The notes under the pieces are model-generated. The model saw nothing but the letters and a program-made list of their open reading frames with translations, had not been told where the DNA came from and made no database searches. Below, piece by piece: positions 1-64,000 of a stretch of 64,000 nt of DNA. A program made the translations under genes and the position numbers. Within the stretch, counting starts at the first letter, position 1. Every line of letters begins with the position of its first letter. The DNA comes from Frondihabitans sp. PhB188 (GTDB lineage Bacteria > Actinomycetota > Actinomycetes > Actinomycetales > Microbacteriaceae). The stretch covers positions 100,355 through 164,354 of the forward strand of contig NZ_RJUO01000004.1 in the NCBI RefSeq assembly GCF_003752365.1. The letters are read 5' to 3'.

Positions 1-327
1 GTGCACTCCGTCCTTACCTAAGGATCGCGCTGGCCCGCGCTGCGACTGGCGCCTCGCAAGGACACGCGAGGTCGGCGTCCTTGTAGGCGGCGCACTCCCC
101 ACCGCACTTCCTTGGGGGCCGTGCGCCTAGAGCTTCGTCTCCTCGTGAGCGTGCACTCCGTCCTTACCTAAGGATCGCGCTGGCCCGCGCTGCGACTGGC
201 GCCTCGCAAGGACACGCGAGGTCGGCGTCCTTGTAGGCGGCGCACTCTCCGCCGTCAATCCTTGTGGTCCGTCCATCCAGAGTCTCGTCTCCCCGTGAGC
301 GTGCACTCCGTCCTTACCTAAGGATCG
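1..327. repeat. 150-bp tandem repeat, two copies plus a partial third
   Basis: Positions 1-150 and 151-300 are tandem copies. The first 97 bases are identical and the rest diverge. A third copy begins at 301 and breaks off after 27 bases. Each copy carries the near-palindrome TCCTTACCTAAGGA (11-24, 161-174, 311-324) and further AAGGAC/GTCCTT inverted segments. No convincing gene runs through it. The array may continue left of the window. Confidence 0.9.
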
Positions 328-750
328 GTACGAGCTTGGGCATGCGCAATCGTAAGCGCCGAGTGCCGCCATGCGGTGAGTCCGGCGTTGAGACCGCGCA
401 TGTCCATTCACGGCGCTCGCCCCGCCCGCCGACCGCGCATGCCGTCGGGGCACGACCACCCCACACGCTCCCGGGAGCCTGGGGTTGAACCGCAGATCCA
501 CGCCACGCGCGAGCCATCGTTCGACAGATAGCCCTACCCCGCGTCGCGTCGACTCTAATCCGTTCAGTTCGCACGTCCGTCGGGCCACCGTGGCGCTCCC
601 GCCGCCCTCACCCCGCCCCGCCCGCCTCGGCCCGTCGAGTTCACCCCAGTTGCTCCGTAGACCCGCTGTCGACAGCCCACTCTCAGCAGGCACCGTGCCG
701 TACCCGCCGAGCCCAGACCCATTAACTAGACACCCAACGACGACTGAGTC
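328..750. other. GC-rich non-coding stretch between repeat array and parS cluster
   Basis: I see no gene here. Open frames on both strands have no family resemblance, no ribosome-binding site and a composition typical of chance frames in high-GC DNA. The stretch separates the 150-bp repeats from the parS cluster. Confidence 0.6.
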
Positions 751-766
751 TGTTTCACGTGAAACA
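751..766. promoter_or_regulatory. parS: parS centromere site 1
   Basis: TGTTTCACGTGAAACA, a perfect 16-bp palindrome matching the bacterial parS consensus. It lies just beyond the 3' end of parB. ParB is expected to load here. Confidence 0.97.
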
Positions 767-803
767 ACCAACTCGCTGCCGTGAAGTCGGGTCGCGGGTC
801 ACC

Positions 804-819
804 TGTTTCACGTGAAACA
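804..819. promoter_or_regulatory. parS: parS centromere site 2
   Basis: TGTTTCACGTGAAACA, identical to the site at 751 and 53 bp from it, in the same non-coding stretch. Confidence 0.97.
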
Positions 820-915
820 CAGCGATAGACACCCCCGTCGTCCACCCGGACCTCGTTGGTCGCAGATTGCGCCCGGCAGGCTCCACCCAAAAATCCCCAG
901 AACCACGAAACGCAC

Positions 916-931
916 CGTTTCACGTGAAACG
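916..931. promoter_or_regulatory. parS: parS centromere site 3
   Basis: CGTTTCACGTGAAACG, a perfect palindrome with C/G outer bases. It lies 30 bp beyond the parB stop codon. Confidence 0.95.
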
Positions 932-960
932 ATGCGCTCCGAAAAGGACGTGCTGCCGAC

Positions 961-1908
961 CTAGACCCCGAACGGATCCTGCCCGAGCTCGCCCAGGATG
1001 CGATTCAAGTCGCCAACTGAAGCGAAGTCGATGGTGATCGAGCCCTTGCGCGCGCCCAGCACCACCTTGACACGTGTGTCGAGCCGATCGCCGAGCTTGT
1101 CAGCCACCTCGATCAGGTGTCCCTGCGTCGCACCGGTCTGCGGCTGCGGGCGCTTCGGCTTCACGGTGAGCCCGGCAGCAGCGGCCTCGGCCGCGCGGAC
1201 GCTCAGGTCTTCGTTAACGATCTTGTCAGCAAGACGTTCCATACCGGCGGCGTCGCCGACCGACAGAATCGCTCGGGCGTGACCGGCCGAGAGAACACCT
1301 GAGGCGACCCGTCGCTGGACGGGGGAGGGGAGGCGGAGCAGGCGGATCGTGTTGGTGATCTGCGGGCGGCTCCGACCGATGCGGTCAGCAAGTGCCTCCT
1401 GGGTGATGCCGAAGTCGGAGAGAAGCTGCTGGTATGCCGAAGCCTCTTCCAGGGGGTTCAGCTGAGCACGGTGGAGGTTCTCCAAGAGGGCATCCCGGAG
1501 CATCGACTCGTCGGCGGTGTCCTTGACGATGGCTGGGACGGTGGCGAGGCCGAGCTGCTTCGTCGCACGCAGACGGCGCTCGCCCATGATCAGCTCGTAC
1601 TGCGGACCACCCGCCTGAAGGTGCTTGAGCGGGCGGACGACGATGGGCTGGAGGACGCCGACTTCGCGGATGGAGGCGACGAGTTCCTGCAACTCCTCTT
1701 CGCGGAACTCTGTACGAGGCTGCTGCGCGTTCGGGACGATGTCGAGCGGGTTCAGACTCGCGAGGCGGGCGCCGGGAACAGCGATGAGGTCGTCGGCGGT
1801 CTGCTCGCGCATGGGGAAGAAGACGTCGACGGGGCGGCCCTGCGTCTCGTCGGCGACGGGGATGAGCGCGCCGATTCCGCGGCCGAGTCCAGTTCTCTTC
1901 GTTGCCAT
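961..1908 (-). CDS. parB: Chromosome-partitioning protein ParB
   Basis: A 315-residue centromere-binding CTP-dependent clamp that loads at parS and spreads to organise the origin. The ParB/Srx domain shows the GERR motif at residues 109-112 and ENLHR at 143-147. A helix-turn-helix follows (ITQEALADRIGRSRPQITN) and a short C-terminal dimerisation region. An open frame extends upstream through parA, but the family start MATKRTGLGRG at 1908 is right. Its ATG shares one base with the parA TGA stop, so the two genes are translationally coupled. Five parS sites surround it within 3 kb. Certain call. Confidence 0.98.
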   Translation of the reverse strand: MATKRTGLGRGIGALIPVADETQGRPVDVFFPMREQTADDLIAVPGARLASLNPLDIVPNAQQPRTEFREEELQELVASIREVGVLQPIVVRPLKHLQAGGPQYELIMGERRLRATKQLGLATVPAIVKDTADESMLRDALLENLHRAQLNPLEEASAYQQLLSDFGITQEALADRIGRSRPQITNTIRLLRLPSPVQRRVASGVLSAGHARAILSVGDAAGMERLADKIVNEDLSVRAAEAAAAGLTVKPKRPQPQTGATQGHLIEVADKLGDRLDTRVKVVLGARKGSITIDFASVGDLNRILGELGQDPFGV

Positions 1909-2864
1909 CAGCGGGGTACTCCTCGGTGTGCGAGCTCGGACGCGGCCTCGAGGTACGAGAGCGAGCCGGGGGAACTGGGGTCGTAGCTGATCACGGACTG
2001 CCCGTAGCCGGGCGCCTCGCTGATCCGCACCGACCGGGGAATCATGGTCGTGAAGACCTCTTTGGGGAAGTGCTCCCGAACGTCGGCAGCGACCTGCTGA
2101 GACAGGTTGGTGCGTCCGTCGTACATCGTAAGCAGAATGCTCGACACGGTGAGCACCGGATTCAGATGCTTCTCGATCAGCTGAATGTTGCGCAGGAGCT
2201 GGCTCAGACCCTCCAGCGCGTAGTACTCGCACTGAATCGGAATCAGGACCTCCTGCGCAGCGACGAAGGCGTTGATCGTCAGAAGCCCCAGCGACGGCGG
2301 GCAGTCCACGAAGACGTAGTCGAAGCGGCGGTTCTCTCGCTCTGTCTCTGTAAGGAAGTTCTCAAGAGCGGTGCGGAGTCGCTGCTCGCGAGCCACCAGG
2401 GAGACCAACTCGATCTCGGCGCCGGCCAGGTGAATCGTGGACGGGACGCAGTACAGTTCGGCGAACTCGGGGCTCTTCTGGATCACATCGACGATTGCGG
2501 ATTCTCCGACGACGACGTCGTACACGCTGGCCGTCTCCGCTCGGTGCTCGACGCCGAGGGCGGTGGAGGCGTTGCCCTGCGGATCGAGATCGATCACCAG
2601 AACGCGCGCTCCGCCACGAGCGAGACCGGCCGCGAGGTTGACCGTTGTGGTGGTCTTGCCCACGCCGCCCTTCTGGTTCGACACCGTGATGACACGCGTC
2701 TTGGATGGGACCGGGAGTGGATCGTCTTTGATGGCCTCACGCCGACGTGTGAGGTCGGCGATCTCGCGAGCAAGGGGAGTGGTCGCATCGAAGCTGACAC
2801 CGCCGGAACCGGCACGGCCGGCCCGAGCTGCGTCGGATATCGAGGCGTCTGAAGCTTTACTCAC
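1908..2864 (-). CDS. parA: Chromosome-partitioning ATPase ParA (Soj)
   Basis: A 318-residue Walker-type ATPase that works with ParB to segregate origins. The deviant Walker A motif KGGVGKTT is at residues 65-72, and Walker B-type FVDCPPSLG follows. The N-terminal extension of about 55 residues is common in actinobacterial ParA. I chose GTG at 2864 because GGAG lies 9 nt upstream. An in-frame GTG at 2894 lies inside a parS site and has no ribosome-binding site. The gene is followed directly by parB. Confidence 0.97.
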   Translation of the reverse strand: MSKASDASISDAARAGRAGSGGVSFDATTPLAREIADLTRRREAIKDDPLPVPSKTRVITVSNQKGGVGKTTTTVNLAAGLARGGARVLVIDLDPQGNASTALGVEHRAETASVYDVVVGESAIVDVIQKSPEFAELYCVPSTIHLAGAEIELVSLVAREQRLRTALENFLTETERENRRFDYVFVDCPPSLGLLTINAFVAAQEVLIPIQCEYYALEGLSQLLRNIQLIEKHLNPVLTVSSILLTMYDGRTNLSQQVAADVREHFPKEVFTTMIPRSVRISEAPGYGQSVISYDPSSPGSLSYLEAASELAHRGVPR

Positions 2865-2886
2865 CGGATAGATCTCCGAATCGCAG

Positions 2887-2902
2887 GGTTTCACGTGAAA
2901 CC
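2887..2902. promoter_or_regulatory. parS: parS centromere site 4, upstream of parA
   Basis: GGTTTCACGTGAAACC, a perfect palindrome in the parA leader, 22 bp before the chosen start. Its position would let ParB binding affect parAB expression, which is inference. Confidence 0.93.
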
Positions 2903-2990
2903 GGCCGCCCAGGAGGGGAAAGCTTCGAGACGCGAGCGAATAGAACCTTGCGTCACGCAGCTGGAACCGTGAGAACCCGGGTGCCGCTAG

Positions 2991-3632
2991 TCAGTCAACT
3001 GTAGCCCGAAAGACGCGTGTGGTTTCTTCCACAAGGCCTCCTCCGAGCTCGATCACCTGGACATCAATAAGGTGATTTCTGGCGATCACCTTTCGCGCGG
3101 CTTCGACCTCCGCCTCGACGCGAGCCCCCTTGAGGAACAGCAGCTCTCCGCCCGTCTTCACGAGCGGAACCGTCAGGGGGATCAGCTTCGAGAGGGCACT
3201 CACAGCTCGAGCTGTCACCTGGTCGAGCCAGGGATTGATCTCAGCTTCTTCTGCCCGTGCCCGGACGACCTCGACGTTCGTAAGTCGCAGGCGGTCCGCC
3301 TCGGCACGGAGCCAGTCGGTGCGTCGCTCCATCGGCTCGATCAGGATCATCGTTACATCCGGCCGAGCTGCGGCGAGAACAATACCCGGCAGGCCAGCGC
3401 CGGAACCGATGTCACCGACCCGCCCATCCCGTACGAGCAAGGGGGCGAGAAGCCCGCTATTGATGACATGCCGCGTCCACAGGCGTGGCAGCTCTAGAGG
3501 ACCGATGAGTCCTAGCTCCTCACCGTACTGAGCAAGGTCGGCCGTGTACTGGCGAACGACCTCGAGGCGCTCTCCAAAGAGGGTGGCCGCGACGGTGGGC
3601 TCGACCTCGAGCTCAGATAGAGGGGCGTTCAT
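2991..3632 (-). CDS. rsmG: 16S rRNA (guanine-N7) methyltransferase RsmG (GidB)
   Basis: A 213-residue SAM-dependent methyltransferase that modifies G527 of 16S rRNA in the decoding region. The SAM-binding glycine loop VGDIGSGAGLPG is at residues 72-83 and matches the GidB family, with usual length. The gene sits between jag and parA, its standard place. The ATG at 3632 abuts a parS palindrome, so there is no obvious Shine-Dalgarno sequence; the start is inferred from family length. Loss of this enzyme is known to give low-level streptomycin resistance in other bacteria. Confidence 0.96.
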   Translation of the reverse strand: MNAPLSELEVEPTVAATLFGERLEVVRQYTADLAQYGEELGLIGPLELPRLWTRHVINSGLLAPLLVRDGRVGDIGSGAGLPGIVLAAARPDVTMILIEPMERRTDWLRAEADRLRLTNVEVVRARAEEAEINPWLDQVTARAVSALSKLIPLTVPLVKTGGELLFLKGARVEAEVEAARKVIARNHLIDVQVIELGGGLVEETTRVFRATVD

Positions 3633-3648
3633 CGTTTCACGTGAAACG
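3633..3648. promoter_or_regulatory. parS: parS centromere site 5, abutting the rsmG start
   Basis: CGTTTCACGTGAAACG, a perfect palindrome directly adjacent to the rsmG start codon. It occupies the place where a ribosome-binding site would lie. Confidence 0.94.
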
Positions 3649-3678
3649 GAGCTGAGCGATTCATAAATTGAGAATTAC

Positions 3679-4311
3679 TCAGGAACGAGTCACGACGGTG
3701 TGACGATCGCGCCCTTCACCCTCGGACTCGGAGCCGAAACCACGAGCCGCGACGATGTCGTGGACGAGCTTGCGCTCGTAAGACGACATCGGGGGGAGCG
3801 AAGCGGAGGTGGCGCCCTCTTCCAAGCGAGCCACGGCTCGGTCGACGAGGGTGGTCAGTTCCTGCTCGCGAGTGGCACGCGAACCCCCGACATCGAGGAT
3901 CAGCCGCGAGAACTCGCCCGTGCGGGTCTGCACGGCGATACGCGTGAGCTCTTGGAGCGCAGTGACGGTGTCGGGCTTCGACAGGACGCGGAGGTCGTTC
4001 TCACCGGACGAGTCGACTGAGATGTAGGAGCGACCGCCCCGGGTCTCGATGTCGATGTCTCCGTCGAGGTCGAGGATGTCGAGCAGCTCTTCGATGTAGT
4101 CGGCGGCGATGTCGCCCTCGTCGAGGTCGGAGTCGCCGGCGGGCGACCCGGTCTCTGAAACCGCGCCGGACGCCCCGTCGACCGCTTCGGGAGCGTCGTC
4201 GCCCGAGGGGACCTCAGTGTCGGCGGTGGCCGTCTCGACCTCGAGCGCGGCGTCGTCGACGGCTGGGTCGGAGGCGGCTGCGGGCTCGGAGGAAGGGGAA
4301 AGGGAGCTCAT
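3679..4311 (-). CDS. jag: Jag/KhpB-type RNA-binding protein (KH and R3H domains)
   Basis: A 210-residue cytoplasmic RNA-binding protein. The first 70 residues are acidic and low-complexity (runs of E, D, A, G). A KH-like domain follows (DIDIETRGGRSYISVDSSGE onward) and a C-terminal R3H domain containing SSYERKLVHDIVAA. The Jag_N domain found in many Firmicutes is absent, as is usual in Actinobacteria. The start ATG at 4311 overlaps the yidC stop by 4 nt, so the two are co-translated. KhpB proteins are linked to cell elongation and small-RNA binding; the precise role here is unknown. Confidence 0.92.
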   Translation of the reverse strand: MSSLSPSSEPAAASDPAVDDAALEVETATADTEVPSGDDAPEAVDGASGAVSETGSPAGDSDLDEGDIAADYIEELLDILDLDGDIDIETRGGRSYISVDSSGENDLRVLSKPDTVTALQELTRIAVQTRTGEFSRLILDVGGSRATREQELTTLVDRAVARLEEGATSASLPPMSSYERKLVHDIVAARGFGSESEGEGRDRHTVVTRS

Positions 4312-5291
4312 CGGGCCCCTCCATTCTGCTTCTTGGCGCGGTTCTTGCCGACCGGCTGCGTGCGCTGTGTGGTGGTGCGCTTGGGCGTCTCGATCTCGGT
4401 GACGGTGATCTCGGTCAGCGTCTTCAGCCCGCCGCTCTTGCCGCGCGCCTCGCGGTCTTTGCGGCGCTTCTCGAGCCGCGCTTCGCGGGCGATCGCCGCG
4501 TCGCTGCCGGGGGTCGGGCTGTTGCGGATGACGATGTACTGCTGGCCCATGGTCCAGAAGTTGGAGGTCAGCCAGTAGAACATGACGCCGAGCGGGAAGG
4601 AGAGGCCCGAGAAGAGGAAGACGAGCGGGAGCACGTACAGGAGCATCTTCTGCTGGCGGTACATGGGGCTCGCCTTGGTCTCAGGCGACATGTTCTTGCT
4701 GGTCAGCTGGAGCTGCGTGTAGAACTGCGACGCCGTCATGAGCACGATCATGGCGCCGGCGATGAGCTTCACCGAGATGACGTCGGAGTTCGTGAAGGTC
4801 TCTTTGAGGGGTGCGCCGAAGAGCGTGGAGTTCGCGAATGCGTCAGACAGGTTGCGGTTCAACAGGCCGATGCCGACCTTGTCGAGCTGCGCGTTGTGGA
4901 GAACGGTGTAGAGCGAGAAGAACACCGGCATCTGGATCAGAAGCGGAAGGCACGACGAGAGCGGGTTGGTACCCGTCTCCTTGTAGAGGGCCATGGTCTC
5001 GCGCGACATCGCCTCGCGGGAGAACTGGTCTTTCTTGCCCTTGTACTTGTCCTGGATCTTCTTCAGCTGCGGGGCGACCTCCATCATCCGCCGCTGGTTC
5101 TTGATCTGGCGGACGAAGATCGGGATGAGGCAGACGCGCACGACGATGGTCAGCAGCACGATCGACAGGACCCACGTGACACCGGCGTCAGGGTCTAGTC
5201 CGATGGCTGTCAGGACGTAGTGCCATCCCACGAGGATCGCCTCGACCACCCATCGGATGGGGTAGAGGATCGTGCCGATGAAATCGAGCAT
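4308..5291 (-). CDS. yidC: Membrane protein insertase YidC/Oxa1
   Basis: A 327-residue inner-membrane insertase that helps fold and insert membrane proteins with or without SecYEG. The start MLDFIGTILYPI gives the first membrane segment. The conserved core (PIFVRQIKNQRRM, then NPLSSCLPLLIQMPVFFSLY) forms the hydrophilic groove, with further membrane segments to about residue 250. The C-terminal tail is rich in Lys and Arg, suiting ribosome binding. It lies in the standard rnpA-yidD-yidC-jag order and overlaps jag by 4 nt. Confidence 0.97.
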   Translation of the reverse strand: MLDFIGTILYPIRWVVEAILVGWHYVLTAIGLDPDAGVTWVLSIVLLTIVVRVCLIPIFVRQIKNQRRMMEVAPQLKKIQDKYKGKKDQFSREAMSRETMALYKETGTNPLSSCLPLLIQMPVFFSLYTVLHNAQLDKVGIGLLNRNLSDAFANSTLFGAPLKETFTNSDVISVKLIAGAMIVLMTASQFYTQLQLTSKNMSPETKASPMYRQQKMLLYVLPLVFLFSGLSFPLGVMFYWLTSNFWTMGQQYIVIRNSPTPGSDAAIAREARLEKRRKDREARGKSGGLKTLTEITVTEIETPKRTTTQRTQPVGKNRAKKQNGGAR

Positions 5292-5299
5292 GTCTAGGG

Positions 5300-5680
5300 T
5301 CAGCCCTTCTGGTGACTGTGGACGGGCACGAGCCCGGTAGGCGAAACAGGTGCGCCGAAGGCCGGCGAAGCGGGGGTGGAGTCGGCCGGCACAACGAAGC
5401 CGCTGGCCAGGATCGATCTCGAATGCTCATGGCGGGAGTGCGGAACATCGTCGATGCCGCCGGACGCCCAGGGATTGCAGCGGACGATGCGCCAGGCCCC
5501 GAGGCCGATGCCCCTCACGGACCCGTGCGTCTGGATCCCCCGGAGCGTGTACGAGGAGCAGGACGGGTAGAACCGGCAGACGTCGCCGTAGAGAGGCGAG
5601 ATGACGGCTCGGTAGGCGCGCAGGATCGCCACGCACACGTTGCGTGGGAGGAGTGCCAGGAACTGGACCGTGCGCCTCAC
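5300..5680 (-). CDS. yidD: Membrane protein insertion efficiency factor YidD
   Basis: A 126-residue small membrane-associated protein thought to assist YidC-dependent insertion. The family signature is clear: RAYRAVISPLYGDVCRFYPS, then CSSYTL and GAWRIVRCNPW. The start GTG at 5680 overlaps the rnpA stop (GTGA). The last 45 residues after the conserved core are Pro/Ser/Ala-rich and not part of the usual domain (about 75-85 residues), so this copy is C-terminally extended. Confidence 0.94.
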   Translation of the reverse strand: MRRTVQFLALLPRNVCVAILRAYRAVISPLYGDVCRFYPSCSSYTLRGIQTHGSVRGIGLGAWRIVRCNPWASGGIDDVPHSRHEHSRSILASGFVVPADSTPASPAFGAPVSPTGLVPVHSHQKG

Positions 5681-6027
5681 CGCTTCACACCCTTCGCACC
5701 GATGACCTCGGTGATCTCTTGGAGCAGGGTAGACCACCGAACTGCATCCGAGCCTGGTAGTGCGCGGATCACGACGTCCGTTCGCTCCGGGGGGAAACCC
5801 GAGGCCAGCAGCTCGTGCGACACCGCCTTCAAGCGACGTCGGACGGTGTTGCGGACGACCGCGTTCCCCACCGTCTTGGCGACGATGAACCCGAAGCGTG
5901 GAGCGTCGGTCGGGGCTGATTCCGGGCGCACGTAAACGACACAGTGCGCCGTGGCCGACTTGCGACCACGACGCACGGTGTTGCGGTAATCGTCTGCGCG
6001 GACGATCCGGTTGGGCTTAGCCAGCAC
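5677..6027 (-). CDS. rnpA: Ribonuclease P protein component
   Basis: A 116-residue basic protein cofactor of RNase P, which trims the 5' leader of tRNA precursors. It begins LAKPNRIVRADDY and contains the RNR-type motif VGNAVVRNTVRRRLK that binds the RNA subunit. It lies downstream of rpmH, the universal order, and overlaps yidD by 4 nt. Confidence 0.97.
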   Translation of the reverse strand: MLAKPNRIVRADDYRNTVRRGRKSATAHCVVYVRPESAPTDAPRFGFIVAKTVGNAVVRNTVRRRLKAVSHELLASGFPPERTDVVIRALPGSDAVRWSTLLQEITEVIGAKGVKR

Positions 6028-6069
6028 CGAAGCCTCTTCCGCGGAGCCGAGGCTCGTGCGAGATCCGGC

Positions 6070-6207
6070 CTACGCCGAGAGCTCGGTGCGGCCTTTGCCG
6101 CGACGAGCGGCGAGGATCGCACGACCGGCACGGGTGCGCATGCGAGCGCGGAAGCCGTGCTTCTTGGCGCGACGACGGTTGTTCGGCTGGAAGGTGCGCT
6201 TGCTCAT
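6070..6207 (-). CDS. rpmH: 50S ribosomal protein L34
   Basis: A 45-residue protein beginning [20 protein letters not shown] and ending KGRTELSA. It is very basic and nearly identical to the bacterial L34 consensus. It is the first gene of the minus-strand rpmH-rnpA-yidD-yidC-jag-rsmG-parA-parB series, transcribed away from dnaA. Confidence 0.99.
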
Positions 6208-6537
6208 GGTTTTGTCTCCAGAAGGAAAGGGACCGAGCTGAACGCGCCGGAGACACGTGCCGCAGTCCGAGAAGTCTTGTCAGCCTGAAGGTGGCTGAAA
6301 TCAACTGGTTAAAACTACGCGAGCCGGGCCTCGGGGTCAAACGGCACGCAAAACACCCATTATCCACAGTGGGGAAAACCTGGGTTGTGTTGACCACGCC
6401 GTGTCGAACTAAGGTGGGGGAGTCCCGCGCGAGATCACCCGGGATCTCGGGGATCAACCGCCCGTCCGGCTTCTCCGCGGCAGCTTTGCACCGGTGGATA
6501 ACCCTGTGTAGAACTACCGAGCCCGGACAGCACCGCT
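6208..6537. promoter_or_regulatory. rpmH-dnaA divergent intergenic region with DnaA boxes
   Basis: No gene is seen. It contains a perfect DnaA box TTATCCACA at 6360-6368 and a one-mismatch box GGTGGATAA at 6493-6501. The region must hold the divergent promoters of rpmH (minus) and dnaA (plus). DnaA boxes beside dnaA usually serve autoregulation and may form part of a bipartite origin. Confidence 0.8.
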
Positions 6538-6628
6538 ACGAACGAGCAGCGCGACGAACAACCACCGCACGAATAAGCACGCGACGAACAAGCACCGCAC
6601 GAACAAGCACGCGACGAACAAACAGAGA
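6538..6628 (+). repeat. 15-bp tandem repeat in the dnaA leader
   Basis: Six consecutive units of 15 bp (the first is 16 bp) with consensus ACGAACAAGCACNNN run at 6538-6553, 6554-6568, 6569-6583, 6584-6598, 6599-6613 and 6614-6628. They end 8 bp before the dnaA start codon. They contain no DnaA box. No gene is evident in them on either strand. Confidence 0.9.
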
Positions 6629-6636
6629 GCAGCAAC

Positions 6637-8064
6637 GTGACCAGCACGATCGACCCGGTCCAGGGCCTCTGGCGGACCGTGCTCGCGCGCCTCACGAGCG
6701 ACGACCGCATCACCCCTCAGCTGCACGGCTTCGTCAACCTCGTCGAGCCGAAGGGCGTCCTCGGCGACACCCTCTACCTCGAGGTGCCGAACGAGCTCAC
6801 CCGCGGGATGCTCGAGCAGCGCGTGCGCGAGCCCCTGCTCGAGGCGATCTCGCTTCTCGACGACTCGCCCGTCGCCAGCTTCGCGATCACGGTCAACCCC
6901 GACATCACGCCCGATCTCCTGAGTCAGCCGCAGCAGCCGGCCGAGTCGGAGCGCTACGTCGAGCCCCCCTTCGTGCCTGTTCCGGTGCAGCCCGTGTCGC
7001 TGACCGCGGCTCCCACGAAGCGCACCGACTCGCGGCTGAACCCGAAGTACTCGTTCGACAACTTCGTCATCGGCGCCTCCAACCGCTTCGCCCACGCGGC
7101 CGCGGTCGCAGTCAGCGAGGCGCCGGCCAAGGCCTACAACCCGCTCTTCATCTACGGCGAGTCCGGGCTGGGTAAGACCCACCTCCTCCACGCGATCGGG
7201 CACTACGCCGAGAGCATGTACCCGGGCATCCGCGTCCGGTACGTCTCGAGCGAGGAGTTCACCAACGACTTCATCAACTCGATCGCGAACAACCGGTCGA
7301 GCCAGTTCCAGCAGCGCTACCGCGAGATCGACATCCTGCTGATCGACGACATCCAGTTCCTGCAGGGCAAGGACTCCACGCAGGAGGCCTTCTTCCACAC
7401 CTTCAACACCCTGCACGACCACGACAAGCAGCTGGTCATCACCTCCGACCTCCCGCCCAAGCACCTCACCGGCTTCGAAGACCGGATGCGCTCGCGCTTC
7501 GAGTGGGGTCTGATCACCGACGTCCAGGTTCCCGACCTCGAGACGCGCATCGCGATCCTCCGCAAGAAGGCCCAGAGCGAGAAGCTCCAGATCCGCGACG
7601 AGATCCTCGAGTTCATCGCGACGAAGGTGTCGAGCAACATCCGCGAGCTCGAAGGCACGCTGATCCGGGTCACAGCGTTCGCCAGCCTGAACCGCACGGC
7701 CGTCGACATGCCGCTCGTCCAGACGGTCCTGAAAGACCTGATCACGCTCGACGAAGACAACGTGATCGCTCCGGTCGACATCATCAATCACACCGCCGAC
7801 TACTTCAAGCTCTCGGTCGACGACCTGTACGGCTCGTCCCGCTCGCAGGCGATCGCAACGGCCCGCCAGATCGCGATGTACCTCTGCCGCGAGCTCACCA
7901 ACCTCTCCCTCCCCAAGATCGGGCAGCTGTTCGGCAACCGCGACCACACCACGGTCATGTACGCGAACAAGAAGATCTCCGAGCTGATGAAGGAGCGCCG
8001 GTCGATCTACAACCAGGTCACCGAGCTCACCAGCCGCATCAAGCAGGACCACCGCTACAAGTAG
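6637..8064 (+). CDS. dnaA: Chromosomal replication initiator DnaA
   Basis: A 475-residue AAA+ protein that binds DnaA boxes and melts the origin. The N-terminal oligomerisation domain covers residues 1-90, followed by a short variable domain II. The AAA+ module has Walker A GESGLGKT at 174-181 and Walker B LLIDDI near 234-239. Domain IV ends with the DNA-binding signature NRDHTTVMYANKKI. The start is GTG at 6637, preceded only by a weak purine run (GAGAG). DnaA boxes occur on both sides. Confidence 0.98.
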   Translation: MTSTIDPVQGLWRTVLARLTSDDRITPQLHGFVNLVEPKGVLGDTLYLEVPNELTRGMLEQRVREPLLEAISLLDDSPVASFAITVNPDITPDLLSQPQQPAESERYVEPPFVPVPVQPVSLTAAPTKRTDSRLNPKYSFDNFVIGASNRFAHAAAVAVSEAPAKAYNPLFIYGESGLGKTHLLHAIGHYAESMYPGIRVRYVSSEEFTNDFINSIANNRSSQFQQRYREIDILLIDDIQFLQGKDSTQEAFFHTFNTLHDHDKQLVITSDLPPKHLTGFEDRMRSRFEWGLITDVQVPDLETRIAILRKKAQSEKLQIRDEILEFIATKVSSNIRELEGTLIRVTAFASLNRTAVDMPLVQTVLKDLITLDEDNVIAPVDIINHTADYFKLSVDDLYGSSRSQAIATARQIAMYLCRELTNLSLPKIGQLFGNRDHTTVMYANKKISELMKERRSIYNQVTELTSRIKQDHRYK

Positions 8065-8601
8065 GCGTTCCCACTCGCGCACGCCGGGCGCAGACAGCCG
8101 AGTCGAAGGCGCAGGAACTTCCCTGCCGGCTCGGCTGTCACCTGTTAACCCCCCTCCGTCGCTCCCCTCCGAGAGCCCTGGCGGGCCAAGGGGAGACGTC
8201 TCCGTGGGCACCTGGATCGTCGGGTTTCCCCAGTTGTGGATAACTTGTGGAAAGTCGTGGATAAGTCGTGGATGAATTGTTCACTCTTCGAGGTGCCCTG
8301 TGAATGACACGAATTCCGACCCTGCCGAAACCAACAGGTCCACCCCGAGGCGCTCACAATCCATCAACAACTCACACAGATGTAGTTCCCTGTGCCTGAG
8401 CGGTTATTAACAAGTTATCCACACTGTGCACAACGGTTAAGACTGTTACTCCTTCTTAGAAAAGGATTGGGAGAGAGACAACCTTGTGGACGGCGGAGGC
8501 GGCGGAGGCCCCAGGACCCGGCTCGAGAATTGCTGTGCCAGTATTAACCGGCATCGACCTGCTCTCCGTTGGTGCCCGACAGTCCGAATAGGGGTCACAG
8601 C
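8065..8601. other. oriC: Candidate oriC (dnaA-dnaN intergenic region)
   Basis: A 537-bp gap without a gene. DnaA-box-like sites cluster here: TGTGGATAA 8235-8243, TGTGGAAAG 8246-8254, CGTGGATAA 8256-8264, CGTGGATGA 8267-8275 and TTATCCACA 8415-8423. The spacing of the first four is about 10-11 bp, one helical turn. The stretch 8400-8460 is locally AT-rich and may be the unwinding element. Gene orientation flips across this region: minus to the left, plus to the right. Confidence 0.85.
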
Positions 8602-9750
8602 GTGAAGTTCCAGGTCAACCGCGATGTCTTCAGCGACGCCGTGTCGTTCGCAGTGAAGCTCCTTCCGCAGCGGACCACTCTTCCGATCCTCAGCGGAGTC
8701 CTGATCGAGGCTCACCAGGGCGGGCTCACCCTGTCGTCGTTCGACTACGAGGTCTCATCGCAGACGAGCATCGCAGCCGAGGTCGACGAGCCGGGCACGA
8801 TCCTCGTCTCGGGCCGGCTCCTGGCCGACATCGCCAACCGCCTGCCCAGCGCCCCCGTCGTGTTCACCACCGAAGACACCCGCATCAGCGTCGCCTGCGG
8901 CTCCGCCAACTTCTCTTTGCTGAGCATGCCCGTCGAGGAGTACCCCACGCTGCCGGCCGTCGGCGAGCAGTCGGGCGTCGTCCCCGGCGACGCGTTCTCC
9001 CTCGCCGTGTCGCAGGTCGCCGTCGCGGCGAGCCGCGACGACGTCACCCCGGTCATCACCGGCGTGCAGCTCGAGGTCACCGAGAACGCCCTCTCGCTGG
9101 TAGCCACCGACCGGTACCGCGTCGCGGTGCGGGGGATCGACTGGGACCCGGGCACCGCAGCTTCGACCCAGACGCTGACCGCGCTCGTTCCTGCGCGCAC
9201 CCTGCAGGAGGTCGGCAAGACGTTCGGCAACGCCGCGACGCTGTCGGTCGCGATCACGGGTTCGGAGGACCGCGAGCTCATCGCGTTCCAGGCCGACAAC
9301 AAGATCGTCACGTCGTTGCTCATCAAGGGCAACTTCCCGCCCGTCAAGCGACTGTTCCCCGAGACGGTCGAGAACTACGCGGTGATGAACACCGCGGACC
9401 TCGTGGAGGCGACGCGTCGCGTGTCGCTCGTCCTCGAGCGCGAAGCAGCTTTGAGATTCACGTTCACCATCGACGGCCTCACCCTCGAGGCCATCGGTAG
9501 CGAGCAAGCGCAGGCGTCAGAGTCGATCGACGCGCTCCTGACCGGAGAAGACACCGTGGTTTCACTGAAGCCGCAGTTCCTCCTGGACGGACTGGGAGCA
9601 GTCCACTCCGAATTCGTCCGCATCTCGTTCACCAAGACCGAGAACCCGAACAAGCCGGGGCCCGTCCTGATCACGAGCCAGTCCTCGAAAGATCAGCCGG
9701 GTGCGGACAGCTACAAGTACCTGCTCCAGCCCAATCTCCTGCTGCGCTGA
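8602..9750 (+). CDS. dnaN: DNA polymerase III beta subunit (sliding clamp)
   Basis: A 382-residue ring-forming clamp that tethers DNA polymerase III and other enzymes to DNA. It begins with GTG at 8602 (MKFQVNRDVFSDAV), the usual clamp N-terminus; the frame opens earlier without a start signal. It has three similar clamp domains of about 120 residues. The C-terminus YKYLLQPNLLLR differs slightly from the common MPMRL-type ending. It follows oriC and leads the plus-strand series. Confidence 0.97.
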   Translation: MKFQVNRDVFSDAVSFAVKLLPQRTTLPILSGVLIEAHQGGLTLSSFDYEVSSQTSIAAEVDEPGTILVSGRLLADIANRLPSAPVVFTTEDTRISVACGSANFSLLSMPVEEYPTLPAVGEQSGVVPGDAFSLAVSQVAVAASRDDVTPVITGVQLEVTENALSLVATDRYRVAVRGIDWDPGTAASTQTLTALVPARTLQEVGKTFGNAATLSVAITGSEDRELIAFQADNKIVTSLLIKGNFPPVKRLFPETVENYAVMNTADLVEATRRVSLVLEREAALRFTFTIDGLTLEAIGSEQAQASESIDALLTGEDTVVSLKPQFLLDGLGAVHSEFVRISFTKTENPNKPGPVLITSQSSKDQPGADSYKYLLQPNLLLR

Positions 9751-9814
9751 CCGCGCGCTTCCACCGGACGTGCGCCCGAAACCGACGCGCGGACACCTGA
9801 ACAAAAGGAACCTC

Positions 9815-10705
9815 ATGCACATCGGCCTCATCGGTCTCGGCAAAATGGGCAACAACATGCGCACCCGCCTGCGCGAGCACGACATCGAGGTGACCGGGTA
9901 CGACCACAACCCCGATGTCTCCGACGTCGCCGACCTCAAGGAGCTCGCCGCCGCCCTGCCCGCCCCCCGCATCGTCTGGGCCATGGTCCCGTCGGGCGCC
10001 ATCACCGCCGGCGTCGTCAAGGAGCTCTCGGAGGTGCTCTCCGAGGGTGACATGGTCATCGACGGCGGCAACTCGAAGTGGACCAGCGACTTCGACAACG
10101 AGAAGCTCCTCGCCGAGAAGGGCATCAAGTACATCGACGCCGGTGTCTCCGGCGGCGTCTGGGGCCTCAAGAACGGCTACGGCCTGATGGTCGGCGGATC
10201 CGACGAGAACGTCGCCCTCGCCATGCCGATCTTCGACGCGCTTCGTCCCGAGGGCCCCAAGGCCGAGGGCTTCGTCCACGCCGGCCCCGTCGGCGCCGGC
10301 CACTACACGAAAATGGTCCACAACGGCATCGAGTACGCCATCATGCAGGCGTACGGCGAGGGCTTCGAGCTCCTCGAGGCGAAGAAGGACCTCGTCAAAG
10401 ACGTCCCCGGAACCTTCAAGGCCTGGCAGCGCGGCACAGTCGTGCGCTCCTGGCTCCTCGAGCTCCTCGTCATCGGCCTCGAGGCCGACCCGAAGTTCGA
10501 CGAGATCTCGGGCTACGTCGAGGACTCGGGTGAGGGTCGCTGGACTCTCGCCGACGCCATCGAGCTCGCTGTGCCGATGCCCACGATCAGCGCTTCCATC
10601 TTCGCCCGCTTCGTCTCCCGCCAGGGCGACGGGTCGCCGACGATGAAGGCCGTCGCGGCGCTGCGCAACCAGTTCGGCGGCCACGCGGTCAAGAAGGCCG
10701 ACTAG
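9815..10705 (+). CDS. gnd: 6-phosphogluconate dehydrogenase, short decarboxylating type
   Basis: A 296-residue oxidoreductase of the pentose-phosphate pathway converting 6-phosphogluconate to ribulose 5-phosphate. The N-terminal Rossmann motif is GLIGLGKMGNNM, then DGGNSKWT and the GPVGAGHYTKMVHNGIEYA stretch with the catalytic Lys and His-Asn-Gly-Ile-Glu. This is the short (about 300-residue) form, not the 470-residue dimer type. Its place between dnaN and recF is standard in Actinobacteria. ATG at 9815 has AAAGGA upstream. Confidence 0.95.
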   Translation: MHIGLIGLGKMGNNMRTRLREHDIEVTGYDHNPDVSDVADLKELAAALPAPRIVWAMVPSGAITAGVVKELSEVLSEGDMVIDGGNSKWTSDFDNEKLLAEKGIKYIDAGVSGGVWGLKNGYGLMVGGSDENVALAMPIFDALRPEGPKAEGFVHAGPVGAGHYTKMVHNGIEYAIMQAYGEGFELLEAKKDLVKDVPGTFKAWQRGTVVRSWLLELLVIGLEADPKFDEISGYVEDSGEGRWTLADAIELAVPMPTISASIFARFVSRQGDGSPTMKAVAALRNQFGGHAVKKAD

Positions 10706-10733
10706 CCTCCCCGTTCCACCCAGAGGGGCCCGC

Positions 10734-11957
10734 GTGCGTGTACTCCACCTCAGCCTGACCGATTTCCGCAACTACGCGTCTGCTGAAGTCGAACTCGCGC
10801 GCGGGCCCAATCTCTTCGTCGGCCGCAACGGCCAGGGCAAGACGAACCTCGTCGAGTCCCTCGGCTACCTGGCCACCCTCGGATCGCACCGTGTGTCGAA
10901 CGACTCGGCGATGATCCGGGCCGGCTTCGATTCGGCGATCGTGCGGGCCAAGATCGAGAGCTCCGAGCGCGACCTGCTCGTCGAGGTCCAGATCAACCGG
11001 TCCGCGCCGAACCGTGCGCAGATCAACCGGGGTGCGATCAAGCCCCGCGAGCTTCCCCGCTACTTCTCGAGCATCCTGTTCGCCCCCGAAGACCTCTCGC
11101 TCGTGCGGGGGGAACCGGGTGGGCGCAGGCGGTTCCTCGACGAGCTGCTCGTGGCGCGCAACCCGCGCCTGGCCGGAGTCCTGTCGGACTACGACAGGGT
11201 TCTCCGCCAGCGCAACACGTTGCTGAAGTCGGCCCGTAATACCGGCGTCAAGGGCGACAAGCTCTCCACGCTCGACATCTGGGACGACCGCCTCGTCGTG
11301 CTCGGCAGCGAGATCATCGCGTCGCGCGAGATGCTCGTCGAGGCGCTGCGGCCCGAGGTCGGCGCCGCGTACCAGTCGGTCGCCGGAGACGATCACGCCG
11401 CCGACCTGTCGACGGTCGTCAGCATCCGCGGCAGGCTGCAAGAACATGACGACCCGATCGAGTCGGCGCAGCCGGCCCTGCCCGCGGCCGAGATCGAGCC
11501 GACCTTCCGGGAGGCGGTCGCGCGGGTGCGCCGCAACGAGCTGGAGCGCGGCGTCACGCTCGTGGGGCCGCACCGCGACGATCTCTTCCTGCAGCTGAAC
11601 GGGCTTCCGGCGCGCGGCTACGCGAGCCACGGCGAGTCGTGGTCGTTCGCCCTCGCCCTCAAGCTCGCCTCGGCCGCCGTGCTCCGCCGCGAGTCGGCCA
11701 CCGGCGACCCGGTCATCGTGCTCGACGACGTCTTCGCCGAGCTCGACCGGACTCGACGCGAGCGCCTCGCCGATGCGGTCGCCGACTACGAGCAGGTGCT
11801 CATCACGGCGGCGGTGGAGGAGGACGTCCCGGAGAGACTCGCGGCGCACGTCGTGCGGATCTCGAAGGGGAGAATCGTCGAATCGGAACCACCCCGAGTT
11901 CCTGCGCCCGTCGCTTCTGCTCCCTCGCCCGAGGCGTCGATCGACGGCGGCGCATGA
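10734..11957 (+). CDS. recF: DNA replication and repair protein RecF
   Basis: A 407-residue SMC-like ATPase that helps load RecA at single-strand gaps. Walker A GRNGQGKT lies at residues 30-37 within the conserved start LHLSLTDFRNYASAEVEL. The signature region ASHGESWSFALALKLAS and Walker B VIVLDDVFAELD lie near the C-terminus. The start is GTG at 10734. The last residues are Pro/Ala-rich. The stop overlaps the start of the DUF721 gene by 4 nt. Confidence 0.96.
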   Translation: MRVLHLSLTDFRNYASAEVELARGPNLFVGRNGQGKTNLVESLGYLATLGSHRVSNDSAMIRAGFDSAIVRAKIESSERDLLVEVQINRSAPNRAQINRGAIKPRELPRYFSSILFAPEDLSLVRGEPGGRRRFLDELLVARNPRLAGVLSDYDRVLRQRNTLLKSARNTGVKGDKLSTLDIWDDRLVVLGSEIIASREMLVEALRPEVGAAYQSVAGDDHAADLSTVVSIRGRLQEHDDPIESAQPALPAAEIEPTFREAVARVRRNELERGVTLVGPHRDDLFLQLNGLPARGYASHGESWSFALALKLASAAVLRRESATGDPVIVLDDVFAELDRTRRERLADAVADYEQVLITAAVEEDVPERLAAHVVRISKGRIVESEPPRVPAPVASAPSPEASIDGGA

Positions 11958-12463
11958 GCCCGCGCAGGCCGGGGCCGGTCGACGACAACGAGGCGCAGCG
12001 CGTCTACCTCCGCTTTCGGCGGGTGTTCGGCGATGCATCGAGCCGAGGTCGCGACGCGAAGCGGCGGATCGCGCGATCGGGAGCCCCGAGCCAGCCGTTC
12101 TCGAGCGGCCGCGACCCGAAGGGGATCGCCGACGTGATCCTCGGCGTCACGACAGAACTGGGCTGGAACTCGGCCCTGGCGCAGTCCGACCTGATGAACG
12201 CGTGGCCCGATCTCGTCGGCGCGGAGCTCGCCGGCCACTCCGTTCCGGTCGGAATCGAAGACGGCACCCTCACCGTGCAGTGCGACTCGACGGCGTGGGC
12301 GACGCAGCTCCGATTGATGCGGTCGCAGATCACGACGTCGATCGTCACGACCTACCCGCAGGCTGGGATCGAGTCGATGCGTTTTCTCGCCCCCAACGCC
12401 CCGACCTGGAAACGGGGTCCCAGATCGGTCCCAGGGCGTGGTCCTCGCGATACTTACGGTTGA
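11954..12463 (+). CDS. DUF721 (DciA-like) protein
   Basis: A 169-residue protein with a basic N-terminal third and a C-terminal DUF721 domain (from about residue 65: ILGVTTELGWNSALAQSDLM, then DSTAWATQLRLM). DciA proteins of this family load the replicative helicase in bacteria lacking DnaC/DnaI. The start overlaps recF by 4 nt, giving the usual recF-DUF721-gyrB order. Family placement is firm; helicase-loader function is inferred. Confidence 0.9.
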   Translation: MSPRRPGPVDDNEAQRVYLRFRRVFGDASSRGRDAKRRIARSGAPSQPFSSGRDPKGIADVILGVTTELGWNSALAQSDLMNAWPDLVGAELAGHSVPVGIEDGTLTVQCDSTAWATQLRLMRSQITTSIVTTYPQAGIESMRFLAPNAPTWKRGPRSVPGRGPRDTYG

Positions 12464-12472
12464 CAGGAGTGA

Positions 12473-14626
<2,154 letters not shown>

Positions 14627-14715
14627 TCCCCACCCGAGTTCCTGCACTCGTGCAGGGTCCCGAGTGATCGTCACGTGCAGGATGCACGGGGCCGACAACC
14701 GAAAGAACACGAACG

Positions 14716-17384
<2,669 letters not shown>

Positions 17385-17388
<4 letters not shown>

Positions 17389-17792
17389 CTAGCGTCGCTG
17401 AAAAGCTTCAGAACAAGGCCAAGAAGCCAGTCGGCACCAAGCAGGTGCGACTGAAGCTCGTCTACATTGACTTCTGGTCGACGGTGAAGCTGTCCTTCCT
17501 CATCGCGGTCGCACTCGGCATCATCACCGTCGTCGCGACGTTCCTGATCTACGTGATTCTCACCCGCCTGGGGATCTTCGACACCGTCGACACCCTCCTG
17601 CAGGAAGTGCTGGGCGACAACAGCTTCACACTGCAGAACACGCTGTCGATCGGGCAGGTGATGCTGTTCGCCGTCGTCGTGGCCATCTTGAACATCGTGA
17701 TCGGCACCGTGCTCGGTGCTATCGCCGCTCTCCTCTACAACCTGAGCGTGCGGATCACCGGCGGGCTGCTCGTCGGATTCACCAACAACTGA
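17385..17792 (+). CDS. DUF3566 transmembrane protein
   Basis: A 135-residue membrane protein with two clear membrane segments (about 35-60 and 90-120). It fits DUF3566, which almost always follows gyrA in Actinobacteria. In mycobacteria the homologue is CwsA-like and tied to cell-shape control, but that function is not shown for this family member. ATG overlaps the gyrA stop by 4 nt. Confidence 0.9.
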
Positions 17793-17884
17793 AGCCGATC
17801 CACGACAGAGCCGATCCACGACAGAGCCGATCCATGACAGAGCCGATCCACGACAGAGCCGAACGACGACAGAGCTGAACGACG
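17793..17884 (+). repeat. 16-bp direct repeats after the DUF3566 gene
   Basis: Five full 16-bp units with consensus AGCCGATCCACGACAG occupy 17793-17808, 17809-17824, 17825-17840, 17841-17856 and 17857-17872. A decayed sixth follows. Units 1, 2 and 4 are identical; unit 3 has one change and unit 5 more. The array starts at the first base after the stop codon. Confidence 0.92.
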
Positions 17885-17943
17885 CCGAACCGGTGCCGAT
17901 TTAGCGAATGGCCGCGAATACGGTACTGTCTTATTCGGTCCAG

Positions 17944-18017
17944 GGGGCTATAGCTCAGGCGGTTAGAGCGCTTCGCTGATAACGAAGAGGTCATAGGTTC
18001 AAGTCCTATTAGCCCCA
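17944..18017 (+). tRNA. tRNA-Ile (anticodon GAT)
   Basis: A 74-nt cloverleaf. The acceptor arm GGGGCTA pairs with TAGCCCC. The anticodon stem-loop is CTTCGCTGATAACGAAG with GAT, and the T arm contains GGTTCAAGTCC. CCA is not encoded. Confidence 0.97.
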
Positions 18018-18068
18018 CTCCATGCTGATAACCGGCATGAAGATCCCCTTCCCGGGGTAGCACCACCC

Positions 18069-18141
18069 GGGGCCTTAGCTCAGTTGGTAGAGCGCCTGCT
18101 TTGCAAGCAGGATGTCGGGAGTTCGATTCTCCCAGGCTCCA
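18069..18141 (+). tRNA. tRNA-Ala (anticodon TGC)
   Basis: A 73-nt cloverleaf. GGGGCCT pairs with AGGCTCC, including one G-U pair. The anticodon arm CTGCTTTGCAAGCAG carries TGC, and the G3-type wobble of tRNA-Ala identity is seen near the acceptor end. It follows tRNA-Ile by 51 nt, the usual pair beside gyrA in Actinobacteria. Confidence 0.97.
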
Positions 18142-18307
18142 CTCGATTCGCCTCCTCGTGTTCGGTTCGCCTTCGGCTCACCTCGCGGAAAACTCTCGTC
18201 GTGCTTGTTCGGCCGCTGCCGGCGGCATGCCGCATCGGCGGCTGCCGCATCGGCGACAGCGGATCCTCGTCTCGGCGGCCCGGTACCTGTCGGCGGGTGG
18301 GACGGGA

Positions 18308-18337
18308 GAAGCCCGCCCCCTTGCGGGGACGGGCTTC
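18308..18337 (-). terminator. Hairpin terminator of the Lys-rich membrane protein gene
   Basis: An 8-bp stem GAAGCCCG/CGGGCTTC (18308-18315 and 18330-18337) extended by inner C/G pairs around a short loop. It lies 21 bp beyond the stop codon of the minus-strand gene. Confidence 0.75.
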
Positions 18338-18358
18338 GTGGGGCACTGGGTCGTGCGC

Positions 18359-19000
18359 TCAGGCCTTGGTCTCTTCGTCATCGGCAACCCACAGCTCGTC
18401 GTCGGCACGGAGCGTCTGCGCCGCGGCGTAGACGACGGCGGCCAGTGCGCCGATGCCGAGGATGATCAGGAAGACCTTGCCGCCGCTGAGGCCCTTCTTC
18501 TTGGACGTCTTCTTGGCGACCTGCTTCTGGACCTTCTTGGCCTGAAGGGCGGCCTTCGCCACCTTCTTCGTGGCCTTGGGGTGCTTGCGAGCGGCCTTTG
18601 CGGCCTTCTTCAGCGCCTTGCGCTTGGCACGGCGGCTGAGCTTCTTGCCCTTCTTCTTCAGACCGTCGATGTCGAGGTCGGGAAGAGCATCGCTCAGCGG
18701 GCTCGACGCGACGGCGGCCGAGACGGCGGGAGCGACATCCTTGACCAGCTTCTCCTTGGCCTGGCCGGCTGCGGCCGTGGCCGAGGCGACACCGGACGAG
18801 ACGGCGGGCTTGACCTGCGCGTCGAACGCGGCCTTGACGCGCGGAGCGACGTCCTTCTTCACGACTTCGGCGGCTTCGGCGCCCGCGGCCTTCCAGAAGT
18901 CGGCAGAGTGGCCGAGGACTTCGCGCTGCTCTCCCCAGATGCCGGCGGCATCCCCCTGGAGCTTCTTCAGTTCGCGTGTGCGCTTGCGTGACGTGGCCAT
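18359..19000 (-). CDS. Lys/Ala-rich protein with C-terminal membrane anchor, function unknown
   Basis: A 213-residue protein I do not recognise. Residues 1-110 are helical and Ala-rich. Residues about 113-175 are histone H1-like, dominated by Lys, Arg and Ala. A single membrane segment follows (VFLIILGIGALAAVVYAAAQ) and then a short acidic tail ADDEETKA. ATG at 19000 is preceded by GGGAG; the longer open frame lacks a signal. The basic block just before the membrane segment suggests nucleic-acid or phospholipid contact on the cytoplasmic face, which is inference. Confidence 0.8.
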   Translation of the reverse strand: MATSRKRTRELKKLQGDAAGIWGEQREVLGHSADFWKAAGAEAAEVVKKDVAPRVKAAFDAQVKPAVSSGVASATAAAGQAKEKLVKDVAPAVSAAVASSPLSDALPDLDIDGLKKKGKKLSRRAKRKALKKAAKAARKHPKATKKVAKAALQAKKVQKQVAKKTSKKKGLSGGKVFLIILGIGALAAVVYAAAQTLRADDELWVADDEETKA

Positions 19001-19124
19001 TAGCTCTCCCTCGTGTGGATCATTGCGACGATCAACCCATCCTGGCACGCGCTCCCCTGACAGGTCACAGGATGATCTCTGAGGGACGACTGAATCTCGA
19101 TGTCGCTGTGGAAGAATCGTCACC

Positions 19125-19664
19125 ATGTCATCGCACACCGCTGTAGCCACGATCACCACGAACCTCGGCACGATCAAGGTCGACCTCTTCGGCAACCACG
19201 CCCCGAAGACCGTCGCCAACTTCGTCGGCCTCGCCACCGGCACCATCGAGTGGACCCACCCCGCCACGGGCGTGAAGTCGACCGACAAGCTGTACGACGG
19301 CGTGGTCTTCCACCGCATCATCCCGGACTTCATGATCCAGGGCGGCGACCCCCTCGGTCAGGGCGTCGGCGGCCCGGGCTACAACTTCGACGACGAGATC
19401 CACCCCGAGCTCACCTTCAAGGAGCCCTACATCCTCGCCATGGCCAACGCCGGCACGCGCGGTGGCAAGGGCACCAACGGCTCGCAGTTCTTCATCACCA
19501 CGGTGGCGACCCCCTGGCTGCAGGGCAAGCACACCATCTTCGGCGAGGTCACCGACGCCGAGTCGAAGAAGGTCGTCGACGCCATCCAGGCGACCCCGAC
19601 CGACGCGCGCGACAAGCCGATCGACGACGTGGTGATCCAGAGCGTCACCATCGACGAGGTCTAG
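19125..19664 (+). CDS. ppiA: Peptidyl-prolyl cis-trans isomerase, cyclophilin type
   Basis: A 179-residue cytoplasmic cyclophilin that speeds X-Pro bond isomerisation. It has the core motifs FHRIIPDFMIQGGDP, with the catalytic Arg, and GTNGSQFFITT. There is no signal peptide. It is divergent from the Lys-rich gene and followed after 6 nt by the rhomboid-like gene. This placement near gyrA and crgA is usual in Actinobacteria. Confidence 0.96.
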   Translation: MSSHTAVATITTNLGTIKVDLFGNHAPKTVANFVGLATGTIEWTHPATGVKSTDKLYDGVVFHRIIPDFMIQGGDPLGQGVGGPGYNFDDEIHPELTFKEPYILAMANAGTRGGKGTNGSQFFITTVATPWLQGKHTIFGEVTDAESKKVVDAIQATPTDARDKPIDDVVIQSVTIDEV

Positions 19665-19670
19665 GCCTTA

Positions 19671-20516
19671 GTGACGAACGTTCCCCGCAACGCCGACAAC
19701 TTCTGCTACCGCCACCCCGACCGGCAGAGCTTTATTCTCTGCCAGCGGTGCGGGCGCACGATCTGCACGCAGTGCCAGACGCCGGCAGCCGTCGGCGTCC
19801 ACTGCCCGGAGTGCGTGCGCGAGCAGCGCGGCAGCATGCCGCGGGTGAAGCCGCGCGTCGTGACGCGCATGAACGGCCTGGCGTCGTCGGGCGGGCCCGT
19901 CGTCACCTACGGGCTGATGGCGTTGGCCGGAGTCGGCTTCCTGATCGGGCTCGTGCCCGGCGGGTTCAACCTGCTCGGCTTCAACGGAGCCCTGGCTCTG
20001 TCGCAGCCGTGGCGGATCGTCACCGGGATCTTCGTCTACAGCGGCATCTTCGCGATCATCCAGCTGGCCTTCAACGTCTACATGCTGTGGGCGTTCGGAT
20101 CGATGATCGAGCGGGAGCTCGGCCGGGCCCGTTTCATAGCCCTGTACGTGCTCGGCGCCCTGGGCGGCGAGCTGGCCAGCTCGATCTTCATCCCGGGCTA
20201 CATCGTGCCGATCGTCGGATCAGCGATGTTCGGCCTGTTCGGGGCCTTCTATGTGATCCTGCGGTCGAGAGGCCAGCAGGCGAACCAGATCCTCGTTCTG
20301 ATCGCGCTGAACATCGTGATCGGGCTCGTCCTGGGCTCGCCCTGGCAGATGTACATCGGCGCCGCTGCGATCGGCGCTCTGTCGGCGCTGATCTTCACGC
20401 GCACCCAGCACCGGTCGCAGCTGAACGCTCAACGAGGCCTGACGATCGGCCTCGGGGTCGCGCTCATCGTGATCATCCTGCTCCGGTCTGCGACGCTGAC
20501 CGGCGCCATCGGCTGA
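19671..20516 (+). CDS. Rhomboid-family membrane protein with zinc finger, predicted inactive
   Basis: A 281-residue protein. Residues 9-50 form a B-box-like zinc finger (CYRHPD, CQRCGRTICTQCQ, HCPEC), followed by six or seven membrane segments of rhomboid layout. Two key features differ from active rhomboid proteases. The Ser motif, normally GxSGAxFGL, reads IVGSAMFGL, so Gly stands at the Ser position. The catalytic-His motif, normally WQxHxGG, reads WQMYIGA, with Tyr in place of His. I read this as a rhomboid pseudoprotease. The start is GTG at 19671. Confidence 0.88.
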   Translation: MTNVPRNADNFCYRHPDRQSFILCQRCGRTICTQCQTPAAVGVHCPECVREQRGSMPRVKPRVVTRMNGLASSGGPVVTYGLMALAGVGFLIGLVPGGFNLLGFNGALALSQPWRIVTGIFVYSGIFAIIQLAFNVYMLWAFGSMIERELGRARFIALYVLGALGGELASSIFIPGYIVPIVGSAMFGLFGAFYVILRSRGQQANQILVLIALNIVIGLVLGSPWQMYIGAAAIGALSALIFTRTQHRSQLNAQRGLTIGLGVALIVIILLRSATLTGAIG

Positions 20517-20524
20517 CGCTATCG

Positions 20525-20570
20525 ACGACGAAGGCCCCGCATCTCGCCTGAGATACGGGGCCTTCGTCGT
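20525..20570. terminator. Bidirectional hairpin terminator
   Basis: Perfect 15-bp arms at 20525-20539 and 20556-20570, with an inner ATCTC/GAGAT stem. It ends the ppiA-rhomboid unit and could also stop minus-strand transcription from crgA. Confidence 0.88.
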
Positions 20571-20578
20571 GGAGCAAG

Positions 20579-20587
20579 TTATCCACA
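20579..20587 (+). promoter_or_regulatory. Isolated DnaA box
   Basis: TTATCCACA, a perfect DnaA-box consensus about 12 kb from oriC. A partial second site CATCCACA follows at 20592-20599. A role in DnaA titration is possible, but chance occurrence cannot be excluded. Confidence 0.5.
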
Positions 20588-20657
20588 GGTCCATCCACAG
20601 TGGGGATAGTTACACCCGTGTAAGACCGATCGTTATCGAATCGCTCGAAGGCTCGGA

Positions 20658-20903
20658 TCAGCGCCAGCGCGTGGTCATCAGGAAGCCGATGAACATGATG
20701 CCGAAGCCGATCAGGATGTTCCACGACCCGAGGGACGGAACAGGCAGGGTGCTCTGCGACACGTAGTAGACGATGATCCAGACGAGCCCGAGAAGCATGA
20801 AGCCGAACATCACCGGCTTGAACCAGACGGGGTTCGGTCGGTTGGCGGACGATCCCTCGCCGGTGCGTGCCGCCGGTGCGGTGGTCTTCTTATCTCTGGC
20901 CAT
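20658..20903 (-). CDS. crgA: Cell division protein CrgA
   Basis: An 81-residue membrane protein of the actinobacterial divisome. A charged N-terminal tail (MARDKKTTAPAART) precedes two membrane segments: PVMFGFMLLGLVWIIVYYVS and WNILIGFGIMFIGFLM, ending TTRWR. Length and topology match CrgA, which contacts FtsZ, FtsI and FtsQ. ATG at 20903 begins the conserved protein; the longer frame upstream is not conserved. Confidence 0.95.
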   Translation of the reverse strand: MARDKKTTAPAARTGEGSSANRPNPVWFKPVMFGFMLLGLVWIIVYYVSQSTLPVPSLGSWNILIGFGIMFIGFLMTTRWR

Positions 20904-20994
20904 GGGCAGAAGTGTACCGGCATACCGGCTGTGCACACTCTGGCTGCCCCTGTAGACAACCTCTTCACGCTCACGCACGCGCCCGTAGAATCGT

Positions 20995-21768
20995 GTGATG
21001 ACCGACTCGCCGACTCGCCGGAGCTCCCGACGCTCGTCGCGCCGTCGCACGTCCGTTGTCGGCGTCGCTGGGGAGGTCCTCATCACCCTCGGCGTGGTCG
21101 TCCTGCTCTTCATCGTCTGGCAGCAGTGGTTCAACGACATCCTGGTCTCCGGCACGACGCGCAGCGAAGCGTCGTCGCTCAGCCAGAAGCTGCACGACGA
21201 GGCCGGCGCCGGGCCGACCACCGCACCCGTCGACGGTGACTACGGGACGCCGGCTATCACCCCGGCCGCGAAAGACGGCGAGGCGTTCGGCGTGCTCTTC
21301 GTGCCCCGGTTCGGCGCCGACTACCAGGTGCCGGTCGACGGCGGCACAGGCACGGCCCAGACGCTCGACACCGGCGCGGCCGGCCACTACGACTCGACGC
21401 AGATGCCCGGGCAGGTCGGCAACTTCGCCATCGCCGGCCACCGCACCACGCACGGGGCTCCGTTCGCGAACATCGCTCAGCTGAAGATCGGCGACCACAT
21501 CTACGTGCAGACGAGCAAGGGCTACTACACCTACACGTTCCGCAACCTCCAGTACGTCAAGCCGACGCAGGTCCAGGTGCTTCAAGTCGTTCCCGACGCC
21601 CCGACGATCGACGCCGCCTCGAAAGACCGGCTCATCACCCTGACGAGCTGCAATCCGAAGTACAGCGCCGCCGAGCGGATCATCGCCTACGGCGTCTTCG
21701 ACTCGTGGCGACCCCTGTCCGCCGGCCCACCCGCCGAGATCGCGTCGCTCGCGACGACGAAGTCGTAG
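20995..21768 (+). CDS. Class E sortase
   Basis: A 257-residue sortase that attaches surface proteins to the cell wall. The basic N-terminus (RRSSRRSSRRRT) precedes one membrane anchor (VLITLGVVVLLFIVWQQWF). The catalytic His lies in GHRTTHGAPF and the catalytic Cys in LTLTSC-type ITLTSCNPKYS, with AAERIIAYG after it carrying the conserved Arg. GTG at 20995 or ATG at 20998 may start it. No sortase-sorted substrate is evident nearby. Confidence 0.93.
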   Translation: MMTDSPTRRSSRRSSRRRTSVVGVAGEVLITLGVVVLLFIVWQQWFNDILVSGTTRSEASSLSQKLHDEAGAGPTTAPVDGDYGTPAITPAAKDGEAFGVLFVPRFGADYQVPVDGGTGTAQTLDTGAAGHYDSTQMPGQVGNFAIAGHRTTHGAPFANIAQLKIGDHIYVQTSKGYYTYTFRNLQYVKPTQVQVLQVVPDAPTIDAASKDRLITLTSCNPKYSAAERIIAYGVFDSWRPLSAGPPAEIASLATTKS

Positions 21769-21774
21769 GCGCTC

Positions 21775-21936
21775 GTGTACGCCGCCCTCTGGAGAGTGCT
21801 GCCCGGCCCCTGGTGGGTGCGGGTGCTGATCCTGATCGTTCTCCTGGCCGCCGTGCTCTACGCGCTGGTGACATGGGTGTTCCCCTTCGCCGATTCCCTC
21901 ATCCCCTCCCCTGACGTTACGGTTGACTCCCCATGA
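21775..21936 (+). CDS. Small single-pass membrane protein, 53 residues
   Basis: GTG at 21775 opens a frame beginning MYAALWRVLPGPWWVRVLIL and ending SLIPSPDVTVDSP. One membrane segment (about residues 15-40) is followed by a short outside tail. It starts 6 nt after the sortase stop, and its TGA overlaps the ATG of the amidotransferase by 4 nt. This coupling on both sides argues that it is a real gene. Function unknown. Confidence 0.8.
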   Translation: MYAALWRVLPGPWWVRVLILIVLLAAVLYALVTWVFPFADSLIPSPDVTVDSP

Positions 21937-22571
21937 CTCGCATCCTCGTCGTCGACAACTACGACAGCTTCGTCTACACGCTCAACGGCTACCTCCAGCA
22001 GCTCGGCGCCGAGACAGAGGTCGTGCGCAACGACTCGTTCTCCGGTTCCGACTCGGCCGCCCGCATCGCCGACTACGACGGCGTGCTCCTCTCGCCGGGC
22101 CCTGGTACCCCGGCAGCCGCCGGCGTCTCGATCGACGTCGTGCACGCGGCTCTCGACGGCGGCACGCCCCTTCTCGGCGTCTGCCTGGGTCACCAGGCGA
22201 TCGCGGAGGCTCTCGGCGCAACCGTCACGCACGCCGAAGAGCTCATGCACGGCAAGACCTCCCGAGTCACGCACGACAGTAGCGACTTCTACTCGAACGT
22301 TCCGCAGCCGTTCCTCGCTACGCGCTACCACTCCCTCGCCGTCGTCGACGACACCGTGCCCGCCGAGCTGGAGGTCACTTCACGCACCTCCGGTGGCGTC
22401 ATCATGGGGCTCAAGCACCGCGATGCCAACGTCTACGGTGTGCAGTTCCACCCCGAGTCGGTGCTCACGGAAGGCGGCTACAGCATGATCGGCAACTGGC
22501 TCTCCGTCGCGGGTCTGCCGACGGCGGTCGATGCCGCCAAGGGTCTGAGCCCGCTCGTCAACCTCGGCTGA
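21933..22571 (+). CDS. Class I glutamine amidotransferase, PabA/TrpG type
   Basis: A 212-residue glutaminase subunit that supplies ammonia to a chorismate-using synthase, for folate (PabA) or tryptophan (TrpG). It begins ILVVDNYDSFVYTL, then shows LLSPGPGTP and the nucleophile Cys in GVCLGHQAI. The His-Glu pair lies in VQFHPESV. The same gene sits between the sortase and pknB in many Actinobacteria. Whether the partner is PabB or TrpE cannot be told from this window. Confidence 0.94.
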   Translation: MTRILVVDNYDSFVYTLNGYLQQLGAETEVVRNDSFSGSDSAARIADYDGVLLSPGPGTPAAAGVSIDVVHAALDGGTPLLGVCLGHQAIAEALGATVTHAEELMHGKTSRVTHDSSDFYSNVPQPFLATRYHSLAVVDDTVPAELEVTSRTSGGVIMGLKHRDANVYGVQFHPESVLTEGGYSMIGNWLSVAGLPTAVDAAKGLSPLVNLG

Positions 22572-22681
22572 GGCGGGGCGACCCGCAGGGGGTGGCTCGA
22601 CGGCCAGTTCCTGCGCCGCAGGTCGCGAGAACCCGGCCGATAGTGCTGGTCGGGTAGCCGCGAGGGTGCGCGCGGACGCTG

Positions 22682-24403
22682 CTACTGACCGCTGCAGACG
22701 GTCAGAGTGATCGTCGACCCCTGAGGCTGCTCGCCGACGGGCAGCGACTGGGTGCTGACGATGTTGCCGGTGCACGAGTCGTCGGCGGTCGTGCGCACGT
22801 CGAGGCCGAGCGATGAGAGCGCCGACATCGCGTCGGCGACCGACTTCTCTGTCACGTCGGGTACGTTGACGGTCCCGCTCGAGACGACGAGGTCGACGGT
22901 GCTGCCTGGCTCGACGCTGGTGCCTGGTTCGGGTGTGGATGAGATGACCGTGCCTGCCGCGACCGTCGGGCTGTCCTGCTCGCTGACGGAGCCCTGCTGC
23001 AGACCGAGGGTCGTGAGCTGGTCCCAGGCGTCGGCGGTGGGTGATCCGCTGACGTCGGGCATCGCGACGGTGTCGGGGCCGGTCGAGACGTAGACGGTGA
23101 TGATCTCGTCTTTGGCGACGGGCGTGCCGGCGGGCGGGCTGGTCTTGACGATGTCGCCCTCGTCGACCGACTCGCTCGTGATATCGGAGCGCTCGGGTAC
23201 CAGACCGAGCTTCGTCAGCTTCGCAGCGCCGGTCTTGTACGGCTCGGAGGCGACCGTCGGCACGTCGATGCCGGCCGTGGAGGGCAGGACGACGGGTGAC
23301 AGGCGGGCGACCCAGATGACCACGGCGATGACGATGATGGCGATGAGCACGATCCCGGCCCAGATCCAGGCGACGGGCGGCCGCGTCTGGGTGCGGGCGG
23401 GGCGGTTCGCCTCGCTGCTGTTCAGCTCTTTGAGCGCCGCCTCGGAGCCCATGGCCGCGTTGGGGTTGACCCCGAACATGGTCGTCGTCGTGTCGGCGGC
23501 CGCCACGGTGACGTGCTGCTGGCGACGGGCCGGGAGATTGCCGGATCCGGCGTCGACGACGTCGCTGCGGAACTCCGCCGCGCTCTGGAACCGGTCGAAC
23601 CGGCTCTTGGCGAGGGCGTGGAGCGTGACGGCGTCGAGGGCCGGTGAGATCGCCGGGTTGAGCACGCTCGGCGGCACGGGCGGCTCGCTGACGTGCTGGT
23701 ACGCGACGGCGACGGGCGACTCGCCGCGGAAGGGCGGCCGGCCGGTGAGCAGCTCGAAGAGGAGCACGCCGGTCGAGTAGAGGTCGGAGCGGGCGTCGAC
23801 GGTCTCGCCGCGGGCCTGCTCGGGGCTGAAGTACTGGGCGGTGCCGAGGATCGCCGTGGTCTGCGCGACGGTGGCGGCGGAGTCGGAGACGGCTCGGGCG
23901 ATGCCGAAGTCCATCACCTTGACCTGGCCGGTGTGCGTCAGCATCACGTTGCCGGGCTTGATGTCGCGGTGCACGACGCCGGCGCGGTGCGAGTACTCGA
24001 GGGCGGTCAGCACACCCTCGGTGATCCTCACGGCCTCCTTGGGATCGAGCGGCCCCTCGGCGACGATGTCTTTGAGCAGGCGCCCCTCGACGTACTCCAT
24101 GACGATGTAGGGCACGAGCACCTGGTTGCCCATGGCGTCGCGCACGCTCTCTTCGCCGGCGTCGAAGACACGCACGATCGTGGGGTGCGCCATGCGGGCG
24201 GCGGCCTGAGCCTCTTGTCGGAAGCGGGTGCGGAAGGCCGGGTCGCTGGCGAGCTGCGACTTCATGAGCTTGATCGCGACCTGGCGGCCGAGGCGGGAGT
24301 CGGTGCCCATGTAGACGTTGGCCATGCCACCGTGACCGATCAGGTGACCGATCTGGTAACGGTTGGCGAGGAGGCTGATCCCCTCGGTCACGCCTTCAGC
24401 CAC
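22682..24403 (-). CDS. pknB: Serine/threonine kinase PknB with three PASTA domains
   Basis: A 573-residue membrane kinase controlling cell-wall growth. The kinase domain covers about residues 15-275: glycine loop IGHGGMANVY, Lys45, HRDIKPGN at 145-152 and DFG at 165-167. One membrane segment (IWAGIVLIAIIVIAVVIWVA) leads to three extracellular PASTA repeats, which bind muropeptides in homologues. GTG at 24403 has GGGAG 5 nt upstream; TTG at 24415 is less likely. It is the last gene of the fhaA-to-pknB series, separated from pknA by a hairpin. Confidence 0.96.
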   Translation of the reverse strand: MAEGVTEGISLLANRYQIGHLIGHGGMANVYMGTDSRLGRQVAIKLMKSQLASDPAFRTRFRQEAQAAARMAHPTIVRVFDAGEESVRDAMGNQVLVPYIVMEYVEGRLLKDIVAEGPLDPKEAVRITEGVLTALEYSHRAGVVHRDIKPGNVMLTHTGQVKVMDFGIARAVSDSAATVAQTTAILGTAQYFSPEQARGETVDARSDLYSTGVLLFELLTGRPPFRGESPVAVAYQHVSEPPVPPSVLNPAISPALDAVTLHALAKSRFDRFQSAAEFRSDVVDAGSGNLPARRQQHVTVAAADTTTTMFGVNPNAAMGSEAALKELNSSEANRPARTQTRPPVAWIWAGIVLIAIIVIAVVIWVARLSPVVLPSTAGIDVPTVASEPYKTGAAKLTKLGLVPERSDITSESVDEGDIVKTSPPAGTPVAKDEIITVYVSTGPDTVAMPDVSGSPTADAWDQLTTLGLQQGSVSEQDSPTVAAGTVISSTPEPGTSVEPGSTVDLVVSSGTVNVPDVTEKSVADAMSALSSLGLDVRTTADDSCTGNIVSTQSLPVGEQPQGSTITLTVCSGQ

Positions 24404-24419
24404 GAATACTCCCAAAATG

Positions 24420-24456
24420 CCACGGTCCCGACCAGTGTACCTGGGCGGGACCGTGG
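24420..24456 (-). terminator. Hairpin between pknA and pknB (terminator or attenuator)
   Basis: Perfect 11-bp arms CCACGGTCCCG/CGGGACCGTGG (24420-24430 and 24446-24456) enclose a 15-nt loop. On the minus strand the hairpin is followed by CATTTT and then the pknB ribosome-binding site. It would end or reduce read-through from pknA into pknB. Confidence 0.75.
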
Positions 24457-24498
24457 AGGTCTGGGCGCGCTGTGAGGGCGCAAGTACCTACAGCAGAC

Positions 24499-26325
24499 CT
24501 ACTGGTTGCCTTTTCCGTTGCCGTTGTTGCCGTTTCCGTTGCCGTTCGTGCCATCGCCGGCAGCCGGATCGGTGCCGTCGTCGGTCGGATCGGCCGACGG
24601 CGCCGCCGTCACGGTGACCGACACGCCGGCCGACGCGGCCGAGGTGACGGACCCGCACTTGGCCTTGTAGCTGAACGTCAGCGTGCCGACCTCGGTCGAC
24701 TTCACCGTCACGGTCGTCGTGTTGGCGCCGACCGAGTTCGACGTCTTGCCACCCGAGTCGGTGCCGCCCGAGATCGTGTAGCTGAACCCGGTGAGCGAGT
24801 AGCCGACGGGGCAGCCGGTGTAGGTCGGGATCGTGATCGTCGCCATCTGCGTCGTGTCGATCGCGGTGGGTGCCGCCGTGGGCGCGCCCGGCTGGTCGGC
24901 CGAGGGGGCCGCCGTGTAGACGTAGATCACGATCGGGGTCGTCTTCTTGACCACACCGGTCGGGTTGACCTTGTACACCTTGCCCTGGTCGGCCGTGGTC
25001 GGTGCGGTCTGCGAATCCTGCGACGTGTTCACCTCGAAGCCCATGTCGCCGAGCAGCAGGCGCACCTGCGCCTCGGTCTTGCCGGTGTAGTCGGTCTGCA
25101 CGATCAGCGCGCTGTCGTCAGTCGGCGTCGTGGTCGGCGTCGGCGACTCCCTGGGGGTGCTCGACGACTTCGGCGGGGCCTTGGTCGTCTCCTGCGCCGA
25201 AGGCGTGCCGCCATTGGTCAGAGCGAACGCGAGGCCGATGCCGCCGCCGACGACGATGATGATGGCGAGGACGATGATCGGCCAGAACCACGGGCCGCGC
25301 TTCTTCTTCTGAGGCTCCTCGTCGCCCTCGCCGGGCGTCTCGACGAGACCGGTGCCGAGGCCGGGGTTGACTGCGGTCGTCGGCGCCTGCGCGTCGGCGG
25401 CCGACATGAGGCGGGTGGTCGCATCGGCAGCGGCGAACACCTGGGTCGCGGCGTCGCCGGCACCCCCGATTCCGAGCATGGGAACTGCGGCGGTCGCCGC
25501 CGCCACGTCGCCGCGGCGAAGGGCCCGGGCCGCCTGGGCCAGCGCCGACGCCGAAGCGGGTCGCTCCGCCGGCTTCTTGGCGATGGACGAGTAGACGAGC
25601 TTGCGCACGGGCTCGGGGATGGTCGTCGGCAGATCGGGCGGCGTCTCGTTGATCTGCGCCATCGCGATGGCGACCTGCGACTCGCCCGTGAAGGGGCGGC
25701 GGCCGGCGAGGGCCTCGTAGGCGACGATTCCGAGAGAGTAGATGTCGGTCGAGGGCGAGGCCGGGTGACCGGACGCCTGCTCGGGCGAGAGGTACTGGAC
25801 GGTGCCCATGACCTGGCCGGTCGCGGTGAGCGGCACCTGGTCGGCGATGCGGGCGATGCCGAAGTCGGTGATCTTGACTCGGCCGTCCGGCGTCACGAGG
25901 AGGTTGCCGGGCTTGATGTCGCGGTGCACGAGGCCGGCCGCGTGAGCCGCCTGAAGTGCCGACGCCGTCTGCGCGACTATGTCGAGCACCTTGTCGGTGG
26001 GGAGCACGCGATCGCGCTCGAGCACGGTCGACAGGGCCTCGCCGGGCACGAGCTCCATGACGAGGTAGGCGCTGCCCTCCTCCTCGCCGTAGTCGAAGAC
26101 GTTGGCGATGCCCTCGTGGTTGACGAGAGCGGCGTGACGGGCCTCGGCGCGGAAGCGCTCGAGGAACCCCGGGTCGCCGAGGTACTCGTCTTTCAAGATC
26201 TTGACGGCGACGGTCCGGCCGATGACCAGGTCGGTCGCCTGCCACACCTCGCCCATGCCGCCGATGGCGACGCGGGACGACAGCTCGTACCGTCCGCCCA
26301 GAGTGAGCCCGCTGAATGGCCTCAT
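24499..26325 (-). CDS. pknA: Serine/threonine kinase PknA with extracellular PASTA and second beta domain
   Basis: A 608-residue membrane kinase. Kinase signatures: [13 protein letters not shown], Lys42, HRDIKPGN from 134 and DFG at 154-156. After a membrane segment ([22 protein letters not shown]) come one PASTA-like domain ([20 protein letters not shown]) and a Thr/Ser-rich beta-type domain with two Cys. The tail is low-complexity Gly/Asn ending GKGNQ. Mycobacterial PknA lacks such an outer part. The start overlaps the pbpA stop by 4 nt. Confidence 0.94.
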
Positions 26326-27776
26326 TTGTTGAGCACCGCCTCCATCACTTGCTTTGCGATCGGTGCCGCAACCGTATTGCCGACCGCCGACTGTCCCTGA
26401 CCGCCACCGTTCCCCACGACGACCGCCACGGCCACCTTCGGGTCTTTCGCCGGAGCGAATCCCGTGAACCAGAGCGTGTAGGGGTCGCCGTCACCGTTCT
26501 CCGCGGTGCCGGTCTTGCCCGCGACGTCGACGCCGCTAATTCTTGCATTGGTTCCGGTGCCCTTGTTGACGACCTCGGTCATGAGCTCGGTCAGAGTCGC
26601 CGCGGTGTCGGAGCTGATCGGGGTGCCCAGTTCTTGAGCCTGGAACGACTTCAGGGTCGACAGGTCCGGGTTCACGATGCTCTCGATGAGCGTGGGTGTC
26701 ATCTCGGTGCCTCCGTTCGCGATCGTCGCTGTGGTCATGGCGACCTGCAGCGGCGACTCGCGGACGCTGCCCTGCCCGAAGGACTGCAGCATCAGGGTCG
26801 CGGTGTCGTCGGTGTAGGGGAACACGCTCTCGGCGGTCCGCTGCGGGATCTCGAGGGCGCTGTCGAAGCCGAACGCCTTCGCCATCGCGTTGATCCGGTC
26901 GTAGCCCAGCTCGGCGCCGAGCTCGGCGAACGGGATGTTGCACGAGTCGATGAGCGCGGTCTCGATCGTGACCGTCTTGCCGGCGCCACACGAGCCGCCC
27001 TCGGCGTTGTTGATCTTGCGGGTCGAGCCGGGCAGGGTCAGCGTCGCCGGGTTGTCGAGCTTCGAGGCCTTCGTGTACTTGCCGCTCTCGAACGCGGCGG
27101 CCGCGACGACGAGCTTGAAGGTCGAGCCCGGGAAGTACAGATCGCCCTGGATCGCCCGGTTGATCAGCGGCTGCGACGAGTCGGCGATGAGCGTCTTGTA
27201 CGCCTTCAGCACGCTGGCGCGATCATGGCTGGCCAGCTGGTTGGGGTCGTACGAGCCCTTCGACACCATCGCGAGGATCTTGCCCGTCGACGGCTCGATC
27301 GCGACGACGGCGCCGGTGTTGCTGCCGAGGGCGTCGTAGGCGACCTTCTGCACGGCCGCGTCGATCGTCGTGTTGACCGTCGCGCCCTCGGGGTCCTTGC
27401 CGGTGAGAAGCGAGTTCAGCTTGTCGAAGAACTGCTCGTTCGAGGTGCCCGACAGCTCTTTGTTCAGGGCGCTCTCGATGCCGGTCGAGCCCTGACCCAG
27501 CGTGTAGTAGCCGGTCACCGGCGCATAGAGCTCGCCGTCCGAGTACGTGCGCAAGAACTTGTACTGGTCGTCGACCGGCTTCGAGTCGGCGACCGCCTGG
27601 CCGTCGACGACGATGGCGCCCCGCTGCGCGGAGTAGCTCTGCAGGATCGCCCGACTGTTGCGCGGGTCGGCCTTGAGCGACTCCGCCTGGAAGCCGGTGA
27701 TGTACGTGCTCGACACCATGAGCGCCACGAACATGGCGAGCACCACGATGCTGACGCGCTTGAGCTCCTTGTTCAT
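26322..27776 (-). CDS. pbpA: Penicillin-binding protein PbpA (class B transpeptidase)
   Basis: A 484-residue cell-wall cross-linking enzyme. One N-terminal membrane segment ([21 protein letters not shown]) precedes the transpeptidase domain. The three active-site motifs are present: STFK at 218-221, SCN at 278-280, and KTG in [14 protein letters not shown] at 27776 shares a base with the stop of the upstream FtsW/RodA gene (TGATG). It is the usual partner of the glycosyltransferase encoded upstream. Confidence 0.96.
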
Positions 27777-29236
27777 CAGCCGACCACCGCCCGGGGGCCG
27801 GTGCGGATTCCGTCCGAGAGCCGCAGGATGAGCGCCACGATGATCCAGTTCGAGAGCAGGGAGGAGCCTCCGGCCGCGAGGAACGGCATGGTCAGCCCGG
27901 TCAGCGGGATGACGCGCGTCACGCCGCCCATGACGACGAACACCTGGAGGGCGATGATGAACGAGAGGCCGACGCCGAGCAGGCGGCCGAAGTCGTCGGT
28001 GCCGACGAAGCCGATGCGGAAGCCCCGCGAGACCAGGAGGATGTAGAGGCCCAGGATCGCGATGAGTCCGGCGAGCCCCAGCTCCTCGCCGAGCGACGCG
28101 ATGATGTAGTCCGACTGCGCGAGCGGCGTCGTGCCGGGGCTGCCCTGGCCGAAGCCGGTGCCGATGAGGCCGCCGTTGGCGAGGCCGAACAGGCCCGTGA
28201 CGAGCTGGTAGCTGCCGCCGGGCGCGCCGTAGACGGAGTTGCTGAGCGGGTTCAGCCACGCCTCGAACCGGTCGTGGACGTACTCCTGCGTGAGGGCGGC
28301 CGCGATGGCGCCGCCGACGAACAGGACCATGCCCAGCACGACCCAGCTGGCCTTGCCGGTGGCGACGTAGATCATCACCAGGAACAGGCCGAAGTACAGC
28401 AGCGAGGTGCCGAGGTCTTTCTCGAACACCAGCACGACCATGGCCATGCCCCAGATGATCAGGATCGGCCCGAGGTCGCGGGGCCGCGGGAAGCGCATGC
28501 CGAGGATCTTCGGCCCCATCAGCGACAGGCTGTCGCGGGCCTGCACGAGGTAGCCGGCGAAGAAGATCGCGAGCGTGATCTTGGCGATCTCACCGGGCTG
28601 GAACGAGAGCGGGCCGACGTCGATCCAGACGCGTGCGGCGAGCCCGCGGCGGCCGAGGCCGGGCACGAGCGGCAGCAGGAGGAAGACGATCGAGACGAAC
28701 ATCGCAATGTAGCGGTAGCGGGCGAGGATCCGGTAGTTCTTGATCGCGATGATCGCGATGATGGCCACGACGAGAGCCGCTGTCGTCCACAGGATCTGGC
28801 GCTCGCCCGCGTGGGTCGGGTTCGAGCCCGACCAGGAGGGGATGTCGATGCGGTAGATCTCGGCGATGCCCAGGCCGTTGAGGGTGAGGGCGATCGGCAG
28901 CACGAACGGATCGGCGTCGCGCGCGACGACGCGGAGCACGACGTGCAGGACGAGGGCGAGGAGCAGGACCAGGCCGCCCGACCACAGCACGTCGGAGCGG
29001 ATCTCGCCGAGGGCGCCGAGCTGCACCAAGAGCATCGCCCCGGCTGAGATTCCGCAGGCCACGATCAGCAGCGGAAGCTCGATGTTGCGCAGGCGCGCCG
29101 GCTGGCGCGGGCGGATCGTGATCGTCTGCGTGAGGGTGGAGCCGGTGAGGTTCGTGCCCGCAGGGGTCGAGGCGCTCGCGGCGGCCGGGGTCGAGGGGCG
29201 GCCGATCGCCTCGGTGGCGTCATCAGCCGCTGGCAT
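27776..29236 (-). CDS. rodA: FtsW/RodA/SpoVE-family glycosyltransferase
   Basis: A 486-residue multi-pass membrane enzyme that polymerises lipid II into glycan strands. A 40-residue Ala/Thr-rich N-terminal tail precedes about ten to twelve membrane segments. Conserved SEDS parts include FQPGEIAKITLAIFFAGYL, FEKDLGTSLLYF and LVTGLFGLANGGLIGTGFGQ. It overlaps pstP by 14 nt and pbpA by one base. Its pairing with pbpA is that of the elongation enzyme in mycobacteria, hence the symbol; FtsW is the alternative. Confidence 0.93.
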   Translation of the reverse strand: MPAADDATEAIGRPSTPAAASASTPAGTNLTGSTLTQTITIRPRQPARLRNIELPLLIVACGISAGAMLLVQLGALGEIRSDVLWSGGLVLLLALVLHVVLRVVARDADPFVLPIALTLNGLGIAEIYRIDIPSWSGSNPTHAGERQILWTTAALVVAIIAIIAIKNYRILARYRYIAMFVSIVFLLLPLVPGLGRRGLAARVWIDVGPLSFQPGEIAKITLAIFFAGYLVQARDSLSLMGPKILGMRFPRPRDLGPILIIWGMAMVVLVFEKDLGTSLLYFGLFLVMIYVATGKASWVVLGMVLFVGGAIAAALTQEYVHDRFEAWLNPLSNSVYGAPGGSYQLVTGLFGLANGGLIGTGFGQGSPGTTPLAQSDYIIASLGEELGLAGLIAILGLYILLVSRGFRIGFVGTDDFGRLLGVGLSFIIALQVFVVMGGVTRVIPLTGLTMPFLAAGGSSLLSNWIIVALILRLSDGIRTGPRAVVG

Positions 29237-30464
29237 TCGCGAGCCTCTCGACGATGGTCCGGGCGTCGGTCAGGCTTCCCGCGTTGATCGTGTCTTTCAC
29301 GGTCGTCTGCGTGTAGCTCGACAGGTCGTCGACCTTGACCTGCGTCGTCTCGTACACGCTCGACAGGTGGATCGGCCCGAGCGTCTGCTGCACGCCCTTG
29401 TAGATCACGACGGTGCCGTCCTGCTCGCCGACGTAGTAGTGGTCTTGGGTCCAGCGGTAGGTGAGGATCACGCCGGTCGCGACGATGATGATCGCGACGG
29501 CGAGAGCCACCAGCCAGGTGATGCGGCGGGTGCGGGCGCGCCGGCGGTCCTCGGCGATGAGCTCGGCGAGGTACTCGTCGGACTCGGGCTCGAAGTGGCT
29601 GTCTTCTGGAGTCGTGGCCACCTTGAGCGGGTGCAGGAGGATCGTGGGGAGGCGCAGCGGGCGGCGGCCCTGCTCGCCCTCGAACGTCAGGGGCGTGGCG
29701 GCCGAGCCGACGGTGGTGGGCTGCTCGGCCGACGAGATCTCGCTCTCGTCGACGTCGACGACGACGACGGTCACGTTGTCGGGGGCGCCGTGGTCGAGCG
29801 TCTCCTTGACGAGACGGCGCGACACGGCGTCGGCGTCGAGCCCGGAGGCCAGCGCCTTGCGGATCCGGTCTTCGGCGAGGTAGCTCGAGAGGCCGTCCGA
29901 GCAGATCAGCCAGCGGTCGCCCGGCTGCGTGCCCAGGATCGCCGTGTCGATCTCGGGGGCCGCGTCGACGTCGCCGAGCACGCGCATCAGCACCGAGCGG
30001 CGCGGGTGCACGGCGGCCTCCTCGGGCGTGATGCGGCCCGAGTCGACGAGGCGCTGCACGAAGGTGTGGTCGGCCGTGATCTGGCTGAGCTCCCCCTCGC
30101 GGTACAGGTAGATGCGCGAGTCGCCGATGTGGGCGATCGCGATGCTGTCGCCGACGCGCATCATCGCGCTGACGGTCGTGCCCATGCCGGTCAGCTCGGG
30201 GTGCTCGAAGACGGTCTCGGCCAGCAGCTGGTTGGCCGCGATCAGCGACGACTGGAGGGCGAACTCGGCGTCGCCCGGAGACGAGTAGGGCTTGTCGGTC
30301 TCGCGGATCCTGCGGATCGCGATCGCCGAGGCCACGTCGCCGCCGGCGTGGCCGCCCATGCCGTCGGCCACGACGAAGAGCTGATTGCCCGCGTAGCCGG
30401 AGTCTTGGTTGTTGGCCCGGATCTTTCCGACGTTGGAAAGCGCAGCGCTCCTGATCGACGCCAC
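29223..30464 (-). CDS. pstP: PP2C-family Ser/Thr phosphatase PstP
   Basis: A 413-residue membrane phosphatase that reverses PknA/PknB phosphorylation. The N-terminal PP2C domain shows ALSNVGKIRANNQDS, VVADGMGGHAGGD, IGDSRIYLYR and DGLSSYL, with the metal-binding Asp residues present. A juxtamembrane region rich in Arg precedes one membrane segment (WLVALAVAIIIVATGVILTY) and an extracellular tail of about 85 residues. Confidence 0.96.
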   Translation of the reverse strand: MASIRSAALSNVGKIRANNQDSGYAGNQLFVVADGMGGHAGGDVASAIAIRRIRETDKPYSSPGDAEFALQSSLIAANQLLAETVFEHPELTGMGTTVSAMMRVGDSIAIAHIGDSRIYLYREGELSQITADHTFVQRLVDSGRITPEEAAVHPRRSVLMRVLGDVDAAPEIDTAILGTQPGDRWLICSDGLSSYLAEDRIRKALASGLDADAVSRRLVKETLDHGAPDNVTVVVVDVDESEISSAEQPTTVGSAATPLTFEGEQGRRPLRLPTILLHPLKVATTPEDSHFEPESDEYLAELIAEDRRRARTRRITWLVALAVAIIIVATGVILTYRWTQDHYYVGEQDGTVVIYKGVQQTLGPIHLSSVYETTQVKVDDLSSYTQTTVKDTINAGSLTDARTIVERLANASG

Positions 30465-30467
30465 CCG

Positions 30468-31001
30468 CTACCGCCGCAACTCGAAGCTCGTGGTGCCGAT
30501 GGTGACCGTGGTGTTCGAGGCGAGCGGCGTCGGGACGGAGATGCGCTCCCCGTTCACGAACGTGCCGTTGGTCGAGTCGAGGTCCTGGATCACCCAGCGG
30601 CCGTTCCACAGCATGAGCCGGGCGTGGTGGGTCGAGGTGTAGTCGTCGCGGATGATCAGGTTGCTCTCGTTCGAGCGGCCGATCGTGAGCGGCCCGTCGC
30701 CGAGCGGCATCTCGAGGCCGTTCTTGGCGCCCTTGGTGATGACGAGGCGGGTCGCAGTCACGTCGGAGGTCGGCGCCGGGGCAGCGGGCGCAGGAACTGC
30801 GGGAGCCCGCGGAGCCTGACTCGGGGCCGCCGCTGCTGCCGCCTGGGCCTGGCCGCCGGCGGGCTGCTGGTCGGCGGGCAGCTTCTTGGCCCGCTGCCCG
30901 AACAGGTCGCTGCGGAGCGCGTAGACGATGAAGAAGATGAAGAGCCACAGCACGACGATGAAGGCGAGGCGGAGGACGAGGAGGGTCAGCTCACTGGTCA
31001 T
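30468..31001 (-). CDS. fhaB: FHA-domain membrane protein FhaB (FipA-like)
   Basis: A 177-residue protein. One N-terminal membrane segment (LLVLRLAFIVVLWLFIFFIV) and a Pro/Ala-rich linker lead to a C-terminal FHA domain that binds phosphothreonine: PLTIGRSNESNLIIRDDYTS, then THHARL and DLDSTNGTFVNG. It overlaps fhaA by 4 nt and precedes pstP by 3 nt, so it reads PknA/PknB phosphorylation within the same operon. Confidence 0.95.
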   Translation of the reverse strand: MTSELTLLVLRLAFIVVLWLFIFFIVYALRSDLFGQRAKKLPADQQPAGGQAQAAAAAAPSQAPRAPAVPAPAAPAPTSDVTATRLVITKGAKNGLEMPLGDGPLTIGRSNESNLIIRDDYTSTHHARLMLWNGRWVIQDLDSTNGTFVNGERISVPTPLASNTTVTIGTTSFELRR

Positions 31002-31735
31002 CGGAGGGCGCCCCCTTCCGGCGGATTATGGCCGGTGCGGGAGCCGTCGGCGGAGCCGCTGCGGGACGTCGAGACGGGAAGCACTCGGAACACGATACGC
31101 GTACGACCTATTTGGATCACAGAATCGGGCTGAACGACGGCCTTGGTCAGCGGGACGCCATCGAGCTTGGAGCCGTTGGTCGAACCCAGATCAGTGGCCT
31201 GAGCGTGCTGGCCGTCCCACAGGATCTCGACGTGCTTTCGGCTCGTGCCGGTGTCTTGCACGGTGATGTCGGCCTCGCTGCCGCGGCCGATCACAGTGCG
31301 GCCCTTCGGGAGGGAGTGCTGCGTGCCCTCGACCTCGACGACGGGGGTCCACACGACGTCTTCCTCGCGGACGTTCGCCGAGTCGATCCGCAGGATGCCG
31401 GTCGTGAGGCGCTCGTCGAGCCGCAGCTCGATCCGGACGCGACCCGCGAAAGAATAGGACTGCTTGCGCGCGTGCCCCTCGACCTCGGCCGCGAGCTCGT
31501 CGACGAGGGCACGACCCATCTCGTCCATCCGCGCGAAGTCCTTCGAGGCGAGCGCCACTGTGAACTCGTTCGGCGTCAGGATCCGCTCGCGCGAGACCAC
31601 GGCCGCCTTCACATCCATCTCGCGCTTCAGGGCCGCCGTGATCTCGAGCGGCTGGACGCCCGAACGGAACGTCTTCGAGAACGTGCCGTTGACAGCACGC
31701 TCCAGACGTCGTTCGAAGTTGTCGAGCAGTCCCAC
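30998..31735 (-). CDS. fhaA: FHA-domain protein FhaA
   Basis: A 245-residue cytoplasmic protein. The N-terminal DUF3662 domain (GLLDNFERRLERAVNGTFSK onward, about 1-120) is followed by a C-terminal FHA domain with TVIGRGSEADITVQDTGTSR, RKHVEI and DLGSTNGSKLDG. In mycobacteria it links MviN/MurJ and PknB to peptidoglycan synthesis. It is the first gene of the kinase operon. Its linker is shorter than in the mycobacterial protein (about 530 residues). Confidence 0.95.
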   Translation of the reverse strand: MGLLDNFERRLERAVNGTFSKTFRSGVQPLEITAALKREMDVKAAVVSRERILTPNEFTVALASKDFARMDEMGRALVDELAAEVEGHARKQSYSFAGRVRIELRLDERLTTGILRIDSANVREEDVVWTPVVEVEGTQHSLPKGRTVIGRGSEADITVQDTGTSRKHVEILWDGQHAQATDLGSTNGSKLDGVPLTKAVVQPDSVIQIGRTRIVFRVLPVSTSRSGSADGSRTGHNPPEGGALR

Positions 31736-31834
31736 TGGATCTCCTGGTCGGTCGTTCGGCCGGTTGCCGCCTGGCCGATAAGTCTGCCCAAGCTAGCGGG
31801 TGCAAGAGTAGTGCCCGCTGCATGCTATCGTTTT

Positions 31835-31874
31835 CAGGTTGGCTGAGAGGCCAGCAGGTTGGCTGAGAGGCCGA
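31835..31874 (+). repeat. 20-bp tandem duplication upstream of tRNA-Leu
   Basis: CAGGTTGGCTGAGAGGCC occurs at 31835-31852 and again at 31855-31872, in two 20-bp units ending five bases before the tRNA. It may be a local slippage duplication in the promoter or leader. Confidence 0.85.
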
Positions 31875-31879
31875 CGCTG

Positions 31880-31966
31880 GCGCGAGTGGCGGAATAGGCA
31901 GACGCGCACGGTTCAGGTCCGTGTGCCCGAAAGGGCGTGGGGGTTCAACTCCCCCCTCGCGCACCA
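31880..31966 (+). tRNA. tRNA-Leu (anticodon CAG), CCA encoded
   Basis: A class II tRNA with a long variable arm (TGCCCGAAAGGGCGT). The acceptor stem is GCGCGAG/CTCGCGC. The anticodon loop TTCAGGT sits in the stem CACGG/CCGTG. The sequence ends ACCA, so the CCA tail (31964-31966) is encoded. Confidence 0.96.
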
Positions 31967-31983
31967 GCAAGCAGTCTCCGAGT

Positions 31984-32010
31984 GCCCCGTTCGTCTTCGA
32001 TGAGCGGGGC
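31984..32010 (+). terminator. Hairpin after tRNA-Leu
   Basis: A stem of about ten pairs (GCCCCGTTCG with TGAGCGGGGC, including G-U pairs) around TCTTCGA, followed by a pyrimidine-rich run TCTCTCTGTC. It fits a terminator for the tRNA. Confidence 0.6.
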
Positions 32011-32061
32011 TCTCTCTGTCTGCGGAGATCCCGCGACGGCGTCGCTCGGCGACCCGCAGCC

Positions 32062-33297
32062 TCAGGCCGCAGGCCAGGTCAGGGTCACTGCGGTGCCCTC
32101 GCCCGGCGTCGAGTCGATCGACGCACGCCCGCCGACGTTGGCGACGCGCTCGATGATCGACACCCGTACGCCGAGGCGGCCCGGCGTCATGGTGGCGGTG
32201 TCGAAGCCCAGGCCGTCGTCGGTGACGCCGACGGTGAGCACCTCGTCGCGCCACTGGATGTGCACGTTGCGGGTCACGACGCCTGGGCCGGCGTGCTGGA
32301 TGCTGTTCGTCAGGGCCTGCATGACGGCCGAGAAGAAGGCCTCGACGACGCTGCCCGGGATCGAGTAGTCCTTCAGCCCCTCGCTGCTGAACCCGGCGGT
32401 GATGCCGAGCTCCTCGCACGCCGCGGCGAACCGGGCCCGGAGCTGGTCGAGGGGCACGAGGTCGTCGATGGTCGTGGGCAGTGCCCCGGCCGAGGCTACC
32501 TCGGTCAGGGCGTGCTTCGCCATGGCGACGGCCAGATGGCGCTCCTCGGGGGAGTGCGCACGCGCCGCCGTGAGAAACGTGGTGAGCACGCTGTCATGCA
32601 GGATCGAATCCACCTGCACGCGCTCGAGCTCGGTGCGATGCTCTCGGACGGCGTGCGCGTACTTGCGCGTGGCGGTCCCGTGCGCGGAGTCGACGGCGGC
32701 CGATGCGCGGCGGAACATGCCGATCAGCAGCAGCACGACGAGACCCAGCATGAGGCCGTACCCGGCCTCGGCGATGGACTGCAGGAACGGCCTGCCGCCG
32801 CCGGCCGGAGTCTCGCGGACGATGATGTAGGCGACGTAGACCATGGCCATGTAGGCGATCGCGAGCACTCGCGGGAACGCGAATGCGGCGGCGGCGAAGG
32901 CGATCGTCGAGAGCGGGCTCGGCCAGGGGGCGGTCGGCGCCACCCGCGCGGGGTCGGAGGCGAAGAAGGGCCAGGACACGGTGACGATCAGGTAGACGGC
33001 GCTGGCAGTTCCTGCCGCGGTCTTCGCATGTCGCCCGGTGAGACCGGCGATCACCGTCGCGCTCAGGCTGCCGAAGACGGCGAATCCGATGCACCAGGCC
33101 CAGACCTGGTTCATGGCCGGCTGGCCGCGGAATGCCTCCGGCACGGCGACCGCCCCGAAGACGAGGCAGTACAGGGCGAGGCTTCGAGCGATGACCTTCT
33201 CGACGAGAGCGGAGCTGATCAGGTACTTCTGTCGGCGGCCGGCTCGGAGCGTGCCGACGAGATCGGGCAGGGCGGGGCGCGTGCGGAGAAGCGGCAC
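32062..33297 (-). CDS. Orphan sensor histidine kinase (NarL-class ATPase core)
   Basis: A 411-residue membrane kinase with about six membrane segments in residues 35-210, a dimerisation helix with LHDSVLTTFL (His in the HD-type box), and a HATPase domain with ALTNSIQHAG, DDGLGFD and GTAVTLTWPAA. This architecture belongs to kinases that pair with LuxR-type regulators, but no regulator is adjacent. GTG at 33297 has AGGGAG 5 nt upstream and is preferred over GTG at 33345. Confidence 0.85.
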   Translation of the reverse strand: MPLLRTRPALPDLVGTLRAGRRQKYLISSALVEKVIARSLALYCLVFGAVAVPEAFRGQPAMNQVWAWCIGFAVFGSLSATVIAGLTGRHAKTAAGTASAVYLIVTVSWPFFASDPARVAPTAPWPSPLSTIAFAAAAFAFPRVLAIAYMAMVYVAYIIVRETPAGGGRPFLQSIAEAGYGLMLGLVVLLLIGMFRRASAAVDSAHGTATRKYAHAVREHRTELERVQVDSILHDSVLTTFLTAARAHSPEERHLAVAMAKHALTEVASAGALPTTIDDLVPLDQLRARFAAACEELGITAGFSSEGLKDYSIPGSVVEAFFSAVMQALTNSIQHAGPGVVTRNVHIQWRDEVLTVGVTDDGLGFDTATMTPGRLGVRVSIIERVANVGGRASIDSTPGEGTAVTLTWPAA

Positions 33298-33484
33298 GGT
33301 GACTCCCTGACGACGGTGCGACGAACCGGCCGAATGGGCGGTCACCCTTGTCTACCGTTGTCATAACGATCGGTCGACCCTCAGAACTGGGGGCAGTCGC
33401 CTGCGGCCTCGACCGGGGAGAATTTCAGCGCGCGTCACGAACCGTGCCTGCTGATCAGCCTCGTCACCCTGAGGCACCCCGACT

Positions 33485-34240
33485 ATGACATCTCTCCTCT
33501 CACGCCTCGCCTTCCGTTTCGCCCGGCCGATCCTGCGTCTGCACTTCTGGCTCTACAGCCGGAATGTCGACCGCGCGTTCTTCCCCGAGGACGAACCCGA
33601 GGGTGTCGTCGGGGGGCCCGATCCCGAGCGCATCCTGTTCGTGGGCGATATCGCCGTCGCCGGCTACGGCGTCCTCCGTCACGGGATGAGCGCCGCTTCG
33701 TACACGGCGGCGGCCATCGGGCAGCGCACCGGCCGGGGTGTCACCTGGTCGACCCTGACCGCCTTCGACCTCACAGCGCATCGGGTGGCGACCCTGCCGT
33801 GCCACGACACGTACGACTTCTCGCGCGTCGTGTTCATGATCGGCATCCCCGACGTGCTCCTCGCCACCGACGCGGGCGCCTGGGGCCGCGACCTGCGCAC
33901 CGTCTTCGCCCGCGCGCGGGAGTCGTTCGGCCCCGACACGCAGATCGTCTTCGCCGGCATCCCGCCCATGCACGAGTTCCAGCCCATCCCGCGGCTGGCG
34001 CGCCTGCTCATCAAGGAGCGGATCGACCAGCTCAACGCCACCGCCATGGCCGTCCTCGAGGAGGACCGCTCGGACGCGGGCAGCGTGTTCGTGGTCACTC
34101 CGGACTGGCGCGAGGGGCACGCCTACGTGCAGGAGAGCTTCTCGTGGAAGAAGCTGCACCACCTGTGGGGGACGACCATCGGGTCGGCTGCCGCCGGCTC
34201 GTCACGGTCGCCGGTCGGCGGGGCTCCCATCGCGGCGTGA
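33485..34240 (+). CDS. SGNH-hydrolase-like protein, catalytic residues not conserved
   Basis: A 251-residue protein with an SGNH-like beta-alpha pattern: ILFVGDIAVAGYGVL (block I), VVFMIGIPDVLL (block III) and IVFAGIPPMHEFQPIP. In active GDSL/SGNH esterases, block I reads GDS and block III GxND. Here they read GDI and GIPD, so the Ser nucleophile and Asn are missing. It may be a non-catalytic binding protein. No signal peptide is clear. I rate fold assignment as moderate and the loss of the motif as directly visible. Confidence 0.6.
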   Translation: MTSLLSRLAFRFARPILRLHFWLYSRNVDRAFFPEDEPEGVVGGPDPERILFVGDIAVAGYGVLRHGMSAASYTAAAIGQRTGRGVTWSTLTAFDLTAHRVATLPCHDTYDFSRVVFMIGIPDVLLATDAGAWGRDLRTVFARARESFGPDTQIVFAGIPPMHEFQPIPRLARLLIKERIDQLNATAMAVLEEDRSDAGSVFVVTPDWREGHAYVQESFSWKKLHHLWGTTIGSAAAGSSRSPVGGAPIAA

Positions 34241-34256
34241 CCGCGCCGGTGACGAC

Positions 34257-34513
34257 TCACACCTGGAGCTGCCACCCGACCATGAAGCCGGCCGTGACCC
34301 CGATCGCGACGAAGACCAGGCTGACCACGGTCCCGGCTATGGCGAGTCCTCTTCCGCGCTCGCCGGTCCGGGAGGTGCTGCGCAGAGCGATCAGGGAGAC
34401 CACGAGACCGGCTGGCAGAAGACGAACGCCAGGACGAAGCCGATCACCGCGAGAGCGTTGAGCGGTACTGTCGACGCCAGGGAAGGCGTTCGGGTCGTGC
34501 TCGAATTCGTCAT
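34257..34513 (-). pseudogene. DUF4190-like membrane protein gene broken by a 1-nt frameshift
   Basis: ATG at 34513, with AAGGA upstream, opens a frame reading MTNSSTTRTPSLASTVPLNA, then LAVIGFVLAFVF. It then runs into a stop at 34391. Shifting frame near 34417-34424 continues as LPAGLVVSLIALRSTSR, then GRGLAIAGTVVSLVFVAIGV, ending at a stop at 34257. Together these make a normal two-helix DUF4190 protein of about 85 residues. One lost base explains it. It may be a real pseudogene or a sequencing error. Confidence 0.82.
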
Positions 34514-34547
34514 GGCCTCGGGTGTCCTTCCGACCGGGTGAATCGCC

Positions 34548-34910
34548 TCAGGCTAAGCCGCTCACGGCTGATGCGCCAGCCTCCTCGACCAGGCGCACCT
34601 TCACGTTGACAGCGACCTCGCCCCGAATCGACGGCTCTGCCCCCAGCCGCTCGAGAAGCAGCTCGCCCACCCGCCGGAGCGTCTCGGTGGCGGGTCTCTC
34701 GCCGGCAGTGGAGATGTGCGCGCTGACCGTCGTGAAGTCGTCGGCCCGGTCGATGTCGACGAGCACGTCCGGGACGCGCAGGGCGAGCCGCACGGCCACC
34801 GCCCCGGCGGCAGCCTCGAGGATCGGCTGCGCCGGGTAGACGCCCGAGACCCCCTCCGTCGCTCGGATGGCCGCCGTCAGCTGGCGGGAGAGCTCGGTGT
34901 CATCGGTCAT
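34548..34910 (-). CDS. Asp23/Gls24-like protein (short)
   Basis: A 120-residue protein, MTDDTELSRQLTAAIRATEG, resembling a degenerate Asp23/Gls24 domain: GVSGVYPAQPILEAAAGAVA, then VLVDIDRADDFTTVSAHIST and a C-terminal VAVNVKVRLVEE strand. I chose ATG at 34910, which has GGAGG about 11 nt upstream; ATG at 34937 lacks one. The gene overlaps the upstream Asp23 gene by 11 nt and completes the sigma-Asp23-Asp23 operon. Confidence 0.75.
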   Translation of the reverse strand: MTDDTELSRQLTAAIRATEGVSGVYPAQPILEAAAGAVAVRLALRVPDVLVDIDRADDFTTVSAHISTAGERPATETLRRVGELLLERLGAEPSIRGEVAVNVKVRLVEEAGASAVSGLA

Positions 34911-35499
34911 CGGTGCGGTCCCCTCCCGGGTAGACATCGTCGATCGTGACGTCGATCTGGCCGATGACGAGCTCGGTGTGCTCCGCCAGCGCGCGTGTGA
35001 TGCGCTCGCGAAGCCTGTCGGCCGTCTCGGCCACGGACATCCCGTACTCGAGGCCGGCCGTCACGTCGATGCGGATGGGCGCTCCGGGCGTCGTCACGTC
35101 TCCGTCCAGCACGCACCGGCCCATGATCACGCCGCCCATGGTGTCGCCGGCGCGGCGGATGACGCCTCGGACGGCCGCCTCGGTGAGTGCGAGCCGGAGC
35201 ACGGGGTTCGGATGCCCGACGGGGATGTCCCTCCCGGATCGGATCTCGGTCTTGATGGTGTCGAGGAGTCCTGAGATCCAGGCATCGTCGCGGGCAGGAT
35301 CGCGCCCGGACTCGTGCTCCAGCGCAGTGCGGGCGAGTTCCTGCATCCGGGTCATCCCCACGAGGGCGAGACGGCAGGCTGCGGAGGTCTCGATCGAGGG
35401 GTCGTACGGCGTGCGGCCTCGGTCGAGGTAGTCGCCGAGCTCTTCCATCGTGTGGCCGTCGAGGTCGTCTTCCGGCACGGAGGTAGCGTCGAATGTCAT
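34900..35499 (-). CDS. Asp23/Gls24 envelope-stress protein with N-terminal helical domain
   Basis: A 199-residue protein. The N-terminal half (DLDGHTMEELGDYLDRGRTP, then SAACRLALVGMTRMQELA) is helical and unlike the Asp23 core. The C-terminal half is an Asp23/Gls24 domain ending VIGQIDVTIDDVYPG. ATG at 35499 overlaps the sigma-factor stop by 4 nt and has GGAGG 7 nt upstream. The tight coupling and the helical N-terminal module suggest it may regulate that sigma factor, which is inference. Confidence 0.85.
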   Translation of the reverse strand: MTFDATSVPEDDLDGHTMEELGDYLDRGRTPYDPSIETSAACRLALVGMTRMQELARTALEHESGRDPARDDAWISGLLDTIKTEIRSGRDIPVGHPNPVLRLALTEAAVRGVIRRAGDTMGGVIMGRCVLDGDVTTPGAPIRIDVTAGLEYGMSVAETADRLRERITRALAEHTELVIGQIDVTIDDVYPGGDRTDDR

Positions 35500-36110
35500 C
35501 GCCATGCCTCCATTTCGTGGAGAACGAATCGTCGGGCGCGAGCCAGGAGGCCCCGCACGGTGGAGACCGGGATCTCGAGTGCGTCCGAGATCTCCTGGTA
35601 GCTGTAGCCGGCGGTCTCTCGTAGTAGCCAACACCGTCGCTGATCCGCGGGGAGTCTGTCGAGAGCCTCCCACACGGCGTCGAGCTGCAGGCGGGTCTCG
35701 ACGATCTTCTCGGGAGAGCGGGATTCGTGAGCCGGGGGGTTCACCTGGTCGATGTCGTCGTGATCGCGACGGACGCGGATCCTGTCGATCGCCTTGCGGG
35801 TGACGATGCGCATGAGCCAGTTGCGGACATGCGCGGGACTGTCGAGCTCGGCGATCTGCCGCCAGCCGGTCAGGAACGACTCCTGGACGACGTCGTCCGA
35901 CTCGATGTCGGAGCCGAGGAGCTTGGCGGAGTACACCCGCATGAGGGGCCCGTGTCGACGCGCGAGCATCTCGAACGCGTGCACGTCGCCGTCGGCGGCT
36001 CGCGCGGCGAGAGTCGCGTCAGCAGCCTCCGACAGCGGATCGAGGTCGACGATGACGGCCTCCCTGATCGATCGAACGTGCGGCCGGATCGGCCTCCACC
36101 TGACTACCAC
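35496..36110 (-). CDS. RNA polymerase sigma factor, ECF-like (region 2 and region 4)
   Basis: A sigma-70 family factor of about 185-204 residues. Region 2 is seen in MRVYSAKLLGSDIESDDVVQ, ESFLTGW and SPAHVRNWLMRIVTRKAIDR. Region 4 is seen in ALDRLPADQRRCWLLRETAG, YSYQEISDALEIPVSTVRGL. The start is uncertain. GTG at 36110 is the nearest canonical start, but the only strong ribosome-binding site (AGGGAGG) lies downstream, 5 nt before an in-frame ATC at 36053 where family alignment expects the N-terminus (VDLDPLSEA). It heads an operon with two Asp23-like genes. Confidence 0.85.
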   Translation of the reverse strand: MVVRWRPIRPHVRSIREAVIVDLDPLSEAADATLAARAADGDVHAFEMLARRHGPLMRVYSAKLLGSDIESDDVVQESFLTGWRQIAELDSPAHVRNWLMRIVTRKAIDRIRVRRDHDDIDQVNPPAHESRSPEKIVETRLQLDAVWEALDRLPADQRRCWLLRETAGYSYQEISDALEIPVSTVRGLLARARRFVLHEMEAWR

Positions 36111-36350
36111 CAACCTTGCACGCCGCACCAGCTGTTGGCCCGGAACCGACCCGAGACCGATCGGGCACCCAGCGAAGCCGTGCTTCTGCCCTCGTTCTGG
36201 GGGCGACGGCCGGCCCTTCGCGTCGAAAGCGAACTCCGAACATCTCATCAGACGGGTTTGTGACATTCGGTCCACTCATCTCGTCCTAACTCCTGACGGG
36301 CGGTCCATCGCCCAGTGAGACCGATCGCATGCCGCGGGAGGAGGAGAGAA

Positions 36351-37415
36351 GTGAGCACCACCCCCGCCACTGATGCGAGGTCGCAGGACCCCGATCCGAT
36401 CTCGTCGCTGGTCGACGCGCCCCTGGCCCGCTTCGAGGTATCGGGGCGGAGCGCCGCCGAGGCCGCCCGTCTGTCGGAGCGCGCGTACGGAGGTGCGAGA
36501 TTCACCGCCCTGGAGCCGGACGAGCCCTTCTCGTTTCGCTTCGCATCTCTCGGCGACGAGAACGTCAGCCTCCGCCTGTCGAGCCTGTCCGGCACTCTGG
36601 TCGGCGAGATCGGTCGGCTCGACGACTACGTCGCCACCTGGTTCCGTCAGGGCGGCGGCAGGATCGCGACCACCCGGGAGACCCTCGACCTCCGTCCCGG
36701 AGGTCTCGCCGTGCTCCCCTCCTCCGAGAGCTTCCGGTTCGAGACCGGGCCCGGCCTGCAGAACCTCGTGCACGTGGCGAGACCCTTCCTCGAGAGGATC
36801 GCGACCGAGCGTCACGGCGGCCCTGAGCAGCCCCTCGCGTTCCGGCACCAGGTCAGGCCCAGCGAAAGCGGCCTCGCGCAGTGGCGGCAGACCATGTCGG
36901 CGGCCTCGCCCGTCATCACCGACGCCGACGCGCCGCCACTGATCCGCATGGAGTCCAACCTCGCCGTAGCGCGAACGCTTCTGGACGTCTTCTCCTGGCA
37001 CACGCATCACGTCCCGGCGGCGCTCCTGACACCGCGCCTCGCGAAGGTGCGGGCGACCGTGGAGTTCCTCCACGAGAACGCGCACCTGCCGATCACGCCG
37101 GCTGATGCCGCGTCGGCGGTCGGTTTGAACACGCGGTCCATGCAGAACTCGTTCCAGCGCCACCTCGAGATGTCGCCCACGGAGTACCTCCGTCGAGTGC
37201 GTCTCGACAGGGTGCGCCGGGACCTCCTCGAGCACACCCCGAAGACGGCGACGGTCAACGATCTCGCGCGCGCCTGGGGGTTCGGCAACCTGGGTCGATT
37301 CGCGTCGTCGTATCAGGCTCGCTTCGGGGAGAAACCGAACGAGACACTCCGGCGAGGGCGGCCTTCGGGAGTCCCTCCGCTGGCCGGAAACCGATCCGAA
37401 CTGACGGTTTTCTGA
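36351..37415 (+). CDS. AraC-family transcriptional regulator
   Basis: A 354-residue regulator. The N-terminal 230 residues form a cupin-like sensing domain (AraC_binding_2 type). The C-terminal double helix-turn-helix shows ITPADAASAVGLNTRSMQNS, then FQRHLEMSPTEYLRRVRLDR and ATVNDLARAWGFGNLGRFAS. GTG at 36351 has GGAGGAGAGAA directly upstream. It is divergent from the sigma factor and precedes the long stress series on the same strand, a possible target. Confidence 0.93.
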   Translation: MSTTPATDARSQDPDPISSLVDAPLARFEVSGRSAAEAARLSERAYGGARFTALEPDEPFSFRFASLGDENVSLRLSSLSGTLVGEIGRLDDYVATWFRQGGGRIATTRETLDLRPGGLAVLPSSESFRFETGPGLQNLVHVARPFLERIATERHGGPEQPLAFRHQVRPSESGLAQWRQTMSAASPVITDADAPPLIRMESNLAVARTLLDVFSWHTHHVPAALLTPRLAKVRATVEFLHENAHLPITPADAASAVGLNTRSMQNSFQRHLEMSPTEYLRRVRLDRVRRDLLEHTPKTATVNDLARAWGFGNLGRFASSYQARFGEKPNETLRRGRPSGVPPLAGNRSELTVF

Positions 37416-37432
37416 AGATTTTCTGGACGCCC

Positions 37433-37445
37433 ATGACGAAGTCAT
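37433..37445. promoter_or_regulatory. Short inverted repeat upstream of the Asp23 series
   Basis: ATGAC-GAA-GTCAT lies 93 bp before the Asp23 start, with a further half-site-like GTCA at about 37448. It could be an operator for the adjacent AraC regulator. Weak evidence. Confidence 0.3.
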
Positions 37446-37537
37446 TAGTCAATGCGTCTGAATGATGTGCCCCACGAACTCGGGTGCAGCTCTCCGGGTC
37501 CCGGGTAGCACGACAACAAATATCAAGGAGAAAGCAA

Positions 37538-37984
37538 ATGACGAACGTCACCCCCACCACGTCCAGCTCCGTCGCCAAGACCACCCCCGCCTCGGGAACC
37601 GCGACCGGCAAGAACACGATCGCCGAGGGCGTCGTCGAGAAGGTCGCCGGCATCGCCGCCCGCGAGGTGCCCGGCGTGCACGACCTCGGCAACGGTGCCG
37701 CTCGTGCCATCGGCGCGATCCGCTCCGCGATCAACCAGCAGGACCGCGGCCAGGGCATCAAGGTCGAGGTCGGCGAGAAGCAGGTCGCCGCTGACATCGT
37801 CGTCGTCGCCGAGTACCCGGTCGAGCTGCAGAAGCTCGCCGACAGCGTCCGCGCCAGCGTCACCGAGGCCATCTCGACCGTCGTCGGCATGGAGGTCACC
37901 GAGGTCAACGTCACCGTCTCCGACGTCTTCATCCCGTCGGACGACGAGGACAACGACACCGAGACCGAGAGCCGCGTCAAGTGA
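37538..37984 (+). CDS. Asp23/Gls24 family envelope stress protein
   Basis: A 148-residue protein with the full Asp23/Gls24 signature: NTIAEGVVEKVAGIAAREVP, GVHDL, then ADIVVVAEYPVELQKLADSV and EVTEVNVTVSDVFIP. Ser/Thr-rich start and acidic tail flank it. ATG at 37538 has AAGGAGA upstream. It leads a plus-strand operon in which the next four genes overlap by 1-4 nt. Asp23 in staphylococci is a membrane-tethered cell-envelope stress protein anchored by AmaP. Confidence 0.94.
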   Translation: MTNVTPTTSSSVAKTTPASGTATGKNTIAEGVVEKVAGIAAREVPGVHDLGNGAARAIGAIRSAINQQDRGQGIKVEVGEKQVAADIVVVAEYPVELQKLADSVRASVTEAISTVVGMEVTEVNVTVSDVFIPSDDEDNDTETESRVK

Positions 37985-38169
37985 CCTCCACTACCAAGGG
38001 AATGCTGATCGGCGCCGTGCTCGCGCTGACGGCAGTCGCATTCGGATTCTGGGCCATGATCCTGGTCGCTGTCGCGATCGTGATCGGCTGGGGTGTGGGC
38101 CGGGTCGTCGAGGGAAAGCTCGACGTGAAGTCCCTGTCTGACGCCCTCCGCGGGCGGCGGTCCTCGTGA
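37981..38169 (+). CDS. DUF2273-like small membrane protein
   Basis: A 62-residue protein with a two-part hydrophobic stretch (MLIGAVLALTAVAFGFWAMI, LVAVAIVIGWGVG) and a basic C-terminus (SDALRGRRSS). It matches the DUF2273 partner commonly found next to Asp23/AmaP genes. The GTG start overlaps the Asp23 stop by 4 nt. Confidence 0.85.
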   Translation: MTSTTKGMLIGAVLALTAVAFGFWAMILVAVAIVIGWGVGRVVEGKLDVKSLSDALRGRRSS

Positions 38170-38549
38170 CCGCGGCGGTGATGGCCGACTCCGTGCCAGT
38201 CGACGCCGCGGCCGCCCGCGGCCTCCATGGCCGCACGAAGATCACCTCGCGCGCAGTGCGCCGGGTCGTGTCGGCCGTCACCGCGGACGCTCTCAGCGTC
38301 AGCGCCTCCGACGTGTCGGTGGAACTCGCCGACCACGACGGCTCACTGACCGTGATCGCGAAGACGCCGATCCACGTCAGTCCGCTGGGCGACGTCGGGC
38401 GTCGTTCGAGCGGCACCCTGCTGGAACGCCTGACGGCCGCCCAGACCACCATCCGCGACCGCTGCCTGCAGCTGACCGGATCCTCCATCGGCCGGGTCGA
38501 CCTCCGCATCACGGGCGTCGACCTCCGTGAACGAAAGAGACTGTCATGA
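38166..38549 (+). CDS. Asp23/Gls24-related protein, divergent
   Basis: A 127-residue soluble protein. It has a pattern like a reduced Asp23 fold: GRTKITSRAVRRVVSAVTAD, then SVELADHDGSLTVIAKTPIH and a closing strand IGRVDLRITGVDLRE. GTG at 38166 overlaps the previous stop by 4 nt; ATG at 38181 is an alternative start. It ends in a 4-nt overlap with the DUF6286-like gene. Family placement is tentative, operon membership is clear. Confidence 0.75.
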   Translation: MTAAVMADSVPVDAAAARGLHGRTKITSRAVRRVVSAVTADALSVSASDVSVELADHDGSLTVIAKTPIHVSPLGDVGRRSSGTLLERLTAAQTTIRDRCLQLTGSSIGRVDLRITGVDLRERKRLS

Positions 38550-39121
38550 CGACCCCCGGCCTCTACCGCCGCGTCGTGCGACGCGAGACGCATTCGTCTC
38601 GTTCTGGCATCGCCATCGTCCTGGCAGTGCTCCTGATCCTCGTCTTCGCCTGGATCGGCGTCGAGGCTGTCCTCGCAGCACTGAAGCAGCCTGCCCTCCT
38701 GGCCTCGCCGAAAGACGCCGCGGTCACGATCCTCGACGCGGCCAGCGCCCCCGTGGGGCTGCTGACCGCCGCCGGGGCCGTCGTCGCGGTGATCGGGATC
38801 ATCCTGATCATCGTCGCGCTGGCACCCGGTCGCCGCGGCCGCCGCAGTGCGTCGTCTGACCGGACGGCGGCACTCGTCGACGACCGCGTGATCGCGCAGA
38901 GCATCGCCGGAACCGCCAGCTACGCCGGCGACATAGAGCCGGACCAGGTCAAGGTCACGGTCGGCAAGCGCTCCGTCGACGTCGACGTCACCCGTACGTC
39001 GGGGCGCACCGCCGACCTCCGCAGCATCCAGGAAGCCGTCGACGACGAGCTGTCGTCGTACGACTACAGCCCGAGCCTCCGCGGCAAGGTGCGCCTGTCC
39101 AAGGAAGGAACGGTCGCCTGA
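38546..39121 (+). CDS. DUF6286-like membrane protein of the Asp23 operon
   Basis: A 191-residue protein with two membrane segments (IAIVLAVLLILVFAWIGVEA and PVGLLTAAGAVVAVIGIILI). The C-terminal cytoplasmic domain (VKVTVGKRSVDVDVTRTSGR) resembles the Asp23-partner fold in AmaP and DUF6286 proteins. It probably helps tether Asp23-type proteins to the membrane. It overlaps both neighbours by 1-4 nt. Confidence 0.8.
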   Translation: MTTPGLYRRVVRRETHSSRSGIAIVLAVLLILVFAWIGVEAVLAALKQPALLASPKDAAVTILDAASAPVGLLTAAGAVVAVIGIILIIVALAPGRRGRRSASSDRTAALVDDRVIAQSIAGTASYAGDIEPDQVKVTVGKRSVDVDVTRTSGRTADLRSIQEAVDDELSSYDYSPSLRGKVRLSKEGTVA

Positions 39122-39726
39122 TGACCAGCACGAATCGATTCCTCAACCGTCTGCTCGTCTTCGTCGTCGGACTCGTCCTGCTTCTGGCAGGTGGAGCTGT
39201 AGCGGCCGGGGCGCTCCTCGCCGACGTGAAGAAGAACGTCAGCCAGTCGGCGAAGGACGCCACGCAGCCCACGTCGGACGCCCTCTCCGGCGGCCAGCCC
39301 TGGATCCTGTGGGTGACGGCCGTGGCCGCGCTCGTCCTGATCCTGCTGCTCCTGTGGTTCATCTTCCGGCAGGGCCGTGGGCGCACGAACACGCTCCTCG
39401 AGGTCGCCGGCGGCGAAGGCAAGGGCTCGCCCACCGGCGGAACCCTGACCATCGACGCGAAGGTCGCCGAGCAGGTGCTCGAGGAGTCTCTGGCACGCGA
39501 CCCGTCCATCGTGTCGGTCGACGTCAGCGCCTTCGAGGTCAAGAAGGAGAACGTGCTCCGCATCACGGCGCAGACCCGCCGCGGTGTCTCGCCGATCGAG
39601 GTGCGCCGGTCGATCGACCGCGCGGTCGCCGACTGGGACGCCCTCCTCGGAACCGCGACACCCGTCGTGATCCAGATCACCGGCGGGCTCCGCAGCCAGC
39701 TGACCGGCACCAGCCGCGTCGTATAG
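39121..39726 (+). CDS. AmaP-like alkaline-shock membrane anchor
   Basis: A 201-residue protein. Two membrane segments (LLVFVVGLVLLLAGGAVAAG; WILWVTAVAALVLILLLLWF) flank a short outside loop. The cytoplasmic domain includes LTIDAKVAEQVLEESLARDP, SIVSVDVSAFEV and a closing VIQITGGLRSQL. The layout matches AmaP, which holds Asp23 at the membrane. ATG shares one base with the previous stop (TGATG). Confidence 0.83.
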   Translation: MTSTNRFLNRLLVFVVGLVLLLAGGAVAAGALLADVKKNVSQSAKDATQPTSDALSGGQPWILWVTAVAALVLILLLLWFIFRQGRGRTNTLLEVAGGEGKGSPTGGTLTIDAKVAEQVLEESLARDPSIVSVDVSAFEVKKENVLRITAQTRRGVSPIEVRRSIDRAVADWDALLGTATPVVIQITGGLRSQLTGTSRVV

Positions 39727-39783
39727 CACGTCAACCCCACCCACCGACGGCCTCCGGGCCACCACGAGAAGAAGGAAATCACC

Positions 39784-39957
39784 ATGAGTGCAGCAGACAA
39801 GATCAAGGCCGCAGCCGAGACCGTCACCGGCAAGGCCAAGGAGGCCGTCGGCAACGCGACGGACAACGACAAGCTCGTCGCCGAGGGCAAGGCCGACCAG
39901 GTCAAGGGCAAGGGCCGCGACACTGCCGAAGACGTCAAGGACGCGTTCAAGAACTGA
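39784..39957 (+). CDS. CsbD-family stress protein
   Basis: A 57-residue hydrophilic protein: MSAADKIKAAAETVTGKAKE, AVGNATDNDKLVAEGKADQV, ending KGKGRDTAEDVKDAFKN. This is the CsbD signature, a small helical protein under general-stress control in Bacillus. ATG at 39784 has AAGGA upstream. It is the last gene before a strong terminator. Confidence 0.95.
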   Translation: MSAADKIKAAAETVTGKAKEAVGNATDNDKLVAEGKADQVKGKGRDTAEDVKDAFKN

Positions 39958-39964
39958 TCGCTTT

Positions 39965-39992
39965 CGGCCCCCGCCCACACGGGCGGGGGCCG
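39965..39992 (+). terminator. Strong hairpin terminator after csbD-like gene
   Basis: Perfect 12-bp arms (39965-39976 and 39981-39992), all G/C, with a 4-nt loop ACAC. It starts 7 nt after the csbD-like stop. Confidence 0.9.
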
Positions 39993-40093
39993 ATCCTCTC
40001 CCCCGTCGAGACGAACACCCCGAGCGACCGCCACCGGCCACCGACGCGAGCTTCGCCCCGCAGATTCCCTCGCACCGACACGAAAGTCCCCCC

Positions 40094-40894
40094 GTGAGCC
40101 AGAAGAAGCCCGTCAGCCGGTCCACTGCTGAGCAACGACGCCAGCAGGCGCAGACCTACCCCACCACCTCCCGCCTCCTCGCCGAAGTGTTCGGCACGTT
40201 CCTCCTCGTCTTCGGAGGCGTGGGCACCGCTCTCTTCGCCTCGGCGTTTCCCACCAGCCAGAACCCCCTCGGCGTCGGCTTTCTCGGTGTCGCACTGGCG
40301 TTCGGCCTCACCGTGATGGCGGGCATCTACGCCGTCGGCCACATCTCCGGCGGGCACTTCAACCCCGCCGTCACCGTCGGCCTGGCGATCTCCGGCCGTA
40401 CCGAGTGGCGGCATGTTCCGGGCTACATCGTCGCGCAGATCGTCGGCGGCGCGATCGCTTCCAGCGTCCTCGCCCTCATCGCCGCCGACGGGCCCTCGAA
40501 CTACTTCGCCTCGGCTCGCGACAGCGGCTTCGCCTCCAACGGGTTCGGCACCTCGTCTCCCGGAGGATTCGGCCTCGGCGCCGTCTTCCTGGCCGAAGTC
40601 GTCCTGACCGCCGTGTTCGTCACCGTCATCCTCTCGATCACGGCGAAGCCCGAGTACAAGGCCGTCGCCCCCATCGGAATCGGATTCACGCTCACGCTGA
40701 TCCACCTCATCAGCATCCCGATCAGCAACACCTCGGTGAACCCCGCCCGTTCCATCGCCGCCGCGATCTACGGCGGACCCACCGCTCTGGGGCAGCTCTG
40801 GGTGTTCATCGTCGCTCCGCTCGTCGGAGCCGCCATCGCAGGTCTCCTGCATCGTCAGCTCTCACGGACTCGCGCTCTCACTCTGAGCGACTAG
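40094..40894 (+). CDS. aqpZ: Aquaporin (MIP family), AqpZ-like
   Basis: A 266-residue water channel with six membrane segments. Both half-helix motifs are intact: GGHFNPAVTVG and SVNPARS. The residue before the second motif set (IHLISIPISNTSVNPARS) keeps the His of water-selective AqpZ, rather than the Gly of glycerol facilitators. A 30-residue basic N-terminal tail precedes the first segment. The start is GTG at 40094. Its place in a stress island suggests a role in osmotic shifts. Confidence 0.92.
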   Translation: MSQKKPVSRSTAEQRRQQAQTYPTTSRLLAEVFGTFLLVFGGVGTALFASAFPTSQNPLGVGFLGVALAFGLTVMAGIYAVGHISGGHFNPAVTVGLAISGRTEWRHVPGYIVAQIVGGAIASSVLALIAADGPSNYFASARDSGFASNGFGTSSPGGFGLGAVFLAEVVLTAVFVTVILSITAKPEYKAVAPIGIGFTLTLIHLISIPISNTSVNPARSIAAAIYGGPTALGQLWVFIVAPLVGAAIAGLLHRQLSRTRALTLSD

Positions 40895-40933
40895 CCAGCC
40901 CCACCTGTCACTGCCCCACCGAAGGAGAACCAC

Positions 40934-41911
40934 ATGACCGACGCAGTCACCGGAGACGCAACCCGGCCTCAGCCGGCACCCGTCGACCTCACCGGAATCG
41001 ACCCGCACCACGCCGAGCAGGAGAGCCCGGAGCACCTTCTCGGCACGACGGTCGCCGAGACGGCCGCCGCGGTGACCGGAGTCCACCACCTCGGCGGCGT
41101 CGCCGCGCGCACCCTCGACCGCGCTCGCCGTCAGGTGCTCGGCACCTCGACCGCCCCCGGCGTGACGGTGGCGGTCGAGGACGGCACCACCGTCATCGAC
41201 CTCGACATCGTCGTCGAGTACCCGCACGCCATCGACGACGTCGTCGACGAGACCCGCGTCCAGGTCGCTCACGCGGCTCGTCAGCTCGCAGCCGGTCCGG
41301 TCAGCGTCAACATCACCGTCACGGATATCCACGGTCCGTTCGACCAGGACCCGGCGATCCTCGACGCGATCGACCAGGCTGGCGAGAAGGCTCGCGATCT
41401 GCGCGACCAGGCCGGCGAGAAGGCCAGAGACCTGCGCGACCAGGCCGGTGAGACGGCCCAGGATCTGCGTGACCGGGCCGGTGCGACGGCGGACGACCTC
41501 CGTGATCGGGCGGACGACCTCCGGGATCAGGCCGACGTGAAGGTCGCCGAGATGAAGGAGAAGGCGGGGGAGCTGAAGGCGCAGGTCAGCGACACCGCAA
41601 GCGATCTCCGTGACCAGGCGGGGGCAGTCGCCTCCGACGCCGGTGACAAGGTCGACGAGTTCGCGGCCAAGGCCGATGCGAAGGTCGACGCTTTCCAGGC
41701 GCAAGCCGAAGCGAAGGTCGACGAGGTGGCCGAGTCCGCTTCGGATGCGGCCGAGACCGCCGGCGACGACCTGGCGCGACTCGACGCGAAGGCCGATCAG
41801 AAGCTCGACGAGCTGGACGCGAAAGCGGATCAGAAGCTCGACGAGCTCGACGATGCCGTCGACGCTCGGCGCCCTGCAGCCGAGCGTCCCGCCGACGAGC
41901 CCCGACCGTGA
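40934..41911 (+). CDS. Asp23/Gls24 domain fused to LEA-like 11-residue repeats
   Basis: A 325-residue protein. Residues about 33-135 form an Asp23/Gls24 domain (HLLGTTVAETAAAVTGVHHL; DLDIVVEYPHAIDDVVDETR; VSVNITVTDI). From residue 147 come 11-residue repeats: DQAGEKARDLR twice, DQAGETAQDLR, DRAGATADDLR. Less regular amphipathic Ala/Lys/Asp repeats follow to about residue 310, including DAKADQKLDEL twice. Such 11-mers occur in LEA group 3 and apolipoprotein-like membrane-surface helices. The underlying 33-bp DNA repeats start at 41372. Confidence 0.9.
   Translation: MTDAVTGDATRPQPAPVDLTGIDPHHAEQESPEHLLGTTVAETAAAVTGVHHLGGVAARTLDRARRQVLGTSTAPGVTVAVEDGTTVIDLDIVVEYPHAIDDVVDETRVQVAHAARQLAAGPVSVNITVTDIHGPFDQDPAILDAIDQAGEKARDLRDQAGEKARDLRDQAGETAQDLRDRAGATADDLRDRADDLRDQADVKVAEMKEKAGELKAQVSDTASDLRDQAGAVASDAGDKVDEFAAKADAKVDAFQAQAEAKVDEVAESASDAAETAGDDLARLDAKADQKLDELDAKADQKLDELDDAVDARRPAAERPADEPRP
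41372..41503 (+). repeat. Four 33-bp in-frame repeats in the Asp23-LEA gene
   Basis: Units at 41372-41404, 41405-41437, 41438-41470 and 41471-41503 each encode one 11-residue helix repeat. The units differ at the DNA level, so the array is not a very recent expansion. Confidence 0.88.
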
Positions 41912-42315
41912 AGACCAGGTCGCGCGGCTACGGCCGCCACCCCAAGCCGCGAGCGGCGTGGACAGCGCTCATCGTCGCCGTCGTCCTCTGCGCCGTGATC
42001 GTCGTCGGGGTGCTCCTGCCGGTCCTCGGACTCATCGGCGGGGTGGGTGCCACCACCTTCGGCACCCTCCGAATCCCGGTCGGCGCGATCACGGCGTCGA
42101 TCGTGATCAGCTACCTCATCGGCCTCGGCTTCCTGGCGCTCACTTTCCTCGCTCGTTTCGGGGCTCTGGCCTGGATCACGGCCGTCGCCGCGATCATCGC
42201 CACGCTCGTGGGGTCGCTCTGGCCCCTGTTCGCGACGGCATTCGCCAGCGTCGCTCAGGTCCAGGACGTCATCCCCTTCGTCCAGGAGCTGATCGGCCGC
42301 ATCACCGGCAGCTGA
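41908..42315 (+). CDS. Small integral membrane protein, unknown function
   Basis: A 135-residue protein with a basic N-terminus (KTRSRGYGRHPKPRAAW) and three hydrophobic segments (about 18-45, 58-85 and 88-115). I recognise no family beyond a hypothetical actinobacterial membrane protein. The GTG start overlaps the Asp23-LEA stop by 4 nt, so the two are co-translated and probably act together at the membrane. Confidence 0.8.
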   Translation: MKTRSRGYGRHPKPRAAWTALIVAVVLCAVIVVGVLLPVLGLIGGVGATTFGTLRIPVGAITASIVISYLIGLGFLALTFLARFGALAWITAVAAIIATLVGSLWPLFATAFASVAQVQDVIPFVQELIGRITGS

Positions 42316-42356
42316 TCAGCCCTTGTCTCACCCCTCCACAACCGAAAGAGACCACC

Positions 42357-42578
42357 ATGCGCAACAAGATCATCCTCGTCGGCCTCATCGCCGCAGTCAT
42401 CTACTTCCGCGGGGCACGCTCGCACCGTCCCGTGAAGGGCAAGCAGCCTGAGACGCTCCGCCACCAAGCCGAGCGGCTCTGGAAGGACCCGAAGTCCGCC
42501 AAGGCCCGCAAGAAGCTCGGCAAGAAGGTGGCTGCCGCCGCGGCCGACCGTGTCAAGAAGGCCCGCAAGGCCTCCTGA
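42357..42578 (+). CDS. Small basic membrane-associated protein
   Basis: A 73-residue protein, MRNKIILVGLIAAVIYFRGA, with one short hydrophobic N-terminal segment. A strongly basic tail follows (KDPKSAKARKKLGKKVAAAA, ending KKARKAS). ATG at 42357 has GAAAGAGA upstream, as do its neighbours at 42613 and 40934. The tail resembles YtxH-type stress proteins. Function unknown. Confidence 0.8.
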   Translation: MRNKIILVGLIAAVIYFRGARSHRPVKGKQPETLRHQAERLWKDPKSAKARKKLGKKVAAAAADRVKKARKAS

Positions 42579-42612
42579 GCCACCGGCCCTTCACCCCAAC
42601 CGAAAGAGACCC

Positions 42613-42774
42613 ATGCGCAAGATCCTGCTGATCGTCCTCGCCTGCTTCTTCCCGTTCCTCGCCGTGCTCATCGCCGAGGGCCCGAGCATCCGCGTGCTCT
42701 GGGCGTTCCTCCTCCAGCTGCTCGGTCATGTGCCGGGCGTCATCTACGGCATCTACCGCGTCCTGCGCGACTAG
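42613..42774 (+). CDS. YqaE/Pmp3 family membrane protein
   Basis: A 53-residue protein with two membrane segments: MRKILLIVLACFFPFLAVLI, AEGPSIRVLWAFLLQLLGHV, ending GIYRVLRD. The size and hairpin topology fit Pmp3/UPF0057, linked in yeast and plants to salt and cold tolerance. ATG at 42613 follows GAAAGAGA. It ends the stress series. Confidence 0.9.
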   Translation: MRKILLIVLACFFPFLAVLIAEGPSIRVLWAFLLQLLGHVPGVIYGIYRVLRD

Positions 42775-42791
42775 CTCAACCCCCGGCGCCG

Positions 42792-44270
42792 TCAGCGCGG
42801 CACGACCGGAAGGTCGAGCTCGAAGACGGCGCCGGAGGGCACCGCCAGGCAGCGGACGTCGCCGCCGTGCGCGCGGGCGATGCCCCGGGCGATGGGGAGG
42901 CCGAGTCCTGCGCCCCCCGATGCCTGCTCGCGCCCCGCATCGAGTCGAACGAGCCGGTCGAAGATCCGCTCTCTGTCGGATGCAGGAACTCCGGGACCGT
43001 CGTCGGCGATCGACAGGCGGGCGCGCGATTCGTCCGGCGGGTCGAGAGTCAGCGTCACGTGCCCGTGTCCTCTCGTCGCGCGCGCGGCGTTGTCCACGAG
43101 GTTGCCGATCACCTGAGCGAGACGGTCGGCATCGCCCCGAACGGTCACCGGCTCCTCGGGAAGCTGCGTCGTCACCTGAAGCGCGGGGTGTCGGAGACGG
43201 TGCCGATCCGCTTCGGCGCGGACGAGGTCGCCGAGATCGACCGGAGCCAGATCGAGCTCCAGCCCCCGGTCGACACGCGCCATCATCAGCATGTCGTCGA
43301 TGAGGCGCGAAGCACGGCCCGCCTCCCGTGCCACATGGACGGCTAGCCGCTCGCGGTCCGCAGGGTCGGCGGGCGCGCGGACGAGAGTGTCGGCGGCTGC
43401 CCTCATGCCTGCGACGGGAGTCCGGAGCTCGTGCGCGGCGTCCGAGACGAAGGAGCGCACCCGCGCCTCGGCTTCCACGGCCTTCCGCTCGGCCCCCTCC
43501 ACGGCGTCGAGCATCTCGTCGAAGGCCAGGGCGACCCGGCCGATCTCGGTCCGGGGCTTGGCCGGCGTCAGGCGTCGACCGCGGTCGCCGCCGGCGATCG
43601 ACCTCGCGACGGCCGACATCCGGTCGAGGGGTCGGAGCGAGATGCGCATGACGAGAACCAGCCCGGCCGCTGCGATCAGCAGGAAGCCGGCGGATGCGCC
43701 GAGCATGACCCAGCGAAGCTGAGCGAGGGTCTGTCCGACCGACGAGGCGTCGGCCGTCAGCGTGATCGTCGAGCCGTCACTCAGGCGGGAGACGAGGGTG
43801 ATGATCTGATCGTCCGCAGTGATCGTGGATGAGCTGATGGACACCGTCGCGGTCGGTGTCGCGGTGGACTGCGCCGGCGAAGTGGAATCCGCTGTCGGAG
43901 GCTGCTCATTCGCCGGCCCCGGCAGCCCCGCACCCGCCTTGGGTCCGGCCCGCAACTGAGCGGGCGTCGGGCCGGCGACCACGGAGTTGCCGTCTTCGTC
44001 GCGGATGACGACCGACAGCCCCTGGAACGACAGGCGCTCGGCGAGGTCGTCCGAGCTGACGGTGCCCACCAGGGCGGTGGCCGCCGACGCTCGATCGCGG
44101 AGGCGGTCTTCGATCTGCCCGCGGAGTCGTGATCCGAGAGTGGCCTCGACGGTCACTGCGAGGGCGCCGAGCAGGAGCACCAGCAGAAGCAGCACGGCCA
44201 CTACGGCGCGGAGGCGCAGGGAGCCCGTGCGGAGCGGCTGCCCCGACGGCGGTGGCGATCCTGCGTTCAT
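42792..44270 (-). CDS. Sensor histidine kinase of an OmpR-type two-component system
   Basis: A 492-residue membrane kinase. Two membrane segments (AVVAVLLLLVLLLGALAVTV; WVMLGASAGFLLIAAAGLVL) flank a sensor domain of about 145 residues with a Ser/Thr/Pro-rich insert. HAMP follows, then the HisKA box VSDAAHELRTP with His280, and the ATPase boxes LVDNAARAT, ADDGPGVP and GGAGLGLPIA. It overlaps its regulator gene by 4 nt. Confidence 0.95.
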   Translation of the reverse strand: MNAGSPPPSGQPLRTGSLRLRAVVAVLLLLVLLLGALAVTVEATLGSRLRGQIEDRLRDRASAATALVGTVSSDDLAERLSFQGLSVVIRDEDGNSVVAGPTPAQLRAGPKAGAGLPGPANEQPPTADSTSPAQSTATPTATVSISSSTITADDQIITLVSRLSDGSTITLTADASSVGQTLAQLRWVMLGASAGFLLIAAAGLVLVMRISLRPLDRMSAVARSIAGGDRGRRLTPAKPRTEIGRVALAFDEMLDAVEGAERKAVEAEARVRSFVSDAAHELRTPVAGMRAAADTLVRAPADPADRERLAVHVAREAGRASRLIDDMLMMARVDRGLELDLAPVDLGDLVRAEADRHRLRHPALQVTTQLPEEPVTVRGDADRLAQVIGNLVDNAARATRGHGHVTLTLDPPDESRARLSIADDGPGVPASDRERIFDRLVRLDAGREQASGGAGLGLPIARGIARAHGGDVRCLAVPSGAVFELDLPVVPR

Positions 44271-44950
44271 CGAGCCGGCTCGGAGACGGCGACCCGGTAG
44301 CCGATGCCGCGCACCGTGTGGATGAGCCGGCTGCCGTGCGCCTCCATCTTGCGGCGGAGCGAGCTCAGGTGCACCTCGACGAGGTTGGGGTCGTAGTCGT
44401 CGTACCCCCAGACCTGCGTCAGGATCTGGCCTTTCGAGAGCGTCCGGCCGCGGCTCGACGCGAGGAACTCCAGCAGGCGGAACTCGGTGGCCGTCAGATC
44501 GAGCCGATGCCCGCCGCGAGAGACGAGCGCCGCCTCCTGGTCGATCAGCAGATCGCCGATCTCGATCACCGACGGCACGCGGCCCCGCCGACGAAGAACA
44601 GCCGTGACCCGGGCGATGAGCTCGGCCATCGCGAACGGCTTGACGAGGTAGTCGTCGATGCCCTCCGAGAAGCCCCGGAGCCGGTCGTCGACCTCGTCGC
44701 GGGCTGTGAGCATCACGACCGCGGCGTCGGACACCGTGCGGACGGTCTGCGCGAGCTGGATACCGCTCGGTCCCGGCAGCATCCAGTCGAGAACGACCAG
44801 ATCCGGCAGGAACGAGGCGAGCTCGCCGGTCAGCTCGAAGCCGTCTGCCGCTGTTCGACACGAGAAGCCCTCCGCGTGCAGGGCGGTGGCGACGGAGGTG
44901 CGGATCGTCTCGTCGTCGTCGACGATCAGGACGCGGGCAGGGTTGGGCAT
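44267..44950 (-). CDS. OmpR-family response regulator
   Basis: A 227-residue regulator. The receiver domain has the acidic pair DDDE at 11-14, phospho-acceptor Asp55 (VVLDWMLPG), Thr in MLTARDE and Lys in YLVKPFAMAEL. The C-terminal winged helix shows LDLTATEFRLLEFLASSRGR, VWGYD and VEVHLSSLRRKM. It is translated just before its kinase. The first gene across the divergent gap, at 45088, is a plausible target. Confidence 0.96.
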   Translation of the reverse strand: MPNPARVLIVDDDETIRTSVATALHAEGFSCRTAADGFELTGELASFLPDLVVLDWMLPGPSGIQLAQTVRTVSDAAVVMLTARDEVDDRLRGFSEGIDDYLVKPFAMAELIARVTAVLRRRGRVPSVIEIGDLLIDQEAALVSRGGHRLDLTATEFRLLEFLASSRGRTLSKGQILTQVWGYDDYDPNLVEVHLSSLRRKMEAHGSRLIHTVRGIGYRVAVSEPAR

Positions 44951-45087
44951 GGAGGGAACCCTACGTCGCGATCGGAGCGCCCGACCTAGGAAAGACCTGC
45001 TGGGAGCCTGAGCTTAAGCGATGCTTCAGATTCGACTTCGACGGTTGATCCACGGCCCGATCGGGCTTCATCACCCAAGGAGATCTC

Positions 45088-45789
45088 ATGACCGACACAC
45101 ACGACAACGACGCCGACGACACCCGCCGCGCGGACGACCAGCCCACCGAGGAGTTCGCTCGGCCGACCGCCGGCACCCCGGCAGGCTCCGACGATTACGC
45201 CGCGACACGGGAGCTCCCGACCGCACCGCAGAACGCCGACTCGGCGTTCTGGGCCAGCCAGGCCGGGTACGCCACCGAGGTCGACGAGTCCCCTCGGCCT
45301 CGCGTCCGGAAGCGCGTCGTCATCGGCGCCGCCGCGCTGGCCCTGTGCCTGGGCGGTGTCGGCGTCGGAGCCGCTGCTGCCATGACCGGAGGGCCCGAGG
45401 CGAGCAGTGCGGCAGCCCCGAGCAGCACCGAGTCGAGCGCGCCGACCGACGCGGCGTCCGGCCAGCCCTCCGGCTCCGCGACGGACGCCCCGACGCGAAC
45501 CGCCACGGACGCGCCGAAGGCGGCGCCCAGCGGCGCACCGGCTCCGGCGGGCGGCCCGGCCTGCGGCCCTGCAGCTGCGGGCGACGGCGCGACCCCTCCG
45601 GCACCGCCGAAGGGCGAGAAGGCGCCGGCTGCGCCGAAGGCCGGAAGCGCGCCGGCTGCGCCGAAGGGTGGAACGGCACCGGCCGCTCCCGAGAGCGGCA
45701 CGACGCCCACGCCGCCGGCGCAGGGCGAGCAGCCCTCGGGTGCCCCGACGCCCGAGGCCACGGTGACGCCCGGCACGAAGTCGAGCTGA
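45088..45789 (+). CDS. Membrane-anchored Ala/Pro-rich protein
   Basis: A 233-residue protein. A charged N-terminal 70 residues lead to one membrane segment (VVIGAAALALCLGGVGVGAA). The outer part is low-complexity Ala/Pro/Ser/Thr/Gly with repeats of the type APKGGTAPAAP (residues about 165-215). No enzymatic domain is seen. It is divergent from the two-component genes and ends at a strong hairpin. A cell-wall-spanning stalk is a reasonable guess. Confidence 0.78.
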   Translation: MTDTHDNDADDTRRADDQPTEEFARPTAGTPAGSDDYAATRELPTAPQNADSAFWASQAGYATEVDESPRPRVRKRVVIGAAALALCLGGVGVGAAAAMTGGPEASSAAAPSSTESSAPTDAASGQPSGSATDAPTRTATDAPKAAPSGAPAPAGGPACGPAAAGDGATPPAPPKGEKAPAAPKAGSAPAAPKGGTAPAAPESGTTPTPPAQGEQPSGAPTPEATVTPGTKSS

Positions 45790-45804
45790 CCCGCCCTTCG
45801 GCCG

Positions 45805-45839
45805 GCCCTGGCGAGCGCCTCGCGCGCGCTCGCCAGGGC
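45805..45839 (+). terminator. Hairpin terminator
   Basis: Perfect 14-bp arms (45805-45818 and 45826-45839) around a 7-nt loop. It starts 15 nt after the stop of the Ala/Pro-rich gene. Confidence 0.85.
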
Positions 45840-45926
45840 TGGTCGAAAGTAGTTCCTTCCCGAGAAGAACATCGCGGAGTGGGTCATGCCGCTCGACTCG
45901 TACATCGATCCGGCCAGGTTCGAGAC

Positions 45927-46154
45927 GTGTCCGGCTCGAACGTGGCGACAGCAGAGGACGTCCGTCAAGCGACGTTCGACGCGCGATGCCAAGCGTCCAG
46001 CGGATACCTTCGGGCCCTCTACGACGCGGAGTGGGAGCGTCAGATTCCGCTGCTGCACGACAACGCCGATGCGCTCGAGCGCGTGAAGGCGCAGAACGCC
46101 GCCTACGAGAAGCGGCTCGCGCAGAGCATCGGCGACCACGCGCCCGAGCGATAG
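45927..46154 (+). CDS. Small hypothetical protein, 75 residues
   Basis: From GTG at 45927 the frame encodes a mostly helical polar protein ending KAQNAAYEKRLAQSIGDHAP and two more residues. G/C dominates third codon positions as in neighbouring genes, which supports coding. The ribosome-binding site is weak and the start could be a later GTG at 45942. No family recognised. Confidence 0.5.
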   Translation: MSGSNVATAEDVRQATFDARCQASSGYLRALYDAEWERQIPLLHDNADALERVKAQNAAYEKRLAQSIGDHAPER

Positions 46155-46477
46155 TGACGACTCAGCCCGGCAATCATCGGGCGCGAGGTACCGCCAGAGT
46201 CGCTGACTGCAGGTCACGCCGTCATTTGCAACCCCCGGACAAGTCGATTTCGAGGTGACAGTGTCCAACAGGAACCCGCACCGGGTCGAACGCCGCGAAA
46301 TCTCTCCACGATTTCTGAACCGCACTCGTGAATTCACGTCGTGCGTCGTGGGCAGCCCGCGCTGACCGATCACGCCGACTCATCGGCGTGCGTCCTCGCG
46401 GAGTTCCTCGAGCCCGTGTGCGCGGTGCCGCCCTACCGGTGCCGCGCACACGCTTCACCCATCGAAAGAAGATCCCC
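46155..46477. promoter_or_regulatory. 323-bp leader of the YtxH-like operon, with hairpin
   Basis: No gene is seen. CACGCCGA-ctca-TCGGCGTG (46371-46390) forms a compact 8-bp hairpin about 90 nt before the next start codon. The region should hold the operon promoter, but I cannot assign a sigma factor. Confidence 0.5.
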
Positions 46478-47164
46478 ATGAGCACCTCTCCTCCCGACGA
46501 CCAGACGTCCTTCTCGCCCCCGTTCGACCAGGCAGGCAAGGTCGCGGCCGACGCCCAGGACGCCGCCGGACATATTGCCGGCGTCTCAAAGGAGCAAGCC
46601 GGAGACGTCGCATCCGAGGTGAAGAGCCAGGCGAAGGAGCTCTTCTCTCAGACGACCTCCGAGCTCAAGGATCAGGCCGGCGCTCAGCAGCAGAAGGTGG
46701 CCGGGGGCCTGCGGTCGGTCTCCGACGAGCTCTCCTCGATGGCGGAGAAGTCCGACGGGAACGGCGTCGCCTCCGAACTCGTGCGCAACCTCTCCGGCCG
46801 CGCAGGATCGGCAGCGACCTGGCTCGACGGCCGCGATCCCGGTTCCCTTCTCGACGAGGTGAAGTCGTTCGCCGCCCGCAAGCCGGGTACGTTCATCGTG
46901 ATCGCAGCGGGGGCCGGGATCCTGGCCGGTCGCCTCGCCAAATCGCTGGCCGCCGAATCCAAGTCGGCACCGTCGGCACCGTCGTCGCCGGACACCGCTC
47001 ACGGCCCCCTCACGCACGTCGCCGAGACGGGCTACGAGCGGACTGCCGCGCCGGTCGAGACAGTCACGTCGTCGTCCGACTTCGACGAGTACGGCGACAC
47101 CCGCACGTTCGACGAGCTCGTCGACGGACGAGCCTCGGAGCACCCGCTCGGAGAGCAGCGATGA
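46478..47164 (+). CDS. YtxH-like helical stress protein
   Basis: A 228-residue protein. The first 140 residues are amphipathic helix rich in Ala, Lys, Asp, Gln and Ser. One hydrophobic segment (TFIVIAAGAGILAGRLAKSL) is followed by an acidic, Ser-rich tail. The layout, and the two genes after it, match the actinobacterial set found with holin-like and DUF3618 proteins. ATG at 46478 lies after GAAAGAAG. The stop overlaps the next gene by 4 nt. Confidence 0.8.
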   Translation: MSTSPPDDQTSFSPPFDQAGKVAADAQDAAGHIAGVSKEQAGDVASEVKSQAKELFSQTTSELKDQAGAQQQKVAGGLRSVSDELSSMAEKSDGNGVASELVRNLSGRAGSAATWLDGRDPGSLLDEVKSFAARKPGTFIVIAAGAGILAGRLAKSLAAESKSAPSAPSSPDTAHGPLTHVAETGYERTAAPVETVTSSSDFDEYGDTRTFDELVDGRASEHPLGEQR

Positions 47165-47589
47165 CCGACCCGGACTATCGCCCCGACGATCTCACAGCCG
47201 AGGAGAGAGCGGCCACGACCTCTCTTGGCGATCTCCTGTCGGGGGTGTCGCAGGACATCTCGACTCTGTTCCGCCAGGAGGTCGAACTCGCCAAGGCCGA
47301 GCTGACCGAGTCGGCGAAGAAGGCAGGCAAGGGTGCGGGAATGTTCGGCGGAGCAGGGCTCACAGGTCTGTTCTCCTTGCTCTTCCTGTCGATCGCGGCC
47401 TGGTGGGGTCTCGGCTTCGTGCTGAACAACGCCCTGTCGGCCGTCGTGGTCGCCGTGGTCTACGGGGTCGTGGCCCTGATCCTGTTCCTGCGGGGCAAGA
47501 AGGAACTCAAAGACATCACGGGAGCGCCGAAGACGGTCGACACCCTCAAGAAGATCCCCGAAACGATGAAGCCGGGAGGCACCGCATGA
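47161..47589 (+). CDS. Phage-holin-superfamily-III-like membrane protein
   Basis: A 142-residue protein with a helical N-terminal domain (LGDLLSGVSQDISTLFRQEV, ELAKAEL) and two membrane segments (LFSLLFLSIAAWWGLGFVLN; LSAVVVAVVYGVVALILFLR). Such proteins are chromosomal and widespread in Actinobacteria. Despite the family name, no phage genes lie nearby. It overlaps both neighbours by 4 nt. Confidence 0.88.
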   Translation: MTDPDYRPDDLTAEERAATTSLGDLLSGVSQDISTLFRQEVELAKAELTESAKKAGKGAGMFGGAGLTGLFSLLFLSIAAWWGLGFVLNNALSAVVVAVVYGVVALILFLRGKKELKDITGAPKTVDTLKKIPETMKPGGTA

Positions 47590-48167
47590 GCGACACCGAT
47601 GGCACCAGCAAGACGCCTGACCAGATCCGAGCAGAGATCGACGCGACGAGGAGCGAGCTCGGCACGAACGTCGATGCGCTCGCCGACAAGGTCAATCCGA
47701 CGCAGATCGCGCACCGCCAGGCCGACAAGGTCAAGAGCCGGTTCTCGGGCGTGAGAGAGACGGTCATGGGCAGCGTCCATGACAAGAAGGCGAGCGCAGG
47801 AACGGGCGCCGACGCCGTGAAGGACGCCGGCCAGCAGGCCGCCGACAAGGTCAAGGGCAACCCTCTCGCTGTCGGTCTCGTGGCCTTCGGCGCCGGCTGG
47901 CTGATCAGCTCGCTCATTCCCGCGTCGGACAAGGAGAAGGATCTCGCCGGACAGGTCAAGGAGAAGGCGGCTCCTCTCGTCGACCAGGCGAAGAGCGCGG
48001 CGCAGGACGTCGCGCAGAACCTCAAGGGCCCGGCGCAGGACGCCATCGGATCGGTCAAGAACACCGCGCAGGATGCCGTCGGCGCCGTGAAAGACGAGGC
48101 ACAGTCGTCGGCATCCGACGTCAAGGACACCGCGCAGGCCGCCAAGGACGACGTCCAGAGCTCCTGA
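47586..48167 (+). CDS. DUF3618 protein with amphipathic repeats
   Basis: A 193-residue protein. The DUF3618 motif is at the N-terminus (TPDQIRAEIDATRSELGTNV, DALADKVNP). A hydrophobic segment (NPLAVGLVAFGAGWLISSLI) follows near residue 100. The C-terminal 85 residues are Ala/Lys/Asp/Gln repeats such as AQDAVGAVKDEAQSS, similar in style to the LEA-like repeats at 41372. It closes the operon. Confidence 0.88.
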   Translation: MSDTDGTSKTPDQIRAEIDATRSELGTNVDALADKVNPTQIAHRQADKVKSRFSGVRETVMGSVHDKKASAGTGADAVKDAGQQAADKVKGNPLAVGLVAFGAGWLISSLIPASDKEKDLAGQVKEKAAPLVDQAKSAAQDVAQNLKGPAQDAIGSVKNTAQDAVGAVKDEAQSSASDVKDTAQAAKDDVQSS

Positions 48168-48189
48168 CCCCGGACGACGGAGGCCGGGA

Positions 48190-48225
48190 CCCTGGCGAAC
48201 GCCCAGCGCGAGGCGCTCGCCGGGG
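48190..48225 (+). terminator. Imperfect hairpin terminator after DUF3618 gene
   Basis: Nine pairs (48190-48198 with 48217-48225, one G-U) and three inner pairs. It lies 22 nt after the stop codon. Confidence 0.55.
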
Positions 48226-48317
48226 CCGCGGCAGGTCGTCCGGCTCACAATCTGCCGAACGGGTGTCGCGGAGTGCCCCGCCGGGTGCCAGGCTGGGTCA
48301 ACCAACGAAAGGTCGCA

Positions 48318-49808
48318 ATGTCGCACCCTGATCCAGCAGTGCCGCTGTCCACCGCAACGCTCGGCCGCTTCGACGTGCCGACTCCCACGTACGACCGCGC
48401 GGCGGTGACGACCGGCATCGTCCACTTCGGCCTCGGCAACTTCCACCGCGCTCACCAGGCCATGTACGTCGACCGGCTGATGGAGGCCGGGGGAGCTCTC
48501 GACTGGGGCATCACCGGCGTCGGTGTCATGCCGCGCGACGCCGAGATGCGCGACGTGCTCGCCGCCCAGGACCACCTCTACACGCTCGTGCTCAAGCACC
48601 CCGACGGCAGCCTCGAGCCGCGCGTGGTCGGCTCGATCCACGACTTCCTCTATGCGCCCGACGACCCCGAGGCGGTGCTCGCGCTGATGAGCGCCCCGTC
48701 GACGCGCATCGTCTCGCTGACGGTGACCGAGGGCGGCTACAACATCGACCACGTCACCGGCGAGTTCGTGCTCGACGCCCCCGCGATCGCCGCCGACCTC
48801 GCCGACGGAGCCGTCCCCGCCACCATGTTCGGCTTCGTCACCGAGGCCCTCCGCCGACGCCGCGACGCGGGCGTCGAGCCGTTCACGGTCATGTCGTGCG
48901 ACAACATCCAGGGCAACGGAGACACCGCCAGGCAGACCATCGTTGCTTTCGCGACAGCGAAGGCGCAGGAACTCGGCGCCTGGATCGAAGCCACCGTGGC
49001 TTTCCCGAACTCCATGGTCGACCGCATCACCCCCGTCACCTTCGACGCCGACCGCGACCTGGTCCGCGACGAGTTCGGCATCGACGACGCGTGGCCGGTC
49101 GTGGCCGAGCCGTTCGAGCAGTGGGTGCTCGAAGACCACTTCACGCTGGGGCGCCCGCCCTACGAGGAGGCCGGCGTGCAGGTGGTCGACGACGTCGTCC
49201 CGTACGAGCTGATGAAACTCCGCCTCCTGAACGCCTCGCACCAGGCGATGGCGTACTTCGGCATCCTGTCGGGCCACGCCTACGCGCACGAGGCCACGGC
49301 CGACCCGCTCATCCGCGAGCTGCTGCGGCGGTACATGGACGAAGAGGGCACGCCGACCCTCGAGCCGGTCCCGGGCATCGACCTCGACGCGTACAAGGCG
49401 ACGCTGATCGACCGGTTCGGCAACCCGGCGATCCGCGACACGCTGGCTCGTCTGGCGGCGGAGTCGTCTGACCGGATCCCGAAGTGGCTGCTTCCCGTCG
49501 TGCGGGCGAACCTCGACGCGGGCGGGGATTTCCTGCTGTCGGCTGCGGTCGTCGCGAGCTGGGCCCGCTACGACGAGGGCGTCGACGAGAAGGGCGACCC
49601 GATCGACGTCGTCGACCAGCTTCGCGAGCCGCTCATGGCCGCGGCGGCCGGCAACCGCGCCGACGACCTCGCATTCCTGCGCAATCGGGACGTCTTCGGC
49701 GACCTCGTCGACGACGAGCGCTTCGTCGCCGCCTACCGCGCCACCCTGGCGACCCTGCACGCGGACGGGGCCCAGGCCGCCCTTCGCACGGTGCTCGCCG
49801 GCGCCTGA
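48318..49808 (+). CDS. Mannitol dehydrogenase family oxidoreductase
   Basis: A 496-residue NAD-dependent polyol dehydrogenase of the long-chain mannitol 2-dehydrogenase/fructuronate reductase family. The N-terminal signature IVHFGLGNFHRAHQA is present. The catalytic stretch KLRLLNASHQAMAYFG holds the Lys, Asn and His residues. ATG at 48318 has GAAAGG upstream. Substrate (mannitol/fructose, tagaturonate or fructuronate) cannot be set from sequence alone. It is convergent with a TetR gene 10 nt away. Confidence 0.93.
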   Translation: MSHPDPAVPLSTATLGRFDVPTPTYDRAAVTTGIVHFGLGNFHRAHQAMYVDRLMEAGGALDWGITGVGVMPRDAEMRDVLAAQDHLYTLVLKHPDGSLEPRVVGSIHDFLYAPDDPEAVLALMSAPSTRIVSLTVTEGGYNIDHVTGEFVLDAPAIAADLADGAVPATMFGFVTEALRRRRDAGVEPFTVMSCDNIQGNGDTARQTIVAFATAKAQELGAWIEATVAFPNSMVDRITPVTFDADRDLVRDEFGIDDAWPVVAEPFEQWVLEDHFTLGRPPYEEAGVQVVDDVVPYELMKLRLLNASHQAMAYFGILSGHAYAHEATADPLIRELLRRYMDEEGTPTLEPVPGIDLDAYKATLIDRFGNPAIRDTLARLAAESSDRIPKWLLPVVRANLDAGGDFLLSAAVVASWARYDEGVDEKGDPIDVVDQLREPLMAAAAGNRADDLAFLRNRDVFGDLVDDERFVAAYRATLATLHADGAQAALRTVLAGA

Positions 49809-49818
49809 GCGGCGCTGA

Positions 49819-50433
49819 TCAGGGGACGGGGACGGGCTTCGCCGCAGGATCCGCCCACCCGGCACGGAGGCGGGCGATCGCGCGATCGAAGGCCGGCAGC
49901 AGCTCGACCGTGTCGAGGAGCGTCGACTGGAGCTGCAGGCCCTCGTAGAGCGCGATGACCTGCTCTGCCGCGTGGAGCGGAGCCATCGAGCGGGGCTCGC
50001 GCTTGGCGATGACGTCGCGCGTGAGGAAGAGCCCGACGTCTTGCACGAAGCCGGAGTACTGAGCCCGGTACCAGCCGCGACCGGGGTGAGCGGGGTCGGA
50101 GGCAGCACCGAGGAGGGCCATCCGCGTGCGGATGAGCGCGGGGTCGGCGGCGGCCGCCTCGAGGAGGGAGCGCACGTAGGCCACTCCGCCCTCTGTCTCG
50201 GCCACGACGACCCGCTCGCGCCGGAGCGTGCCCGACCAGGCGTCGAGGATCGCGATCACGAGGAGGTCCCAGCTCGGGAACACCATCTCGACCGTCTCGG
50301 TGTCGACGCGAGCGACGCGTGCGATGTCGGCGACGCGCACGGAGCGGTGCCCTTCGGCGCGGAAGGCATCGACGCCGGCATGGACGACGCGTCGGCGCAG
50401 TTCAGCGGTGATCGATGGATCGGTGAGTTCCAT
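49819..50433 (-). CDS. TetR-family transcriptional regulator
   Basis: A 204-residue regulator. The N-terminal helix-turn-helix (VDAFRAEGHRSVRVADIARV, ARVDTETVEMVFPSWDLLVI) keeps the TetR spacing. The ligand-binding part is helical without a recognised effector motif. It begins ATG at 50433. The convergent dehydrogenase is not necessarily its target. Confidence 0.9.
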   Translation of the reverse strand: MELTDPSITAELRRRVVHAGVDAFRAEGHRSVRVADIARVARVDTETVEMVFPSWDLLVIAILDAWSGTLRRERVVVAETEGGVAYVRSLLEAAAADPALIRTRMALLGAASDPAHPGRGWYRAQYSGFVQDVGLFLTRDVIAKREPRSMAPLHAAEQVIALYEGLQLQSTLLDTVELLPAFDRAIARLRAGWADPAAKPVPVP

Positions 50434-50518
50434 CCGCCCATCCTCCTCTAAGTCGGGCGTGCATGTCGGAAGCGCCGCCTGCGGCGCCGCCGCAGCGCCG
50501 CGCCCAGAACGCGAGATG

Positions 50519-50561
50519 CCCCGATCCGGGCTTCCACAGGCTGTGGATGCCCAGATCGGGG
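50519..50561 (-). terminator. Long inverted repeat between the TetR and subtilase genes
   Basis: Outer arms CCCCGATC/GATCGGGG (50519-50526, 50554-50561), middle arms GGGC/GCCC and inner TCCACAG/CTGTGGA, with a near-zero loop. It lies 41 bp beyond the subtilase stop and probably ends that transcript. Confidence 0.75.
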
Positions 50562-50601
50562 CAAGTCGCGAGGCGGTGCGGCGGCCGGTGAGGGCCAGCC
50601 G

Positions 50602-53600
50602 CTACTTCGTCTTCTGCGAGACGATCTGCGACTGCTTCGACACCGAGTTGTGCAGGTGCAGGAGCAGGATCCGCTTCGTGCTCGCCGTCGTGCGGTGCAC
50701 CGCGATGCCGGGCGACTGGTCGCGCAGCAGGACGCCGCCGAGGTCGTCCGACTTCTTCTGCGAGAACCACAGGCTCGGCGCGAAGACGTCGAAGGTGGCT
50801 GCGTTCGTCTGGTCGACGACGTAGCTGCCGGTCGAGGCCAGACCCGGCGCGTACGCCGACTCGGTCGCGACCTCGTAGGTGATCGACGTCTTCTTCGACT
50901 TGCTCGTGAAGCCGAGCGCCTTGAGCGAGACCGGGAGCACCGCCACCGAGCTGTCGAAGGTGTTGACGTCGACGCCGGCGTAGTCGGCGTTGAACGGCTC
51001 CACGTCGACGGCCTTGCCCGAGACGAGGTCGATCGTCGTGACGAATGTGGCGTCAGCCGTCGTCGACTTCGTCACGTAGGTCACGAAGTCGGCCTCGCCG
51101 TCGCCGTCCGTGTCGATGTACACCTCGGGGGCGCCGTCGACGCCGGGGTTGGCGATCGGTCCGTTCGTCTTGACTCCGAACGACAGGATGCCGTCGGATC
51201 TGTCTTTCTCGAGCGGGGCCGTCGACGCCGCACCGACCGCGATGAGGTCGGCACCGGCGAGCGACTGCTGCGGCGAGCCGGCGGGGAACGTCTTCACCGG
51301 GCTGGTGGCTCCGAGCACGAACGCGGCCGTGAGGCCCGTGTAGGCCTGGACGCCGGTGCCCTGCTTCAGCGTGGTGCCGCTGATGCCGAGAACAGCCGTG
51401 GTCGACGTCTTCTTCGCGAAGACGGCGGTGGCTCCGGTGTTCGCCGAGATCGGCTTCGGGGCGGCGAAGACCGAGAGGCGCAACGGCGACCTGGTCGAGT
51501 CGGCCGGGGTGAACTGCACCGAGCCGGTCGCCGAAGCCACGAAGTCGCGCACGATCTCGGCGTCGCCGACTCCGGCGGTCGCGTTCTGCGTCGGGTCGAT
51601 GACCTTGCGCAGGGCCTTCGGGTCGGGGATCTTCATCGTGAGCGTGACTGTCACGTCACCGCGGGCGGGGACGACGACGGTCGACGCCGAGACGGTGAAG
51701 GTGACCCCGGGGGCCGCGATCCGCGACGCGTACGCCACGGAGTACGTCTGCGACGTGTTGCCCGAGTTGTGCAGCACCAGCGTGCGCTTCGCCGTCAGAG
51801 GCTTCGAGACCGCCACAGCGCCGTACGAGGCGGTGATGAGCCCTTCGTTCTCGTCCGAGCGGACCGTCACCTGGTTGGTGACCGCCTGGAGCGCGTCGAT
51901 GCGGCCGGTGCCCTGGCTGATCGTCGAGTAGAGGTTGCCGTCGGCGTCCTTCAGGTCGTGCGTGGCCGTGTTCATGATGTCGGCCTTGACCTGCTTGGCG
52001 GTCCAGCCGTCGTGGGCCTCGAACACGAGGGCGGCGATGCCGGCGGCGTCGGGGGAGGCCATCGACGTTCCGCTCTCGGAGGTGCGCCCCGTTCCTGCGC
52101 CCGAGAGAACCGACAGCACGTTCACACCGGGGGCGGCCACGTCGGGCTTCACGATCTTGTCGTACGAGCCGTGCACTCCCCGCGAGCTGAAGGTCGCGAG
52201 GGTGTCGGTCAGGCTCGGGACGATCTCGGACTTGTAGAGGCGCAGGGAGTCCTTGAACGACACGGTGACAGTGTCGCCGCCGTCGACAGTGCGGAGGATC
52301 GCCGCGTAGGCGTCCTTCGTGATCTCGGCGCCGGGGATGTCGGCGTTGCCCGAGATGCCGGCGTCGAACACGTTGACCGAGCCGCCGAGCAGCACGCCCG
52401 CGGCACCCGCGTTGGTGGCGTTGGTGAAGCGCGTGACGGACCCGCACTCGAGGGCGGCGTCGTTCCAGTGCAGAAGCACGATCTTGCCGGCGATCCTGGC
52501 GGCGTCGTCCGACGAGAACGGCGCGCAGCCGGTCGATCCGGCGGCACTCGGCACGAAGACGTCGGCCCTGAGGGTCAGCGGCTTCGTGTAGGCGATCGAG
52601 TACTGGGCGTTGTACGTGCCGCTGATGCCAGCCGGTGCGGTGACGTCGATGCCGTCGTAGACGGCGGAGCCGCTCGAGGCCGCGGCGACGCTGAGGCCGT
52701 TCTCGGAGTTGGCGGGGCTGCCGCCGACGTCCGTGAAGTCGCCCGAGTTGCCCGCCGACATGACCGGGAGCACGCCGCGCGCGACGAGGGCATCGACCTT
52801 GGCGTTGTCGGGGTCGTCGGGGTTCGAGTAGTCCGAGCCGAGCGACATGTTGACGACGTTGATGTTCTTGCCCTGCGTCAGCGCCTGGCCGACCCAGTCG
52901 AGGGCCGCGCCGGTGAGGTCGGTCGAGCCGCCGCCGTCGCCGAAGACCTTCAGCGAGTAGAGGCCGGAGTTAGGAGCCGAGCCCGGGCCGATGTACATGT
53001 CGTTGACGGAGTCGGTCGTGAGGTCGCCGTAGTCGCCGGTGAACGTCGTCTTGTCGGCGTTCTCGCCGAATCCGGCCGCGGTGCCGGCGACGTGCGAGCC
53101 GTGTCCGCCGCCGCGCCCGTCGATCGGGTTGGCGTCGGGAGCCGGGTCGGGGTCGTAGGCGTCCGAGTCCGGGTCGGCGTTGTAGGTGGCGCCGGCGAAG
53201 TCGGTTCCGCCCAGGAACTTGGCGGAGTCGTAGAGAGAGGAGGCGGGCGCCGCGGTGCTCGCCAGCGCCTCGTCGTAGGCGGCCGTCGTGCCGGGGCCGC
53301 CGAAGTCGGCGTGCGTGTAGTCGAGGCCCGTGTCGATGACGGCGATGTTGATGCCGGTGCCGGTGTGGCCGGTCTGCTGCCAGGCGTTGAGCGTGCGCGT
53401 GTAGATCGCGTCGTTCGAGTTCAGCGGCGCTTCCTCGCCCTTGGTCGTGACCGGCTTCGGAACACTCCGCTGGGTGATCGGGCTGATGCTGACGACGTCG
53501 CTGCGTGCCGCTATGGCCTTCAGGACGGACGCATCGGCGATGACGGCGACGCCGGGAACCGTGTACGCGGTCGTGTACAGCGTGGTGACAGCGGGGTCGG

Positions 53601-53946
53601 CCGAGGCGATCGCCTTGGTGACGGCGGAGTTCGTGCGGCGGATGTCGGCGACGCGGTTCTTGGCGGCCGACGACTGCGGACGCCCGGAGAGCGAGCCGCC
53701 CTTCGCCGTCGCATCGACGCTGAGGGCGCCGGCGCCCTCGGTGCGGACGAACACGGCGACCTTGCCGGTGGCCTTGTCGAGACGGGCGTTCAGCTTCAGG
53801 GCCGGAGCGAGGCTGGTGAGCGAGCCGGGCGAGGTGCTCGCGGTCGCGATCTGGGAGGTGGTGGCGAGTGAGGCGGCGACGAGTGCCGCTGCTGCGACCG
53901 AGGCAAGGGCTACCTTGCGGATCGGCCGGGATGACGAACGTGGCAA
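50602..53946 (-). CDS. Secreted subtilisin-like serine protease (S8 family) with PA insert
   Basis: An 1114-residue secreted protease. A signal peptide (residues 1-36) and an I9-type propeptide (about 60-160) precede the S8 domain. The catalytic residues are Asp205 (IAVIDTGLD), His285 (GHGSHVAGT) and Ser628 (GTSMASPDAAG), with oxyanion Asn400. A PA-type insert spans about 450-560. The C-terminal 430 residues are beta-rich domains (Fn3-like). There is no sorting signal. The start is TTG at 53946, with AAGGA 6 nt upstream. Confidence 0.95.
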   Translation of the reverse strand: MPRSSSRPIRKVALASVAAAALVAASLATTSQIATASTSPGSLTSLAPALKLNARLDKATGKVAVFVRTEGAGALSVDATAKGGSLSGRPQSSAAKNRVADIRRTNSAVTKAIASADPAVTTLYTTAYTVPGVAVIADASVLKAIAARSDVVSISPITQRSVPKPVTTKGEEAPLNSNDAIYTRTLNAWQQTGHTGTGINIAVIDTGLDYTHADFGGPGTTAAYDEALASTAAPASSLYDSAKFLGGTDFAGATYNADPDSDAYDPDPAPDANPIDGRGGGHGSHVAGTAAGFGENADKTTFTGDYGDLTTDSVNDMYIGPGSAPNSGLYSLKVFGDGGGSTDLTGAALDWVGQALTQGKNINVVNMSLGSDYSNPDDPDNAKVDALVARGVLPVMSAGNSGDFTDVGGSPANSENGLSVAAASSGSAVYDGIDVTAPAGISGTYNAQYSIAYTKPLTLRADVFVPSAAGSTGCAPFSSDDAARIAGKIVLLHWNDAALECGSVTRFTNATNAGAAGVLLGGSVNVFDAGISGNADIPGAEITKDAYAAILRTVDGGDTVTVSFKDSLRLYKSEIVPSLTDTLATFSSRGVHGSYDKIVKPDVAAPGVNVLSVLSGAGTGRTSESGTSMASPDAAGIAALVFEAHDGWTAKQVKADIMNTATHDLKDADGNLYSTISQGTGRIDALQAVTNQVTVRSDENEGLITASYGAVAVSKPLTAKRTLVLHNSGNTSQTYSVAYASRIAAPGVTFTVSASTVVVPARGDVTVTLTMKIPDPKALRKVIDPTQNATAGVGDAEIVRDFVASATGSVQFTPADSTRSPLRLSVFAAPKPISANTGATAVFAKKTSTTAVLGISGTTLKQGTGVQAYTGLTAAFVLGATSPVKTFPAGSPQQSLAGADLIAVGAASTAPLEKDRSDGILSFGVKTNGPIANPGVDGAPEVYIDTDGDGEADFVTYVTKSTTADATFVTTIDLVSGKAVDVEPFNADYAGVDVNTFDSSVAVLPVSLKALGFTSKSKKTSITYEVATESAYAPGLASTGSYVVDQTNAATFDVFAPSLWFSQKKSDDLGGVLLRDQSPGIAVHRTTASTKRILLLHLHNSVSKQSQIVSQKTK

Positions 53947-54061
53947 AGAGTGTCCTTGGGCTTGGGCCGGAGCCGAACGGTCTGGTCTGAGGAGCTTGCC
54001 AAATCCATATCGGATTCACAACGCTTTGTCAGCGTGTCGTGGACGGATTCGTCCACCTCGG

Positions 54062-54997
54062 TCACTTCCGGGGGAGGCCGGGTGTGTCGAACCGAACGGG
54101 AGTCTCGATGACGACCGAGAGCGAGTCGCCCACCGCCGGGCGCGGTGCGGGGCCGACGACGGCGTGCACGCGGCCGCCGTCGACGTCGAGCGCCACGCGG
54201 AAGCCGTCCTCGATCGGGACCACCGCGGTGACGATCGCTCGCTCGCCGCTTCCGCCGGGCGTCACCCGCACATGGACGGCGCGCGTGAGCACGGTCTGAC
54301 CATCGCGCAGGATCTCGCCGTCGTACCCGAGGAATCGCGCGACCTCGGCTGTCGGCGGCGCATCGAGCACGGCCTGCGCGGGCCCGTCGGCGGCGATCCT
54401 GCCGTCGAGCAGCACCAGGATCCGGTCGGCGAGGGCCCATGCCTCGGCCCGGTCGTGCGCGACCACGAGAGTCCCGCCACGGCGGGAGCGGAGCGCCGAC
54501 GACGTGTCGTTCAGCAGGGCGGCCCGGCTCGCGCCGTCGAGGCCGGCGAACGGCTCGTCGAGCAGGAGCACGTCGGCGTCGACCGCGAGGGCCCGCGCGA
54601 GGTGCACGCGCCGCTGCTCGCCGCCCGACAGCAGGGAGGCTCGACGGTCGGCGAGGTGGTCGGCCGCCAGCTGAGTGAGGGCCGCGCGGGCTCGGGGGCG
54701 GCGCTCCGATCGCGGGACCCCCCACCAGCCGAGGGCGAGCTCCACGTTGGCGAGGGCCGAGCGCCGCGCCATGCCGGGGGTCTGCAGGGCCGTGGCGATC
54801 CTGCCGTCGATCTCGAAGGTGCCGCCCGACGGTGTCACGAGGCCCGTGAGCGCGGACAGCAGTGTGCTCTTTCCCGCGCCGTTCGGCCCGAGCAGGGCGA
54901 CGACCTCGCCGTCGCCGATGGTGAACGAGGCGCCCCGGAGCACGGGGCGGCCATCGCGGGCGACCTCGAGATCGCGCACCGATACGAGCACTGTCAC
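54062..54997 (-). CDS. tupC: ABC transporter ATPase, tungstate/molybdate type
   Basis: A 311-residue ATPase that powers the importer. Walker A GPNGAGKS, signature LLSGGEQRRVHLARAL, Walker B VLLLDEPFAGLD and the switch His in VVAHDRAEA are intact. The C-terminal 70 residues look like a TOBE/MOP oxyanion-sensing domain (ERAIVTAVVPIEDGFRVALD). GTG at 54997 starts it, 13 nt after the permease stop. It is the last gene of the six-gene operon. Confidence 0.92.
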   Translation of the reverse strand: MTVLVSVRDLEVARDGRPVLRGASFTIGDGEVVALLGPNGAGKSTLLSALTGLVTPSGGTFEIDGRIATALQTPGMARRSALANVELALGWWGVPRSERRPRARAALTQLAADHLADRRASLLSGGEQRRVHLARALAVDADVLLLDEPFAGLDGASRAALLNDTSSALRSRRGGTLVVAHDRAEAWALADRILVLLDGRIAADGPAQAVLDAPPTAEVARFLGYDGEILRDGQTVLTRAVHVRVTPGGSGERAIVTAVVPIEDGFRVALDVDGGRVHAVVGPAPRPAVGDSLSVVIETPVRFDTPGLPRK

Positions 54998-55010
54998 AGT
55001 CGCACCCGGT

Positions 55011-55739
55011 TCACAGTCGTACCCGCCCGATCCCTCGCCCGCCGGCCCGCCGGTCGGCGTACTGGAGCACGGTGAGCAGCCCTGCCACGACCGCGATCAG
55101 CGCGAGCAGGACGATGCCGATGGCCAGCCCCTCGCTGAAGCGGCCGGCCTCCACCTTCTGCAGGGCGGCGCTGGCCAGCGTCTGGTCGAGCCCCTCGATG
55201 TTGCCGCCGACCAGCACGACGGCCCCGACCTCCGACAGCGCGGAGCCGGCGGCGGCGATGATGCCGGCGAGCACGCCGATGCGCGCCTCGCGGAGAGCCA
55301 GCATCGCGACGGCGACGCGGGAGGCTCCGAACGCGCGGGCCTGATCGAGCAGCCCCGCGTCGATCGACTGCACCGACGATGCCGTCAGCGCGACGACGAT
55401 CGGCACGGCGAGGATCGTCTGCGCCACGAACACGCCCTCGAGCGTGAAGAGGAGGCGGAGGTGGCCGAGGGGAGCCGCCGGAAACAGCAGCAGCGACAGC
55501 ACGAGGCCGACCACGACGGGCGGGAGGCCCATTCCGGCGTTGGCTGCCGCCAGGCCGATCCTGCGCCCGCGGAACCTGCCCAGGCCGAGCGCCAGACCGG
55601 CCGGGACTCCCGCGACGATGGCGATGCCCGTCGACACCCCCGCCACCTGCAGTGTCACGCCGACGATCGACCGAAGCGCAGGATCGCCCGACACGATCAG
55701 GTGCCACGCCTCGCGCAGCCCGATCTCGAAGAAGCTCAC
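55011..55739 (-). CDS. tupB: ABC transporter permease, TupB type
   Basis: A 242-residue permease with five or six membrane segments. The coupling-loop motif is EAxxxGASRVAVAMLALREAR-like (DQARAFGASRVAVAMLALRE), followed by AAAGSALSEVGAVVLVGGNI, a stretch typical of TupB. ATG at 55739 overlaps the DUF2149 stop by 4 nt, tying the permease to the ExbB/DUF2149 pair. Confidence 0.92.
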   Translation of the reverse strand: MSFFEIGLREAWHLIVSGDPALRSIVGVTLQVAGVSTGIAIVAGVPAGLALGLGRFRGRRIGLAAANAGMGLPPVVVGLVLSLLLFPAAPLGHLRLLFTLEGVFVAQTILAVPIVVALTASSVQSIDAGLLDQARAFGASRVAVAMLALREARIGVLAGIIAAAGSALSEVGAVVLVGGNIEGLDQTLASAALQKVEAGRFSEGLAIGIVLLALIAVVAGLLTVLQYADRRAGGRGIGRVRL

Positions 55740-56074
55740 GGGGTCGGCGCGCTCGTCGGCTCGCCGGTCACGTACACCAGCGTGCCGTCGTCGAGGCGGT
55801 AGACGGTGCCGACCCTGCTGCCGTTGCCGACCACGGTTCCCGACTCGGCGGGCACCGGCCCGCTGGTCTCGCCGGGCTTGACCGTGACCTGATCGCTCGT
55901 CGACTGCTTCAGGCCCTGCTCGGTGAACGCCTTGGTGAGGCCGAGCGACGAGAGACCCGCCAGCAGGAACGCCACGGCCAGCACGATGCCCACGTCGAAC
56001 AGGTTGACGAGGCCGTCGAGCGGGTCTCCGGCGCGGTCGGCGTTGCGGCGGGCGCGGGGTGTGACCTTGATCAC
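55736..56074 (-). CDS. DUF2149 protein, possible ExbD/TolR-like partner
   Basis: A 112-residue single-pass membrane protein. The DUF2149 signature is clear: DPLDGLVNLFDVGIVLAVAF in the N-terminal membrane helix and VGTVYRLDDGTLVYV near the end. A short cytoplasmic basic tail, one helix and an outer domain mirror the ExbD/TolR layout, including an Asp in the helix (NLFDV). GTG at 56074 overlaps the ExbB-like stop by 4 nt. The role as ExbD-equivalent is inference. Confidence 0.87.
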   Translation of the reverse strand: MIKVTPRARRNADRAGDPLDGLVNLFDVGIVLAVAFLLAGLSSLGLTKAFTEQGLKQSTSDQVTVKPGETSGPVPAESGTVVGNGSRVGTVYRLDDGTLVYVTGEPTSAPTP

Positions 56075-56769
56075 CGGGGGCCGTCCGTTGCTGCGCCCGC
56101 GTCGACGGCGACCTCGGTCGACCCCGCGCCTGCGTCGCCCGGCACCTCGCTCGGCGCCGTCAGCACCGCGGCGACGAACTCGAGGTCGGAGAAGTCCTGT
56201 CCGTAGAGCCGCTCGCGCACCAGCGACAGCGCGAAGGCGACGACGCCGATGAGGATTCCCAGCACCGTCACGCTGAACGCGACGCGGAGGTTCTCGGTGA
56301 GGGTCGTGACGTCGCCCTGCGCGAGCCCTTGAAGCGCCGGCGAGAGCGGGATCAGCGTGCCCATCAGTCCGAGCGCGGGGCCGAGGCGCACGAGCAGCCG
56401 GGTGCGGCCGAGGCGGCGCTGGCAGGCGAAGTCGAAGTCGGCCAGCTCTTTCGCGATGCGGGTGTCGCCGCCCGCGGTGCCGGCGACCTCGGTGAAGACG
56501 TCGAGCGAGCGCTGCATGCCGGCGCTCCGCCCCGCCGGGATCAGGGCCGTGCGGGCGGCTTCGCGCTCGCCGCCGTCGATGGCCGCCCGGCCCTTCTCGG
56601 CCGCCGTCACGAGAGCGGACATGCGCCGACGCCTTCGCCGTGCTGTCTCGACCAGGAACGACCCGACCTCCACGATCAGCCAGGCGAGCGAGGCCAGCGC
56701 GATCACGATCACGGGCAGCTCGAGCACTGCCGCCGCCGCGAACACGGCCTGGTAGATGCCTTCGGTCAC
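56071..56769 (-). CDS. MotA/TolQ/ExbB-family proton channel protein
   Basis: A 232-residue protein with three membrane segments: one near residues 12-38 and two in the conserved core (LGPALGLMGTLIPLSPALQG; RVAFSVTVLGILIGVVAFAL). The large basic cytoplasmic loop between the first and second segments is typical. The LGLMGTLIPL stretch is the family hallmark. GTG at 56769 overlaps the PKD gene stop by 4 nt. ExbB-type proteins form a pentameric stator around ExbD helices and use proton flow. Confidence 0.92.
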   Translation of the reverse strand: MTEGIYQAVFAAAAVLELPVIVIALASLAWLIVEVGSFLVETARRRRRRMSALVTAAEKGRAAIDGGEREAARTALIPAGRSAGMQRSLDVFTEVAGTAGGDTRIAKELADFDFACQRRLGRTRLLVRLGPALGLMGTLIPLSPALQGLAQGDVTTLTENLRVAFSVTVLGILIGVVAFALSLVRERLYGQDFSDLEFVAAVLTAPSEVPGDAGAGSTEVAVDAGAATDGPR

Positions 56770-58121
56770 CGAGGGTCCTTTCGTGGGCGCGCCCGCGACG
56801 AGCGGACCTCCCGAACGATACCGAGAGCCAGCAGGAACGCGAGACCCGCACCTCCCGCAAGCGCCAGCAGCTGGCGCCGATGGTCGGCCTCCACCGTCGC
56901 GGCCCGCGCCGAGGGCGCTGAGGCCCGCGCCGCTTCCGGTGCCGTCGTGGTCGGCGTCGTGCCCGCCGCGAGGATCACGTAACCGGTAACGGGAGTTTCC
57001 GTCTCGCGGGGCGACGTCGGCGTGGCGGTCTTCTTCGTGCCTTTTTGTACAGTGCTCTTCGGGGCAGGGCTCTTCTGTGCGGGGCCCGTCGACGTGCCGC
57101 TCGCGGCGCCGTCGGCAGCCGTGCCGTTCTTGGCCTGGCTCTTCGTGTCGGTCGTCGAGGGGGCCGCGCCGCCGCGGCTGCCCGAGCTCGTCACCGGACC
57201 GGTCGTCGGCCCCTTCTCGCCCGAGCCGCCGCCCGCGGACCCCGCCGCCGACGGGCTCGGCGATGGCGAGACGACCGGCGAGGTCGCCGTCATGGTCACG
57301 GCGGAGGAGACCCCGACCGACCCGTCGGAGCCGGACGCGATCACACGGGCCGGGTAGGTGCCGGCCGCCGTGTACCGGTGCGAGATCGTGTCTCGGGTGC
57401 CGGGCACGTCGGGGCCGTCTCCGAAGTCCCAGACATACGAGTAGGTGACGCCGGGTGCCCCGGCAGGGACGCTCGCTGTGAAGGGCAGGTCGGTGGCGAT
57501 CGGCACGGAGGTCGACGGCGTCGCGATGATCGGCGTGTTCAGCTGCGCCGCGACATGGACGGCGAGGGAGATCGGGCTGTTCGAGAGGCCCTGGAAGTTC
57601 GGGTTGGTGTCGGTGTCGTTGCGGAGGGGTTCGATGTAGCCGAGCGCCTCGGACGAGGTGAAGACTGCCGGGAGCAGGCCGTCGGGGTAGGGGAAACCGG
57701 CGTCGGTCGGCTCGCCGAGGTCGGCCGGGGTGAGAGTCGAGGTCAGGCCGCGGACGGAGATGTCGACCGACGACACCGCCGCGACGGGGATACCCAGGTC
57801 GTTCTGCAGGAGCGTGCGGACGGCGATACCGCGGGTCTCGACGCTGATGGTCGAGCCCCCGGTCCTCGACCGGGTCGGGTACGAGGCGTTGACGTCACCG
57901 GCGAGCACCTGCGCCTGGGTTACCGTGCGGGTGGCCGAATCGCCGGCCTCGATCGTGACCAGCACGCAGGGTTGTCTGGCGGGGCAGCTCTGGTCGGAGC
58001 CGATCGCCGCGCTCGCCGGAACGGCGCCCCCCGCCGCTGCGAGGGGCGCGGTCAGGAGCAGCGCTGCGATGAGGAGCGCCGCTGCTCGCACCCGATGGGC
58101 GCCGGGGCGCCTGTGGATCAC
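56766..58121 (-). CDS. PKD-domain surface protein with C-terminal membrane anchor
   Basis: A 451-residue protein. A signal peptide (about 1-35, AALLIAALLLTAPLAAAGGA) is followed by an unassigned domain (about 40-165). A PKD-like domain comes next (VTYSYVWDFGDGPDVPG, YTAAGTYPARVIASG), then a 110-residue Ser/Thr/Gly/Lys linker. It ends with one membrane helix (LLALAGGAGLAFLLALGIVR) and a basic tail. GTG at 58121 overlaps the binding-protein stop (GTGA). It may bridge the wall between binding protein and motor. Confidence 0.87.
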   Translation of the reverse strand: MIHRRPGAHRVRAAALLIAALLLTAPLAAAGGAVPASAAIGSDQSCPARQPCVLVTIEAGDSATRTVTQAQVLAGDVNASYPTRSRTGGSTISVETRGIAVRTLLQNDLGIPVAAVSSVDISVRGLTSTLTPADLGEPTDAGFPYPDGLLPAVFTSSEALGYIEPLRNDTDTNPNFQGLSNSPISLAVHVAAQLNTPIIATPSTSVPIATDLPFTASVPAGAPGVTYSYVWDFGDGPDVPGTRDTISHRYTAAGTYPARVIASGSDGSVGVSSAVTMTATSPVVSPSPSPSAAGSAGGGSGEKGPTTGPVTSSGSRGGAAPSTTDTKSQAKNGTAADGAASGTSTGPAQKSPAPKSTVQKGTKKTATPTSPRETETPVTGYVILAAGTTPTTTAPEAARASAPSARAATVEADHRRQLLALAGGAGLAFLLALGIVREVRSSRARPRKDPR

Positions 58122-59779
58122 TTCGTGGTGACGACTTTCTGGTCGGAGAAGTAGCCGGTGAGACCGGGGCCGGTGTAGACGACCCGGAGGTGCCACGTGC
58201 GGTCCTTGGAACCCAGATCGTACTTCAGCACCGACGAGGCCACGCCCGACGGCACCTTCGTGGCGACGAGATTCGACCAGCTTGTCGAGCCGCCCTCGAA
58301 GTAGCCCTGCAGCGTCATCGTGTTCGCAGCAGTCGTCGTCTTCGCGGCGAGCTTCACGCTGACGGTCGCGTCGTGGCTCGCGGTGGTGCTGAGCCCGACG
58401 ATCTTGGCCGGCGGGGTGCTGAGGATCACGCGCGACAGCAACTGCGACGCGTCGGCGAGGATGTCGCCGAAGATCGGGTTCAGCGTGGCGTTCTCGACCT
58501 GGGTGCCGCCCGCCGACTTCAGCGAGTAGACGTAGTTCAGCTTGGGTGTGAACGCGATCTTGTACTTGCCGTTCTCGTCGGTCGTGCCCGTCGCGACCTT
58601 CTTCGCCGTGGCATCCGGGGTGGGCGACGGCACCGCGTAGAGGTCGACCGTCTTGCCGGCCAGCGCGGGCGTGCCCGGCGTGACGTTGGCGAGCGTGCCC
58701 GAGAAGGTCAGCGGCTTGCCAAAGACCACCGTCGACGCGAGCTTGGCGTTCGTGATCGACGGCGCGGCCGAGGGGATGAACGGCGGGTCGTCGTCGGCGG
58801 CGAGGAACTTCCCGACGGCGGTCTGGCCGGTCGGCGAGGTGATCCAGTTCAAGAACGCCTTGGCGCCGGCCGTGTTGATCTGGCTGCCGGCCGGGACGGC
58901 GTCCGGGTTGACGGCATACGCGTGGAACGAGTTGACGAGCGCCGTGCTGGTGCCGGGCGCCGAGTCGGAGTTGTCGCGCGTCAGGATCTTCAGGTTCGAG
59001 ACGGCCTTCGTCGAGACGAGGTACTGGTACGTGCCCCGGTCGGTGAAGACGTAGCAGTCGTCGTCTCCGAACGAGCAGCTGTCGCCCGCCACGACGTTCG
59101 GCCCCTGCGTGAGGCCGGTGGAGTGGTACCAGTCCGGCAGGTCGGCCGCCGTGGCGCAGGCGCCGTCGCCCGTGCTCGGCGCCTTGCCGCCGCCGTTCGC
59201 GTCGGTGACGGTGCAGTCCTGGACGCCGGAGGTGAGGCCCCAGATGGCGTGCTCCTGCACGGTGGTTCCCGGGGTGCCTCCGCGCGAGACGAAGTTGGCC
59301 TTGTGGTCGGCTCCGGCCGCGGCGATCTTCTCGAATGCGCCGGCGATGTCGTGGGAGTCGTCCGTCAGCACGCCCGCGGGGTCGCTGGCGGGGCCGAGCA
59401 GCACGTAGTCGCCCCAGAAGATCGCTCGGCCGTACTTCTCGGCCGAGTAGCCCTGGTCGACGAACTGGTTCTCGAGGCTCGCGGCGTGCACGATCATCGC
59501 GGACGCCGTGCCGGCCTCGGCGTAGGCGATGGCGGCGCCCGTGCCCTTGCTGACGTAGTTGAGGGTGTACTGCGGGTAGGCCTTCTCGAAGCCGGGCTTG
59601 ATCACCGACTGCACGAGGTTCGAGTCGTACACGTCGCTCGTGCCCACCACGGTGAGGGTCGAGGAGTCGTCGGCATGGGCCGGCTGGGCCCCGACGAGGG
59701 CGGAGGCGAGGAGTGCGGCGCTCGCGGCGACAGCGGCGGCGACGTATCTGCGGTGAATTGCCCGGGTCTCAAGACTCAT
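58118..59779 (-). CDS. tupA: Tungstate/molybdate-type substrate-binding protein with extra C-terminal domains
   Basis: A 553-residue secreted binding protein. After a signal peptide come TupA-like blocks: VVGTSDVYDSNLVQSVIKPG, YVSKGTGAAIAYAEAG, IVHAASLENQFVDQGYS, then NFVSRGGTPGTTVQEHAIWG. TupA proteins are about 270 residues; this one adds about 230 residues of Ig-like beta domains (TLANVTPGTPALAGKTVDLY). The usual SRGDxSGTH loop reads SRGGTPGTT, so specificity may differ. ATG at 59779 has GAGGA 7 nt upstream. It is the first gene of the operon. Confidence 0.9.
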   Translation of the reverse strand: MSLETRAIHRRYVAAAVAASAALLASALVGAQPAHADDSSTLTVVGTSDVYDSNLVQSVIKPGFEKAYPQYTLNYVSKGTGAAIAYAEAGTASAMIVHAASLENQFVDQGYSAEKYGRAIFWGDYVLLGPASDPAGVLTDDSHDIAGAFEKIAAAGADHKANFVSRGGTPGTTVQEHAIWGLTSGVQDCTVTDANGGGKAPSTGDGACATAADLPDWYHSTGLTQGPNVVAGDSCSFGDDDCYVFTDRGTYQYLVSTKAVSNLKILTRDNSDSAPGTSTALVNSFHAYAVNPDAVPAGSQINTAGAKAFLNWITSPTGQTAVGKFLAADDDPPFIPSAAPSITNAKLASTVVFGKPLTFSGTLANVTPGTPALAGKTVDLYAVPSPTPDATAKKVATGTTDENGKYKIAFTPKLNYVYSLKSAGGTQVENATLNPIFGDILADASQLLSRVILSTPPAKIVGLSTTASHDATVSVKLAAKTTTAANTMTLQGYFEGGSTSWSNLVATKVPSGVASSVLKYDLGSKDRTWHLRVVYTGPGLTGYFSDQKVVTTK

Positions 59780-59896
59780 ATGCGAATCCTCGCAGATTCC
59801 CGGCGAAACGGAAGACGTCGTCACCAACCCGTAATGAGTCCGGGCCGCGCGCCGACGCACGGAGCGAGTGTCGGTGGCTCGACGTAGCCTGCCCGC

Positions 59897-60799
59897 GTGC
59901 CGGAGCCGATCGCGAGCTGGTGGGCGCGACGACAGCTGTCGCGCCGCTCCGCCATGCCCTACGCCGTGGGCGACTACCGCGAGGCGTGGTCGTACTACCC
60001 GGCACTGGTCCGCCAGTACCGGCCCGAGTACAACGGCGGCATCGTGCTCAGCCAGATCCCGCCCGCGGCCGACGTCTTCCTGTGCTGGGAGTGCGAGCTC
60101 GGCCACGTCTTCGTCGCGACCCCCGACGAGCAGCGCGGGCGCCCCGGTCCCCAGCGCCGCCGCTCGGCCTGGTGTCCGATGTGCACCGAGCAGGCGACCC
60201 CGACGCGGGTTCCGGGCATGCCGTTCCTGCCCTCGCTGAATTGGCGGGCGCAGCAGCTCGAGGCCCCGCCGAGTGCTCCCGCACGCCCTGCCCCGGTGCG
60301 GGCTCGGCGCCGGCCCGCCGCCGCCCGGCCGAAGCAGCTCTGCTCGAAGACGCCGTCCGTCCCCGCCGGCGAGCCGTTTGCGAGCCTGTGCGCGCCGGCG
60401 CCCGCTTCGGCCGTCGAATCCGACGTCCGCGCCGAGCTGGCCGCCCGCCTCGAGTTCACGGCCGGCCTCAACGCCGTGCGCCTCCGGGGCCCCTTCTTCG
60501 ACCACCTCGAGGCCTGGCCCGACATCCTCCTCCCCGAGCTCCGCGTGGCCGTCGAGTACGACTCGACCGGCCGGCACGGGCTCGAGCATGTCGGCAAGCG
60601 CGAAGACGCCGACCGCCGCAAAGACCGTGCGCTCCGGGCCGTCGGGTGGGAGGTGGTCCGGATCCGCACCGGCCGCCTGCTGGCGCTCGGCCCCCACGAC
60701 GTGCTGGCGTCCGGCCCGTCCAAGACCACCCTCGCGCGCTTCGTCGACGAGCTCCGGGCCATCCGCGGCGACCTCATCGTCGACGCCTACCTCCGCTGA
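59897..60799 (+). CDS. Zinc-ribbon protein with PD-(D/E)XK-type nuclease domain
   Basis: A 300-residue protein. The N-terminal zinc ribbon (DUF4379-like) has CWECELGHVF and WCPMC cysteine pairs. A Pro/Ala/Arg linker precedes a C-terminal nuclease-like domain: WPDILLPELRVAVEYDSTGR, then RKDRALRAVGWEVVRIR, matching Vsr/DUF559-type endonucleases. Asp and Glu of the PD..ExD core are present, as is the Lys/Arg set after it. GTG at 59897. It converges on another zinc-ribbon nuclease gene. Confidence 0.82.
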   Translation: MPEPIASWWARRQLSRRSAMPYAVGDYREAWSYYPALVRQYRPEYNGGIVLSQIPPAADVFLCWECELGHVFVATPDEQRGRPGPQRRRSAWCPMCTEQATPTRVPGMPFLPSLNWRAQQLEAPPSAPARPAPVRARRRPAAARPKQLCSKTPSVPAGEPFASLCAPAPASAVESDVRAELAARLEFTAGLNAVRLRGPFFDHLEAWPDILLPELRVAVEYDSTGRHGLEHVGKREDADRRKDRALRAVGWEVVRIRTGRLLALGPHDVLASGPSKTTLARFVDELRAIRGDLIVDAYLR

Positions 60800-60826
60800 G
60801 CGCCGCCGCCGCCGTCCAGCGACAGG

Positions 60827-61399
60827 TCAGACGCGGCGCGCCAGCGCCTCGCTCACCCAGCGCGCGTGGAGCGCCCACGGGTCGGGGTGCCCGGCACCCA
60901 CCTCGGCGACGTGCCGCTCCAGCTCGGGGCCGGTCGCGAACCACTCGGTGCGGTCGTACCGGAGCGCGGCGAACTGCTCGTGCCGCGCCGCCTCCACCCG
61001 TCGGTCGCCGGGTTCGAAGGCCAGCAGCTGCTCGTGCCACAGGCGGGCCATGCGCTGCCGCGGGTTCGCCGTGGTGCCGATCTTGATGCGGTCGCCGAAG
61101 CGGATGTAGTAGACGACGTCGACGCGGGGCGGCGGCAGCTCGCCATCGGGGAGGTCGCCGTACCTCCACTCGCAGACGGCGCAGAGCCAGCCGGTCGGGA
61201 ACCGCAGGCCGAGACGCGCCCCGCACGCCGGGCACGCCGACGGCAGCGCGTCGGGGGCTCCGAATTCGCGGCCCACCCACTCGGCGGTCAGGGCCAGATG
61301 TGCCGTGCACAGAGGCACCGGTGCGCCGGGGGCCGCGAGGTCGGGGCACGGGGCGGTGGCGGTGGTGGTGGCGGCGCACCGCAGTTCCTGCGCGGTCAT
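60827..61399 (-). CDS. GIY-YIG (T5orf172/Mug113-like) nuclease with zinc-binding Cys clusters
   Basis: A 190-residue protein. Cysteine groups in the first 80 residues (ACPACGARLG; GWLCAVCEWRYG) look like zinc ribbons. The C-terminal domain has the GIY-YIG-type start VVYYIRFGDRIKIGTTANPR, followed by EAARHEQFAALRYDRTEWF with conserved Glu and Tyr residues. This is the T5orf172/Mug113 subgroup. ATG at 61399. The target is unknown. Confidence 0.85.
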   Translation of the reverse strand: MTAQELRCAATTTATAPCPDLAAPGAPVPLCTAHLALTAEWVGREFGAPDALPSACPACGARLGLRFPTGWLCAVCEWRYGDLPDGELPPPRVDVVYYIRFGDRIKIGTTANPRQRMARLWHEQLLAFEPGDRRVEAARHEQFAALRYDRTEWFATGPELERHVAEVGAGHPDPWALHARWVSEALARRV

Positions 61400-61431
61400 G
61401 GCCTGACCCTAACCGGCACCCCCGACATCAG

Positions 61432-61475
61432 GAACGCCCCCCGACGCCGATGATCTGCGGCGTCGGGGGGCGTTC
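61432..61475. terminator. Very strong hairpin terminator
   Basis: Perfect 18-bp arms (61432-61449 and 61458-61475) around an 8-nt loop. It lies 16 bp past the stop of the DUF4383 gene on the minus strand. Confidence 0.9.
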
Positions 61476-61490
61476 TCGGTGTGCTGAGGC

Positions 61491-61967
61491 TCAGGCCTCT
61501 TCGTAGTCGCTGCCGAAGAGCGCGAACTGGCTCGTGGCGAGGGCCGCGATCAGGATCGCCAGGCCGAGGCAGAAGTCGAGCGCGAAGTCGTTGAGGTTCG
61601 CCGAGAAGATGTTTCCGCCGAAGTCGCTGTTGCCGAACAGGAGGTTGTAGAGCCACAGCGTCATCAGGAAGCCGCCCGCGCCCACGATGTACAGCGTCGC
61701 TCCGGCACGCGAGCGAGGCGCGCCGAGGCCGGCCAGGCCGACGATGATGAAGAGGACGTTGCGGAGCACGGTGGTCTGGAAGAGGCCGAAGATCATCGCG
61801 TGCGAGTCAGGGCTCGCGAAGGTGATCGTGCCGAGGTCGGTCGTGACGCCGGGGATGAATCCGAGGATGCCGAGCACGAGGAGGAGCAGGCCGACGACGA
61901 GGGCGCAGACCTGGGCAGGACCTGCGGCGTAGCCGTATCGGATTCGCGGGGCGGTGACGGTGGTCAT
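61491..61967 (-). CDS. DUF4383 membrane protein
   Basis: A 158-residue protein with four membrane segments: QVCALVVGLLLLVLGILGFI, TTVLRNVLFIIVGLAGLG, LYIVGAGGFLMTLWLYNLLF and FCLGLAILIAALATSQF. This pattern, with an N-terminal GILGFIPG motif, is DUF4383. ATG at 61967 has GAGGA 9 nt upstream; TTG at 61991 is less likely. Function unknown. Confidence 0.9.
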   Translation of the reverse strand: MTTVTAPRIRYGYAAGPAQVCALVVGLLLLVLGILGFIPGVTTDLGTITFASPDSHAMIFGLFQTTVLRNVLFIIVGLAGLGAPRSRAGATLYIVGAGGFLMTLWLYNLLFGNSDFGGNIFSANLNDFALDFCLGLAILIAALATSQFALFGSDYEEA

Positions 61968-62100
61968 GGGGGCGGTTCCTCTCTGTTGCACTCAGCAGTG
62001 ACCATTCTTCACCCAGGAACTGCCTTCCGGTGACCACTCCTCGCCGCCGGCCCCTCGCCGCCTGGGGCAATTCTGGGAGACGGCGCGCGACACTCCTCCC

Positions 62101-62850
62101 ATGAGCACCCTCAGCCGCCCCCGCAGCCGTCACTCGACCAGGCCCGCCGTGCAGCGCAACCTCGTGACCCGGACGGTGCTGGGGGCTGCGGCTCTCGTCG
62201 CCGTGTGCATCGTCGGGTTCGTCATCGTCTCGTCGCCCGCGCACTCGACCTTCGACCTCGGCGTCGACCAGTGGCTCAGTGCCCACCACGTGGCTCCCCT
62301 GGTCGCGATCGCCACCGCCGTCCACTGGCTCCTCGATCCGCTGCAGGCGATCCTGCTGACCCTCGTCGCCGTCGTCGCCATCGCCCTCCGGACGCGCGAC
62401 CTGCGCCGAGCCATCGGCTTCGGCGCCGTCGTGGCCGTCAGCTGGGTGCCGAGCGATCTGCTCAAGCTCGCCGTCGACCGGGCCCGACCCGCGGCGTCGT
62501 CGCTGGCCCACCCGTTCACCCCGGCGCAGCTCGACCCGTCGTACCCGAGCGGCCACGTCGTCTTCGCAGCGTCGCTCGCCATAGCGGCCTTCCTGCTGCT
62601 GCGCACGGGCGACCCCCGCCGCCCGGTCGTCGCCGTGATCGGGGCGGTGCTGGTCGCGGTCGTCGCGGGGAGCGTCCTCGTCATCGGCATCCATTTTCCG
62701 AGCGACGTCATCGCGTCGATGGTGTGGGCGCTCGGGGCGACGACGCTGATCCGCGTCGCGTATCTCCGGTTCGTGGGGCCCTGGCTCGACTCGCGCTTCG
62801 ACGAGATCACGAAGGGCCTGGCGTCGGTCGACGACGAGCTCGAGTCGTAG
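62101..62850 (+). CDS. PAP2-family phosphatase
   Basis: A 249-residue membrane phosphatase of the lipid phosphate/undecaprenyl-pyrophosphate phosphatase superfamily. The three motifs are KLAVDRARP (Lys-x6-Arg-Pro), YPSGHV (Ser-Gly-His) and VLVIGIHFPSDVIAS. The last lacks the leading Ser-Arg of the classic SRxxxxxHxxxD but keeps His and Asp. Six membrane segments. It may recycle a lipid carrier; exact substrate unknown. Confidence 0.88.
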   Translation: MSTLSRPRSRHSTRPAVQRNLVTRTVLGAAALVAVCIVGFVIVSSPAHSTFDLGVDQWLSAHHVAPLVAIATAVHWLLDPLQAILLTLVAVVAIALRTRDLRRAIGFGAVVAVSWVPSDLLKLAVDRARPAASSLAHPFTPAQLDPSYPSGHVVFAASLAIAAFLLLRTGDPRRPVVAVIGAVLVAVVAGSVLVIGIHFPSDVIASMVWALGATTLIRVAYLRFVGPWLDSRFDEITKGLASVDDELES

Positions 62851-62859
62851 GAGCCTCCG

Positions 62860-63561
62860 TCAGCCGAGCGGCTCGATCAGCTCGGGCCCGTTGTTCTTGA
62901 CGCTGTTGGCCGCCTTCGAGACGGCGTAGTGCGCGAGGGTGTGCGCGACCTCGAGGCTCCGGGCGTCGAGCAGGGCGAGGGCGTCGTCGGCGCCGACCGC
63001 CGGGTCGAGCCAGGCGTCGTACGCGTCGGGTGTCAGGCAGGCGGGCATGCGGTCGTGGACCTCGCCGGGCGCGACGTGCGCGTCGCGGGTGATGATCGCC
63101 GTCGAGATCACCCACCGGTCGGGGTCGTCGTCGGCTTTCGACCTGTCGGGCCAGGCAGTGACGATGCCGGCCATTGCGAGGGCCCCGTCGGGCTCGTGGA
63201 TGTAGTGGGGCTGCTTGCCGTCGTCGGTCAGCACCCACTCGTAGTACCCCTGGGCCGGGATGATGCAGCGGCTCGACGCGAACGCCTTGCGGAACATCCC
63301 GCTCGTGGCGACGGTCTCGATCCGTGCGTTGATCGGCTGCGGGCGCTTCTTCAGGTCGGGGTACCACGCGGGCACGAAGCCCCACCGCGGCGTGGCCAGC
63401 TCACGCTCGCCGTGTCGGAGGCGGACGGCGGCGACCGGGTCGGTGGGCGCGACGTTGTACGACTCCACGAGGTCCGGCCCGGTGCTCGGCAGACTCAGTC
63501 CGCTCAGCAGATCGGGCAGGAGATCGGACGTGGCTCGGGCTACGACGAAGCGACCGCACAT
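62860..63561 (-). CDS. SRAP/HMCES-family abasic-site shielding protein (YedK-like)
   Basis: A 233-residue protein that forms a covalent thiazolidine crosslink with abasic sites in single-stranded DNA. The catalytic Cys is residue 2 (MCGRFVV). NARIET carries the Asn, YYEW the Glu, and GEVHDRMP the His. ATG at 63561 puts Cys directly after the start Met, as needed. It converges on the PAP2 gene 9 nt away. Confidence 0.95.
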   Translation of the reverse strand: MCGRFVVARATSDLLPDLLSGLSLPSTGPDLVESYNVAPTDPVAAVRLRHGERELATPRWGFVPAWYPDLKKRPQPINARIETVATSGMFRKAFASSRCIIPAQGYYEWVLTDDGKQPHYIHEPDGALAMAGIVTAWPDRSKADDDPDRWVISTAIITRDAHVAPGEVHDRMPACLTPDAYDAWLDPAVGADDALALLDARSLEVAHTLAHYAVSKAANSVKNNGPELIEPLG

Positions 63562-63613
63562 GCGGACAGTCTGCGCCCACCCTCCGACATCGGCTCGACG
63601 GGGGTTCTCGAGA

Positions 63614-63634
63614 TAATGCGACTTATCCGCAATA
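63614..63634. promoter_or_regulatory. Possible operator between the SRAP and ROK genes
   Basis: TAATGCG-acttatc-CGCAATA is an imperfect inverted repeat in an AT-rich patch of the divergent intergenic region. ROK regulators often bind such repeats near their own gene. Weak evidence. Confidence 0.4.
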
Positions 63635-63642
63635 ATGGCCGC

Positions 63643-64000
63643 ATGCCAGGTCTCGATCAGACGGCCGTGCGTCGCGTGAACACGGGCGTCGTGCTCCGCG
63701 CGCTCGCTGACGCCGACGCCGACGTCACTCTGCAGGAGCTGGTCTCGGCGACGGGACTGTCGCGCCGCACGATCGAGCTGATCCTCGGCGAGCTCGCCGC
63801 CGACGGGTGGGTCGCCCTGGCCGTGCCGACGGTCAGCGGCGGAGCCGGCCGACCGGCCAAGCGCTTCCGGTTCGAGTCGAGGCGCCTCGTCGTCGCGGCC
63901 GTCGTGCTCGACAGCCACAGCGCGGTGGCCGTCATCGCCGACCTCCGCGGGGGCGAGCTGGCGCGTGCGGCGGTGGCCCTTCCCGACGAGTCGCGCGATC
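63643..64000 (+). CDS. ROK-family transcriptional regulator (partial, runs off the window)
   Basis: The first 119 residues are visible. ATG at 63643 begins MPGLDQTAVRRVNTGVVLRA. A winged helix-turn-helix follows (VTLQELVSATGLSRRTIELI, LGELAADGWV), then GGAGRPAKRFRFESRRLVVA, the usual passage into the ROK sugar-kinase-like domain. The rest lies beyond the window, so effector binding cannot be judged. Confidence 0.85.
   Translation, partial: MPGLDQTAVRRVNTGVVLRALADADADVTLQELVSATGLSRRTIELILGELAADGWVALAVPTVSGGAGRPAKRFRFESRRLVVAAVVLDSHSAVAVIADLRGGELARAAVALPDESRD

Follow-up and report, generated by a model that had tools for sequence, protein, structure and literature searches.

The Asp23 protein of Staphylococcus aureus sits under the membrane by way of AmaP, and purified Asp23 forms long cord-like filaments; its molecular function was still called unclear in a 2020 report (PMC6954212). 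Helices of the 3-11 type occur in apolipoproteins, synucleins and perilipins, and under stress Hsp12 and several LEA proteins bind to membranes or fold on them (PMC6164224). LEA 11-mers alone raise the desiccation survival of Escherichia coli (PMC8670023), and proteins built of the motifs of the bacterial group 3 LEA (G3LEA) protein DosH raise the stress tolerance of E. coli (PMC10295645). In drying Curtobacterium aetherium, a member of the Microbacteriaceae, one Asp23 gene is up at all four points, and a second Asp23 gene and two CsbD genes are up at 50% water or less, the two Asp23 genes being comparable with the locus described here at the level of the Asp23 family (PMC12029717). The expression of an Asp23 gene of Streptomyces venezuelae falls after ethanol shock (PMC9769785). 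ECF groups 286 and 292 adjoin soluble Asp23-family proteins, which have been predicted to be anti-sigma factors (PMC8999054).

The window, by which we mean the whole stretch of 64,000 nucleotides of Frondihabitans sp. PhB188 DNA that was analysed, contains a gene run in which an Asp23 domain is fused to a tail of amphipathic 11-residue repeats (Table 1). The locus resembles the S. aureus Asp23/AmaP system in its Asp23 domain, in the presence of AmaP-like and DUF2273 partners in one run and in its envelope-stress setting, and differs from it in that a second, tailed Asp23 protein is encoded after the CsbD and aquaporin genes. To our knowledge, no repeat tail of this sort is present in the S. 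aureus protein. Like group 3 LEA proteins (LEA_4, bacterial DosH), the tail is hydrophilic and alanine-rich and consists of consensus-fitting 11-residue amphipathic units; unlike them, it is fused to a folded Asp23 domain, stays under the LEA_4 cut-off and fits the reversed pattern equally well. It also resembles apolipoproteins, alpha-synuclein, perilipin 4 and yeast Hsp12 in having 11-residue-spaced amphipathic helices with basic residues at the interface and acidic residues opposite, the apolipoprotein likeness being scored by PF01442 and the other three being compared through their description in PMC6164224. Unlike the exchangeable apolipoproteins, the tail stays under the PF01442 cut-off and has a weak nonpolar face, and no shared ancestry is implied. 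Asp23 proteins and LEA-like 11-mers are each known, and their joining as a family trait, with a tail that has changed repeatedly, appears to be new, as it was found in no paper of the literature searched, which lay mostly outside subscription journals.

Table 1. Features of the gene run and its surroundings, in window positions
Feature	Position	Strand	Remarks
Small conserved gene, next after the Asp23-family gene	34548..34937	-	no Pfam match at E 1
Asp23-family protein, encoded by the next gene after the sigma factor	34900..35499	-	start approximate; PF03780 30.1 bits, cut-off 28
ECF-type sigma factor, divergent from the run	35496..36107	-	start approximate; PF04542, PF08281 and PF07638 above cut-off
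AraC-type gene, precedes the run	36315		named by reading the sequence
Conserved TGAC-N17-CGTCTGA element, a candidate promoter for the run	37434..37461	+
Main asp23 gene, lacking a long tail	37484..37984	+	PF03780 85.6 bits; start probably ATG at 37538
DUF2273 small membrane protein	37981..38169	+	PF10031 32.4 bits, cut-off 25.4
Conserved protein of the run	38166..38549	+	127 aa; no Pfam family
DUF6286 / AmaP-like membrane protein	38546..39121	+	PF19803 40.3 bits, cut-off 35; NF033218 31.1 bits, below cut-off 55
AmaP-like membrane protein that may anchor Asp23	39121..39726	+	NF033218 42.3 bits, below cut-off 55
CsbD-like stress protein	39784..39957	+	PF05532 64.1 bits, cut-off 40
Aquaporin Z	40166..40894	+	start approximate; NF003838 E 1.3e-83, 280 bits, cut-off 256
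Fusion gene, Asp23 domain and 11-residue amphipathic repeat tail	40934..41911	+	325 aa
Asp23 domain of the fusion	41039..41329	+	residues 36-132; PF03780 E 1.2e-9, 39.0 bits, curated cut-off 28
Amphipathic repeat tail of the fusion	41372..41878	+	first exact unit at residue 147; predicted helices 140-231 and 235-315
Four tandem 33-base units	41372..41503	+	DQAGEKARDLR x2, DQAGETAQDLR, DRAGATADDLR
Coupled small hydrophobic protein	41908..42315	+	135 aa; no Pfam family over its cut-off
Small protein after the run	42357..42578	+	73 aa; relatives in some loci

The Asp23 domain and the repeat tail of the fusion protein

The preliminary description had read an Asp23 domain followed by near-perfect DQAGEKARDLR-type units and then looser repeats, and both its coordinates and its frame are right: the protein scores above the curated Asp23 cut-off (Table 1), its first two units are exactly DQAGEKARDLR, units 3 and 4 match at 9 and 7 of 11 positions, and looser units extend to about residue 310. 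Identity at a lag of 11 is seen at 74 of 173 tail residues, compared with a mean of 21.4 and a maximum of 36 in 2000 shuffles, and Tandem Repeats Finder reports periods of 33 bases at three separate places in the tail. The first two unit copies differ by four synonymous and no non-synonymous codon differences, and a late repeat pair, DAKADQKLDEL, by three and none, giving seven synonymous and no non-synonymous differences in the closest pairs together, whereas the remaining pairs among the first four copies show 3-6 synonymous and 2-4 non-synonymous differences. Since only 24% of random single changes in copies 1 and 2 would be synonymous, the lack of non-synonymous differences between the closest copies makes the protein repeat look to be under selection, in a comparison that leaves third-position codon bias uncorrected.

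Plotted on a helical wheel, the unit shows a face of two alanines and a leucine, flanked by lysine and arginine at 65°, with glutamate and aspartate at 131-164° and one arginine at 131°. Amphipathic helices of the apolipoprotein type, with basic residues flanking the nonpolar face and acidic residues opposite, are known as class-A helices, and the wheel order of the unit is this class-A arrangement. The nonpolar face of the tail is weak, with a mean hydrophobicity of -0.06 and a mean moment of 0.32, suggesting that lipid binding may be feeble. By composition the tail lies on the disordered side of the charge-hydropathy line (H of 0.39, boundary at 0.46). The helical wheel and disorder had both been named as checks in the preliminary description. 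A tight coiled coil, which had been named there, together with the lack of a stress effect on deletion, as the outcome that would undo the LEA comparison, finds no support in its heptad form: in the best 77-residue stretch of the tail the hydrophobic amplitude is 0.28 at 98.2° and 0.34 at 100° and drops to 0.13 at the heptad angle of 102.9°, and a heptad coiled coil was rejected on this weak signal, the rejection being confined to the heptad form as opposed to an 11-residue coil or hairpin. The G3LEA consensus is matched at 27 of 36 positions over four units, a fit equalled by none of 200 shuffles; the tail taken alone is less special when the pattern itself is permuted, 22 of 2000 permuted LEA patterns scoring as well.

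Gene organisation and putative control of the run

The fusion gene begins 39 bases after the end of the aquaporin Z gene, and its stop codon is overlapped by four bases (GTGA) by the gene for a hydrophobic protein, in agreement with the earlier claim that a translationally coupled membrane protein comes next. Judging from the spacing of the genes, the run from 37484 to 42578 is probably one transcript. Among 14 named loci, at least one of which is cut by a contig end (Clavibacter L083, cut in this way, is left out), the main asp23 gene is present in 12 and the aquaporin gene in 7, and a hydrophobic protein follows the fusion gene in 10, being missing in the four Clavibacter loci. The presence of Asp23, AmaP-like, CsbD and aquaporin genes beside a gene for an ECF-type sigma factor fits the envelope-stress setting that had been suggested from the fusion gene itself.

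The sigma factor gene and the Asp23-family gene directly after it are arranged as described for ECF groups in PMC8999054, the comparison being one of gene order, and by this analogy the Asp23-family protein is a candidate soluble anti-sigma factor. Two further clusters with relatives of this pair are present in the genome, on contigs C2 and C6. No textbook GGAAC-type ECF motif was found 5' of the first asp23 gene in seven upstream regions. The element TGAC-N17-CGTCTGA was spotted by eye in these seven regions and then searched with a loosened pattern, and (T/G)GAC-N17-CGTCTGA or a close form of it is present in all seven. With the loosened pattern it is found in 13 of 20 rows, namely 12 of 19 orthologous upstream regions and the Asp23 operon on contig C2 of the same genome, which is preceded by the element at C2:678914; it is missing in four Clavibacter, two Rathayibacter and the G016 rows, whose coordinates are estimated. 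Within the window the element occurs exactly once, and with up to two mismatches at 24 places against 30 expected by chance, so that a pattern of this length cannot count as rare by itself. In the whole genome, one mismatch or none is seen at 60 places against 15 for a control pattern, and four occurrences are exact: the one before this run, two inside long open reading frames (L163, L166) and one that is intergenic (L164, G000:C2, 800049-800076), 61 bases before a gene for an AI-2E transporter (PF01594, 182 bits) and preceded by a penicillin-binding-protein gene. The AI-2E transporter gene is a possible further member of the same putative regulon.

Other genes of the window were noted beside the run. 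A two-component sensor kinase and a response regulator, identified from translation, follow it on the minus strand at 42792-44950. Further on, at 46403-48167, lie genes for a repeat-bearing protein with no Pfam match, a Holin-X protein (PF07332) and a DUF3618 protein, the last of which ends in 11-residue repeats (lag-11 identity 0.36; 27.2 of the 90 bits required by the apolipoprotein profile). A similar three-gene set lies at about 118.4-120.6 kb on contig C6, near an Asp23 cluster at 113-116 kb.

Distribution of the subfamily and changes of the tail

A domain profile at E 1e-25 or better finds the subfamily in 32 of 299 sampled Microbacteriaceae genomes and in 11 of 85 genera, the named hosts including Frondihabitans, Subtercola, Clavibacter, Agreia, Rathayibacter and a Naasia metagenome-assembled genome; two of the seven genomes of the genus have no subfamily gene. 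Thirty of the genes were read out (two of the 32 genomes gave no locus), with tail length measured from where the profile match ends: 24 carry tails of 105-418 residues, one of them, in G036, with 201 masked residues, and six carry short ones of 8 to 61 residues. The preliminary description had recommended a search for other Asp23-LEA fusions; the tailed Asp23 protein is no isolated case. Short tails are also found in close relatives of long-tailed members, and a single genus holds both forms, long in G000, G003 and G004 and lacking in G002 and G006. The six members with no long tail indicate that some can do without it. A tree of the 30 domains requires at least six changes between long and short, three of them forced by the starred branches, and the long/short label is no more clustered on the tree than shuffled labels (mean 5.6). 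The protein of Frondihabitans G002 ends just after DQAGEKAR, where its stop codon overlaps the ATG of the next gene (ATGA), and its tail seems to have been either cut out or never expanded, with coupling to the next gene retained. The tail is a variable module of a Microbacteriaceae subfamily, missing in some close relatives.

A full-length profile search across the class gave matches in 64 of 345 actinobacterial genomes, and the stop-free matches, the window's own aside, reach no further than the domain, ending by profile position 152. From 30 loci of this search, with the window's own and four containing internal stop codons set aside, 25 other actinobacterial Asp23 genes were read, and none has a tail of 80 residues or more, the profile being blind to other kinds of tail. 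A whole-protein scan of the genome contigs returned 95 stretches fitting the pattern, of which none was confirmed; alignment of the domain succeeded. On plasmids, one distant Asp23 match was found (Streptomyces, 42%).

Charge order and periodicity in the tails of relatives

The tails barely align with one another and range from charge-rich (the window's own and that of G004) to alanine-rich (G003, G016 and G036). Scanned for its best 55-residue stretch, each tail yields a hydrophobicity spectrum, whose maximum lies at 97-101° in 23 of 24 cases and at 104° in G016. When 200 shuffles are scanned identically, the periodicity is reached by 10 or fewer in 19 of 24 tails and by two or fewer in 15, so that five tails fail at the 5% level. 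A lag of 11 is the strongest repeat lag, among lags of 4 to 29, in 18 tails. With the nonpolar face set independently of charge, lysine and arginine are nearer to it than aspartate and glutamate in all 23 testable tails (G179 has no usable window), and 18 of these, the window's own included, are matched by three or fewer of 300 charge permutations, that is, at the 1% level, the scanning windows overlapping and tails from one genus being related. The five that fail are G062 and G063 (4 of 300 each), G239 (27), G249 (30 of 299) and G290 (23). By this test, the class-A charge order on an amphipathic helix of 11- or 22-residue spacing is present in those 18 tails.

The published G3LEA consensus, Phi-Phi-Omega-X-Phi-Psi-Omega-Psi-Phi-X-Omega in tandem 11-mers (PMC10295645), is matched in 23 of 24 tails, each with a fit that no more than 2 of 200 shuffles reach, and over all tails one of 2000 permuted patterns scores as high, as is also the case when one tail is taken for each of the nine genera. 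The comparison with LEA proteins in the preliminary description holds to this extent and fails as a family assignment: against LEA_4 (PF02987) the tail reaches 16.6 bits of a cut-off of 51.1 (E 0.034), the Pfam scan at E 1 does not list this family for it, a different gene in the same genome does better (17.8 bits), and true membership of LEA_4 was rejected. The score of the consensus over all tails is 619; it falls to 419 when charges are swapped and stays at 618 when the pattern is reversed. This equal score of the reversed consensus means that the fit reflects the amphipathic charge order and not LEA ancestry, and so the tails appear to share the charge grammar of group 3 LEA proteins with no sign of common descent.

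By charge and hydropathy, 18 of 24 tails are placed on the disordered and 6 on the folded side of the boundary, with large nonpolar residues making up 6-18% (15% in the window's tail) and charged residues 20-44%. In relatives from Subtercola, Clavibacter, Rathayibacter and Naasia (L051-L053, L055-L063), the tail gives way to a short hydrophobic motif of beta-like character, examples being PEVTVIVDG, AAEFVVRVEVEPVD and NPVIVVVPVI, which is absent from the Frondihabitans tails read and was unstructured at low confidence in one AlphaFold2 run.

Profile and fold comparisons

No known repeat-family profile exceeds its cut-off in the tail. The best match is PF01442 (45.4 of 90 bits), followed by YtxH (28.8 of 37.5) and DUF883 (21.2 of 25.4); PF01442 is promiscuous, with matches in 13 of 14 control genomes, and a true apolipoprotein was rejected on both counts. 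A sequence search of the PDB gave as its best match the three helix bundle 4tql (E 1.7e-4), in the tail, the rest being at 0.097 or worse, and Foldseek found no match at E 0.001 or better. AlphaFold2 with 15 sequences predicts an Asp23 core whose block means are 81-91 except for residues 51-80, where they dip to 56-73. In VIA-align the Asp23 domain overlays C-terminal domains of cation transporters (MamM: Z 10.8, 1.8 Å, 78 residues), an alpha/beta arrangement in common that is not read as kinship.

Possible mechanism and alternative explanations

The 11-residue repeats of the tail are shaped like those of drought-protection and lipid-coating proteins, which suggests that the protein may coat the cell membrane from within under stress. 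The fusion protein may be a cytoplasmic peripheral membrane protein of two modules, in which the Asp23 domain would dock onto the Asp23/AmaP layer made from the same run, by analogy with S. aureus, and the tail, mostly unfolded in water, would fold on the inner leaflet as an 11/3 amphipathic helix, with alanine and leucine turned to the lipid, lysine and arginine at the interface and aspartate and glutamate facing the cytoplasm. It would be produced together with CsbD, aquaporin Z and the AmaP-like proteins on release of the neighbouring ECF-type sigma factor, the trigger presumably being osmotic, drying or other envelope stress, and the Asp23 layer would become an anchored coat of the LEA/Hsp12 kind. 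A tail of varying length, or none, would be expected if the dose of the coat outweighs its exact sequence. The S. aureus layer, the 3-11 helices, the LEA 11-mer work and the data on Curtobacterium together favour such an anchored, stress-made helix, and the fall of the Streptomyces gene on ethanol shock speaks against it. We give an Asp23-docked, conditionally folding amphipathic helix that coats the inner membrane face under stress a chance falling just short of even. On the best reading the tail would be LEA-like in its working, and a role of the fusion in drying is plausible.

The same repeats could instead build a stably folded structure. Right-handed coiled coils accommodate 11-residue spacing too, and the tail might be a stable hairpin or a hendecad coiled coil that oligomerises into a PspA/Vipp1-like or filament scaffold and is not a lipid coat. 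AlphaFold2 draws it as two long helices separated by a short break (residues 140-231 and 235-315, block means 42-83), and the Naasia orthologue in the same way (137-171 and 180-265), although the pTM values of 0.36 for the fusion and 0.37 for the orthologue mean that these models say nothing about packing. VIA-align overlays residues 169-321 on PspA (7abk; Z 8.9, rmsd 5.9, 149 residues aligned) and residues 169-308 on VIPP1 (7o3w; Z 8.8, rmsd 6.6), but the guide value for long helices is about 13, and below it a score may reflect a mere common arrangement. Two long helices with this weak overlay and the link to envelope stress are what the fusion has in common with the PspA_IM30 family; unlike PspA/Vipp1, it has no PF04012 match, a search of its genome giving a match on C1 only, where a separate PspA is encoded (C1:735162), and homology to PspA by sequence was rejected. 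The low content of large nonpolar residues and the high charge of the tails also speak against a stable hairpin or coil, which we consider unlikely.

Contact with lipid may be needless if the tail is a cytoplasmic protectant of the LEA type, chaperone-like or glass-forming, for which the Asp23 domain serves as a tether or concentrator. The consensus fit of the tails and the protection of E. coli by LEA 11-mers and DosH motifs (PMC8670023, PMC10295645) are in line with such a protectant, but the LEA_4 profile is missed, and docking to a membrane-bound Asp23 layer, if it takes place, would put the tail at the lipid; we regard this explanation as distinctly unlikely. A spacer, helical or disordered, that arose when 33-base repeats slipped in a high-GC genome and has little function beyond bulk would account for repeats that come and go, with their unclustered changes on the domain tree, and for the G002 gene, which stops right at the start of the next gene. 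Yet it would not be expected to keep its closest copies free of non-synonymous differences, or to retain charge order and periodicity in most tails across nine genera whose sequences barely align, and a mere spacer is accordingly the least probable of these explanations, improbable in our judgement. The anchored helix thus remains the preferred reading. Its furthest extension, in which the Asp23/AmaP layer would carry its own length-tunable synuclein/LEA-like coat, and expansion and loss of repeats would adjust the dose of inner-leaflet helix in different Microbacteriaceae and with it survival of drying, is doubtful.

Implications for the Microbacteriaceae

Members of the Microbacteriaceae live on leaves, in lichens and in soil. 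The family includes a desiccation-tolerant isolate from the stratosphere (PMC12029717). Orthologues with and without the tail occur in similar runs, which makes possible a direct test of whether Asp23 delivers a membrane-protecting helix. If this is true, the tailed Asp23 protein would be the bacterial equivalent of a LEA protein, anchored at the membrane and with a clear genetic address.
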